DNA of 38,242 bases from a virus, in the IMG/VR virus record IMGVR_UViG_3300031722_000084, positions 1 through 38,242 of that record. One strand, given 5' to 3'. Every line of letters starts with the position of its first letter. Within the stretch, counting starts at the first letter, position 1. Below, piece by piece: positions 1-38,242 of the stretch. The notes beneath the pieces were generated by a model. The model was not told the origin of the DNA. It made no database searches and worked only from the letters and a program-made list of their open reading frames with translations. Both the position numbers and the translations under genes were made by a program.

Positions 1-35
1 ATGATGCAGTACGAACAGCAGTTGGAGCACCCTTC
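1..35 (+). other. Host flank, left (fragment of a probable sensory protein)
   Basis: Frame 1 reads MMQYEQQLEHP and then runs into the inferred phage end. YEQQLEH-type coiled linkers are common at the end of PAS/PAC domains ahead of histidine kinase or GGDEF domains. Only 35 bases are available, so this is a weak assignment. The reading direction is the same as that of the receiver-domain fragment on the other side of the prophage. Confidence 0.35.
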
Positions 36-83
36 TGTAGCGCGCCGATTTATTTGGCAGTGATTTTCGCGTGATTTGGCAGT
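36..83. repeat. Prophage right terminus with two MuA-type end repeats
   Basis: Reading outward on the minus strand, CACTGCCAAAT occurs twice with a 22-bp period (ACTG at 83-80 and at 61-58). The inner copy continues CACGCGAAAA, resembling the RCGAAA end of the 22-bp Mu R-site consensus. The outer copy ends exactly 26 bases later in TACA, i.e. the inferred terminal 5'-TGTA at 36. The opposite prophage end has ACTG at the same 26-base distance from its terminal TACA. The role as transposase binding sites and cleavage end is inferred from position, period and outward orientation. Confidence 0.65.
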
Positions 84-97
84 GAAGGGCTTCAACT
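80..97 (-). promoter_or_regulatory. Degenerate fourth copy of the late-activator dyad
   Basis: On the minus strand this reads AGTTGAAG CC CTTCACTG, a weakened version of the 18-bp dyad that precedes the three late -10 elements. It also lies directly after a terminator. Unlike the other copies, no -10-like GTAGTGT/GTACTAT is found 21 bp downstream, where the terminal transposase repeats lie instead. It may be a relic or an overlap between regulator and transposase sites. Confidence 0.35.
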
Positions 98-100
98 AAA

Positions 101-141
101 GGGGATGTTTAATGGTCGTTTTATGACCTTTAAACATCCCC
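101..141 (-). terminator. Terminator of the last late operon
   Basis: A long inverted repeat has outer arms GGGGATGTTTA (101-111) and its complement ending at 141, plus an inner GGTC/GACC stem. On the minus strand it is followed by TTTAGTT. It sits just after the methylase stop at 148, so it ends the tail-methylase operon before the phage terminus. Confidence 0.75.
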
Positions 142-147
142 TGATTT

Positions 148-918
148 TTACCAGTTTTTGTAGATAAGTTCCCGCCGTTTTTTGCCCTTGCCAGCACCAC
201 CAATCGTATAATCAATTTCCACGGTTTCAACATTAAAGTTTCTGAATATGCGTACCATATCAGGGTGGTCATTAATGGTCAGGATTGCCCTGCCTTTCAT
301 GGTGGACATGGCCGTTGCAATCTTGTGGTATTCATCCAGCGGGAACGGCACTCCGTAACCCTCGGTTTGCCAGTATGGCGGATCCATAAAATGCAGCGTA
401 TAGTCACGGTCCCACTTGTCCAAGCAAGCTTGCCAGTCAAGGTGTTCAATCCACACTCTGGCCAGTCTTATATGCGCCTGGCTGAGATCATCCTCGAGAC
501 GCAAATAGTTGAACCGTGGAGGGGAGCTGGGAGAAGTACCGAAGGTCTGGCCGGTGACTTTGCTACCAAATGACAGCTTTTGTATATACATATAGCGAGC
601 AGCACGCTGAATGTCGGTCAGGGTATCCGGAGGGGTTTCCTTGGCCCATTCAAAAAGCTGGCGGCTGACCAGGGCGCTTTTGAACTGCCGCAGGAACTCT
701 TCGAGATGGTTTTTAACGACGCGATAAAGGTTAATGACCTCGCCATTAACATCATTCAGCACCTCGGTTTTTGCCGGTTGTCTGAGAAAGAACATGGAAC
801 CGCCGCCGGCAAACTCTTCGACGTAGCAGGTATGCGGGCAGCTGGTGATTAGCGGTATCAGTTTTTTTGCCAAGCGGCGTTTTCCACCAGGCCATGCAAG
901 TAAGGGATAATGTTTCAT
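148..918 (-). CDS. D12-class DNA N6-adenine methyltransferase (Dam-like)
   Basis: The 256-residue protein is predicted to transfer a methyl group from S-adenosylmethionine to adenine in DNA. It has the D12-class N-terminal AWPGGKRRLA motif (residues 8-17), the SAM-binding FAGGG motif (36-40) and the catalytic DPPY (179-182). A strong GGAGG lies 8 bases before the ATG at 918. It is the last gene before the phage right end, the place held in Mu by mom, which modifies phage DNA against host restriction, so an anti-restriction role is likely by position. Its recognition site cannot be read from the sequence. A strong hairpin separates it from the tail-fibre gene, so expression may be adjusted separately. 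Confidence 0.9.
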   Translation of the reverse strand: MKHYPLLAWPGGKRRLAKKLIPLITSCPHTCYVEEFAGGGSMFFLRQPAKTEVLNDVNGEVINLYRVVKNHLEEFLRQFKSALVSRQLFEWAKETPPDTLTDIQRAARYMYIQKLSFGSKVTGQTFGTSPSSPPRFNYLRLEDDLSQAHIRLARVWIEHLDWQACLDKWDRDYTLHFMDPPYWQTEGYGVPFPLDEYHKIATAMSTMKGRAILTINDHPDMVRIFRNFNVETVEIDYTIGGAGKGKKRRELIYKNW

Positions 919-1020
919 GTGAGTGCCTCCATTGTATTTTAAGTGGGTTTATGGTAGGCTTCCCGCGCTCTGATCGGAGTGGGGCAGCCTTGGCTGGCTC
1001 ACAGCTCACTCTGTGGGTTA

Positions 1021-1055
1021 GCGGCTGAATGGTGCTGATAACGCCATTCAGCCGC
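1021..1055. terminator. Strong hairpin between beta-helix gene and methylase
   Basis: Perfect 12-bp arms GCGGCTGAATGG (1021-1032) and its complement (1044-1055) enclose an 11-base loop, 17 bases past the beta-helix stop codon at 1072. There is no T-run on either strand, so it may act as an mRNA 3' stabiliser or weak attenuator rather than a classical terminator. The rest of the 919-1071 gap holds only smaller inverted repeats and the methylase ribosome-binding site. Confidence 0.5.
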
Positions 1056-1071
1056 TGCCTCTTCTTAATGC

Positions 1072-2865
1072 TTAAAATGTATTCAACGGCATTGACTGAA
1101 ATTGGATGCTGAACACAATCGGTGCAGTACCAACATCTAGATAAACATTACCGCTAGTTTCGATTGCCACCTGACCATAAGCACCGTTAGCCGAAACAGG
1201 GAATACCTGCCGGGAGGTTGGACGAAATCCAGCCGGTAAAAATAATATAGATGATCCAGCAGTGCCTCCAGTGCAACTGCCAGTTAAATGTACAATCTCG
1301 TTTTTGTCCTTATAAATATGTACCGGCTCGACATCGGCGGGCGTTGTAGAGTTTACCCAGCTGCCCTGGAATGAGGCTGGGAAACTTAAAAATGAATCAT
1401 CAACAATATATTCGAAAACAGTTCCCGTCGCATTATTCAGGTATTTATCGCGGGCAACCATATTATTAATAACTCTATTTTCAGTCCCTGATTGAGTGTT
1501 AATGCCTATGGTGTAGTTACCAAGTGCCGAATTACTCGATATCAAGTTGTTACTGCTATTCACAAACCAGAATGCATTTGGCAATGCCGTAGCGTGAGAG
1601 TTTTTGACGGTGTTATGATCCATAGTAACATCGGTCATATTGGCACCAAAAAGCCCAACTGTCCCGCTAGTCGGTGCAGCCGCTGAGGCGGTGATTTTAG
1701 CGATATTGTGGTGGAATGAACCGCCCGCATAGCCATCTATATCAAATGCAATTTTTTCATCGGTAGTAATGTTGTCGGACATAATTGAGTCGAGGACATT
1801 TGTTGCTCTAATAAACCGAACATTACGACCGCCGGTATTGTGATGCACCATCGAATACCAGAAATTATCAAGCTTCATCCCGCCATAAAGATTTGATTCG
1901 GACGGCAGTCCGGCATTGTCGGCATAAACGTTCGATCCGATATCAGCATGATAAAAATATGCCATATCCAGTGCCTTACCATTTTCGCAGATCCAATTAT
2001 TACGGACGCGAGGAACATCCAGACCCCACGCAAATATCCCGGTACCCAGATTTGAAATGGACATGCCTTCAATCACCAGGTCGTCAACCGCAGTACCATA
2101 GATAGTGCCGCTGGAATTGGCGTTATAGACCTTGATGCCGACAGCGGCCCCTGTTGTTGATGGACCGTAGATGGAAAAGTCCCGGTAATGGATGCTGCTA
2201 TAGTAATGGATCGCAGGAGATGCTGATTCACCAATAGCAATAATGGTTTGAAATGCCGGTTCTTCAGTTGTTTGAATTACTCCGGTACCAAGCATACCAC
2301 CGGCATCTACAATGGTACTGCGGGTGCCCTTGTTAAATCCGGCTATGGTTATAAACCGACGACGGACATTTACGGAACCGGATTTGCGGTACTGGCTATT
2401 CAAAATCACCCTGCCGCCGTAGGCTGGAGCAGCATCAACAGCAGATTGTAGAGCAGCATTATTGACCGCTTCATAACCTGCAACGTTACCACCGACAGCG
2501 CCCCACCATTCCGGAGGGATATCCGGATTAGATTCAAATGTGACGGTACCCGACCCCACCTTTTCCAGGACGTGATATAAACCTGCTTTAAATGGTCCTT
2601 TAATAATCAGATTACCACTGTAACGGATTCTGCCGCCTTTAATCACTTCTACCGGACGATCTGCAGGAATGGTCAAGTTCCCGCAATTCATCGTTGACGT
2701 TACTACCATAGGCTTTCCGGATGTTGCCGGACTACGCTTGGCTGTAGACAAATTCGTAAATGAAGCAATATCAATGCCCCATGGCCCACTGGAATTGTTG
2801 ATTGCAGCAAACGTCGGTAAAACGGTAAACATCAGCAGTATTATCGTTAAAAATATGTTTTTCAT
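1072..2865 (-). CDS. Secreted-type right-handed beta-helix protein at the tail-fibre position
   Basis: The 597-residue protein starts at MKNIFLT, because GGAGG lies 8 bases before that ATG; an upstream ATG at 2880 overlaps the ribosome-binding site itself. Residues 1-20 form a clear Sec signal peptide (K, hydrophobic run, LPTFA cleavage region). The rest has short repeated beta-rich turns with NXX, SSN and GNY motifs typical of pectate-lyase/parallel beta-helix proteins, and an IPPEWWGAVG motif common at the start of such phage fibre or depolymerase domains. It follows the Mu gp48-like gene and a small fibre-like gene, where Mu encodes tail fibres. A signal peptide is unexpected for a virion fibre, so it may instead be exported by the lysogen or infected cell. 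Function unproven. Confidence 0.7.
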   Translation of the reverse strand: MKNIFLTIILLMFTVLPTFAAINNSSGPWGIDIASFTNLSTAKRSPATSGKPMVVTSTMNCGNLTIPADRPVEVIKGGRIRYSGNLIIKGPFKAGLYHVLEKVGSGTVTFESNPDIPPEWWGAVGGNVAGYEAVNNAALQSAVDAAPAYGGRVILNSQYRKSGSVNVRRRFITIAGFNKGTRSTIVDAGGMLGTGVIQTTEEPAFQTIIAIGESASPAIHYYSSIHYRDFSIYGPSTTGAAVGIKVYNANSSGTIYGTAVDDLVIEGMSISNLGTGIFAWGLDVPRVRNNWICENGKALDMAYFYHADIGSNVYADNAGLPSESNLYGGMKLDNFWYSMVHHNTGGRNVRFIRATNVLDSIMSDNITTDEKIAFDIDGYAGGSFHHNIAKITASAAAPTSGTVGLFGANMTDVTMDHNTVKNSHATALPNAFWFVNSSNNLISSNSALGNYTIGINTQSGTENRVINNMVARDKYLNNATGTVFEYIVDDSFLSFPASFQGSWVNSTTPADVEPVHIYKDKNEIVHLTGSCTGGTAGSSILFLPAGFRPTSRQVFPVSANGAYGQVAIETSGNVYLDVGTAPIVFSIQFQSMPLNTF

Positions 2866-2889
2866 CAGTATTACCTCCATAAATATTGT

Positions 2890-3288
2890 TTAAAAAGTTT
2901 GCCAGTTAGAGCCGTCTTGAGCCACTTCGAAGCGATCACCAGGGTCAAGATCAATATAGGCAGCACCATCAATAAGTTTGCCGTCGGTAGCATCCAGACG
3001 GGCAACACCCTGACCGATATTTTTGCCCTTGTAGCGTTTTTGAGACCCTACCGCACTAAAGACCGGGAGATGATAGGGGACTATTGTCCCGTCAGCAGGG
3101 TTGGCAAACAGTACGCCATTGGTTTCTGCCAGCGTTATTTCGACTGCTGAAGTGACTACATCCCCACCCAGCGCAATAACTTCTTCCTGAATGGCGGTCA
3201 GCCAGGCGGCGGTAACTTTGGTGCCCTTTTCACCCGCTGACGGGTTTCCTTCGTGAAACTGCCCATCGACAGTGCCTATTCGTTCCAT
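2890..3288 (-). CDS. Small tail-fibre/collar-like protein
   Basis: This 132-residue protein opens with a VDGQFHEGNPSAGEKGT motif followed by VTAAWLTAIQEEV, a pattern I associate with the N-terminal part of tail-fibre proteins in Mu-like and P2-like phages. It lies between the gp48-like baseplate gene and the beta-helix gene. It has no signal peptide or membrane segment. It probably belongs to the tail tip or fibre attachment. AGGAGG lies just upstream of the start at 3288. Confidence 0.6.
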   Translation of the reverse strand: MERIGTVDGQFHEGNPSAGEKGTKVTAAWLTAIQEEVIALGGDVVTSAVEITLAETNGVLFANPADGTIVPYHLPVFSAVGSQKRYKGKNIGQGVARLDATDGKLIDGAAYIDLDPGDRFEVAQDGSNWQTF

Positions 3289-3298
3289 AATCTCCTCC

Positions 3299-3847
3299 TT
3301 AGACTTCTATAAACTCAACATGAGTGTCGGCCGGTTTTAAATCGCCAAATACCTGCTGCATGACAAAAGCATAGGAATAACTGAGATGCTCTCCGGCCGC
3401 CGATGCACCGGCCCTGAAAGCGTAATCATCGGGGCCGTCGGAGTAGTAAATCCTCCAGCACCAGTCGCTGGCATCATCACCCAGCTCATCGCCAGCACAG
3501 CTCCATCCCGGCATAAAGGGATGAAGTTCTTCCAGGACTATGGTGTAGCCAAGCGCAGCAGCCAGCTGGATAAAATAAGCGCGGTCCAGGCGGCCCAGCT
3601 CTGACATCTTCTGTACTACCCGGTTCAACCGGATAGAGAGCGGATCGTTGTAAAATGGGGCAGAGCCGTAGTTGCGCTCCCAACTTTCGAGCAGCTCATA
3701 GGTGCTGTTGGCGTATAGCTCGGAAAGCAATTTGTCCGCATGGGCTTCAAGCAGATCGAGATGTGCACCCTCAATGGCAGTGTCATGGGCAAAGTTGGCA
3801 CCGAGCGAGAGCGGCGTTAGCTGTGTCAGGACGGTGCTATGTGACAT
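3299..3847 (-). CDS. Baseplate protein, Mu gp48 / YmfQ (DUF2313) family
   Basis: The 182-residue protein resembles the YmfQ/gp48 family, which joins the baseplate wedge to the tail-fibre region in contractile tails. Supporting features are the N-terminal domain with a SELYANSTYELLESWERNYG segment and the GRLDRAYFIQLAAALGYTI segment. I chose the ATG at 3847 (MSHSTVLTQ) because it overlaps the gp47 stop by 11 bases, whereas the longer in-frame start would add an arginine-rich shadow of the upstream gene. Gene order gp47-gp48-fibre matches Mu. Confidence 0.85.
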   Translation of the reverse strand: MSHSTVLTQLTPLSLGANFAHDTAIEGAHLDLLEAHADKLLSELYANSTYELLESWERNYGSAPFYNDPLSIRLNRVVQKMSELGRLDRAYFIQLAAALGYTIVLEELHPFMPGWSCAGDELGDDASDWCWRIYYSDGPDDYAFRAGASAAGEHLSYSYAFVMQQVFGDLKPADTHVEFIEV

Positions 3848-4610
3848 TGATTGCTCCAGGGCGGATGATCTGCGACGCCGTCGACGTGATATTAATAGCC
3901 GGAGTTGTGACGGTGACATCAACCGCGCCGTTGATGATGGCGATGTTGGCTAACTGACTGCGGTAAAGAGTCTGGCCGGGGATAAAGCCGTTCATATAGG
4001 CGGCGATATCGGCGGCGGTTTGTACGGGATTGTAGTCTGTACCGGTACCGTCGAGCGTAACCGCTTCCGTAAGGATGGTCGGAGGCAGCACGCGCAGGTA
4101 TTTGGCAGTGACCGGGCGCAGGTTATCGATATAGGCGTAAACTTCGGCCAGTAAACCTGCTGCGGGAATTTCACTGCCGGTGGACGAATCGGCCACGATG
4201 ACGACGTCCACGCTGCCCGGCCCTTGGCCGAGCGGAATGCAGTAGGCGGCGGTGACGTTGGTGATTTCCATGGCCCACTTGACGTAGTCGTACTGGTTGC
4301 CGCCTGCGGGCGGACGGCGGATAAACTCCAGCAGCCGGGCCAGCAGCGATGCATCGGTTTCTTCGCTTTTGCGGGTGATGCCGCGAATCCAGGCATGATG
4401 TTCCAGATGCTCAGTGGTGGCGGTATCGGGGAATATCTGGTCGGCAATCCAGCGCTGGTGCTGGTAAAGACCCCAGAAGGCCGATGCAATGGCAGCGGAC
4501 TTGACGTAAATCATCGAGCCCTTGGCAGTATCGGCACCGGGGAGCTGGTTGCGGTAGTCGGTCAGGATTGCGCTTAAAAGTTCGTCGAATGAAGGCACGT
4601 TAAACGCCAT
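3837..4610 (-). CDS. Baseplate J-like protein (Mu gp47)
   Basis: The 257-residue baseplate wedge protein of the J family has the usual N-terminal MAFNVPSFDELLSAILTDYR segment and the ADQIFPDTATTEHLEHHAWIRG core found in Mu gp47 and P2 gpJ. It is shorter than Mu gp47 (about 360 residues). It begins directly at the gp46 stop and overlaps gp48, suggesting translational coupling within the baseplate block. Confidence 0.9.
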   Translation of the reverse strand: MAFNVPSFDELLSAILTDYRNQLPGADTAKGSMIYVKSAAIASAFWGLYQHQRWIADQIFPDTATTEHLEHHAWIRGITRKSEETDASLLARLLEFIRRPPAGGNQYDYVKWAMEITNVTAAYCIPLGQGPGSVDVVIVADSSTGSEIPAAGLLAEVYAYIDNLRPVTAKYLRVLPPTILTEAVTLDGTGTDYNPVQTAADIAAYMNGFIPGQTLYRSQLANIAIINGAVDVTVTTPAINITSTASQIIRPGAINVT

Positions 4611-4973
4611 TTAAACCACCTCTTTAAATGTTTGATAGGTCACGATATGGCCGTTTGCCTGGGTGGCCGTAACCAGCACGTTGAGACGGTGCCGGTCGTG
4701 TTCATGTCGCCATGTTTCGACGATGATTCCAGTGGCGCGGCCGGCATCGATGATCCATTGCAGCGCCTGCTCGTAGTCCTGCTTGACCAGACGCGCACTG
4801 ACCGGAGTGTTTTTCAAACGAGGGCGATGAGTTACGCCGAACAAAGGATCATGCCACCAGCTGCCCTTTTTGATAGCCAGGGAGATGATGATGTTGTTGA
4901 GGATATCGGAGGACGGATCAAAGGTCTGATCAATCTCACCGGTCTGGTTGTCGTAGGTAAGTTTGAAGTCCAT
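4611..4973 (-). CDS. Baseplate protein, Mu gp46 family
   Basis: The 120-residue protein matches the gp46 (gpW/gp25-like wedge) family: a beta hairpin start, then ISLAIKKGSWWHDPLFGVTHRPRL, and a C-terminal part with the pattern NVLVTATQANG. It fits between spike gp45 and gp47 as in Mu. Its start overlaps the gp45 stop at 4973. Confidence 0.88.
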   Translation of the reverse strand: MDFKLTYDNQTGEIDQTFDPSSDILNNIIISLAIKKGSWWHDPLFGVTHRPRLKNTPVSARLVKQDYEQALQWIIDAGRATGIIVETWRHEHDRHRLNVLVTATQANGHIVTYQTFKEVV

Positions 4974-5518
4974 TACATCACCTGAGTTGTCGTCGGGCCG
5001 GTGCCGTGGACGTGACTGTTATAGGTTGCGCGCATGGCGGCCATGGTGCCGGTAGAGTCTGTCACGCTAGTCAGGGCAGAGACGGTTGCGCCGGTGACTC
5101 CGGCTGTGGCGGTGATGCCGCCGTCTACCTGCAAATTGCCGGTGCAGGTAACCAGGGGCGAATCCAGCGTAATGCTTTCCGAGCCGACGATGGTTACAGC
5201 CGGAGCGGTGGCAGTGATCGCCAGCGGGCTGACTACGTTGATGCCGGCGCGGGTGAGATGCACCTTCTGCCCCAGATCGTCATAGAGGGCGACTTCACCA
5301 TCCTCCATGGCAATGCGGTAGCGGCGATCATCGGAGGCGACGGCAATGAAGTGGCCACCCTCGCGAATGATGATGATTTCGGCACCCGCCTTCGGGCGGC
5401 TGGTATAGCCATAGTGTTGAAAGTACTCACGGTCGGAGATGGTCTCATCGGAGCGTCCGGAGGCGGTAAATCGTTTAATGACACCTTCAGCTATGCTTAA
5501 AACTATGCCGCGTATCAT
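4973..5518 (-). CDS. Baseplate assembly/spike protein V (Mu gp45)
   Basis: The 181-residue tail spike protein has an N-terminal OB-like domain (EYFQHYGYTSRPKAGAEIIII), a repetitive beta-helical middle (VVSPLAITATAPAVTIVGSESITL, shown here in parts) and a C-terminal HVH motif (residues 169-171). HxH motifs in P2 gpV and Mu gp45 bind the iron at the membrane-piercing tip, so the tip is probably intact. It overlaps the gp44 stop by 4 bases. Confidence 0.92.
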   Translation of the reverse strand: MIRGIVLSIAEGVIKRFTASGRSDETISDREYFQHYGYTSRPKAGAEIIIIREGGHFIAVASDDRRYRIAMEDGEVALYDDLGQKVHLTRAGINVVSPLAITATAPAVTIVGSESITLDSPLVTCTGNLQVDGGITATAGVTGATVSALTSVTDSTGTMAAMRATYNSHVHGTGPTTTQVM

Positions 5519-6588
5519 GGGCTGGCCACTAGGCCGGGAGGGCCGAGCTTGATATCGGTCCAGCTGCCCTGCTTGGTTTTGCGGAAGCGGCGATTGAATA
5601 TCAGCATGGTACGCTGCACAGCCAGCACTTCGTCGTTGACGGTGCAGAGTTCGTTGATCGCCCAGTTTTTGCCGTTCTGGCTGTGCAGTGGCGCGGTGTA
5701 GGCCAGGCTGTAGCCATCGTGTTTCTGTTTTTCCAGCAGCATGCGGCCATAGAGCGCCGGGGTCTGGCTGTCGTTATTGAGCTTGACTACCAGGGGCTTG
5801 TAGAAGGGAAAGTCCGGATCAATGATAGGCTTGTTTTTTACATTGACCTTACGAGCATCCATCTCAAATATATTTAAACCCTGCACCTGAGAAACAACGG
5901 TGATTTTAGAGTAGCGGCGGGAGATATCATTGACTTCTTCACCAGAGATAACATTGTTGCCCTGGCCGTCCCGTCGAGTGATTATCTTGAATAACGGGGT
6001 GCCGGAAATCTTTGGTCGACCAAATACAAAAGTACCGTCTGGGAGAGAAAAGAACATCAAGCCACGGCTGGCGGCATACACTGCAAGCACTTCAAATACA
6101 GTCATACCGTGTTCAATATGGCTGAATTTCTGGGGTGTATCCATGAAAGCAACCAGAGGGTTATCAGCGGTTTTTCGTTTGCCCTTGAGCTTCCCGACAA
6201 CGTTTTCCTGATAGATTATCTGCGAGCGCTGAATAATCGGTATTGAAGGGAGTAGCATCTCAGCCAGTTGCTTTACTGTTTTACCATGAACATCGCCGAA
6301 CTTTTCAGCGTGACTGTCTACTAACAGCCCCATAAGATCGCGGCCTTCGACGCTCAGGTTGGTACCATTTTTATCGTACTTTTTTGCGGTTTTATCGATT
6401 AGGCCGGTTAACTCCAATTGGTCGTTGATGAACAGTTTGCACTGCATCCCAGCCTTGATTGGCGCTTCCGGATTAGCCAGTTCCAGCTTGAACGTGTCGG
6501 CAGCCTGGTAGAGATCAGCCTCGATGTCATAGCTGGTGAAGTTCTCAATGCGCTGGTTGCCGATCTGGAGTGTAACGACGTCGCTCAT
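5515..6588 (-). CDS. Baseplate hub protein (Mu gp44, gpD-like)
   Basis: The 357-residue baseplate hub protein, equivalent to Mu gp44 and distantly P2 gpD / T4 gp27, sits above the spike. Recognised from its N-terminal LQIGNQRIENFTSYDIEADL and the following LFINDQLELTGLIDK, and the mid-protein EGRDLMGLLVDS segment typical of the family. It overlaps gp43 and gp45 by 4 bases on each side. Confidence 0.9.
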   Translation of the reverse strand: MSDVVTLQIGNQRIENFTSYDIEADLYQAADTFKLELANPEAPIKAGMQCKLFINDQLELTGLIDKTAKKYDKNGTNLSVEGRDLMGLLVDSHAEKFGDVHGKTVKQLAEMLLPSIPIIQRSQIIYQENVVGKLKGKRKTADNPLVAFMDTPQKFSHIEHGMTVFEVLAVYAASRGLMFFSLPDGTFVFGRPKISGTPLFKIITRRDGQGNNVISGEEVNDISRRYSKITVVSQVQGLNIFEMDARKVNVKNKPIIDPDFPFYKPLVVKLNNDSQTPALYGRMLLEKQKHDGYSLAYTAPLHSQNGKNWAINELCTVNDEVLAVQRTMLIFNRRFRKTKQGSWTDIKLGPPGLVASP

Positions 6589-7895
6589 ACGTTGCCACCT
6601 CCGGCGTTGATGTAGATCTGCAGCGCGCCTCCGGTAAAATTCGGCCGGGAGATAGTATTGATGGCAGCCAGGCGCTCTGCATAATGGTAATCAAGGCCAT
6701 AGCGCAGGCAAACGAGATGCAGCGGCATCGGATTGTCAAGATCTATAGTAATGATCTTTTCACGCTCCAGCTTGATGTTGCTGACATGATCTACCAGAAC
6801 GCGAGCCATGACCTTCAGACAGGCAATGGTGCGGCCACCATCGCTGTCGATGGCGTCCTGGAGCATTTCGCGGCTGATCAGCACCGACGCCTCCAGCTCA
6901 TTGACGGTATAGACCGGTTCGGCTACGGCTGGATTGAGGTAGCGGCCGGATACATCAAAGGTAGACTGCTTTTCAAGGCGGCGCAGGATTTGGCGCTGTG
7001 TTTCGTCAGTAGCGTAGTATTGCGCCACGGCGTGGGCACCCTGGGTGGAGACGGCAACCAGGACATGCTTGCGCATCCGGCTGGACAATGGCAGCGTGGC
7101 GATCAGGTTGGCTATGGCACCGCGCAGATTACGCATGAAGCGGCTGGGTGCGGTCGTGACAGTTTTGTAAAGGGCGACGTAGCGGTCAACCATCTTGGCG
7201 ATGGAGCCGATCACTCGCCCCGGTAGCTTGGTGCCATAGTTGACTGTCGCTATAAGGCTATTGACCGGCTGTGTGACGTCGTTGAGCGCCCCTTCAAAGG
7301 AGGCAACGGCTGCATCTATCTTTTTCACATAGGCGCGGGCCTTCTGGGATATCCCGCTGAACTGTTCGAGGATCCCCAGTTCCGGATCCAGCTCAACGTT
7401 GTTAATCGCGGTGGCCTCGGCTCCCAGCTCTTCCTGCATTTCGTCCTCGAACTGGTTTATCTGTTCGTCCTGGCCGTCGATGACGGCCTGATCGGCGGCG
7501 ACCTCCACGTCTTCATACTCGACTTCGCTGATGTTCTGGCGGAGGTTTTCGACGAAGGTGATGTCGACCTCGGCAGTCATCTCGCGGTCATCGGCTTTGA
7601 CACTTACACGTTCGATCATGCCCGGCATGATGCCGTACATGGGATGGGTTAGCTCAAAGAGAGCCTTATCCTTCAGGTGGTTGACCAGTTTGATGTGATC
7701 GTTGTAGGTCAGATGGCTGCCGTCATCCCAGAAGTAACAGCGGATCGTGACGGTACGGGCTTTCTGCCCCATGTTTTCCAGCAAGGCTCCATCTTTCAAA
7801 GGGAACTCATGCCGGGCGATCGCACCCTCGAACTGATCGTCAAGGGTTTCGATCTCCAGCTTGATGCCGTCTATGGACGCATTATAGAGGGACAT
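6585..7895 (-). CDS. DNA circularisation / tail protein (Mu gp43)
   Basis: The 436-residue protein is of the gp43 (gene N) family. Residues 1-90 form the DNA-circularisation N-terminal domain (FPLKDGALLENMGQKART, then FWDDGSHLTYNDH). The rest is helical and poorly conserved. In Mu the product is a virion tail component linked to tail assembly and genome circularisation. It starts at a TAATG junction with the tape measure gene. Confidence 0.9.
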   Translation of the reverse strand: MSLYNASIDGIKLEIETLDDQFEGAIARHEFPLKDGALLENMGQKARTVTIRCYFWDDGSHLTYNDHIKLVNHLKDKALFELTHPMYGIMPGMIERVSVKADDREMTAEVDITFVENLRQNISEVEYEDVEVAADQAVIDGQDEQINQFEDEMQEELGAEATAINNVELDPELGILEQFSGISQKARAYVKKIDAAVASFEGALNDVTQPVNSLIATVNYGTKLPGRVIGSIAKMVDRYVALYKTVTTAPSRFMRNLRGAIANLIATLPLSSRMRKHVLVAVSTQGAHAVAQYYATDETQRQILRRLEKQSTFDVSGRYLNPAVAEPVYTVNELEASVLISREMLQDAIDSDGGRTIACLKVMARVLVDHVSNIKLEREKIITIDLDNPMPLHLVCLRYGLDYHYAERLAAINTISRPNFTGGALQIYINAGGGNV

Positions 7896-9748
7896 TACCA
7901 GGCCCCCGTATTCATGAGGGCATCAAAGAAACTGCCATTTTTGCCGCCAATATTGGCGCTGGTGGACATGTCGTTGCTGCGAGCAAAGACGCGACCGCCG
8001 GAGTCGATCTGCAGGTCGATCTTAATTTCGTTTTTCTGAGAGCCCTTCGCCGGTTCCGGGTGGAACATGTCATAAACTTGCTCCCCTGCCCATCCTGTAC
8101 CCTTGTATTTCCCTCCGGATGCCCAGCCGCTTATTCCGCCGAGGGCATGATTAAGACCGGTACCGACACCATACCCCGCGCCACCGGCAAGTAGGAGTGG
8201 AAGAATTTCAGCAGATGCAAGGCCCATAGAAGAACCGGCCAGCACTCCGAACTTACGAGCCAGCCATCCGGCCGCTTTCTTGCCTCCGCCTGCAGCAGCA
8301 CCTCCGCCGACCGCTCCGCCTATAGCATCGGCAACAACGGAACCGCCCAGATTAGCGGGCCAGTTGGTGATAAAGACCGGAGTGACACCGGCGGCAGCTT
8401 GGAGCGCCTTGCCTTCAGCCACTCCTATTGCAGTAGATGCCCCGCCTTTCAGAAGCCCACCAATGCCGCGAGCGCCATATTTACCAGCCAGCAGCCCGCC
8501 AACTACAAGGCCAGCCCCGGCAATGGGGAGCAGTTTGGATGGATTCTTTTCCGCAAATTTGCCGATGGCGTCGGTGGCATCATTCGTTTTAGCAACGATC
8601 TTGGTGAGGAAACCCAGCCAGGGATCAAAGATCGCGGCGGCGGTTGTCTGTGCCGTGCCTGTCAGTGATTTGAGATTGGCGGAAAAACCCTCCATGCGCG
8701 TGTTGAGCTTAGTCTGCATGTCGGCGGCCTTGCCGATGTTTTCGCCGACCTCTTCCCACGATCCAGCGCCTTCATGGATCAGGGCAAAAGCAGCACGGCC
8801 ACCCTGTTCACCGAAGATTTTCTCCATGACAAAAAGTTTCTTTTGATCGGTCATACCGGACAACGATTTGCGCAGCTCGGGAATGATGGTGTTGAACGAC
8901 TTGAGCGTCCCTTTTTTGTCGAAGAATTCGAGCTTCTGTTTTCCAGTGCGCCCAAGCTCCTGATTCAAGGCGGCCATGACCTTACGGGCCATGTGAGAGG
9001 TGCCGACCATCCGGATCAGGAAGTCATTGAGTGAGGTACCGGCCATCGAGCCTCTCATACCCTGCTGGCTCATTGCACCCATGGCGCGAAGGATATCCTG
9101 GGCGGGGATTTTCATGTTGGCGGCGGTACCGGCAACGTACTTCATCCCCTCGACCAGGTCGGGGATCTTGGCGACCGATGCCTGGTCGACCTTCTGGATA
9201 TAGTTTGCCAGGTCGCCGTACTGATCGCCCTTGATGTTAAACGGCGACGCCATAGCGACCAGACCTTCGCCCATTGCCGACGGTGCTTCCTTGGAGATGG
9301 TGGCAAGCGCTGCCGCTGCCCATGCTGCGCCACTTTTTGCTGCAACATCCTCCATTTTAAGACCGGCCTTGAGCAGCACGTTCTCGATACCTACCACTTC
9401 TTGAGCGCCGAACGGCATCTGTTTCTGGATGACGCTGGCGGTCTGGCGGACACGGTCCAGCTGCTTGTTGAGTACCCCGGCGTCGCCGCCAGCCTCCTGG
9501 AGATTCATCTTTACATCGAGCACGGCCTCCTGCAGACCGGTTGCGGACTGGAACCCCTTCAGAGCACTCAACGAAACGCCGAGCCCTGCCAAAACTCCGC
9601 CTAGTGACCGGGCGGACTGGCGGATGGAGGCCATCTCACGCTTGGCGATGCTGCCGAAACGTTGAAAACCCTGTTCGGAATCCTTCAGCTCCCGCTTTAA
9701 ACCGGTGGAACGAGCAAGTAGCTCTATAAAGAGTTTCATATCAGCCAT
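7895..9748 (-). CDS. Tail tape measure protein (Mu gp42)
   Basis: The 617-residue tape measure protein sets tail length. The N-terminal half is helical with the TP901-type core (ALATISKEAPSAMGEGLVAM and the following PAQDILRAMGAMSQQGMRGS). The C-terminal half holds glycine/alanine-rich hydrophobic segments (LLPIAGAGLVVGGLLAGKYG and another near residue 510) that could cross the membrane during ejection. It is the first gene of the third late operon. The inferred late -10 ends 9 bases before the ATG and there is no Shine-Dalgarno, so the mRNA may be nearly leaderless. A second in-frame ATG at 9739 (MKLFIEL) is an alternative start. Confidence 0.92.
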   Translation of the reverse strand: MADMKLFIELLARSTGLKRELKDSEQGFQRFGSIAKREMASIRQSARSLGGVLAGLGVSLSALKGFQSATGLQEAVLDVKMNLQEAGGDAGVLNKQLDRVRQTASVIQKQMPFGAQEVVGIENVLLKAGLKMEDVAAKSGAAWAAAALATISKEAPSAMGEGLVAMASPFNIKGDQYGDLANYIQKVDQASVAKIPDLVEGMKYVAGTAANMKIPAQDILRAMGAMSQQGMRGSMAGTSLNDFLIRMVGTSHMARKVMAALNQELGRTGKQKLEFFDKKGTLKSFNTIIPELRKSLSGMTDQKKLFVMEKIFGEQGGRAAFALIHEGAGSWEEVGENIGKAADMQTKLNTRMEGFSANLKSLTGTAQTTAAAIFDPWLGFLTKIVAKTNDATDAIGKFAEKNPSKLLPIAGAGLVVGGLLAGKYGARGIGGLLKGGASTAIGVAEGKALQAAAGVTPVFITNWPANLGGSVVADAIGGAVGGGAAAGGGKKAAGWLARKFGVLAGSSMGLASAEILPLLLAGGAGYGVGTGLNHALGGISGWASGGKYKGTGWAGEQVYDMFHPEPAKGSQKNEIKIDLQIDSGGRVFARSNDMSTSANIGGKNGSFFDALMNTGAW

Positions 9749-9756
9749 GATGGGGG

Positions 9757-9802
9757 ATAGTACGTGGAGGGGAAGGGGATTTCTATTTGAAGGACTTCAA
9801 AT
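9757..9802 (-). promoter_or_regulatory. Late promoter of the tail operon (activator dyad plus -10)
   Basis: The perfect dyad ATTTGAAG-TC-CTTCAAAT (9802-9785) is followed after exactly 21 bases by GTACTAT (9763-9757), a good -10 element (TACTAT). There is no -35 box at the usual place, and the dyad centre falls near -44, the usual position of a class II activator site. The same arrangement recurs before the other two late operons. Binding by the Mor/C-family activator (27552-27926) is inferred from Mu biology. Confidence 0.75.
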
Positions 9803-9805
9803 AAA

Positions 9806-9836
9806 AAAGCCCCGATCCGGTAAGGAAAGGGGCTTT
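9806..9836 (-). terminator. Intrinsic terminator before the tail operon
   Basis: AAAGCCCC / GGGGCTTT arms (9829-9836 and 9806-9813) are followed on the minus strand by a TTTTTT run. It ends transcripts of the head-tail operon just upstream of the third late promoter, and would also stop RNA from the promoter at 9853-9881. Confidence 0.88.
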
Positions 9837-9852
9837 GAGGTGGTATTTGCAC

Positions 9853-9881
9853 TGTATGCCAAAATGGCGGCGTTATGTCAA
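9853..9881 (-). promoter_or_regulatory. Sigma70-type promoter firing into the terminator
   Basis: TTGACA (9881-9876), a 17-bp spacer and CATACA (9858-9853) with an extended TGG just upstream. The -35 box overlaps the stop codon of the chaperone frameshift product. Transcription would start near 9846 and end near 9803, giving an RNA of about 45 nt. The -10 is weak alone, but the TTGACATA and spacing recur in two other modules. Confidence 0.55.
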
Positions 9882-10349
9882 GCTTTCTTCTTTCGTACCT
9901 TCTGAACTTGCGGTTTTGGGTCTACTATCTCCTGGTAGTTGAGCAGCAGGCTGTTCCCCTCGGAGAGCGGCATGTCAAGCGCCTCCGTCCAGGGTACCCC
10001 CAGTTTGATCAGCGCCAGCAGCTGTTTTCTGAGCGGCTTGTTGGCCGCTTCGAAACTCCTCCCTCCGCTGGTCCAGGTCGAACATGGCATAGCCGAGGGT
10101 GTCACCATCGGCACCGTCAAGATCCAGGACCATCTCGGGCGTGACATTGTCGATACCGGCAATCTTGAGACGCTTGGAGATAATGGCGGCATCGTAGTAA
10201 GCCGTATCGGAGAGCAGCTTCTTATCGATGGCCGGATCATTGGCCAGTTCCAGGGTATTGCGGAAGGTGCGCTCGTGCAGAATGTATTCTCGACAGGCGA
10301 TGCCCTTGTCGTTGATTATCCCATTCGGGAAGGTGCCGGTATGAACCAT
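9878..10349 (-). CDS. Tail assembly chaperone, frameshifted long form
   Basis: Frame-0 gene 9975-10349 overlaps a second open frame that continues to 9878. The long form keeps the first 117 or so residues, then shifts and adds VPWTEALDMPLSEGNSLLLN and a lysine-rich tail ending KKKA, about 156 residues in all. The best slip point is the G5 run on the minus strand (10001-9997): in frame 0 the codons are GGG GGT, and either +1 slippage on GGG or -2 slippage on GGT gives the same next codon, GTA. The second frame has no start codon or ribosome-binding site of its own near the junction. Two-frame chaperones immediately ahead of the tape measure gene are conserved in tailed phages, and Mu is reported to use a -2 shift. 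Confidence 0.75.
9975..10349 (-). CDS. Tail assembly chaperone, short form (Mu gp41-like)
   Basis: The 124-residue protein begins MVHTGTFPNG with GGAGG upstream of the ATG at 10349. It lies between the tail tube and tape measure genes, the fixed place of the G-type tail chaperone that binds the tape measure before tube polymerisation. The C-terminal end (AADQT-type Gly/Ala/Thr-rich residues) lies in the overlap with the frameshift extension, so it is probably low-complexity by constraint from the other frame. Confidence 0.8.
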   Translation of the reverse strand: MVHTGTFPNGIINDKGIACREYILHERTFRNTLELANDPAIDKKLLSDTAYYDAAIISKRLKIAGIDNVTPEMVLDLDGADGDTLGYAMFDLDQRREEFRSGQQAAQKTAAGADQTGGTLDGGA

Positions 10350-10352
10350 GGC

Positions 10353-10712
10353 TTATTCCTCCACCCTGGTACCGGCGACGAACTCAATATTCTTGGTAAC
10401 TTCCTTGTCGCCATCGAACTTGGCCTCGCCGATGCTGAGGCACTGCACTTCACCGAAGCTGATCCGCTTGCCGTTTTCGTAGTCGATGGTAACGGTGCCG
10501 TCTTCAATGCTTTCGAAGTCGCGTTCGGGCTTATCGGCCGGTACCACGTATTCGAGGCTGAAATTGTGGCGGGCTTTGACCTTGAGCGTGCCGGTACTGT
10601 TCATCAGGTTGACGGTCTTTTTGAAGACGCGCTCTTTTTCGGTGAAGGCGTTGAAGTCCTCTTCAAGTTCACCGTTAATCTCAAGACTGACTTTGCTGAT
10701 GTATGCTTCCAT
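10353..10712 (-). CDS. Tail tube protein (Mu gp40-like)
   Basis: The 119-residue protein is of the size and place of Mu gp40 (gene M, 118 residues), directly after the sheath and before the chaperone. It is beta-rich with SKVSLEINGELEEDFNAF at the start, as in contractile-tail tube subunits. AGGAGG precedes the ATG at 10712. Confidence 0.85.
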   Translation of the reverse strand: MEAYISKVSLEINGELEEDFNAFTEKERVFKKTVNLMNSTGTLKVKARHNFSLEYVVPADKPERDFESIEDGTVTIDYENGKRISFGEVQCLSIGEAKFDGDKEVTKNIEFVAGTRVEE

Positions 10713-10733
10713 TCAAGCCTCCTTTAAGGCGGA

Positions 10734-12155
10734 TTAAAGAATCAGATCGATGCGACCGGCGATGACGTGCAGACCGTTAACCACGTCGGCCGGGATGCGA
10801 ATGTTGAGGCGGTTTGGATCCTGCTCATCGCGCTCGATGATGACGCCGGAACGGTTGAGTGCGACGTTTTCAAGGATCTCCAGGCGCTCCAGGCGATTGA
10901 GGATGTCGAGCACCTCTGTCCGGACACGCGCCGGGGTTTTGGTGGAGAGCTTGGCCCTGGGGAAACGGAGCAGCAGACGTTCACGAACGGAGCGGCGGGT
11001 GTAATCAAGAGTATCGATGGTCGTGACATCGAGCAGGCTGATGTCGGGCACTCCAGCGATGTTCTCGACGTAGGTGGTGATCATCCTGACAATCTGCACC
11101 TGTTGGCCGGGGCCGACCTGCAGCGGAGTGACACCGTTGGCCAGGGAGCTTTCCTGTTCGGCCCTGGTCAGGCGCTGAGGCTCGGACGGTGCGGCTATGC
11201 CTTTGAGCGGCAGGTAGTTAAGCGGCCGGGCCGGATCTGATTCGGAAGCGCGAACGGCGGCGAAGGCGGCGGCAATCTCAAAACTCGGCGAGCGGGATCC
11301 GCGCAGCAGGGCGACGCAGACACGTCCGGAGTTGAGGTCGGTCGTGAGGGTGATGACGGTGGCCAAGGCGATGTCGACGGCGGCATAACCGACGCCGGGG
11401 CGTTGTTCGATGGGGCCGGATACGGCGTCCAGGTGATCGCGCAGGGCGGCCAGGCTGGTGGCGTCGTTGTAGGGAGTGATGATCAGGGAGTATTGGCTGG
11501 CGTACACCTTGTCCAGGGCGTCCTGAATATCAGGGTCGATGGTACCGGTGGCCATGGTGACAACGGCCACGGTGGTGGCGATGTTAGCGGTGATGCTGGC
11601 TTCCAGATCGATCTGGTTGGCGACCAGGCCTTTGTTTTTGGCGGCGAGCGTAACAACACCCAAGGCGGCGGTAGCGGTGACCGGCAGGTCGGAGAGGTTG
11701 TTGATGGCGGCTGCCAGGGCGGCAGCAATTACCGTCACGGTGTCTCCGGAAGCGATGGCGATCTCGACCTTGTCGTTGCCGATGTAAAGAGTTGCGACGC
11801 CGGATCCGGTCGGCACGGTGGCAAAGGTTACGGTACCGGCAGCTGCTGCCCCAGCACCATCATCCAGGGCACAGACGGTCAGGTCCATGTAAGGGTTGGC
11901 ACGGAGCGCGGCCATTACCATGCGGTGTGCCAGCGAGCCCCGGCCGAAATAAGTGGCGGCATCGGCAGTGCTGTAGACGCGGGTCGGAACCAGGGCGGCC
12001 ACGGAACCGGCGGCAATGCGCTGGGCAATGATCAGGGTCGGCTGCACATTGGCCGGCAGCGAGTTGACCGCGAGGGTCGTGTTGAATTCAAAGTACGCAC
12101 CCGGCTTGCGGATCGTGCTGGGGATGCTGTCAAATGATATATTCTCTGAGCCCAT
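10734..12155 (-). CDS. Contractile tail sheath protein (Mu gp39, L)
   Basis: The 473-residue sheath protein polymerises round the tube and contracts on infection. Recognised by the N-terminal IRKPGAYFEFNTTLAVNSLP, typical of Mu-type sheaths, and the C-terminal region RSVRERLLLRFPRAKLSTK followed by RLNIRIPADVVNGLHVIAGR. It starts at the stop of the DUF2635 gene. Confidence 0.92.
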   Translation of the reverse strand: MGSENISFDSIPSTIRKPGAYFEFNTTLAVNSLPANVQPTLIIAQRIAAGSVAALVPTRVYSTADAATYFGRGSLAHRMVMAALRANPYMDLTVCALDDGAGAAAAGTVTFATVPTGSGVATLYIGNDKVEIAIASGDTVTVIAAALAAAINNLSDLPVTATAALGVVTLAAKNKGLVANQIDLEASITANIATTVAVVTMATGTIDPDIQDALDKVYASQYSLIITPYNDATSLAALRDHLDAVSGPIEQRPGVGYAAVDIALATVITLTTDLNSGRVCVALLRGSRSPSFEIAAAFAAVRASESDPARPLNYLPLKGIAAPSEPQRLTRAEQESSLANGVTPLQVGPGQQVQIVRMITTYVENIAGVPDISLLDVTTIDTLDYTRRSVRERLLLRFPRAKLSTKTPARVRTEVLDILNRLERLEILENVALNRSGVIIERDEQDPNRLNIRIPADVVNGLHVIAGRIDLIL

Positions 12156-12346
12156 TATGCTTCACCTCCAGTTTTTTTCTTGGTGCCGTCGACGATGACC
12201 AGGGAGCCGTCGGCGAGCAGGCGGCGATAGAATGTAGTGCCGTCGACCGGTGTCCCTTTGGGATCGTCGGTAATGTAGGTGCGGGGATTCTCCTCGCGGG
12301 GGCATTTTTCGCCGGGGTTGGCTTTTACGAGCAGCTTTTGTGGCAT
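12155..12346 (-). CDS. DUF2635 protein (Mu gp38-like)
   Basis: The 63-residue protein matches the small DUF2635 family found directly before the sheath in Mu-like phages: KANPGEKCPREENPRTYITD then GTTFYRRLLADGSLV. Its role is unknown; the fixed place suggests a link to tail assembly. GGAGG lies before the ATG at 12346. Confidence 0.82.
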   Translation of the reverse strand: MPQKLLVKANPGEKCPREENPRTYITDDPKGTPVDGTTFYRRLLADGSLVIVDGTKKKTGGEA

Positions 12347-12360
12347 GGCAACTCCTCCTT

Positions 12361-12900
12361 TTAAACGTTGGTAATCAGGGTATCGGAACCGTCAACGGTG
12401 GCGTCGCCGGGTGTGAGCAGATAATCAACGGCCATGGTGATCAGTATGCCGAGGGCTTCCTCTTCCAGCTGGCGGATGTCGAACCAGGTGGAAAATTCAA
12501 GCAGATATTCGATGATGCCCGCTTCGTATTTATCCTCGCTGGTAACATCGCGTAAACTGACCGGCTGCAGGCGGCCGATGGCAAGTCCGAGCTTTTGGCC
12601 GAGCAGGATCTGGACTGCGGAGGCGACCAGGGGATTGATGCCCTTGCGCCTGGCTTCCTCGCCCAGCATGTTTTTAAATTTCAAAAGAACGCTGATGGTA
12701 CAGGCGTTACGAAAAACAGCCTGGCCAACCGAGCTGAACTTACCGTCCAGGACCGCGACGGCAACGGTGGTATCGCGCAGTTGCTGACGGCTGTCCTTTT
12801 GGGCGGCACCGGAACCCTTCAGTGCCGGGATCATATCGGTCAGGCGCGTGAGGGTCGCCTGTTCGATGGCGGTGATCATGTCGGGCTGTTCGGTCGGCAT
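12361..12900 (-). CDS. Mu gp37-like tail protein (DUF1834)
   Basis: This 179-residue protein lies between gp36-like and gp38-like genes. The MITAIEQATLTRLTDMI start and central RNACTISVLLKFKNMLGEEA segment fit the gp37/DUF1834 family. A tail completion or head-tail role is likely by position. Confidence 0.8.
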   Translation of the reverse strand: MPTEQPDMITAIEQATLTRLTDMIPALKGSGAAQKDSRQQLRDTTVAVAVLDGKFSSVGQAVFRNACTISVLLKFKNMLGEEARRKGINPLVASAVQILLGQKLGLAIGRLQPVSLRDVTSEDKYEAGIIEYLLEFSTWFDIRQLEEEALGILITMAVDYLLTPGDATVDGSDTLITNV

Positions 12901-12912
12901 TATCTATAAACC

Positions 12913-13425
12913 TCAGTACGTATCCATTTTGGTTGAAGTGAATATTCGGTCGTTAGTGCGGATCATGGCCGGGGCATTTCCGTTGTTGGGCGGAGCTACT
13001 ACGGCGGTTGATCCGAGAGTGATCGTGCCATTGGCGATGGCTGCCAGTAACTTGGTGGCGGCGCTGTTATTTTTGTCGCGGACCTCGGGCATTGTTTCGA
13101 CCCGACGGGAGTAGAGGTTGTAAATGGCCATGTCGAGCGAGCACTTGGCAATGATGTCAGGAACCGGGTTGAACGGTACGATGTAGCGGGCGGCACAGTA
13201 ACCATTGATAATTGCATCGGCGCTGGTAATGGTCTCTGTGACATTGTCCAGGGCCACGGCAATGGAGGCCTGTTCTCCGGCGGTGTAGCCTGTCAGCGCG
13301 CCACCGCTGGCAGCAGCCAGCAACATTGCAACGGTTACGATTGCACCATCGGAGTCATCGGACAGCTGCAGAACTCTGTCTGCACTGATTTGACCAATTA
13401 TTTTATCTAACGTTGTGTATGGCAT
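12913..13425 (-). CDS. Mu gp36-like protein (DUF1320)
   Basis: The 170-residue protein carries the DUF1320 pattern: YTTLDKIIGQISADRVLQLSD at the N terminus (given here as a motif region, residues 3-23), DAIINGYCAARYIVPF and DMAIYNLYSRR. The family includes Mu gp36 and resembles head-tail connector proteins that bind the portal ring. Confidence 0.85.
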   Translation of the reverse strand: MPYTTLDKIIGQISADRVLQLSDDSDGAIVTVAMLLAAASGGALTGYTAGEQASIAVALDNVTETITSADAIINGYCAARYIVPFNPVPDIIAKCSLDMAIYNLYSRRVETMPEVRDKNNSAATKLLAAIANGTITLGSTAVVAPPNNGNAPAMIRTNDRIFTSTKMDTY

Positions 13426-13443
13426 GGTGTCCCCTCACCCCTG

Positions 13444-13467
13444 CCCCTCTCCCACATGGGAGAGGGG
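13444..13467. repeat. REP-like palindrome between head genes
   Basis: Perfect 10-bp arms CCCCTCTCCC (13444-13453) and GGGAGAGGGG (13458-13467) enclose ACAT. The left context CCCTCACCCCTG is also typical of a dispersed chromosomal repeat seen in many bacterial genomes. It lies between the gp36-like gene and the signal-peptide gene. It could form an mRNA stem, but the sequence type suggests a host REP element captured by the phage. Confidence 0.6.
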
Positions 13468-13499
13468 GTACTGCTATCGGGTGGGTTGTGGTATCGAGG

Positions 13500-13907
13500 T
13501 TATTGCAACTCTACGCAGATCGTGGTGGCCGTGCCGGACGCGGCTGAGTAGACATCGAAGGGCACGCCGGTAATGGCACCGTTAAACACCAGGGTACCGC
13601 TGGACTCCGGCATGAATGCCGTATTGGAGTTAAGTCGGCGCTTGACTACGATCGGCGCGCCTGCCGCGCTTACGGCCGACCATTTCAGACCAATGTGGCT
13701 GCCATCATTGGTGACGGTGACGATCGTACCCTTGGTCTTGGTGGCAGTGGTACAGTTGGAGACAGCCGGGTCGGGGGAAAGCCCGACCAGATTCTGGATG
13801 GGAACTTTCATGCCTGACTTGTCATAGGGCAGCTTGCCTCCGGCCAGGGCCGAGGTGGCGACCAGGCAGAGGGACAACAGTAAAAACGAGAACATGTGCT
13901 TTTTCAT
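13500..13907 (-). CDS. Small exported protein inside the head module (unknown)
   Basis: The 135-residue protein has a clear Sec signal peptide: MKKHMFSFLLLSLCLVATSA then LAGG, cleavage likely after ALA (residue 22). The mature part is Thr/Val/Ala-rich and beta-like with two cysteines (NCTTATKTK and TTICVEL), possibly a disulphide. I do not recognise the family. It interrupts the structural genes between the DUF2190-like capsid gene and gp36, next to a REP-like palindrome. It is probably a moron delivered to the periplasm or outer membrane. Confidence 0.75.
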   Translation of the reverse strand: MKKHMFSFLLLSLCLVATSALAGGKLPYDKSGMKVPIQNLVGLSPDPAVSNCTTATKTKGTIVTVTNDGSHIGLKWSAVSAAGAPIVVKRRLNSNTAFMPESSGTLVFNGAITGVPFDVYSAASGTATTICVELQ

Positions 13908-13946
13908 ACGGTATCCTTTCCGGGGTTATTCCCCTGGGGCGATTTG

Positions 13947-14273
13947 TTAGATCTTGATCCGGATGATGTCGCCATCAGCCAGCGCTTCATCCATGGCATA
14001 ACCGTTGGCAATTCCGGCGGCCTTGGTGATAACCTTGCCTGCAGCTCCGGTTTCTACGGCAGCGCCAACGGCAATGGCAGCACCGGCTGTTACCAGCAGC
14101 GCGCCGTGAAGGTTGACCGGGGCCGGACTGCCAGCGGCGGTATCGGTTTCAGCCGTGCCCAGGGCAGCGGCACCGGCGGCACAGACATCGCCATCGAAGC
14201 CGACCATCTGGAAGCGTGCCAGGGCGGCAGCGGCGATGATTGAAAGGGTGCAGCAGACAACTTGAGTTTTCAT
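13947..14273 (-). CDS. DUF2190-like capsid-associated protein
   Basis: The 108-residue protein is rich in Ala/Gly with a FQMVGFDGDVCAAGAAALG core and repeated short beta turns ending GDIIRIKI, the usual make-up of the DUF2190 family encoded beside major capsid genes. Its N-terminal ALSIIAAAALAR-like stretch is probably part of that fold rather than a signal peptide. A capsid decoration role is likely. Confidence 0.7.
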   Translation of the reverse strand: MKTQVVCCTLSIIAAAALARFQMVGFDGDVCAAGAAALGTAETDTAAGSPAPVNLHGALLVTAGAAIAVGAAVETGAAGKVITKAAGIANGYAMDEALADGDIIRIKI

Positions 14274-14304
14274 AGTGTTAACCTCCGTTTAAAGTTGGGT
14301 TTAA

Positions 14305-14595
14305 TTACTGTGGAGCGAGTTCTAACTGGCGCTTGGCAATGGCATCGGTGACACCCTTACGGGATTCACCTTCAGCCAGTGCGGCCAATGTCTCCATCGT
14401 CTCAGCAGCCATGACCAGCTGCACCGTCTGTGGCACATTGAGGGCCGATGGTTTTTGACCACTCTGATCCGGGCTTAACTCTAAAAACTGTTCCAGTCCC
14501 ACGGTTTCTTTTTCGGCAAGCTCGATGCTGCCGCCGATGGGGATGATCTCGCCCCCCCGTTTGAGGGGGCTATTTTTAACAGTGTAGATCGGCAT
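14305..14595 (-). CDS. Mu gp35-like protein (FluMu N-terminal domain)
   Basis: The 96-residue protein begins with VKNSPLKRGGEIIPIGGSIE followed by a short helix, the pattern of the small FluMu-type domain found after the major capsid gene in Mu-like phages. Function is unknown, perhaps head-tail joining. GGGAGACC lies before the ATG at 14595. Confidence 0.7.
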   Translation of the reverse strand: MPIYTVKNSPLKRGGEIIPIGGSIELAEKETVGLEQFLELSPDQSGQKPSALNVPQTVQLVMAAETMETLAALAEGESRKGVTDAIAKRQLELAPQ

Positions 14596-14609
14596 GATTA
14601 TGGTCTCCC

Positions 14610-15542
14610 TTACTTGACGGTATTGGTGATCAGGTAGCCTGCATCGGCACCGGCGATCTTGAGATCGAAGCGGTCGGTATTGCGAACCATCTCCAACTTG
14701 CCGCCGTTTTCGGGGTAACGATCCACCTCGGCACCGGCTCCCTTGCGGAAGGTATAACCATACGAAGGCTCGTACTTGGTGCGCTCCTGACCGGTTGTTG
14801 CCGCAGGGACATAAGCCAGGACGGCAACATCGCCCCAGATATCGTGAAATTCATCGTCATCGTCGCTGTAGACCATTTCGCCAACTACGATGTTCTGGAT
14901 CTTGAGCACGGCCTTGATGATATCCATCGTCACGACCTTGCTTTCGTTGGACGGCACACGGGCCAACATCTGAGGGTGATTCTCCAGGACGTTGAGTGTA
15001 GTGGGGCCGATGACTAGGACGTTAGGTCGCTTGCCGGTGCGCTTGCGGATCGCTTCACGGCCAGTGGCAACATCACCGGCAGGATCGGAACCGGGCTCTG
15101 ACCAGCAGGCATCTGCAGCCAGGGCCAGCTTGTTGGTGGCGGCATAGTTGGCCGGGTTGGTAGCCAGGGCGGCTGCCTTGAATTCACGACTGACCGCGAT
15201 GGATCCGGTTACGGTATTTGTTGCGTGTGCCTGGAGCGGGAAAGCGGAATCCTCTTCCTCGCGGTAATCGACCGGGTATTCGATATCGTACTCGGTCATG
15301 ACGTAGTCGAGCAGCGTGACGCCTTCAGGGCTGATACGGTTGGAGGCGGCACGGATGGCGCGTTCGGTGTTGTAAAGCTTGAAAGCTTCCTTGCCAAACT
15401 GCGGGTATTTCCCGGCTTCCTTGGTGAGACCCGAGACGATCGGGAAGAGTGCGTCGGCGACGGCTTCATTGTTGCTGTAGCCTCTGGCCAGGTTGGTGAG
15501 TACGGGATCAACTAATCTGAGATTTCCAAGACGATCTGCCAT
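14610..15542 (-). CDS. Major capsid protein
   Basis: The 310-residue protein is assigned as major head protein (counterpart of Mu gp34, T). It follows the protease/scaffold gene, has the right size, and shows phage-capsid features: SNNEAVADALFPIVSGLTKE at the N terminus, the YDIEYPVDYREEE segment and the RKRTGKRPNVLVIGPTTLNV segment. AGGAGG precedes its start. Sequence similarity to Mu gp34 itself looks low. Confidence 0.85.
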   Translation of the reverse strand: MADRLGNLRLVDPVLTNLARGYSNNEAVADALFPIVSGLTKEAGKYPQFGKEAFKLYNTERAIRAASNRISPEGVTLLDYVMTEYDIEYPVDYREEEDSAFPLQAHATNTVTGSIAVSREFKAAALATNPANYAATNKLALAADACWSEPGSDPAGDVATGREAIRKRTGKRPNVLVIGPTTLNVLENHPQMLARVPSNESKVVTMDIIKAVLKIQNIVVGEMVYSDDDDEFHDIWGDVAVLAYVPAATTGQERTKYEPSYGYTFRKGAGAEVDRYPENGGKLEMVRNTDRFDLKIAGADAGYLITNTVK

Positions 15543-15572
15543 GTGCTGCCTCCTTAATTGGTGTTGAGCTGA

Positions 15573-16109
15573 TTATTGTTTGATGACGGCCTGTGCGGCG
15601 GTCTGGTAACTGACGGTGATACCTCTGGTCTTTGCTTCTTCCTGGTAGGCCACGATCTGCTGATGGAGTGCCAGACGTTCTTCATCTACGTTTTCTCCGA
15701 ACTCACCGGCTCCGGCTGCCGGTACTGTTTTGCCGTCGGCATCTTGAGTTGTTGCCGTCTCCTGGAAGCTGACAACATCGGGGAGTTTGGCGAGATCCTC
15801 TTTATACGCATCAAGTGCCGGGACGATCTTCTTGTTGTCGCCTTCGCCGAATTCAAGCGGGCCAGCTGCTGCCAGGGTCATCATGTGGGCGATGACTACG
15901 GGCCGCATGGCTGGGCTGATCTTGGTGGGCAGGGTGTCGCAGAAGGCGGTGCAGTCAGCTTTCAGCTGTGTGGCCTTCATGCCGGAGATATCGGCGGTGA
16001 GGGTGGCAATGGTTGCCTCGTGTTTGCCGACGGCCTCTTTGAACTGTGCCGCTTCGGTTCGTGATGCGGCCAGTAAGCCTTCAAGTTCTGTGATGCGGAC
16101 TTTGTCCAT
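15573..16109 (-). CDS. Nested scaffold protein (Mu Z-like), internal in-frame start
   Basis: An in-frame ATG at 16109 begins MDKVRITELEGLLAASRTEA and is preceded by AAAAGGAGA with 6 bases of spacing, better than most ribosome-binding sites in this phage. The 178-residue product would be the helical scaffold alone. Mu I/Z and lambda C/Nu3 use the same nested design. This is inference from the site and the domain split. Confidence 0.65.
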   Translation of the reverse strand: MDKVRITELEGLLAASRTEAAQFKEAVGKHEATIATLTADISGMKATQLKADCTAFCDTLPTKISPAMRPVVIAHMMTLAAAGPLEFGEGDNKKIVPALDAYKEDLAKLPDVVSFQETATTQDADGKTVPAAGAGEFGENVDEERLALHQQIVAYQEEAKTRGITVSYQTAAQAVIKQ

Positions 16110-16721
16110 CTCATTCTCCTTTTCTGCGTAAAGTGTGGGTTCATCTGATTCCGGCTTCAGGGCATCGCGGGTGAGGGTGTCGATCTGGTAACTGGGGATA
16201 ACGCTATCGGCGGTCTGCAGGCCGAACTTTTCAATGATGAATTCGCGGATTTGCCGCCAGAGAGATGCATTGGTTTCGTCGGCCCAGTCACCGAAACAGA
16301 TGATGCCCTGCTCGTTATCGGCAAAGCTGGCAGCTTTCAGCCCCTTGACTGCGGGAGCCTGGGCACCTAAGAAACCGATGTGGCGCAGGTAGTAAACACC
16401 GGGTACTGGATTATTTGGAGCGTCGGGGAGATAAAAGGATGCGGACATGTGTTTAAAGCGACCGGCGTTGACCAGTTCGGCGAACTGAGTGTCAACCTGG
16501 CATGGTTCGGCATGAAGATGACCATCGGCGAAGCTGAGCGCTTTTGCATAGCCGTAGGCAGGGTCGTCTGTTTTAGGATGGCCTACAACCAGAGGAGCTT
16601 CGTGGATGTCGGGGCTGTATGCCTGGGCAGTGGCCTGCAGATCGGCAGCGCTAAAGCTGATGCTGCGACCGGACATGTCAGTATGTTTACCTGGTTTGAA
16701 TATTTCGAGGAGTTTTGCCAT
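15573..16721 (-). CDS. Capsid maturation protease with scaffold domain (Mu gp32, I)
   Basis: The 382-residue protein has an N-terminal Mu I-type protease (FKPGKHTDMSGRSISFS, VVGHPKTDDPAYG, FKHMSASFYLPD) and a helical C-terminal scaffold rich in Glu and Ala. I chose the ATG at 16721 (MAKLLEIFK) because an AGAAAGGGG ribosome-binding site precedes it and because the inferred late promoter would start RNA near 16746, past the longer start. It is the first gene of the second late operon. A strong internal ribosome-binding site suggests a separate scaffold product. Confidence 0.9.
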   Translation of the reverse strand: MAKLLEIFKPGKHTDMSGRSISFSAADLQATAQAYSPDIHEAPLVVGHPKTDDPAYGYAKALSFADGHLHAEPCQVDTQFAELVNAGRFKHMSASFYLPDAPNNPVPGVYYLRHIGFLGAQAPAVKGLKAASFADNEQGIICFGDWADETNASLWRQIREFIIEKFGLQTADSVIPSYQIDTLTRDALKPESDEPTLYAEKENEMDKVRITELEGLLAASRTEAAQFKEAVGKHEATIATLTADISGMKATQLKADCTAFCDTLPTKISPAMRPVVIAHMMTLAAAGPLEFGEGDNKKIVPALDAYKEDLAKLPDVVSFQETATTQDADGKTVPAAGAGEFGENVDEERLALHQQIVAYQEEAKTRGITVSYQTAAQAVIKQ

Positions 16722-16752
16722 GTGGTGCCCCTTTCTCTTTTGTCTAGGGGGC

Positions 16753-16798
16753 ACACTACGGGATGACGTCGGGGGATTCTATTTGAAGGGCTTCAAAT
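16753..16798 (-). promoter_or_regulatory. Late promoter of the head-tail operon (activator dyad plus -10)
   Basis: The perfect dyad ATTTGAAG-CC-CTTCAAAT (16798-16781), 21 bases, then GTAGTGT (16759-16753). The sequence right after the dyad (AGAATCCCC) is shared with the tail-operon copy. RNA would start near 16746, 25 bases before the protease ATG, leaving room for its ribosome-binding site. Confidence 0.75.
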
Positions 16799-16803
16799 AA
16801 AAA

Positions 16804-16831
16804 GCCCCTCTTCAGGCAAGTGAAGAAGGGC
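16804..16831 (-). terminator. Intrinsic terminator before the head-tail operon
   Basis: Arms GCCCTTCTTCA and TGAAGAGGGGC (one mismatch) are followed by TTTTT on the minus strand, then immediately by the activator dyad. It ends transcripts from the lysis-packaging operon. Confidence 0.85.
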
Positions 16832-16850
16832 GAAATAATCTGTTTTTTGC

Positions 16851-16879
16851 CTTATGACAGAAGCGGTAATTTATGTCAA
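16851..16879 (-). promoter_or_regulatory. Sigma70-type promoter firing into the terminator
   Basis: TTGACA (16879-16874), 17-bp spacer, CATAAG (16856-16851) with an extended TGT upstream. The predicted start near 16844 and end near 16799 give an RNA of about 45 nt. The region 16880-17031 between this promoter and the gpG-like stop holds no convincing gene. Confidence 0.6.
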
Positions 16880-17031
16880 GCGTTCCGAAATCGGAAAATG
16901 CGGGGTGGACCCTGTTTTACAACCCCGTTAAAACCATCTTTAAACTTCCGCGTGTGCGGCGAACAGGATCAAGTGCGGGGGTCTGTAAGGTAACGGGGAT
17001 AGATCGCCCCGTACAGGGCATATTTCGCGGT

Positions 17032-17583
17032 TTACTTATCCATCTCAAGGAAGTCGGCGACAATTTCCTGTATCCTGGTCTGATCGTCGGAGTTCCAACC
17101 GAGGTACGGGCGGGCTGGAATCTTTGGATTGCGAGTATGCGCGCCGATAGATTTGGCTCTGACCTGTGCCCAACTGGGGAAATTCATACTCTTTGGGATG
17201 TGCGCTTTGCCTTTGCGCTGGTGCGCTGAAATCGCGACGGCCTTATCCAGACCGAACTGGTGGACGGCAGCATAGACGACGTTGGTGCCTATCTTCAGAT
17301 TGCCATTCCGCACTGCGTAAGCAATAGATTCGCGCAGGCGGTGACTTTCAGTCAGGATCTTCGGGCCTTTCTTTTTTTTCTTGTAGCGTTCGGAAAGCGC
17401 CGCCCATTTGACACCCTGGGGATCCTGCTGTTCATCAAATAGTTCCTTGGTTGCATCGCGCTTATACTCGCCGATGTTTTTTAGGACCGGTGCCAGGCCG
17501 GAGGCTTTTTTTGCCAGCGAGCCGAGCTTGCGCTTCAGGTCGCGGTCGTCAATCGTGACGTATGGGGTGAAGGCTCCGGCCAT
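17032..17583 (-). CDS. Virion morphogenesis protein (Mu gp31, G; tail completion)
   Basis: The 183-residue protein is of the phage virion morphogenesis family: VTIDDRDLKRKLGSLAKKAS, a DPQGVKWAALSERYKKKKKG segment, YAAVHQFG, and the C-terminal IPARPYLGW signature. It acts in joining tails to filled heads. It follows the portal gene as in Mu (gp29-gp30-gp31). Confidence 0.9.
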   Translation of the reverse strand: MAGAFTPYVTIDDRDLKRKLGSLAKKASGLAPVLKNIGEYKRDATKELFDEQQDPQGVKWAALSERYKKKKKGPKILTESHRLRESIAYAVRNGNLKIGTNVVYAAVHQFGLDKAVAISAHQRKGKAHIPKSMNFPSWAQVRAKSIGAHTRNPKIPARPYLGWNSDDQTRIQEIVADFLEMDK

Positions 17584-17585
17584 GG

Positions 17586-19850
17586 TTATTTATTCTCCAG
17601 CGCGCCCGTCTTAGGATTCATCCACTGCTTGCCGGGGTTATAGTCCCAGCCGGGATCTATTCCCCTGGGGATGTCACGCACTTCGCCGGTGGCGGGGTTG
17701 ACCCATTCGAAGGTGCCGTCATTCGGGGCGGTGCCAACCTTCTTGTCCAGACGGGTCAGGTCGCGGTTTGATAGGGCTGTAACGCGGCATTTGCAGCCCC
17801 AGCCGTTAGGGGTGTAGTGAGACTCCCACCAGGGATCATCGGCGGGCAATACGGTGCCGTGCCAGGACAAGTGTAGCGGCCGGGGGTGAACGCTGTCGCC
17901 ATGCTGATACATCCAGTTGGGGCGGTACTTCAATACGTCCGGGTCGGTCATCTGGGCATAGCGGCCAGCCTGGTATGACGTGCGGATGTTGGTATCGTAA
18001 ATGACACGGGAACGCCAGCCACGAGTACCGTTATAGCTCCAGCCGTATTTGTTGACGATGGTATCGAACTCGCCCAGGAACGTCTGGTAGGTGGTACCCT
18101 CGGCAATGGCTGTATCGATGGCCAGACGGAAGTCGGCCAGCATATCGTCACGCATGACACCGGCGACGGTGAAGGCGTGGTCATGCTCGCTGGCGTAGAT
18201 ATCCGACCAGGTGGCGGATTGCATGCCGAGCTTCTGTCGGAAGAAGTTGATCGCCTCTTCGAATGGGAGGCTGATCGGTTGCGCCTGTTCGGCGAAGTCG
18301 AGACTGGACATAATGTCGTCACGACCGTTCAGGTTGGCGAGGATCTGGGCATCGGCCAGGGTGATGGCAAACGGGTCAACGTCAAATAAGCCTTCGCGAT
18401 AGTTAGCCATCTGAGTTGCTGCCGTTTCCAGTGATCCGGCTGCGGTGATGATATGGTTGATTGTTTTTGCCAGGCTGCTGCCGTCTTCCGCATTGAGTGC
18501 CTTATCAACAATCAGGTCGATCTGATCCGGCTGCAGCTCGCCTTCTGCAAACGACGAACAATGCGGACACGTATGTTCAGAAAATGCAGTCGTAACTGTT
18601 GGTGGAACAGCTGGGGCTTTTACTGCCAGATCACTATCCTCAAGATTGTACGTGCGTTTGTAATAGTCAACGGTAAAGACCAGACCGCTGGCGGCCAGTG
18701 GCCCGGTCAGTTTGTCATCACGTTCGGCCTGCTTGGTATCAACATCCTCTTCCTCCCAAAGGCCGAACTGCGGTAAATCTTCAAGAGGTGCCTGCCAATT
18801 GAGGCTGTTGATTATGGCGATCAAGTGGTTGAAGGCGGCGTTGACGATGCGGCGGTCGCCATCAATGATATCCTTGGCGGCTTCGGTGGCGGCCGCTTCG
18901 CCCCCCAGTTTACCGCTGACCGATTCACCGGCCCCGGCATGGCCGAGAATGACGGTGGAGATGGCGCTGTTGGCTTCGGCGATGATACCCCTGAACAGAT
19001 CGGATGATGCACCCTTGCTGTCATCGGAGAGCAGTTCGACGCTGCTGTCATCGTAGATAACGGCTATAGCATCCTGCACCATGGCTTGGAGCTTGTCGGC
19101 CAGATCATTCATCTCGGCCGAGTTGGCACCGCGCCGGATCTTGCCGATCGCAAACGGCTGTCCGTACTTTTCGGCAAAGGTAACCCAAAAACGCCAGCCA
19201 CCTTTTTTGAAGGTTACCGGCCAGAAACAGCGGGACATGAGTGCCTGACCGTAGGGGTTTGCATAGGATGCTCCGGAGGTGGGGCATAAAAACGAGTTTG
19301 GCGGCGGCACTTCACCATAGAGCGGCTCTTTTCTGCTCTTAAAGCGCAGGGCGTTGTCAGTGTCAAACAGGAACCATTCAGCCGGTTTGCCAACAACATC
19401 GCGAGGCAGTATCAGTCCGCTGGTTGTTTTGTTCCAGAGCATTTCCATCGGCTGATAACCGTAGGTAACGGAGTCGAGTATTTCAGTAATGATGCGGTTG
19501 ATATCGAGACCGTTAAAGAGGCTTTCAATGGTGGCATGGATGGCCTTGTTCTGACGGGTGCGGGCGGTTGTACCGCGTCCATGGTCGAGATCCCATTGCA
19601 ATTGCAGTACACCAGCTTTACGGCGGCCAAGGTTACCGCCGACACGGTCGTCAATGAGCATATCGCGATATACGGTAATGTTCTGCCCCTGCTTTTTTAG
19701 GATTGGGTCAGGGTTGGGCAGGAACATATTGAGACCAAAGAAGTCATATGCGGTTTTGCGCGTGGCGATCTCTTCAGTCATGCTCCGCTTCGGTTCGGCG
19801 AAACTGGCGGTAACGTTATTGGCAACCTTCATTTTCTGGCGTTTGCGCAT
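17586..19850 (-). CDS. Portal-MuF fusion (Mu gp29 + gp30)
   Basis: The 754-residue protein joins two Mu proteins that are normally separate. Residues 1-450 match the DUF935 portal (ILDSVTYGYQPMEMLWNK, PYGQALMSRCFWPVTFKKGG, WRFWVTFAEKYGQPFAIGK), the ring through which DNA enters the head. The C-terminal part holds the phage Mu F head-morphogenesis domain (RVIYDTNIRTSYQAGRYAQM, HPRPLHLSWHGTVLPADDPW, PNGWGCKCRVTAL). I chose the ATG at 19850, 2 bases past the terminase TGA with GAGGG upstream; the longer reading uses a TTG inside the terminase gene. No stop or ribosome-binding site separates the parts. Confidence 0.9.
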   Translation of the reverse strand: MRKRQKMKVANNVTASFAEPKRSMTEEIATRKTAYDFFGLNMFLPNPDPILKKQGQNITVYRDMLIDDRVGGNLGRRKAGVLQLQWDLDHGRGTTARTRQNKAIHATIESLFNGLDINRIITEILDSVTYGYQPMEMLWNKTTSGLILPRDVVGKPAEWFLFDTDNALRFKSRKEPLYGEVPPPNSFLCPTSGASYANPYGQALMSRCFWPVTFKKGGWRFWVTFAEKYGQPFAIGKIRRGANSAEMNDLADKLQAMVQDAIAVIYDDSSVELLSDDSKGASSDLFRGIIAEANSAISTVILGHAGAGESVSGKLGGEAAATEAAKDIIDGDRRIVNAAFNHLIAIINSLNWQAPLEDLPQFGLWEEEDVDTKQAERDDKLTGPLAASGLVFTVDYYKRTYNLEDSDLAVKAPAVPPTVTTAFSEHTCPHCSSFAEGELQPDQIDLIVDKALNAEDGSSLAKTINHIITAAGSLETAATQMANYREGLFDVDPFAITLADAQILANLNGRDDIMSSLDFAEQAQPISLPFEEAINFFRQKLGMQSATWSDIYASEHDHAFTVAGVMRDDMLADFRLAIDTAIAEGTTYQTFLGEFDTIVNKYGWSYNGTRGWRSRVIYDTNIRTSYQAGRYAQMTDPDVLKYRPNWMYQHGDSVHPRPLHLSWHGTVLPADDPWWESHYTPNGWGCKCRVTALSNRDLTRLDKKVGTAPNDGTFEWVNPATGEVRDIPRGIDPGWDYNPGKQWMNPKTGALENK

Positions 19851-19851
19851 A

Positions 19852-21450
19852 TCAGTAGCCCTCAAGGGTTTTGTTGATTCGTTTAAACTTACGGGAGACG
19901 ATATCTACGGGACCGCTTTCCTGCCTGGTGGCAAAATAGCCGAGGGCCATTGCTATGGCGGCATCACCGTGACGCTTGAACTCGGCGTCTTTGGTGTCCT
20001 GAGTGCGCAGTCCGGGCAGCTTGATGATGCCGTCGATCATCTCCAGGGCGCGCAGGTCATTAAGGACATCGGCGTCCCTGGGGATATCGAATATCTGATC
20101 CTCAAATCCCTGCTGGAAGGGGGTCATGTTTTCCCGGTACCAGTTATCGCTGAGCATAACTTCCATGATGCGCTGACGGCCGTACTTGTCGGCGGTAAAC
20201 TCGGCCAGCGTATAGCCGTTGCCGGTGGCGTCCATGGCACCGTTACGGAAGTTTGGCAGGTGATCAATGATGTGCCAGAGGATCTGTGACTGGTGGCGCG
20301 TCGGGACGTTTTTCATTTCCAAAAAGAACGGTACCCGGCGGCGCAGATCCTGCTCGATGGTCATGGGACCAAAGACGGCAAAATCGCCGTAGCGGGCGTA
20401 GTCGGAACCGAAACTGTGCGCCCTGGCTTTATCCAGGGTATCAAGGGCCGGATTGACGTTGATGCGGATCCAGTCAGCAATCCAGGAGTCGCGATAGGGT
20501 ATGTCTTTCGGGACGAAGTCACTCTCCAGCGCCAGGCGCAGCATCGGCCGGGTCTCTTTCATGCACTGCTCGATCAGCACGCCGGGGATCGCCACTCCGG
20601 AACCTTCGCGGGGGATGGCGTCCAGCTCTTCCTTCTTGGCGGCGACGTTGCTGCCGTAGCCCTTGATAATGCCAGCGTACCAGCGCTCTTTACCTTCGGC
20701 GGTTGGTTCCCACCCCTTGACCATGCAGACCCGCTCATAGAGGCCGTTGGCTACGGCATCGTCAAAGGTGCAGTGAAACACCTTGAAACCGTTCAGCCCT
20801 GCGCGGCTGTCTCGTATCAGTTGGTTAAAGGCGTTCTTCATGCCGTTGTGGGTGGAGATGATGCGGATCTTGCCGCCCCAGATCAGGAGCGCCAGGCAAG
20901 CATCTATCACGGCCTGGACGTTCTTGTGGAAGGCCGCTTCGTCGATGTTGACGATCCCCTGGAGGCCGCGAATGTTGGCTGGGTTGGAGGAAAGCGCCAC
21001 GATCTGGAAGCCGGAGGCGAAGCGGATGCGGTAGCTGGTGATCTGCTTGCTGGAGCCATCTTCCTGCTGATCTTCGAAGAGGAATACTTCGATGCCGTTC
21101 CAGCCGTCGGCCATGGCCATTGCCATGATCTTGGCCATCTTGGCGCAGTAGCCGATGAACTCCAGACCCTTTTCCTTGGTATCGCCGACGTAGTAGATGT
21201 TGTCGCCGCCAGCCCTGCGGGAAGTGGAGGCGGTGATGGAGTCATCCAGGGCAGTAGCATAGGTAATACCGGTGCGGCGGCCCTTCTCGGCGATGTTCAG
21301 ATCGCACTCGTGGAGCTGCTTGATCCACTGGCGCTGATGCAACATGAGCACGCCATCGGCCAGCGGGTTAGTTTCGTCAGGAATCTCGCGGACGCTGGCG
21401 GGCAGCTCGGCCGGATCGAGGATTCGTATGACGTCGCCGGGTAAACTCAC
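19852..21450 (-). CDS. Terminase large subunit (Mu gp28)
   Basis: The 532-residue packaging motor ATPase/nuclease has a Mu-type atypical Walker A at residues 55-64 (EKGRRTGITY), Walker B VNIDEA (167-172), and a C-terminal nuclease part beginning around SFGSDYARYGDFAVFG. It uses ATP to pump DNA into the prohead. It overlaps the small terminase gene by 4 bases. Confidence 0.92.
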   Translation of the reverse strand: MSLPGDVIRILDPAELPASVREIPDETNPLADGVLMLHQRQWIKQLHECDLNIAEKGRRTGITYATALDDSITASTSRRAGGDNIYYVGDTKEKGLEFIGYCAKMAKIMAMAMADGWNGIEVFLFEDQQEDGSSKQITSYRIRFASGFQIVALSSNPANIRGLQGIVNIDEAAFHKNVQAVIDACLALLIWGGKIRIISTHNGMKNAFNQLIRDSRAGLNGFKVFHCTFDDAVANGLYERVCMVKGWEPTAEGKERWYAGIIKGYGSNVAAKKEELDAIPREGSGVAIPGVLIEQCMKETRPMLRLALESDFVPKDIPYRDSWIADWIRINVNPALDTLDKARAHSFGSDYARYGDFAVFGPMTIEQDLRRRVPFFLEMKNVPTRHQSQILWHIIDHLPNFRNGAMDATGNGYTLAEFTADKYGRQRIMEVMLSDNWYRENMTPFQQGFEDQIFDIPRDADVLNDLRALEMIDGIIKLPGLRTQDTKDAEFKRHGDAAIAMALGYFATRQESGPVDIVSRKFKRINKTLEGY

Positions 21451-22013
21451 TGAACCCCCAGAACTTGCTGACGCCAGAAGGCGGCCTGCTCGGCATTCAT
21501 GCCCTGCTGCACAGCGGCCTTTTCGACGGCGTTGGCGGCATCGGTCAAGGCCAGCTTACGGATATCCCCTTCCCGTTTGACGTTGATCGTGGCGGACTGT
21601 TCGAGGCGCTGCATGGTGAGGGCGAGGTTCTTCAGCTGGCTGATGGTGGCGGACATAGACTCCGGATCTTCGGCGTCGGCTTCCTGCATCTTTAATGACA
21701 GTTCAAAGGCCATTGAACGGAGCATTTCATTGATCAGCAGACCGGTCTGACCCTGGGGCGCTGCTCCGACCTGAGCAATGTACATCTGCGCCGTTTCGCG
21801 GCTCTGGCGCAGCTTAGCTCCGACTTCCTCCATACGCACGGCATAGCGGTTAACGGCGGACTTGGTGACCCGCTGCGGGTCGCCTGCCAGTTCCAGCAGA
21901 CTGTTGGCGCGCTCAGTTGCCTCCAGCTGGGTGATGCGGGGATCCTGAAGCCATGCCTGCAGCTGGGCCTTTATTTCAGGGGGCAGTATTTCTATGGTTG
22001 ACGGCTTCGGCAT
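21447..22013 (-). CDS. Small terminase-type protein (DUF3486, Mu gp27)
   Basis: The 188-residue DUF3486 protein has the N-terminal LPPEIKAQLQAWLQD segment followed by KSAVNRYAVRMEEVG, where a helix-turn-helix-like DNA-recognition part is expected. It is directly upstream of the large terminase, so it probably recognises the phage end for headful packaging into host DNA. Confidence 0.88.
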   Translation of the reverse strand: MPKPSTIEILPPEIKAQLQAWLQDPRITQLEATERANSLLELAGDPQRVTKSAVNRYAVRMEEVGAKLRQSRETAQMYIAQVGAAPQGQTGLLINEMLRSMAFELSLKMQEADAEDPESMSATISQLKNLALTMQRLEQSATINVKREGDIRKLALTDAANAVEKAAVQQGMNAEQAAFWRQQVLGVQ

Positions 22014-22017
22014 GGCG

Positions 22018-22320
22018 TCAGTTCCTTGGGCTGGGGCGGGCGACGCCAGGGACGCGTGCCGATCCTGACGCGACGTCCAGACCGCGCTGGGTCAGAGTGG
22101 CAATGTAGATGTTGCCTGATTCTTCGAGGTCGATGTAGCCCTGTTCTTTGAGCCAGTTCAGTTCTGTGATCATCTTGTCTCGAGGAGTGGTGTAGCCTGC
22201 TTTCATGTCCAGCAGCTTGTGCAGGATGGAGGAGTTGAGGCGGTAGTCGCCGTCTGACTCCATCAAAAAGCGCAGAATCACCAGGCGCATGTCGGCGGTT
22301 ATTACATCGGCGTAGCTCAT
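22018..22320 (-). CDS. Mu gp26-like winged-helix protein
   Basis: The 100-residue protein has a predicted winged helix: ADMRLVILRFLMESDGDYRL, then LNWLKEQGYIDLEESGNIYI. It corresponds by position and fold to Mu gp26, with unknown function. It lies between DUF2730 and the small terminase, overlapping its neighbour by one base. Confidence 0.75.
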   Translation of the reverse strand: MSYADVITADMRLVILRFLMESDGDYRLNSSILHKLLDMKAGYTTPRDKMITELNWLKEQGYIDLEESGNIYIATLTQRGLDVASGSARVPGVARPSPRN

Positions 22321-22829
22321 CAGTTTTTCCCTCCCTGTCGCAGCAGAAACTCGTTCATCATATCGGTGATGTGGGTGAGACCGGGGATGATGCCTTCAAT
22401 CTTGCCGACCTCTTTGCGGAGATCGGCGATCTGGTCATTGACCTTATTGACCCGGTTATAGACGGCGTCCAGATCCTCTTTTTTCGGCAGGGACTTGAAC
22501 TCCCCCTCGATCTTGACTATCAGCTCTTTATGCTGGCCGAGCCGATCATTGTGCCCATCTACGCGGGCGTTCATAGTCTCGTGTCCAGAACAGCAGGCGG
22601 GAACGTTTTTAAGGCGGCCCTCTATTTCCCCCGTCCGTTGGGTCAGGGCTTCGGTGACTGCTGTTGTGGCGCGCTTGACAACCTCTTCTTCCAGTTTGAT
22701 AAAGCGCCGGGACGTGACTTTCTCGCGGTTGCTCCACCAGGTGTATCCGGTATTGCAGACCACGCCTACCAAGACAATGATGTCCAGGTAAAACTTGAAT
22801 TCGGCATAGTTAGTCGGGGTTGGTGTCAT
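22320..22829 (-). CDS. DUF2730 membrane-anchored coiled coil (Mu gp25-like)
   Basis: The 169-residue protein has one N-terminal membrane segment (about residues 10-32, FYLDIIVLVGVVCNTGYTWW) followed by a long coiled coil with heptad patterning and a CCSGHE motif. DUF2730 proteins sit at this place in Mu-like phages. A spanin-like or lysis-associated role is possible but unproven. Confidence 0.75.
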   Translation of the reverse strand: MTPTPTNYAEFKFYLDIIVLVGVVCNTGYTWWSNREKVTSRRFIKLEEEVVKRATTAVTEALTQRTGEIEGRLKNVPACCSGHETMNARVDGHNDRLGQHKELIVKIEGEFKSLPKKEDLDAVYNRVNKVNDQIADLRKEVGKIEGIIPGLTHITDMMNEFLLRQGGKN

Positions 22830-23044
22830 GCAGTTGCCTCCATTTCAAATGTTTCCTGGCATGTTATGCAGCGACGGCAGCCGGGGCGGGCCTGCCGCCT
22901 TTTGAGCGGTATTTCTTCATAGCAATCAATACAGTCGCTGCCGGAGTTATCATCCGGCTCGCGGTGGCGCTGATGTTCGACCAGGGCATCGTTCTGAAAA
23001 CGCTCGATGTGTTCCTGGATCTGGTCGAGTTCGTCCGGGCACAT
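22826..23044 (-). CDS. TraR/DksA-type zinc-finger protein
   Basis: The 72-residue protein begins MCPDELDQIQEH and ends with the TraR/DksA zinc finger: C38-x2-C41 (CIDC) and C59-x2-C62 (CITC). Such small phage TraR proteins can bind the RNA polymerase secondary channel and alter host promoter use. I chose the ATG at 23044, which forms a TAATG junction with the gene before; the longer frame is a shadow of that gene. Confidence 0.85.
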   Translation of the reverse strand: MCPDELDQIQEHIERFQNDALVEHQRHREPDDNSGSDCIDCYEEIPLKRRQARPGCRRCITCQETFEMEATA

Positions 23045-23235
23045 TACAGGGTGCCGTCCTGGGCAAAATCCAGCTCCGGCCAGTTGGCTGACTTGGACAG
23101 TTCCAGGGAGCGGTTGATATCTTCCTGTTTCAGATCGGAACGGTAGGTAGCAACTATCTCCTGACCTTTGACGGCGATGGACTGGGCGATGGGTGCCAGG
23201 ATGATGGCAAGCTGGGCGATCTGTGCGGGCGTCAC
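23044..23235 (-). CDS. Small protein of unknown function in the lysis block
   Basis: The 63-residue protein starts with a moderately hydrophobic helix (PAQIAQLAIILAPIAQSIAV) followed by a polar tail ending DFAQDGTL. It overlaps its upstream and downstream neighbours by one to four bases, so it is translated with the lysis genes. I do not recognise the family; a small membrane-active partner of the holin-like protein is possible. Confidence 0.6.
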   Translation of the reverse strand: MTPAQIAQLAIILAPIAQSIAVKGQEIVATYRSDLKQEDINRSLELSKSANWPELDFAQDGTL

Positions 23236-23882
23236 TTGGCACCTCCGGAAGCGATCAGAAGTAGATTTTGAGCAATACCCTGAACCCGAACAAGTGCTGC
23301 CGTGTAATCGGCAGCATCACCTCCTGTCGAGTAAAGCAGGTAGGCATCTACGGCCATGTCGTATGCCGGTCTGGCTATTTCGTAGGCAGCTTTGGCCTGG
23401 GCGCAGGTGTCGGGTGTAAGCTTGCCAGCCTTGCAGAGGTTGTCGGTGGCGGTGGCTGCCGTGACGATGGTGCTCTTGACGGCCAGCAGGGATTTGCCTG
23501 CCGTCTGCAGTGGAGTATCGGTGACACCGGTAGCGCTGGTGTGGGCGCAGCCGGTCAGGGCAATGATGCAGGCGAAGGCGGCTAGCAGGAACAGGAGTGG
23601 CAGGCGGATGTACCCGGCCTGGGATTGATCGGCTGGCGGTGGCCCGGCAGGGACGGCAGCAGCGGAACGGATAAGGTCATTCTTCTGGGCGCTGCCCAGG
23701 GAAGATCCGAGATAGTAGCCGAAGGCGGTGCCGACAAAGCCGATCAGGGCGACCAGGGCCATATTGAAGAAGTCCCGGTTGGTGGCCGGTACGGTACCGA
23801 CGGCGAGATATGCCAGGGTGCAGAGGAAGCCGAGCATGGCCGCGATGGCGAGGGTTGCCGCTACGGAGTTTTTCTTGTTCAT
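23232..23882 (-). CDS. Holin-like protein fused to a lipoprotein-like domain
   Basis: The 216-residue protein has two N-terminal membrane helices (about residues 7-28 and 38-58, with NRDFFNMALVALIGFVGTAF) like small phage holins, then a Pro/Ala linker, a third hydrophobic stretch ending in a lipobox-like LTGC near residue 113, and a helical mature part with two cysteines. The second half resembles a free-standing lipoprotein (possible outer-membrane spanin) whose signal peptide is now internal. No internal start with a ribosome-binding site is visible. It follows the endolysin with a 4-base overlap. Confidence 0.65.
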   Translation of the reverse strand: MNKKNSVAATLAIAAMLGFLCTLAYLAVGTVPATNRDFFNMALVALIGFVGTAFGYYLGSSLGSAQKNDLIRSAAAVPAGPPPADQSQAGYIRLPLLFLLAAFACIIALTGCAHTSATGVTDTPLQTAGKSLLAVKSTIVTAATATDNLCKAGKLTPDTCAQAKAAYEIARPAYDMAVDAYLLYSTGGDAADYTAALVRVQGIAQNLLLIASGGAK

Positions 23883-24499
23883 GGTGTTTCTCCTTTTAGT
23901 AAGTTCAGGGCCAGCGCATAGCGGGCGTTGCGATCTGCCAGCCCGTTGGTGCCGCCGTTGATTCGTTTGGTGATGTCCAGTATTTGTCCAGCATCGGCCA
24001 GCGGGTTGAGGTTTTTAACCTTTACCCAGAACCAGCAGGCCGACTCGACCGCGCCTTCCTTTGTTTCCAGGTACCCGGCGATGACGTCGTATGCAATGCC
24101 GATATCCTTGGCAAAGGCGCGGTACATATCGCCGCCGGTCAGCTGGATGACACCACGGCCACGATGTTTCCAGCCGTCTCCGGATGCTTCTGGGCCGTTA
24201 CCCATGCGGTCGGCATAGGCGCGGTTGGCTATTCTTTCCGGCTGGCGGGCGTATTGTTTGGCGACATCCGCCGGGAAGCGTTTCGGCCAGGTGGCGGTAA
24301 GTGCGGTGGCGCTGTAGTTAAGGTTTTCTTTCAGGGCGGTGAAGTCCTGGCTTTCATGGCCACACTGGGCGAGAAAGGCAGCCAGGCGCAGGGGTGTATC
24401 GATGTTGTATTTTGGCAGGAAGAGGTTGAGTGCAGCTGTCCAGGCGTCCGGTTCTTTGTTGGTCGAAAAGAGTTTTTTGAATTGATCTACTGTCAGCAT
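23879..24499 (-). CDS. Endolysin, GH19 chitinase-like
   Basis: The 206-residue lysozyme-type enzyme is predicted to cut peptidoglycan glycan strands. The GH19-family hallmark CGHESQDF carries the probable catalytic Glu49, followed by the conserved GRGVIQLTGGDMY and TKRINGG motifs. It has no signal peptide, so release depends on the holin-like product downstream. It is the first gene of the first late operon. Its GAGG ribosome-binding site overlaps an 8-bp hairpin in the leader (24510-24528). Confidence 0.92.
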   Translation of the reverse strand: MLTVDQFKKLFSTNKEPDAWTAALNLFLPKYNIDTPLRLAAFLAQCGHESQDFTALKENLNYSATALTATWPKRFPADVAKQYARQPERIANRAYADRMGNGPEASGDGWKHRGRGVIQLTGGDMYRAFAKDIGIAYDVIAGYLETKEGAVESACWFWVKVKNLNPLADAGQILDITKRINGGTNGLADRNARYALALNLLKGETP

Positions 24500-24509
24500 T
24501 GATTGTCAC

Positions 24510-24528
24510 CTCGCATCTTCGATGCGAG
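24510..24528 (-). promoter_or_regulatory. Hairpin overlapping the endolysin ribosome-binding site
   Basis: Perfect 8-bp arms CTCGCATC (24528-24521) and GATGCGAG (24517-24510) with a 3-base loop; the downstream arm contains the GAGG of the endolysin ribosome-binding site. The late promoter would start RNA near 24524, inside the first arm, so late mRNA could not form the full stem while read-through RNA could. Confidence 0.55.
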
Positions 24529-24530
24529 CG

Positions 24531-24576
24531 ACACTACTTAGGAGGGTGGGGCGATTCTAAATGAAGTGTTTCAACT
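24531..24576 (-). promoter_or_regulatory. Late promoter of the lysis-packaging operon
   Basis: The dyad AGTTGAAA-CA-CTTCATTT (24576-24559) is weaker than the other two, with 21 bases and then GTAGTGT (24537-24531), identical to the head-operon -10. The weaker dyad suggests lower occupancy or later firing, which would suit lysis genes. Confidence 0.68.
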
Positions 24577-24586
24577 AATATAACAA

Positions 24587-24622
24587 CAAAGCCCCAAACC
24601 GTGGGAACGGAGAGGGGCTTTG
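24587..24622 (-). terminator. Intrinsic terminator after the DGR
   Basis: CAAAGCCCC / GGGGCTTTG arms (24614-24622, 24587-24595) are followed by TTGTTAT on the minus strand. It separates the early/middle operon with the retroelement from the lysis operon. The T-run is weaker than in the other two modules, so some read-through is likely. Confidence 0.8.
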
Positions 24623-24636
24623 TGGTGATTTATCGC

Positions 24637-24665
24637 CTTATATCGCGATGGGGTTACTATGTCAA
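24637..24665 (-). promoter_or_regulatory. Sigma70-type promoter firing into the terminator
   Basis: TTGACA (24665-24660), 17-bp spacer, TATAAG (24642-24637), the best of the three such promoters. The -35 overlaps the reverse transcriptase stop codon (TTGACATAG). The predicted RNA from about 24630 to 24584 is about 47 nt. Confidence 0.65.
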
Positions 24666-25802
24666 ACAAATAACCCGCCGACTTTTTCTAAACACCTTCC
24701 GGAATTTACCATCGACACAATGTCCCTTACGAAGCGCAATCCGTGCCAGACGCGCCCTGGCATAGTGGCTATGATCCGATTGCCGGAGCAGGCCGAGATA
24801 GCTGTTTGCGCTCATCATCAGATCTTCGCCGTTCTTGCTTGAAAGCGCTGTTACCGCGTTTTCAAAGGTCGTTCTTCGAAGCACCCTCCGCCAGGGTTTA
24901 ATGATCTGCCCGACAAAATCTACACCTCGCTCAATCGGCTGGAGGATCGTTTTACGCGGGTTTAAAGCCTGCCCGAGCCGATCCTTGACAAAGCCGTCGA
25001 TCTCCACTCTAGCACGGTTCAGCCATTCTGGAGATTCGTGTAGCAGCACCATATCATCCACATAGCGGATGTAGTGGCGGGCACCGATTTGATGTTTTAC
25101 ATGCTGGTCAACCGCATTCAGGTAAACATTGGCAAAGAACTGGCTGCTCAGGTTGCCGATCGGAAGACCCCTGTAAGCGGGTTGGTTAAACAGGCTCTTG
25201 TAGGGCGGAATCAGGTTTAACAGCTCGGGAGTTCCCTTGATGCGGACATTCTCCCTTGGATCATGGAAAAGGATGGTGTCGGCCAGCCACATGACCCACG
25301 GCTCGGTTATCTTTCGTGCCAACAGTTCCCGGAGGATATTCTTATCAATACTGACAAAGAAGTTGGCAAGATCCAGCTTCAGGTAATAGGCGCGTTTCGA
25401 CCAGTTCTGCGTTACGCTCCTGATCTTATGCTCCAGGCGTTTCGCGCCGTACAGTGTGCCCCGGCCTGGTATACAGGCGCAGCTGTCCGCGATGAATGAG
25501 TTGTGAAACCTTTCCGCGATCCGGTTGTAGAGCAGGTGGTGGACTATCCTATCCCGGAAATCGGCTGCCCATACCTCGCGGGGTCTCGGTCTGGTCACGA
25601 CAAAGCAGATTGACATGCCGGGTTGATACGAGCCATCCAGCAATTCCCGGTACAGAGCCATGATGTTGCGCTCCAGGTTTGTTTCAAACTTTAATGCATT
25701 GGTGGTATTGCGTTTGCGCTTGCGGCAGTCATAGTAAGCGCACAGCAGTTCATCCACCGTCAAATCGGCATCGCTATGATCTGCGAACCGCCCGAACTCC
25801 AT
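24657..25802 (-). CDS. DGR reverse transcriptase
   Basis: The 381-residue reverse transcriptase copies the TR RNA into cDNA with adenine-directed errors. Motifs in order: DFRDRIVHHLLYNRI (motif 1-2), KLDLANFF (catalytic Asp144), GLPIGNLSSQFF (212-223, where the SQ is typical of DGR enzymes in place of the QG of intron RTs), and YVDD (247-250). There is no maturase or endonuclease domain, as usual for DGRs. The open frame continues upstream to 26015, but conserved RT sequence begins near residue 15, so ATG 25802 is preferred; that codon lies inside the TR. No good ribosome-binding site is visible, so translation may be low. Confidence 0.95.
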   Translation of the reverse strand: MEFGRFADHSDADLTVDELLCAYYDCRKRKRNTTNALKFETNLERNIMALYRELLDGSYQPGMSICFVVTRPRPREVWAADFRDRIVHHLLYNRIAERFHNSFIADSCACIPGRGTLYGAKRLEHKIRSVTQNWSKRAYYLKLDLANFFVSIDKNILRELLARKITEPWVMWLADTILFHDPRENVRIKGTPELLNLIPPYKSLFNQPAYRGLPIGNLSSQFFANVYLNAVDQHVKHQIGARHYIRYVDDMVLLHESPEWLNRARVEIDGFVKDRLGQALNPRKTILQPIERGVDFVGQIIKPWRRVLRRTTFENAVTALSSKNGEDLMMSANSYLGLLRQSDHSHYARARLARIALRKGHCVDGKFRKVFRKSRRVICLT

Positions 25803-25880
25803 AATTGTTGTTCTTATTGTTGTTGTTCTGGTTGCCATTGTTGAAATCCACGATCCATGCGTTGTTGGAGTTAGGGGCGT
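25779..25880 (-). repeat. DGR template repeat (TR)
   Basis: This 102-bp repeat matches the 3' ends of both variable genes. On the minus strand it is loaded with AAC/AAT codons (13 in VR frame), the codon choice that gives widest amino acid change and no stops under A-to-N mutation. Identity to VR1 and VR2 begins at ACGCCCC and ends at TTCGCAGAT. Every mismatch lies at a TR adenine. Its last 24 bases also encode the first 8 residues of the reverse transcriptase in another frame. Confidence 0.96.
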
Positions 25881-26055
25881 TATGTCGTGATGCTCACGTC
25901 GCACGGCAGAAGGTTTACAACCGATCCACCATGAAACTGCGCCGCGACCTTGCGGGACCAATGCCCGCCGGTTTCGCTGTTGGTGCTTTACCGTGGGGCC
26001 ATTCCCCAGGGACACGACCAGATTAATTTTCGCACTGGCATAACCGCCGTAACGG
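25881..26055 (-). ncRNA. Avd-TR spacer, probable 5' part of the DGR template RNA
   Basis: 175 bases without a supported gene lie between the avd stop and the TR. In characterised DGRs the template RNA extends beyond the TR on both sides and these flanks are needed for cDNA priming, so this segment is probably its 5' portion. The reverse transcriptase frame stays open through most of it, but the translated peptide does not look like RT sequence. Confidence 0.45.
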
Positions 26056-26406
26056 CTATGCAGCAGGCGACGATGCCTTGAGCCAACCAGAAGACTGCCT
26101 GCCGATCTGGTCGGTTAATTCAATGGTCTGGGCAAACTGTCCCGTGCTGATCAGCCGCATGTCCTTGGACAGCCTGAGCAGCAAGGTCACCACCTGGAGA
26201 TGTTCCTGCAATATCTCCAGGTGAGGCCGCTTGTCACGGGAACAGTTCGCCCGGTAAATCAGCACGGTCAGCTCAACACATTCATCGCGGATCTTGCCGC
26301 CAAGCGACTGCTTGAAATCACGCGGCATATCCTTGGTGATGCGGGTGGCCACCTGCAGAAGATCATAGGTGACGCGATAGATGGGAAGTGTTGAAGCCAG
26401 TGCCAT
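26056..26406 (-). CDS. avd: Avd-like DGR accessory protein (four-helix bundle)
   Basis: The 116-residue basic helical protein shows the Avd/S23 pattern: PIYRVTYDLLQVATRITKDM, then PRDFKQSLGGKIRDE, LIYRANCSRDKRP, and a final IGRQSSGWLKA. Avd forms a pentameric barrel that binds the reverse transcriptase and template RNA. GGAG lies 8 bases before the ATG at 26406. Order variable genes-avd-TR-RT matches the Bordetella phage BPP-1 cassette. Confidence 0.92.
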   Translation of the reverse strand: MALASTLPIYRVTYDLLQVATRITKDMPRDFKQSLGGKIRDECVELTVLIYRANCSRDKRPHLEILQEHLQVVTLLLRLSKDMRLISTGQFAQTIELTDQIGRQSSGWLKASSPAA

Positions 26407-26438
26407 GGTTGTTGCTCCAGTTTAAAATAGATAAATTG

Positions 26439-26963
26439 CTAAATTTTTAATCTGCGAACCGCCCGAACTCCATAAAAGTAGTACTTAATGAAGTCGCCCT
26501 GGAAGCCACTGAAGAAATCCACGACCCATGCGTTGCCGGAGTAAGGGGCGTACTCAGTACTGGACCAGTACCAGTTGGTATTGAATGCCTCTGTAGAGCC
26601 TTTACGGAATAATTCAGGGGTATTCTTGCGGTTAGGGCCGAGCGCCATCCAGATACGCATGAGCTCGTCACGAGAGGGCAGATACCAGTCGTCATGTCCA
26701 GCGATCCGGAGCGACCGGCAGAAGTGAGCAGCCGGATGGTTTGTATCATTGATGAGTTCGCTGTTGGCAAAGCCGTCATCGTCGCTGATAGTACCGTCGG
26801 CAGTGCCACGGTCTTTCAATTTGTACTCCAGCTCCATCTTCTCGCCTTCAGCCTTTGGAGCCACTATCAGAGCGAAACGTTCGCCGTTTACTACAATCTC
26901 GCCGCCGAAAAATCCGCCGCCGAATTCAGACCCAAGAGCCGGTACAGTTACTTTCTTTGCCAT
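26439..26963 (-). CDS. DGR variable protein 1 (DUF1566, C-type-lectin-like)
   Basis: The 174-residue target protein has an N-terminal GGGFFGGEIVVNGERFALIV segment, the DUF1566 core HDDWYLPSRDELMRIW, then NWYWSSTEYAP and the diversified end closing in YGVRAVRRLKI. DUF1566/FGE-like C-type-lectin folds hold many substitutions at the ligand face. Residues about 138-172 are the VR. There is no signal peptide. GGAG precedes the ATG. It is a close paralogue of the gene upstream, so the pair arose by tandem duplication. Adhesion or receptor binding is likely by family; the partner is unknown. Confidence 0.93.
   Translation of the reverse strand: MAKKVTVPALGSEFGGGFFGGEIVVNGERFALIVAPKAEGEKMELEYKLKDRGTADGTISDDDGFANSELINDTNHPAAHFCRSLRIAGHDDWYLPSRDELMRIWMALGPNRKNTPELFRKGSTEAFNTNWYWSSTEYAPYSGNAWVVDFFSGFQGDFIKYYFYGVRAVRRLKI
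26450..26551 (-). repeat. Variable repeat VR1
   Basis: This 102-bp repeat aligns with the TR without gaps. It has 19 substitutions, all at TR adenines, including ATC to GTC in the otherwise constant AWIVD segment. It encodes YSGNAWVVDFFSGFQGDFIK and the constant YGVRAVRR end. The 20 bp just downstream of VR1 match those after VR2 with one difference. Confidence 0.95.
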
Positions 26964-26991
26964 GTCGATATCTCCTTAAAGTGATAAATTG

Positions 26992-27507
26992 TTAAATTTT
27001 TAATCTGCGAACCGCCCGAACTCCATAATTGCCGTCCTTATTGAGGCCGTCCTGGTAGCCAAGGTTGAAATCCACGATCCATGCGTTGAAGGAGTTAGGG
27101 GCGTATTCGGTGCTGGACCAGTACCACTCCTCATCAAATGCTTCGGCGTTGCCACTCTTGAACAGCTCCGGAGTCGATTTCCTTGTCGGGCCGAGATTCC
27201 GGCACAGCATGGCCAGCTCATCCCGCGATGGCAGATACCAGTCATCAAAGCCACCGATTCGCAGTTGACGGCAGAACTGCGCAGCTGGATGATTTTCGTC
27301 GTTGATACGGTTGCTGTTGGCAAAACCGTCATCGTCGCTATCGGTACCGTCAGAAGTCCTGCGATCTTCTAGCTTGTACTCGATCTCCATTTTCTCGCCT
27401 TCCGCTTTCGGGGCTACTACCAGGGCAAAGCGTTCGCCTCCAACGGTCATCTCTCCGGCGAAGAAGCCGCCACCAAGTGGGGTGCCTACGGTTGCAATCG
27501 GTTTCAT
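26992..27507 (-). CDS. DGR variable protein 2 (DUF1566, C-type-lectin-like)
   Basis: The 171-residue paralogue of variable protein 1 has the same layout: GGGFFAGEMTVGGERFALVV, FDDWYLPSRDELAMLCRNLG, EWYWSSTEYAP, and a diversified end (residues about 135-169) closing YGVRAVRRLKI. It is first in the retroelement cassette, 44 bases after the Mor-family gene, with AAAGGAG upstream. The two paralogues differ throughout, so both have been kept by selection rather than being a recent copy. Confidence 0.93.
   Translation of the reverse strand: MKPIATVGTPLGGGFFAGEMTVGGERFALVVAPKAEGEKMEIEYKLEDRRTSDGTDSDDDGFANSNRINDENHPAAQFCRQLRIGGFDDWYLPSRDELAMLCRNLGPTRKSTPELFKSGNAEAFDEEWYWSSTEYAPNSFNAWIVDFNLGYQDGLNKDGNYGVRAVRRLKI
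27003..27104 (-). repeat. Variable repeat VR2
   Basis: This 102-bp repeat aligns with the TR without gaps. It has 13 substitutions, all at TR adenines. It encodes NSFNAWIVDFNLGYQDGLNK before the constant end. It is closer to the TR than VR1, so it may be the less often or less recently retargeted gene. Confidence 0.95.
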
Positions 27508-27551
27508 ACGTTTTCTCCTTTGCTGTTGTATTTCCCTTTTCAGGGAATCTG

Positions 27552-27926
27552 TTATTCAAACAGTTTGATCTGCTTTCTCTCAAACTCTTCCGCACCGACG
27601 GCGGCGATGATGTTGTAGATCTGCCGCTCGGTCTTGTCGAACTCACGCGCCAAGGCGGCGTGGTTGGAACCGGTGAAGCGCCTGTAAATGCGGCGGTGGA
27701 CTTCATTGACATGCCAGAGATGCCCCTTGGCGACATAGATGCCGGTACCGGCGGCGATGGCCTGTATCTTGCTCATAGCCAGCTCGGCGCGCTTGCGGGC
27801 CTCTTCGGCGGCGTCCTTGAATTCCTCGACGAAACCGCTGGTAATTTCCGCGACGATTTGTTCGAGCACCTCGGTGAACTTGCCCCGCTTTGCCTGGTCA
27901 GGTTGTATTTTCGGTTTACGCGCCAT
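27552..27926 (-). CDS. mor: Mor/C-family transcription activator
   Basis: The 124-residue activator has a helical dimerisation part followed by the Mor helix-turn-helix (about residues 84-108: FTGSNHAALAREFDKTERQI). Mu Mor and C bind dyads centred near -43 and recruit RNA polymerase to promoters without a -35. It is the only Mor/C-type gene here, so it probably serves the three late promoters at 24531, 16753 and 9757. I chose ATG 27926 (MARKPKIQ), overlapping the gene before by 11 bases; the longer reading is a shadow of that gene. Confidence 0.88.
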   Translation of the reverse strand: MARKPKIQPDQAKRGKFTEVLEQIVAEITSGFVEEFKDAAEEARKRAELAMSKIQAIAAGTGIYVAKGHLWHVNEVHRRIYRRFTGSNHAALAREFDKTERQIYNIIAAVGAEEFERKQIKLFE

Positions 27927-28425
27927 GGTTGCCCTCTCTCTCTTTCTTTTCCAACTCGTCCAGGATGTCCTGGAGTTTCGCGCTGCCGGAGCTGGTATCG
28001 ATGTCGGCATCCTCGGCGGCCTGCGCCTTGACCGAGGGCTTCGGCATGATCCGACGCGGCAGGATGTTCAACAGCTCGGCCGGTTGCGGCCACCATTTAA
28101 GGGAGCGATAGAGCAGGTTAAAGCCCTGTTTAATCCGGTCGCGGTCAAGCTGCTCTGTCATGCCTTCTCCGACGATGGTGACCCATGATTCGGCGGTGAA
28201 GGGGAGCATTTCGACTGCCGGAGTATTACCGAGGCGCATGCAGAGGAACTGTTGGAAGGCGATGGCAATCTCCATGCGAATCCAGAGATCCGCGCCGCCC
28301 ACCTGGGCGTATTGCCACCCCTTGACGGCCTGCAGCGCCTGAATGCTGCGCGGGATATGCGATGCATTACCGTTCGGATTAGGAGTAAGGAAGCCCCGCG
28401 TGGGCTGGAGGGTGTTATTTCCCAT
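27916..28425 (-). CDS. Conserved Mu-like phage early protein, unknown
   Basis: The 169-residue protein has a NLLYRSLKWWPQPAELLNIL segment followed by PRR, a pattern I associate with an uncharacterised early family between GemA and Mor genes in Mu-like phages. The C terminus is charged and probably coiled. It has no membrane or signal segment. It overlaps both neighbours by 11 bases. Confidence 0.65.
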   Translation of the reverse strand: MGNNTLQPTRGFLTPNPNGNASHIPRSIQALQAVKGWQYAQVGGADLWIRMEIAIAFQQFLCMRLGNTPAVEMLPFTAESWVTIVGEGMTEQLDRDRIKQGFNLLYRSLKWWPQPAELLNILPRRIMPKPSVKAQAAEDADIDTSSGSAKLQDILDELEKKEREGNHGA

Positions 28426-28852
28426 CTTCCACCCGCTTCCGCCACTTTTTGAGCGCCTCGATCACCAGCTGCGCTTGCTTGACGTCCAGCCATTGCAGGG
28501 CCGCGACGTTGGTCATGCGCTTGACGTAGGATGCCAGTGCCTTTTCTGATGAATCACGCACTGCCCCCAGATGGTGCAGCTCGATCCAGATACCCCGGAT
28601 CATGCGGCTCTGATCGTCATCGGCCAGGGTGCGCGTGGCTTTGGCCTTGGCGGCTGGCTTGCGCTTTTCCCAGACACCGGCGGCGGTGGCTTTCTTGACC
28701 AGGTCATCAATCAGCTGATCAGCCTTGACGATGGTGAGCTTGGTGGATGTCTTGACGCCATAGCCGCCGAGGATGTCGCGGTAGGTATCGTCATCGAGCT
28801 TCAGGGAGCCCTTGAGGGCGTGGATCTTTATGATCTGGTTTCTGGTTGGCAT
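28415..28852 (-). CDS. GemA/gp16 family regulator (DUF1018)
   Basis: The 145-residue DUF1018 protein begins NQIIKIHALKGSLKLDDDTY followed by RDILGGYGVKTSTKLT, the family signature, with a conserved C-terminal ALQWLDVKQAQLVIEALKKW. In Mu, GemA affects host gene expression and DNA supercoiling and lies just upstream of mor; the same order holds here apart from one gene in between. Confidence 0.9.
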   Translation of the reverse strand: MPTRNQIIKIHALKGSLKLDDDTYRDILGGYGVKTSTKLTIVKADQLIDDLVKKATAAGVWEKRKPAAKAKATRTLADDDQSRMIRGIWIELHHLGAVRDSSEKALASYVKRMTNVAALQWLDVKQAQLVIEALKKWRKRVEDGK

Positions 28853-29040
28853 TACTTTACCCCTGCGACGGCTTTGTCGATGCGATACTGGCGATCGCTG
28901 ATCAGCTTCTCTTCGATGGCTGCGTGAATGTATTCCTGGATGCTCCGGCCACCCAGGGCGTGATCGATGCAGCTGCGGGTATCATCGCTGACGCGGCAGC
29001 TGAGGACGTTGTATCTCGGGTGTTGCTTCATCTTGCCCAT
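28852..29040 (-). CDS. Small early protein, possible ribbon-helix-helix
   Basis: This 62-residue protein was given the ATG at 29040 (MGKMKQHPRY) because GGAGG lies 9 bases upstream. The sequence NVLSCRVSDDTRSCIDHALG followed by QEYIHAAIEEKL suggests a short beta strand and two helices, as in ribbon-helix-helix DNA binders. It is not recognised by family. Confidence 0.6.
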   Translation of the reverse strand: MGKMKQHPRYNVLSCRVSDDTRSCIDHALGGRSIQEYIHAAIEEKLISDRQYRIDKAVAGVK

Positions 29041-29041
29041 G

Positions 29042-29293
29042 CTATATCCCTCCAAACAGCGGCATCTGCGCATGTTCGTTCAAAGTGTAGAGGTAGACGC
29101 CGCGCTGCCCTTTGACCGGGCTGCAGTCCACCGTGAATCCATTGCTGCGCAGTTCGGCGATGATGCTGTTGACGGCGCAGACTTCGCAGCCCTTGACAAT
29201 CTCCATGGTGGTAGCGCTGCCCTTGCGGCGAAGAAAGTCCCGCACCTTCTGGAGGCGCGGGCTGTCGTCTATTTTTGCGGCGTGCATGGTCAT
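29042..29293 (-). CDS. Small winged-helix-like early protein
   Basis: The 83-residue protein has RLQKVRDFLRRKGSATTMEI followed by IIAELRSNGFTVDCS, consistent with a helix-turn-helix plus wing as in small phage regulators. GGAGG precedes a double ATG (29293 and 29287). Specific function is unknown. Confidence 0.6.
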   Translation of the reverse strand: MTMHAAKIDDSPRLQKVRDFLRRKGSATTMEIVKGCEVCAVNSIIAELRSNGFTVDCSPVKGQRGVYLYTLNEHAQMPLFGGI

Positions 29294-29296
29294 GGT

Positions 29297-29683
29297 TCAG
29301 ACCTCCGGTGCCAGCTCGATGCTGGTGTTGTTCTTGATTAGGTGGGCCTTGAGGGTTTTGAATGACGTCCACCAGGGAGTGTAAGAGTCGAAGGTTTCAT
29401 CAGGGTCAATGTCCAATTGTTTTAGATCCTTCTTTGTGAAACCTTTCCACATGGTTTTCTTCCACCGTTTGTGTTTTACGATCCGCATGAATCGGCGGCG
29501 CTCTTCACAGTCGGTCCCGATCCATACGCCTTTAAACTCGTCGTCAATGTAGGGCATGATGACCAGGCGCATTTTGTCTCTTTGGGTGTGCAAGGAAAGT
29601 TTGAATCCATCGCAGATAAGGCGGACAACTCCCCAGGGGCTCATAAGTTTTTGTTCTGCTGCTTCCCATTCTGCTTTCGTCAT
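29297..29683 (-). CDS. Early protein of unknown function
   Basis: The 128-residue basic protein starts MTKAEWEAAEQKL and holds LVIMPYIDDEFKGVWIG and a lysine-rich KHKRWKKTMWKGFTKKDLKQ segment. I do not recognise it. It overlaps the helix-turn-helix gene upstream by 4 bases, so it is co-translated within the early operon. Confidence 0.6.
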   Translation of the reverse strand: MTKAEWEAAEQKLMSPWGVVRLICDGFKLSLHTQRDKMRLVIMPYIDDEFKGVWIGTDCEERRRFMRIVKHKRWKKTMWKGFTKKDLKQLDIDPDETFDSYTPWWTSFKTLKAHLIKNNTSIELAPEV

Positions 29684-29961
29684 ACCCTTCCCCCTCTCTC
29701 CACCGCGTCGACGCGGTCACCGATACCATTCGTCCATTCGCGATCGCGTTTATGCTGCTCGCGGATCCGCGTGGCGAGCTTGGCCGGAATGCCTCTTTTC
29801 CCTGCCTCATAATCCTGATAGGTCCGACGCGGCAGTTTGAACTGATCACACATGTCGCGTGGCTCGTATTTCATATCTTTGCGGAGCCAGCGCAGTATTT
29901 TGCCGCACATGTACTGCGTGCGTTTTGTCTGTTTTTTTTGTTTTTTCTTGTCGTTTTGCAC
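29680..29961 (-). CDS. XRE-type helix-turn-helix protein, GTG start
   Basis: The 93-residue protein has a lysine-rich N terminus and a helix-turn-helix: ILRWLRKDMKYEPRDMCDQF then KLPRRTYQDYEAGKRGIP. It starts with GTG at 29961; GGAG lies 9 bases upstream and no ATG fits. It is probably an early regulator of the phage. Confidence 0.65.
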   Translation of the reverse strand: MQNDKKKQKKQTKRTQYMCGKILRWLRKDMKYEPRDMCDQFKLPRRTYQDYEAGKRGIPAKLATRIREQHKRDREWTNGIGDRVDAVERGGRV

Positions 29962-30023
29962 GCGGTTTATCTCCGGTTTGATCGCTCAATGGAGGGCCGG
30001 ATGTCCGGCCCTCGGTTCAACGG

Positions 30024-30209
30024 TCAACGAAATTCTACGTATGCCGGTGATTCCGGCTCTCCCTCACGCGGCGCTGCATCGTGATAGATCAGCAACATGC
30101 TGCAGTTCATGCCATCTTCTAACGGCGTATCATCCGGAACGCTGGCTATGGCGCGCTTCAGATCACCGATGGTTTCAATGTGGTCTATCTCTTTCTCAGT
30201 CATCAGCAT
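30024..30209 (-). CDS. Small acidic early protein, unknown
   Basis: The 61-residue protein has a motif ETIGDLKRAIASVPDDTPLE, the 'sub-helix plus PDDTPL' pattern seen in many small phage and plasmid proteins of unknown role. AGGAG lies 7 bases before the ATG at 30209. It overlaps the gene before by 7 bases. Confidence 0.6.
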   Translation of the reverse strand: MLMTEKEIDHIETIGDLKRAIASVPDDTPLEDGMNCSMLLIYHDAAPREGEPESPAYVEFR

Positions 30210-30391
30210 GGTGCAGTCTCCTCAATTTTGATAATACGAGCCCATGTGCGGCAGAGAGGACATGCCAGGTCAGTTCTGATTCTCTTGGTTCCGTCACTGG
30301 ATTCATACGTTTGCGTCAACACTTTTTTTGTGAAGGCGACACCCTTATTGTCGCACTTCTTCTCACGGCAGATTGCGGTCAGAATAAACAT
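30203..30391 (-). CDS. Small zinc-ribbon-like early protein
   Basis: The 62-residue protein has two cysteine pairs, CREKKC near residue 8 and CPLC near residue 45, likely to bind one zinc ion. I chose ATG 30391, with an AGGGGGG site upstream; the longer frame lies in the DUF3164 gene. It resembles Com/zinc-ribbon proteins only in cysteine spacing, so no function is assigned. Confidence 0.6.
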   Translation of the reverse strand: MFILTAICREKKCDNKGVAFTKKVLTQTYESSDGTKRIRTDLACPLCRTWARIIKIEETAPC

Positions 30392-30401
30392 GATCGCCCC
30401 C

Positions 30402-31235
30402 CTACAGCGCCGCGATATCAAGCGGGACGGCATCGTAGCCGCCCTGCTCGTTACGCACGTAAAACCGCAGATGCTTCTTGCTTGATTCGACCCGCAGGGA
30501 CTCGGCGACGATCTCCATGCCCTCGATCCAGAGCGCGTTTTTGATATCGAGGTTGCGCAGCCGGAGTATCTCGGCCACCCGCAGCTGGCCGTCGATCTGG
30601 GTATAGGCCGTGGTGACGATGGTTTTAAGGTCGTCGGCCTCGGCTGGATAGCTGTCCAGCGCGGCTATCATTTTCTGCCGGGCAACCTGGATCTCCGGGC
30701 CGAAGGTGAGGGTTTTCTGGATACAGACGTTGAGTTTGAACCGGCCGTCGAACGTTTTAAACTCCATGTTGCCCTCGGAGCCGCCCCGCTTGACGCCGTG
30801 CTCCTCGAACAGGATATCCGCGAGCGCCATGATCTCCATGAGCGCGTAGCCCTTGAACCGCTTGATTTTGGCACTGGTAGCCATCCAGATGACGGCGATC
30901 AACAGCACTGTTTCATGGATCAGTAGATCCCGTGGCTTGATGTTCTTGACCTGGATGTGGTCTCCAAAGGGATTCTCCATTTTGCCGTTGATCACCTGGG
31001 GATGTGCGACCTCGTAGCTGATCAGCTCCTGGCGTTGCAGGGTATAGCCGGCGTCTGTCGTCAATACCATCCGCTCGGCAACCTCGCCCCAGGTAATCGT
31101 GTTCATCTGTCCCATCGTGTAGTCGCTGTCGGCGTGATTCATTGCCTTGCGAGCCTGTTCGGCAGCGGTTTTGGCCTCGGCCTTGGTGTTGTGGTACTGC
31201 ATGCCTTCGTGTGGGCTGTAGCTGTAAAAGTTCAT
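30402..31235 (-). CDS. DUF3164 protein with an extra N-terminal domain
   Basis: The 277-residue protein. Residues about 80-277 match DUF3164 of Mu-like phages (GNMEFKTFDGRFKLNVCIQK, then LRLRNLDIKNALWIEGMEIV and the ending RNEQGGYDAVPLDIAAL). Residues 1-60 (NFYSYSPHEGMQYHNTKAEA, ITWGEVAERM) resemble a separate small phage protein of unknown function. The two are in one frame without a break, so this looks like a fusion; DUF3164 alone is about 200 residues. Role in replication or regulation is unknown. Confidence 0.8.
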   Translation of the reverse strand: MNFYSYSPHEGMQYHNTKAEAKTAAEQARKAMNHADSDYTMGQMNTITWGEVAERMVLTTDAGYTLQRQELISYEVAHPQVINGKMENPFGDHIQVKNIKPRDLLIHETVLLIAVIWMATSAKIKRFKGYALMEIMALADILFEEHGVKRGGSEGNMEFKTFDGRFKLNVCIQKTLTFGPEIQVARQKMIAALDSYPAEADDLKTIVTTAYTQIDGQLRVAEILRLRNLDIKNALWIEGMEIVAESLRVESSKKHLRFYVRNEQGGYDAVPLDIAAL

Positions 31236-31441
31236 TTTTGTTTCCTTTCGCGGGCGATATCGCCCTTGCTTTCCTGGATTTCGTTGTCCAATTTGTTGAG
31301 CCAGTAGCTGGTTTCGGTTTCGTATTTATCGACCTTTGCCATCATCCAGCGGTCGTTTACGGTATGAGTCCTGGCGGCCCAGCCGATGAGGCAGCCGATC
31401 AGCAAGGCGTTGGTTATGGTGAGCAGGCTACGGAGTCTCAT
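31232..31441 (-). CDS. Small single-pass membrane protein
   Basis: The 69-residue protein is read from ATG 31441 (MRLRSLLTI), whose first bases overlap the stop of a 35-residue gene (ATGA). One membrane helix (TNALLIGCLIGWAA) is followed by a charged coiled tail. It overlaps DUF3164 by 4 bases. It could affect the membrane of the host early in infection; family unknown. Confidence 0.6.
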   Translation of the reverse strand: MRLRSLLTITNALLIGCLIGWAARTHTVNDRWMMAKVDKYETETSYWLNKLDNEIQESKGDIARERKQK

Positions 31442-31545
31442 CGTGCCCACCGGACGGCCCGGCTTTTCAGCCAGACCCGGAACTTCGTATATTCCCATTC
31501 CTGTTTAACGACCTGTAAAACCCGTTTAATGATGCGTCTGATCAT
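31438..31545 (-). CDS. 35-residue basic protein
   Basis: This very short gene begins MIRRIIKRVLQVVKQEWEYT and has 35 residues, strongly basic and amphipathic. It has one of the best ribosome-binding sites of the early operon (AAAGGAG, spacing 7) and its TGA overlaps the next ATG. The amphipathic basic helix suggests membrane or nucleic acid contact. Real translation is likely from the site and coupling. Confidence 0.6.
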   Translation of the reverse strand: MIRRIIKRVLQVVKQEWEYTKFRVWLKSRAVRWAR

Positions 31546-31547
31546 GG

Positions 31548-31859
31548 CTATCTCCTTTCACATTTTTGGCAGGCTTTCCAAAGGGCCACCCGCTGATGGC
31601 TGGTGGCGGCGAAGGGTTTCTTGCGCTCTTCGGCGCATTGACTGAGTGGTATTTCACCCAGGACAGGACACTTGACTGTAAGACCACCGAAGACCTCGAC
31701 CACCCGCTTGAGCATTTCATCAGGAGCCCCTTTGTATTCGCCTTTCAGTACCTGGCATACACCGGAACCGTTGGAGTATCCGAGCATCCGACCGACGGCA
31801 GCCTGGCCATGTTCGGCGACTTTTTCACGGAGCAGCTTCATCGCGTCGGGATAGGTCAT
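31548..31859 (-). CDS. Mu-like phage helix-turn-helix protein with CPVLG motif
   Basis: The 103-residue protein begins TYPDAMKLLREKVAEHGQAA, then VGRMLGYSNGSGVCQVLKGE, a helix-turn-helix, and ends with a cysteine-bearing VKCPVLGEIPLSQC and KACQKC segment. This pairing is common in an early regulator family of Mu-like phages. I chose ATG 31859, overlapping the gene before by 4 bases (ATGA). Confidence 0.75.
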   Translation of the reverse strand: MTYPDAMKLLREKVAEHGQAAVGRMLGYSNGSGVCQVLKGEYKGAPDEMLKRVVEVFGGLTVKCPVLGEIPLSQCAEERKKPFAATSHQRVALWKACQKCERR

Positions 31860-32446
31860 TCTGCACCGCCTTCGATCTTTGCCCAGACCACCCGCTTCAG
31901 GTTGGGATCGTAGACCTGCTTGGTGCGCTGGATCTGTGGCGGGTGTGGACCGCTCCACATTGAATTGATCAGGCTGTAACGCTGGTTGGCCCTGCCCACC
32001 AGGTACCCGGCTTTGCAGAGCGCCGTGCAGTAGCTCCGCGCCTCTGATTCGGCCACCCGGTGGACATCGGTGGAGGCATTAAAGGCTAGGTCAGTGAAGC
32101 TGAAGTCCTTGAGGATCCGCATAGCATTCCACATCTGCTGGCGGCCCTGCCCCTGGGTGACAGGGGTACCGTCTTTGCGGACTCTGGGGGCGTCGTTGCC
32201 GCAATCATTCTCCAGCTGGTAGTACTGGGTTTTGAATGATTCAGGCATTGGCCGGGATACTTTTACGAGGTAACCGGCCTGGCAGAGCCCGACGATGTAA
32301 TCTCTGACCGTTGCTACGCCAAGGCGTGTGCTGTGGGCTATTTCAGTGGAGCTGAATGCACCGGACTGTGACTGGGCTTTGATTTCCTCCCAGACCGCCT
32401 GACGGCATTCAGACGGCTGCTGCTGATCGATAGGCTTGCGGCTCAC
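31856..32446 (-). CDS. Tandem winged-helix early protein, GTG start
   Basis: The 196-residue protein contains two similar segments (SSTEIAHSTRLGVATVRDYI then LCQAGYLVKV; and later FNASTDVHRVAESEARSYCT then LCKAGYLVGR), i.e. two winged-helix repeats. The GTG at 32446 is chosen because AGGAGG lies 5 bases upstream and its TGA overlap with the B gene stop (GTGA) gives coupling. DNA binding is likely; function unknown. Confidence 0.7.
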   Translation of the reverse strand: MSRKPIDQQQPSECRQAVWEEIKAQSQSGAFSSTEIAHSTRLGVATVRDYIVGLCQAGYLVKVSRPMPESFKTQYYQLENDCGNDAPRVRKDGTPVTQGQGRQQMWNAMRILKDFSFTDLAFNASTDVHRVAESEARSYCTALCKAGYLVGRANQRYSLINSMWSGPHPPQIQRTKQVYDPNLKRVVWAKIEGGAE

Positions 32447-33180
32447 TGGAACCTCCTCGGCTGCGGTGCTTCGCCGGTATACAGATCCCGCTTGCCCCAT
32501 TCCTTCAGGCTGATGGAGGATAGTCCCTGGCTCTGGGCTTCTTTACGGACCAGGTCGAGGTTGGTTACTATCCGGCGGACGCTGCCCTTGCTTTTGCCGT
32601 GGATGGCGGTGAGCAGATCCTCGCCGACGGTGACACCGGCGCAATAGAAGTCGGCCAGCACTTTGGCGTCATTCAGATCGGCGGGAGGCGCAGCGGCCCA
32701 TTCCATGATGCGGCCGTGAAAGCGTTCCCATTTGGCCAGCTTGGCCGGGAGGCGTTCCTCTCCGATCAGTAGTATCGGGGCGCGGGAGCCTTCGTAGATG
32801 TCTCTGACCACCTCTACTGCGACCTTCTCAACGATGTGGTCCATTTCGTCGATGATCAGCGGGCGGCCGCTCTTGGCCAGCTGTTCACAGATCTGGTCGA
32901 GCATGTCTGATACCGTTCGACCTGGAGTGATCCCCATGACCTTCAGGACGTTTTCCATGAAGGCTTTCTTGCTCCAGACGCTCTTGCATTCAACGTAGTA
33001 GGCGTTCATCTTGTTGCTGATGTAGGCGGCGGCGGTGGACTTGCCGAAGCCGCTGAAGCCGTAAAGCACGGCCATGCCGGGCAGGTGATCACGTCTATCC
33101 ACGATGCGTTTCAGGCAGCCCATGGCCAACATCACGATGCTTAATCCTGCTGTCTTGACATCCAATCCGTTCTTTGCCAT
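32443..33180 (-). CDS. Transposition target-selection ATPase (Mu B)
   Basis: The 245-residue AAA+ ATPase has Walker A GFSGFGKST (residues 41-49) and Walker B PLIIDEMDH (Asp111-Glu112). MuB coats target DNA, activates MuA and gives target immunity. It lies directly downstream of the transposase gene, 97 bases apart. It is shorter than Mu B (312 residues), apparently lacking the N-terminal helix-turn-helix part. Confidence 0.92.
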   Translation of the reverse strand: MAKNGLDVKTAGLSIVMLAMGCLKRIVDRRDHLPGMAVLYGFSGFGKSTAAAYISNKMNAYYVECKSVWSKKAFMENVLKVMGITPGRTVSDMLDQICEQLAKSGRPLIIDEMDHIVEKVAVEVVRDIYEGSRAPILLIGEERLPAKLAKWERFHGRIMEWAAAPPADLNDAKVLADFYCAGVTVGEDLLTAIHGKSKGSVRRIVTNLDLVRKEAQSQGLSSISLKEWGKRDLYTGEAPQPRRFQ

Positions 33181-33277
33181 AATTCCTCCACTTTCAGTTT
33201 GTGCCCATCAAAGGGCCGATTAAAGGGCCGGGGATCATGAGTTCCCGGCCTTATCTATTTATATGAGCGGCGGCGAT

Positions 33278-35377
33278 CTATTGTGCTGCCGCTTCTCTAT
33301 TGACTTCCATGTCATCCTGTATCGACCGCCATGCCTTCCAGTAGTCGCTGTTTATCCACCCTTTGTGAAAGTTTGCCGCTTCCGGCTGTACGGCCTCACC
33401 GGCCTTGATGGCGGCGTCCAGATCCTGCCAGAGGTATTGCCGTTCGCGCTCGCTTGGTGGCAGCTCGAATATTGCGGCCTGGACTATGTCGGCCTCTTCG
33501 ATCTGTTTGACGACGCGCAGGCATTCCTTCTTGATCGCTTCCGAATGTTCCATGATCACCGGCTGCGGGCCGTGCATCTCCAGACGGATCTCCTCAGCCT
33601 GATTCTCCAGGCGCTTCAGGCGGCCTTGACCACGCTTGATGCGGGCCTCTTCCAGCTTGCTCGGCGCGAAGTAGTGGTCTGAGTTGCCAGCCAGGGTGGC
33701 GACTGCCAGAAGGCGCTGGTGCTCCAGGTCACGCACCCATACTTTGCGGGCATCGGACGGGCAGTAGGCTACCTGGACGCGCTGGCCGTGCCATTGTTCC
33801 AGATCGTGGCTGTAGTAGCGTTTGGGCAGGCCGTTGGTTAGGGTGCCGAACTGAATCTCGCCACGGATCACGGTGCGCTCAAGCGCCGGATGGTAGAGGT
33901 CGGGCAGTTCGTTGGCCGGTACCAGCCATTCATCCCTGGGGAGTTCGCGCTGCATCTTCTCCAGCCCCAGCGCCCAGGCTTGGTTCGGCGTCATGTGGGT
34001 GCGCTTTTTGCTGATGGCGTCACGGATGGCTGGGAGGCCACGATGCGGGGTATTGTTGTATTTCTCGATGGCTGCGTTGATGTGACCGACGAAGTCATCC
34101 CATTCGATCAGCAGGGCTGATTGCTCGCCTTGTTTGATGGCTTTGCGGGTTGCTTTGTAGACCAGCTGCTTGGCATCGCCGTCCATCTGGTGGCCGATGT
34201 AGGTGCAGAGCTGTTTTGCCGCTTTGATCAGGATGGTTTGATGACCGCGTTCTGATATGCCGTGAGCCTGCGGGTTGCGCGGACGGCTGTATTCAGGAGT
34301 GATCCCCAGGCGGTGGAGGATCCCGGTACCGGCGGCGGTCATCATCTGGTTTTTAAAGCCGGAGCCGTTATCGGTGTAGAAGATCGCCGGGACGCCGTAG
34401 GTTTCGCAGGCTCCGCGCAGGGCATCTAATACAGCCAGGCCGCTTTCGGCCAGATCAACCGACCAGCCGACGCCTTTCTTGGTTGCGACATCGAGCACCG
34501 GCGTGACCTCGGGTCGGAAAGGGCGGCCGTGGAAGGGATGGGCGACCTCGCCGTCAAAGCAGTGGCCGTCGGCAGTGTAGGCATCGCCGGGAAACATTTC
34601 GGATGTGTCGCGGCGGCGAAATACTTTGATGGATTTTAGTTCGTTGCCGGTTTTGCGCCCTTTTTCCCGGTCGATCATGCCCATCTTTTCCAGGTAGCGG
34701 CGGGCCTGGCCGTAATTCGGCAGCGGGATCCCGGCGGGAATCAGTTTTTCGTATGCTTCGAGTACTTCGGTCAGGCAGGGTTTCTGCGGTTTGCTCCAGC
34801 AGGCCATGAAGCTTTGAGCCCAGGCGGGCTCCAGATAGTTCTCGGTATCCTTTGGCACCAGCGACATCGCATCTCCGCTGGCTGCCTTCCATTTGCGCCA
34901 CCATTTCATGATGCCGTCATAGCTGAGGGTGCGGCCTTGGCCCTTGCGGGCGTTGGCGGCGGCATATTCTTCCAGCTCGCCGTTTATCGAGGCTTTAACG
35001 ATGGTGTTAATTGCCTTGTTGACTCCGACCAGCGGCGCGGCTTTCTCAATCAGGCGCATGATGGCGACACGGGCGTCCATGATGTCACGCTGCCATTGTT
35101 TGAGCTGTGATGTTGTGACGGCTGGCTGGATGCTGGCGCATGGTGCCGGTACCGGAGCTTGCTGATGTACGGCAGGCACATTTGCAATTGCTTTGCGGGT
35201 CAGATGCTCACGGGTTTCGGCAGGTAATGCGGCCACCGGGTACTCTTTGCCACCGCCACGGCCTGCGCGCTTCTGGTGCGGCCAGGCTTCGCGGGCTGCA
35301 AGTCGGATAACCGCGCTTTCTGTTTTTGGAATACCTGGCAGACCGGCCAGCTCTTTGGCGGTGTAGTGGCTTTTCAT
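33278..35377 (-). CDS. DDE transposase (Mu A)
   Basis: The 699-residue transposase cuts and joins the prophage ends into new target sites. It has an N-terminal Mu-type DNA-binding domain (AKELAGLPGIPKTESAVIRL), a catalytic RNase-H core with Asp270 (YTADGH), Asp336 (FYTDNGSG) and Glu376 (GISERGHQ), close to MuA D269/D336/E392, a Mu-type beta-barrel region, and a basic C-terminal tail. All catalytic residues are present, so it should be active. Its ATG overlaps the stop of the CII-like gene. Confidence 0.95.
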   Translation of the reverse strand: MKSHYTAKELAGLPGIPKTESAVIRLAAREAWPHQKRAGRGGGKEYPVAALPAETREHLTRKAIANVPAVHQQAPVPAPCASIQPAVTTSQLKQWQRDIMDARVAIMRLIEKAAPLVGVNKAINTIVKASINGELEEYAAANARKGQGRTLSYDGIMKWWRKWKAASGDAMSLVPKDTENYLEPAWAQSFMACWSKPQKPCLTEVLEAYEKLIPAGIPLPNYGQARRYLEKMGMIDREKGRKTGNELKSIKVFRRRDTSEMFPGDAYTADGHCFDGEVAHPFHGRPFRPEVTPVLDVATKKGVGWSVDLAESGLAVLDALRGACETYGVPAIFYTDNGSGFKNQMMTAAGTGILHRLGITPEYSRPRNPQAHGISERGHQTILIKAAKQLCTYIGHQMDGDAKQLVYKATRKAIKQGEQSALLIEWDDFVGHINAAIEKYNNTPHRGLPAIRDAISKKRTHMTPNQAWALGLEKMQRELPRDEWLVPANELPDLYHPALERTVIRGEIQFGTLTNGLPKRYYSHDLEQWHGQRVQVAYCPSDARKVWVRDLEHQRLLAVATLAGNSDHYFAPSKLEEARIKRGQGRLKRLENQAEEIRLEMHGPQPVIMEHSEAIKKECLRVVKQIEEADIVQAAIFELPPSERERQYLWQDLDAAIKAGEAVQPEAANFHKGWINSDYWKAWRSIQDDMEVNREAAAQ

Positions 35378-35808
35378 TTCAGCAGACCACGTTTAGAGCG
35401 GATGACATCCATCTTGGCTTTGATGATGCGTTCTTGCTCCTGAAGGCGGGCGAGATCGATCAAGTCGCGGTCTTCTGGGTTCAGGACGTCGCTGCCCAGG
35501 TACTCCAGAACATAGCGGAACGGTTCCAGGGAGCCGGTTATTTTGCAGATGACGGCAGTTTCAATGAGGCCAGGCTGGTAATCCGGGTTACTAGACAGCT
35601 TCTTATCCAGCGTATCCTTGCTGATGTCTTTCAGCATGGCCTTGCTGATCTGAGCGGCGACCAGGTAGCGGTCAAACCCTTTCAAATCACGCGACAGGGC
35701 CTGTTTAAGCCCCAGGGCGATGTCAAAGGACGCTTCCTCTATGCCATTATCAAACAGGGCTTGTTGCTTTGATACGCTGCCATCTATTGCACCGTGTTGT
35801 TTTGCCAT
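35374..35808 (-). CDS. CII-like phage regulatory protein
   Basis: The 144-residue protein has a SFDIALGLKQALSRDLKGFD then YLVAAQISKAMLKDISKDTL segment similar to phage regulatory proteins of the P2 CII-like type. It comes second in the early operon, between the Ner-like gene and the transposase. ATG 35808 (MAKQHG) is chosen; the ORF's extra four residues start with another ATG 12 bases earlier. Role in the lysis-lysogeny choice is inferred. Confidence 0.55.
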   Translation of the reverse strand: MAKQHGAIDGSVSKQQALFDNGIEEASFDIALGLKQALSRDLKGFDRYLVAAQISKAMLKDISKDTLDKKLSSNPDYQPGLIETAVICKITGSLEPFRYVLEYLGSDVLNPEDRDLIDLARLQEQERIIKAKMDVIRSKRGLLK

Positions 35809-35869
35809 GACACCCCTCATTTTTACCGCTAGAATCAGATCAAATTTGTGGTATAAAACGGGAGGCTAT

Positions 35870-36076
35870 TCAGGCAGCCTTGCCCCACATTTTCTCGAAG
35901 GGGATATGCACGGCTTTTGAAACAGCTTCCTGAACGCGACGGGAAGTATAGTGACCGGATATAACCCGATTTACGGATCCGGAACTAAGCCCCAACTCCT
36001 TGGCAATATCGACCTGTTTGACTTTGTTTTCGATCAACAGAGCGCGTATTTTTTCGACTTTCATAATTGGTTTCAT
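35870..36076 (-). CDS. Ner-like helix-turn-helix protein
   Basis: The 68-residue protein is a single helix-turn-helix (VKQVDIAKELGLSSGSVNRV then ISGHYTSRRVQEAV) ending IPFEKMWGKAA, similar to Ner of Mu, which turns down early and repressor transcription. It is the first gene of the early operon, about 60 bases from the early start site. AGGAG lies 6 bases before the ATG. Confidence 0.85.
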   Translation of the reverse strand: MKPIMKVEKIRALLIENKVKQVDIAKELGLSSGSVNRVISGHYTSRRVQEAVSKAVHIPFEKMWGKAA

Positions 36077-36143
36077 AGCTAGCTCCTATGGCCTTTTTTT
36101 TGATGTCTATTTGTAAATATAATTTGCATCCAATTCTTAGCTA

Positions 36144-36172
36144 TAAATACGCGCAGTTTATTTCTATGTCAA
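36144..36172 (-). promoter_or_regulatory. Early promoter (Pe)
   Basis: TTGACA (36172-36167), 17-bp spacer, TATTTA (36149-36144). It reads toward the Ner-like gene and the transposase operon. An operator half-site ACGCGTCAGAGTT (36182-36194) lies about 10 bp upstream of the -35 box. Confidence 0.85.
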
Positions 36173-36181
36173 CAGAAAAAT

Positions 36182-36318
36182 ACGCGTCAGAGTTTAAATG
36201 TGCGAGGTTTTCTGATGTTTTTGCTTTTGGTTAATAAATACAGTGTGTTATTAAACTCTGACGCGTCAGAGTTTAACTGTGCCACGCGTCAGAGTTTGAC
36301 TTATGAACTCTGACGCGT
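36182..36318. promoter_or_regulatory. Repressor operator cluster
   Basis: Four copies of ACGCGTCAGAGTT or its complement: 36182-36194; a perfect 26-bp palindrome at 36251-36276 that holds two face-to-face copies; 36284-36296; and 36306-36318, inside the first codons of the repressor gene. The element sits between divergent promoters, so the S24 repressor (or the Ner-like protein) is the likely ligand. Confidence 0.85.
36227..36254 (+). promoter_or_regulatory. Repressor promoter (Pc)
   Basis: TTGGTT (36227-36232), 16-bp spacer, TATTAA (36249-36254). The -10 overlaps the first bases of the 26-bp operator palindrome, so binding there would block the promoter (autoregulation). The -35 is moderate. 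Confidence 0.6.
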
Positions 36319-36998
36319 TCAAGGATAGGTTAAGAATCGTAATGGCAGGCGCATCGAACCGCTCTTTTGCAGAAAAATGCGCGGTATCGGATGGCACTCT
36401 GCGTAGTTATTTGAAGGGTGATACATTCCCTCCTCTTGATACACTCCAGGTGATTGCTGAGGTGAGTTGTTGTAGTTTGGCATGGCTGGCAAGTGGTGAT
36501 GGAGATATGAAGCGCGGATTGGTTAGTTATCCGCTTTCAGAGGGGATTAAGACTGCCGATATAACGGGTGATCCAGGTGAAGGGTTTGTCCAGATCCCGC
36601 GCTATGAGGTTGCAGCCAGTGCAGGCGGCGGAGCGGTGGTCCATAGTGAGCAGATAGTTGATCATCTATCGTTTCGTGCCGATTGGGTTCATAATGCCCT
36701 GGGCGTACCGGTGACCTCCCTGGCGTTGATCAATGTGACTGGCGACAGTATGGAGCCGACATTATCAGAAGGGGATCTAATTCTGATCGATATGAGCTAC
36801 CGTGGCGTTAAGGATAATGCAGTTTATGTGCTGCAGCTGAACGGGGCGCTGCTGGTTAAGCGGATCCAGCACAAGCTGGATGGCAGTGTGATTGTGAAGA
36901 GCGATAACGTCATATACGAGCCGGAGCGGATTGGAAGCGAGGCGGTCGATTCGTTGAACGTGATAGGGCGTGTAGTTTGGTGCGGGAGGAGGATGTGA
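36303..36998 (+). CDS. S24-family phage repressor (LexA/CI-like)
   Basis: The 231-residue repressor has an N-terminal helix-turn-helix (residues about 18-52) and a C-terminal S24 self-cleavage domain: Ala107-Gly108 cleavage site in AASAG, Ser149 in GDSM, and Lys186 in LLVKR. Loss through RecA-stimulated cleavage would link induction to DNA damage, unlike the Mu c repressor, which lacks this domain. The ATG is preceded by no Shine-Dalgarno and lies in the loop of an operator hairpin. Confidence 0.9.
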   Translation: MNSDAFKDRLRIVMAGASNRSFAEKCAVSDGTLRSYLKGDTFPPLDTLQVIAEVSCCSLAWLASGDGDMKRGLVSYPLSEGIKTADITGDPGEGFVQIPRYEVAASAGGGAVVHSEQIVDHLSFRADWVHNALGVPVTSLALINVTGDSMEPTLSEGDLILIDMSYRGVKDNAVYVLQLNGALLVKRIQHKLDGSVIVKSDNVIYEPERIGSEAVDSLNVIGRVVWCGRRM

Positions 36999-37585
36999 TG
37001 AGGTTTTTGTTATTCGTTATATTGATAATGTTCTGCATGGCAGCCCCAGTGGTTGCGGGTAATGTTGATGTTTATGGTATTGAGTTACAGACCGGTAAAA
37101 TAGTAAAAGGCGGTCAGTTGGTTACTGCAAATGTAGTCACATCTTTCCGACCTTTGACAAATAAAATACTTAAAGATCTCGCTATTACAACTATCGCGGA
37201 GCTAAAAAAGAACTATCCGGGGTGTCAGTGGTTCCATGTGTTTATTTCTGATGACCGTAGAATGCTTGAAGCCACTAATCACCTTGCTATTGCTGACTCT
37301 AAAGAGGGCAAAGTTGAAATTACTGGTGGAGTTTTGAGCGATGCTGAAATTAAGGAATATCGCAAAGAAGGTATTCCGGTAATAAAACCAAATGAAACAG
37401 CTATTAAGGTGTTTTCTGATGTTAGCCGGACAAAGGTAGAGGCGTATAAAAACGGTAAATATATGACTGATCTAGAACTTTACAAGGTTATTTCAAAAAA
37501 AATTAAGATGCCGGTAGCTGAAGTTAAAAAATATCATAAAGGTGTCGGTTGGTATTATATGGCCAAGATGAATAATACTCTATAG
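36998..37585 (+). CDS. Exported moron protein next to the repressor, unknown
   Basis: The 195-residue protein has a Sec signal peptide (MRFLLFVILIMFCMAAPVVA, cleavage near VVAG). The ATG at 36998 overlaps the repressor stop (TGATG), with GGAGGA upstream, so it is translated with the repressor in the lysogen. The mature part is lysine-rich. It is AT-richer than the structural genes, suggesting separate origin. A lysogenic conversion or exclusion role is inferred from expression context only. Confidence 0.7.
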   Translation: MRFLLFVILIMFCMAAPVVAGNVDVYGIELQTGKIVKGGQLVTANVVTSFRPLTNKILKDLAITTIAELKKNYPGCQWFHVFISDDRRMLEATNHLAIADSKEGKVEITGGVLSDAEIKEYRKEGIPVIKPNETAIKVFSDVSRTKVEAYKNGKYMTDLELYKVISKKIKMPVAEVKKYHKGVGWYYMAKMNNTL

Positions 37586-37610
37586 ATCGGTGCTATATTT
37601 ATGAAGCATA

Positions 37611-37961
37611 TTGGTGTCTATTTCCTTATACAGTAACGCTTTTGCGGGGCATTTACATTTAGAAAAATATTATCAAGAAGTTTGGTGTGCCCAGGCGGGT
37701 GGAGTGATGGAATACCGCCTTGATGATGGTACACGGGTTGATTGCCTGACTGATGATTATGCGATCGAGTTTGATTTTGCGCCGAAGTGGGCGGAGAGTG
37801 TGGGTCAGTCGTTGTATTATTCGCTGAAGACCGGCAAGCAACCAGGCGTTGTGCTGATCATGGAGAATGATGGTGACGATCGGTATCTTGATCGGCTGAA
37901 CGCTCTGGCGGTCAAATACGACATCAAGGTCTGGACGACTCCGGAGGCTACTGCCAAATGA
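37611..37961 (+). CDS. PD-(D/E)XK-like exported protein, N terminus probably disrupted
   Basis: The 116-residue open frame has a conserved core DDGTRVDCLTDDYAIEFDFA then PKWAESVGQSLYYSLKTGKQ, a nuclease-fold-like pattern (VDC-x6-AIE-x-D). It belongs to a family that usually has a signal peptide. Here only SISLYSNAFAG remains in frame, after a TTG; an ATG ten bases upstream (MKHIGVYF) is in another frame. A one-base frameshift in the signal region is likely, unless TTG is a real start. Confidence 0.6.
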   Translation: MVSISLYSNAFAGHLHLEKYYQEVWCAQAGGVMEYRLDDGTRVDCLTDDYAIEFDFAPKWAESVGQSLYYSLKTGKQPGVVLIMENDGDDRYLDRLNALAVKYDIKVWTTPEATAK

Positions 37962-38131
37962 GATGATAATCGTTTATATCCATCTAAACTGACTGCCTAA
38001 TGAAATGAAAATATTTTCCATCAATATTTTATTAACGATCTGTTTAAGTTCCCGTTATATCCCACTTTGATAGCTTATATCCCGGATCCTTTGGTCACGG
38101 TGTCTACTGTATAAGCAGATACCTCCTTACA
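37950..38131. repeat. Prophage left terminus with transposase-type repeats
   Basis: Three outward-reading ACTG-type sites on the plus strand: ACTGCCAAATGAGATGATAA (37950), ACTGCCTAATGAAATGAAAA (37992), and ACTGTATAAGCAG (38106) ending 26 bases on in TACA at 38131. The last matches the right-end R1 site in having ACTG exactly 26 bases from the terminal TACA, with 13 of 26 positions equal. The gap 37962-38105 holds no gene; it includes a GGGATATAA direct repeat of 20-bp spacing (minus strand, about 38057-38086). Confidence 0.6.
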
Positions 38132-38133
38132 CC

Positions 38134-38242
38134 GGCACTGCCGCACCACAGAGTGCTGCTGTTCATGCGGGCGGTTTGATTCTTGTCATGGACGACGAGG
38201 AAATTATCCGGACGATGACGACCGAAATGCTGGAGTATCTGG
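38134..38242 (+). CDS. Host response-regulator receiver domain, partial
   Basis: The frame runs off the window end. It encodes a Pro/Ala linker (GTAAPQSAAVHAGG) and then LILVMDDEEIIRTMTTEMLE, the start of a receiver domain with its acidic pocket (DDEE). Such linkers join histidine kinase catalytic domains to C-terminal receivers in hybrid kinases. The catalytic domain is not visible on either flank. Confidence 0.7.

Follow-up and report, generated by a model that had tools for sequence, protein, structure and literature searches.

An apparently functional two-target DGR with reorganised cis elements in a Mu-like phage

The stretch of DNA analysed here, which we call the window, is the IMG/VR virus record IMGVR_UViG_3300031722_000084 at its full length of 38,242 nucleotides, and it carries a complete two-target diversity-generating retroelement (DGR) on the minus strand at positions 24591-27507. 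Target gene 1 (26992..27507, 171 aa) has VR1 (27003..27104) at its 3' end, and target gene 2 (26439..26963, 174 aa) likewise ends in VR2 (26450..26551). These are followed by avd, the accessory variability determinant (26056..26406, 116 aa), by a structured RNA of the Rfam family RT-15 (25878..26072), by the template repeat, TR, of 102 nt (25779..25880), which closes with the IMH* block GGAGTTCGGGCGGTTCGCAG, and by the gene of the reverse transcriptase (RT), which would span 24657..25838 and encode 393 aa if it starts inside TR, as comparison with relatives suggests. A terminator-like hairpin with a T-rich tail (24591..24608) lies directly after the RT gene; it matches the consensus weakly, and the number of such hairpins found is not above that in shuffles. 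The carrier is a Mu-like temperate phage with genes for a MuA-type transposase, MuB, Mor, GemA, a Mu-type head and a contractile tail, and no host flank was found in the record, a 38.2 kb virus contig, which makes the prophage named in the earlier reading a presumed one. The sequence-only reading of a complete two-target DGR in Mu-like surroundings is thus borne out by the ORFs, the domain matches and the comparison of TR with the VRs. DGRs are already known, including ones with two targets and ones in Mu-like phages.

The protein components are those of a DGR. The RT matches phrog_1423 at 2e-113, its best PDB sequence match is the reverse transcriptase 8ub7 (6.8e-39), and it is of the DGR type, with an intact catalytic YVDD and the SQ motif LSSQFFAN. 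Avd matches bAvd (2.5e-14) and phrog_3206, the Avd protein of DGRs (9.5e-32), while its 61.5 bits against NCBIfam DivGenRetAVD lie under the cut-off of 80. Both targets belong to DUF1566 and match Pfam Lcl_C, the product of gene 1 at 7.7e-15 and that of gene 2 at 7.7e-13. The AlphaFold model of target 1 (mean pLDDT 80) finds its best PDB match in the C-terminal domain of Legionella Lcl (E 2.8e-5), a C-type-lectin fold with the VR at the C terminus, and a role in binding is plausible for both proteins.

All 32 mismatches between TR and the VRs, 13 in VR1 and 19 in VR2, fall at TR adenines, as had been noticed from the sequence beforehand. Adenine makes up only 37 of the 102 bases of TR, and the chance of 32 out of 32 at adenines is about (37/102)^32, or less than 1e-13. 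This specificity is kept in a wider alignment, in which 986 of 999 TR/VR mismatches (98.7%; 64 dereplicated loci of the family) are at TR adenines, and both figures support the earlier view that such mismatches testify directly to mutagenic retrohoming in the past. Near-identical relatives, moreover, differ only in their VRs and at TR adenines: in each of two pairs of sister cassettes (L006/L008 and L026/L031) the differences are confined to one VR, 14 of 14 on TR adenines and none elsewhere, and in a further pair (L115/L116) 14 of 14 VR differences are at TR adenines, with 17 differences outside. These VR-only differences point to retrohoming in the sister cassettes.

What is known of the DGR mechanism in detail comes mainly from BPP-1, in which the primer of cDNA synthesis is a spacer RNA 3' of TR and the target carries a DNA hairpin as its mark. 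The window DGR resembles BPP-1 (mtd, avd, TR, brt) in having a target with a 3'-end VR, avd, TR and RT in this order on one strand, in its A-specific mismatches, in the C-type-lectin fold of the target and in its RT, which is 31% identical. It differs in having two targets and not one, in the RT-15 RNA that separates avd from TR, which adjoin in BPP-1, in TR lying inside the RT frame where BPP-1 has a structured spacer of ~144 nt (Rfam Phage_DGR) 3' of TR, and in carrying an ATT motif instead of the GC hairpin with a GAAA loop after the VR. The earlier statement that all parts are present therefore holds for the two targets with their VRs, avd, TR and RT, all at or near where they had been placed, but by BPP-1 standards the spacer between TR and RT and the hairpin after the VR are missing, and other elements occupy their places. 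The RT-15 RNA, the overlap of TR with the RT frame and the motifs after the VRs had all been missed in that reading.

The stems in the 40-60 nt behind the VR ends of the window are all 5-bp A/T stems; the GC-rich hairpin with a GRNA loop known from BPP-1 is missing. Across the clade, 11 of 106 VR ends have a stem of at least 7 bp with at least 3 G-C pairs and the family scores are hardly above shuffles, whereas of 11 control DGRs the same scan recovers a hairpin in 6; we rejected the hairpin as a trait common to the clade on the strength of the short stems and the near-shuffle scores. Directly 3' of the VRs there is instead a phased ATT motif of 27 nt, which keeps 12 of 13 motif positions after VR1 (26978..27004) and 13 of 13 after VR2 (26425..26451) and is absent after TR. 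Of 91 dereplicated VR ends, 84% score at least 10 out of 13; the corresponding figures are 0.5% for shuffles and 0% for the sequence after TR. As the motif overlaps the stop codon of the target, extends into the 3' UTR, where a role in RNA or expression is conceivable, and precedes the next gene, it might serve the expression of the target gene as a stop context, as a 3' UTR element or as spacing to the next ribosome-binding site. We regard this as the less likely reading, because at least six of the seven conserved positions past the stop codon are kept in 84% of the dereplicated ends (0.4% of shuffles), because conservation stops sharply at nucleotide 27 and TR is not followed by the motif, and because its position is that of the hairpin required in BPP-1, within +24 after the VR (PMC3240598). 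The phased ATT motif is probably a mark of the retrohoming target.

The second rearrangement concerns TR and RT. In the window the RT frame is open upstream to 26015 and has a second in-frame ATG at 25802; its best-supported start would be the ATG at 25838 inside TR, before which no Shine-Dalgarno sequence is evident. Of 102 relatives, 101 have an RT frame that passes through TR, with no spacer between the two, and the distance from the IMH to the RT takes values of 11, 14, 17, 20, 23, 26, 29, 35 and 38 nt, all in one phase in these 101 loci, although the 102 loci are related and the nine linker lengths represent far fewer independent events than 102. The sole locus out of phase, L021, has an ATG of its own downstream of TR. 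Within 170 nt upstream of the IMH, stop codons are present in 23 of the 58 loci with an ATG in TR and in none of the 44 without. In several loci the stretch from TR to the conserved RT domain lacks an ATG, but TR itself has one immediately behind a stop.

These observations bear on whether this is an ordinary DGR of the BPP-1 type, in which the RT starts after TR, the layout is neutral and a functional 3' RNA region is hidden in the RT gene. Non-ATG codons are indeed present near the RT anchor, and in the sister cassette of Bacteroides phage F2, as in L021, the RT starts after TR (by 38 nt in F2), so not every member depends on translating TR. The order of DGR cassettes is also known to vary, and the DiGReF survey, in the part of its text considered here, judged the arrangement irrelevant to mechanism; its structural group 3, described in 2012 as an annotation class in which TR overlaps the end of the annotated RT ORF, has this overlap in common with the window, and that part of the text holds no analysis of reading frame, RNA structure or target motif (PMC3521204). 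We nevertheless consider such an ordinary DGR improbable, given a phase retained in 101 of 102 loci across nine linker lengths and the loci with an ATG in TR, behind a stop, but none from there to the conserved RT domain. The 5' end of the RT gene has no excess of synonymous-site conservation, which led us to reject a hidden RNA element in this coding region and therefore a hidden 3' element, and no Rfam match was found 3' of TR.

The structured RNA lies on the other side of the template. The window matches the RT-15 covariance model (RF03018) with 135.5 bits against a gathering threshold of 82 (E 5e-32), with compensatory change in 36 of 56 alignment pairs, and the 3' end of the fold adjoins TR. 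Besides the window, 22 clade loci with a detected TR were scanned, and 21 of them likewise have RT-15 on the 5' side of TR, L021 again being the exception. Its core is in phase with the RT in 43 of the 44 loci without an ATG in TR, as against 31 of the 58 others (dereplicated Fisher p 0.003). RNAalifold proposed a pairing between RT-15 and TR (UCUGGU with ACCAGA); we do not claim it, since it shows no covariation, is broken in three loci (L049, L111 and L121) and has a TR side that is also constrained by the target protein. A search of 395 bacterial genomes of one phylum returned only the already known genome and one sub-threshold match, so RT-15 is not common in chromosomes of that phylum. 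RT-15 may well be the element that binds RT and Avd and primes the cDNA. A literature search of partial scope found neither a link between RT-15 and DGRs nor an in-frame overlap of TR and RT beyond the DiGReF class, and either may have been described before.

Pseudomonas phages Cruim01 and LPPA56, Burkholderia phage Magia and Shewanella phage QDWS have RTs of the same clade (59-62% identity), an RT frame through TR and TR/VR mismatches at adenines, and RT-15 lies 5' of TR in Cruim01 and LPPA56, the two that were scanned; they are, however, other types of phage without the Mu-like cassette context, and their targets, where matched, are only ~30% identical. Hankyphage (PMC6199706) and BalMu-1 carry their DGRs within Mu-like transposable phages but have distant RTs (34% for BalMu-1), and in BalMu-1 an RT-14 RNA lies 3' of TR, with a spacer of nearly 190 nt before the RT.

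The claim that the frames are open and the VRs free of stops proved correct, and the catalytic motifs are intact; that this phage's own copy is currently active is therefore suggested by its sequence, and we say no more because its only two records, the window and L004, which are 99.99% identical and one base apart in 10.6 kb, show no variation in their VRs. That the DGR diversified formerly and no longer works in this phage would agree with these identical VRs but is improbable, since neither VR has gained the non-A substitutions that decay would add, every frame remains open, close relatives in the clade do diversify, and the two records may simply represent the same population.

Taken as a whole, we read the locus as a functional-looking DGR of a distinct clade with reorganised cis elements, at a probability of about 0.8. 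A single minus-strand transcript would carry both target genes, avd, the RT-15 fold, TR and RT, the cassette presumably being transcribed as one unit. RT and Avd would bind this transcript through the RT-15 domain, which precedes the template on its 5' side, and reverse-transcribe TR, inserting random bases wherever it has an adenine. The resulting cDNA would then take the place of either VR, with the shared 3' block (IMH), and probably the phased ATT motif as well, as its guide, and two small proteins of C-type-lectin fold would be diversified from one template. With TR lying in the RT frame, one RNA would serve both as template and as message for the RT, and any change in TR would also alter the protein near the RT N terminus. 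We suggest more tentatively, and with slightly less than even confidence, that the RT-15 clade is a mechanistically separate class of DGR, with a permuted RNA whose 5' structured domain replaces the 3' spacer in RT/Avd binding and cDNA priming, with a template embedded in the RT coding sequence such that use as template competes with synthesis of the RT for the same RNA, and with targets marked by a phased ATT motif and not by a hairpin or cruciform.

A clade of more than 100 phage DGRs seems to do without the 3' spacer and the hairpin, and yet its sister records change at template adenines and in the VR only. Nature thus offers here a way of finding out which cis elements are required for mutagenic retrohoming, and the clade raises the question of how one RNA can be both the template of mutagenesis and the RT message. 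It also offers a likely role for the Rfam RT-15 RNA and, in the ATT motif, a candidate target tag that may be usable for directed diversification.

When the region was re-read and translated anew, all the parts that the sequence-only reading had claimed were found on the minus strand: in transcription order, target gene 1 (26992-27507), target gene 2 (26439-26963), avd (26056-26406), the template repeat (TR, 25779-25880) and a reverse transcriptase (RT) frame from 24657, open to 26015. A repeat search independently recovered the same three repeat copies, with no further copy of the TR or of a variable repeat (VR) in the whole record. The claimed C-type-lectin targets and DGR-type RT motifs were borne out by curated-family matches for Avd, the RT and both targets and by the presence of both YVDD and the SQ motif in the RT. 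For target 1, an AlphaFold model with a mean pLDDT of 80 gave the C-terminal domain of Legionella Lcl as the sole significant PDB match, and the VR is predicted to form the final strands and loops of the protein. The object has the defining features of a diversity-generating retroelement (DGR) and is filed as one; it is not filed as a DGR of the type of the Bordetella phage BPP-1, since neither of the two features tested for that type was found. Much of this is familiar: DGRs as such are known, as are DUF1566 targets (PMC6642488), DGRs in Mu-like phages (PMC6199706) and two-target cassettes, which make up about 13% (PMC10743442).

An ungapped comparison over 102 nt gave 13 mismatches between TR and VR1 and 19 between TR and VR2, and all 32 do fall, as had been stated, at TR adenines, which make up 37 of the 102 TR bases (A to T 17, A to G 13, A to C 2). 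This specificity was kept when non-adenine mismatches were sought in a wider alignment of 64 dereplicated loci, with 986 of 999 TR/VR mismatches at a TR adenine. Public sequences served for the activity test that the sequence-only reading had proposed. Two related records from separate metagenomes, L006 and L008, differ at 14 of 8,525 aligned bases, every one within a single VR and at a TR adenine, while the other VR, the TR and all remaining sequence are identical. The pair L026/L031 likewise has 14 of 14 differences in a VR at TR adenines and none outside, and L115/L116 has 14 VR differences, all at TR adenines, plus 17 outside the VR. The window and its near-identical partner record L004 show a single difference in 10,629 bases, at 29244, and their VRs are identical, so that the window's own copy, said to look active, is inferred to be so.

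A spacer 3' of the TR serves BPP-1 both to recruit RT and Avd and to prime cDNA synthesis (PMC12875486). The window has no room for such a spacer 3' of its TR. Whereas the control DGRs carry their curated RNA on the 3' side of the TR (Phage_DGR in BPP-1, RT-14 in BalMu-1), the window's clade has the RT-15 RNA on the 5' side; in the window this match (RF03018 in Rfam, 135.5 bits) lies at 25878-26072, overlapping the end of avd and the start of the TR by a few bases each. RT-15 stands 5' of the TR in all seven relatives of a first scan and in 14 of 15 loci of a later one, the exception being the out-of-phase locus L021. Compensatory changes occur in 36 of its 56 predicted pairs (alignment of 58 sequences), and the RT 5' coding region has no excess synonymous conservation. 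The simplest reading is that RT-15 would stand in for the spacer, acting from a position 5' of the TR. The RNA itself is known, being in Rfam; a literature search, not exhaustive, found no description of it as the 5' domain of a DGR RNA, nor of the TR/RT phase relation or the post-VR motif described below. UCUGGU in the RT-15 core and ACCAGA in mid-TR form a near-invariant six-base complementarity (columns 66-71 and 293-298 of alignment A4), with no covariation supporting their pairing.

TR/RT overlaps have been known as an annotation class since a 2012 survey, which judged the arrangement irrelevant (PMC3521204). An alignment-based scan contributed 80 further loci. Among the 102 in which a TR was detected, nine in-phase spacings, from 11 to 38 nt, separate a conserved RT codon from the end of the IMH, the shared block at the repeat's 3' end. 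The phase is the same in 101 of the 102, with the exception of L021, which has its own ATG after the TR; were every length free, the probability that none of eight length changes broke the phase would be about (1/3)^8. Of the 58 loci whose TR contains an ATG, 23 have a stop in the 170 nt preceding the IMH, as against none of the 44 whose TR lacks one, and in five loci of the set compiled first a stop just upstream is followed, at most 9 bases later, by an ATG in the TR. Where the TR has no ATG, RT-15 is in phase in 43 of 44 loci and offers an in-frame ATG in 40 of 44. Given this distribution of stops and ATGs and the phase of RT-15, RT translation appears to start in the TR or in RT-15; for the window, the best supported start is the ATG at 25838, inside the TR, with 25802 as second choice. 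The overlap is not unique to the RT-15 clade, because the annotated RT gene also covers the TR in Vibrio phage VP585, Pseudoalteromonas phage ACA1 and Aeromonas phage phiARM81mr (L135, L138 and L139). There the RT is annotated from or beside the avd stop codon over the whole TR, in a frame that differs from the clade's, perhaps an independent TR/RT fusion.

Efficient homing in BPP-1 requires about 24 bp 3' of the VR, forming a GC hairpin described as conserved among phage DGRs (PMC3240598). A scan that recovers such hairpins in BPP-1, F2, VP585, ARM81mr, YPCBV-1 and ZX4290 detected nothing beyond A/T stems of 5 bp behind the two window VRs; across the clade, 11 of 106 VR ends have a stem of 7 bp or longer that includes 3 or more G-C pairs. 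In place of the hairpin the clade has a phased motif, ATTnnnnATTTARTCATTYAnCnATT, with four ATT triplets at 7-8 nt spacing and conservation that stops at nt 27; the window copies lie at 26978-27004 after VR1 (12/13 positions) and at 26425-26451 after VR2 (13/13 positions), on the minus strand. The motif test covered the RT-15 clade, with 106 dereplicated VR ends in loci L005-L133; after dereplication by sequence beyond the motif (n=91), 84% of ends match 10 or more of the 13 positions, compared with 0.5% of shuffled sequences and 0% of the stretches that follow the TR, and for the seven positions past the stop codon at least 6 are present in 84% versus 0.4% of shuffles. Its position after the VR and its absence after the TR fit a tag that may distinguish target from template; the motif could also serve target gene expression. 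In some other phage DGRs (ARM81mr, ZX4290, Lagaffe and F2) the bases after the VR also resemble short direct repeats, rich in T and spaced 7-10 nt apart.

The 38,242-base virus contig carries a MuA-type transposase, MuB, Mor, GemA, Mu-type head genes, contractile tail genes and a CI-like repressor; of the earlier description as a Mu-like prophage, the Mu-like character stands and integration is not claimed. A 759-aa protein (17586-19865, minus strand), with a portal match at residues 13-532 and a minor head protein match at 499-753, appears to fuse a Mu gp29-type protein with a gp30-type one. Mor and the endolysin flank the DGR, which is distant from the tail fibre genes (1072-3288). The targets (26439-27507) are small, about 170 aa, and away from the tail genes, and no signal peptide or virion-attachment domain is evident in them or in the small targets of the Cruim01, Magia, QDWS and Haboob DGRs. 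In several clade phages the neighbouring genes are early or integration genes, so that a tail role of the targets is not a given.

An RT 83% identical and two targets occur in a Geobacteraceae genome bin (L010, JAMXLF010000071.1), which hints at the host group. L035, a relative that shares the backbone (identities of 91% for MuB, 89% for GemA and 72% for Mor), has no DGR, and its slot (9350-12015) holds small ORFs and a putative DNA adenine methylase gene, called by comparing its translated sequence with that of a similar methylase gene which the window has at 148-918. The DGR site in this Mu-like phage thus looks like an accessory slot. The same cassette occurs in other phage backgrounds (RT 81-84%, Avd 83-93%), so that, taken with the DGR-free slot of the relative, it acts as a module that can be exchanged at this accessory position.
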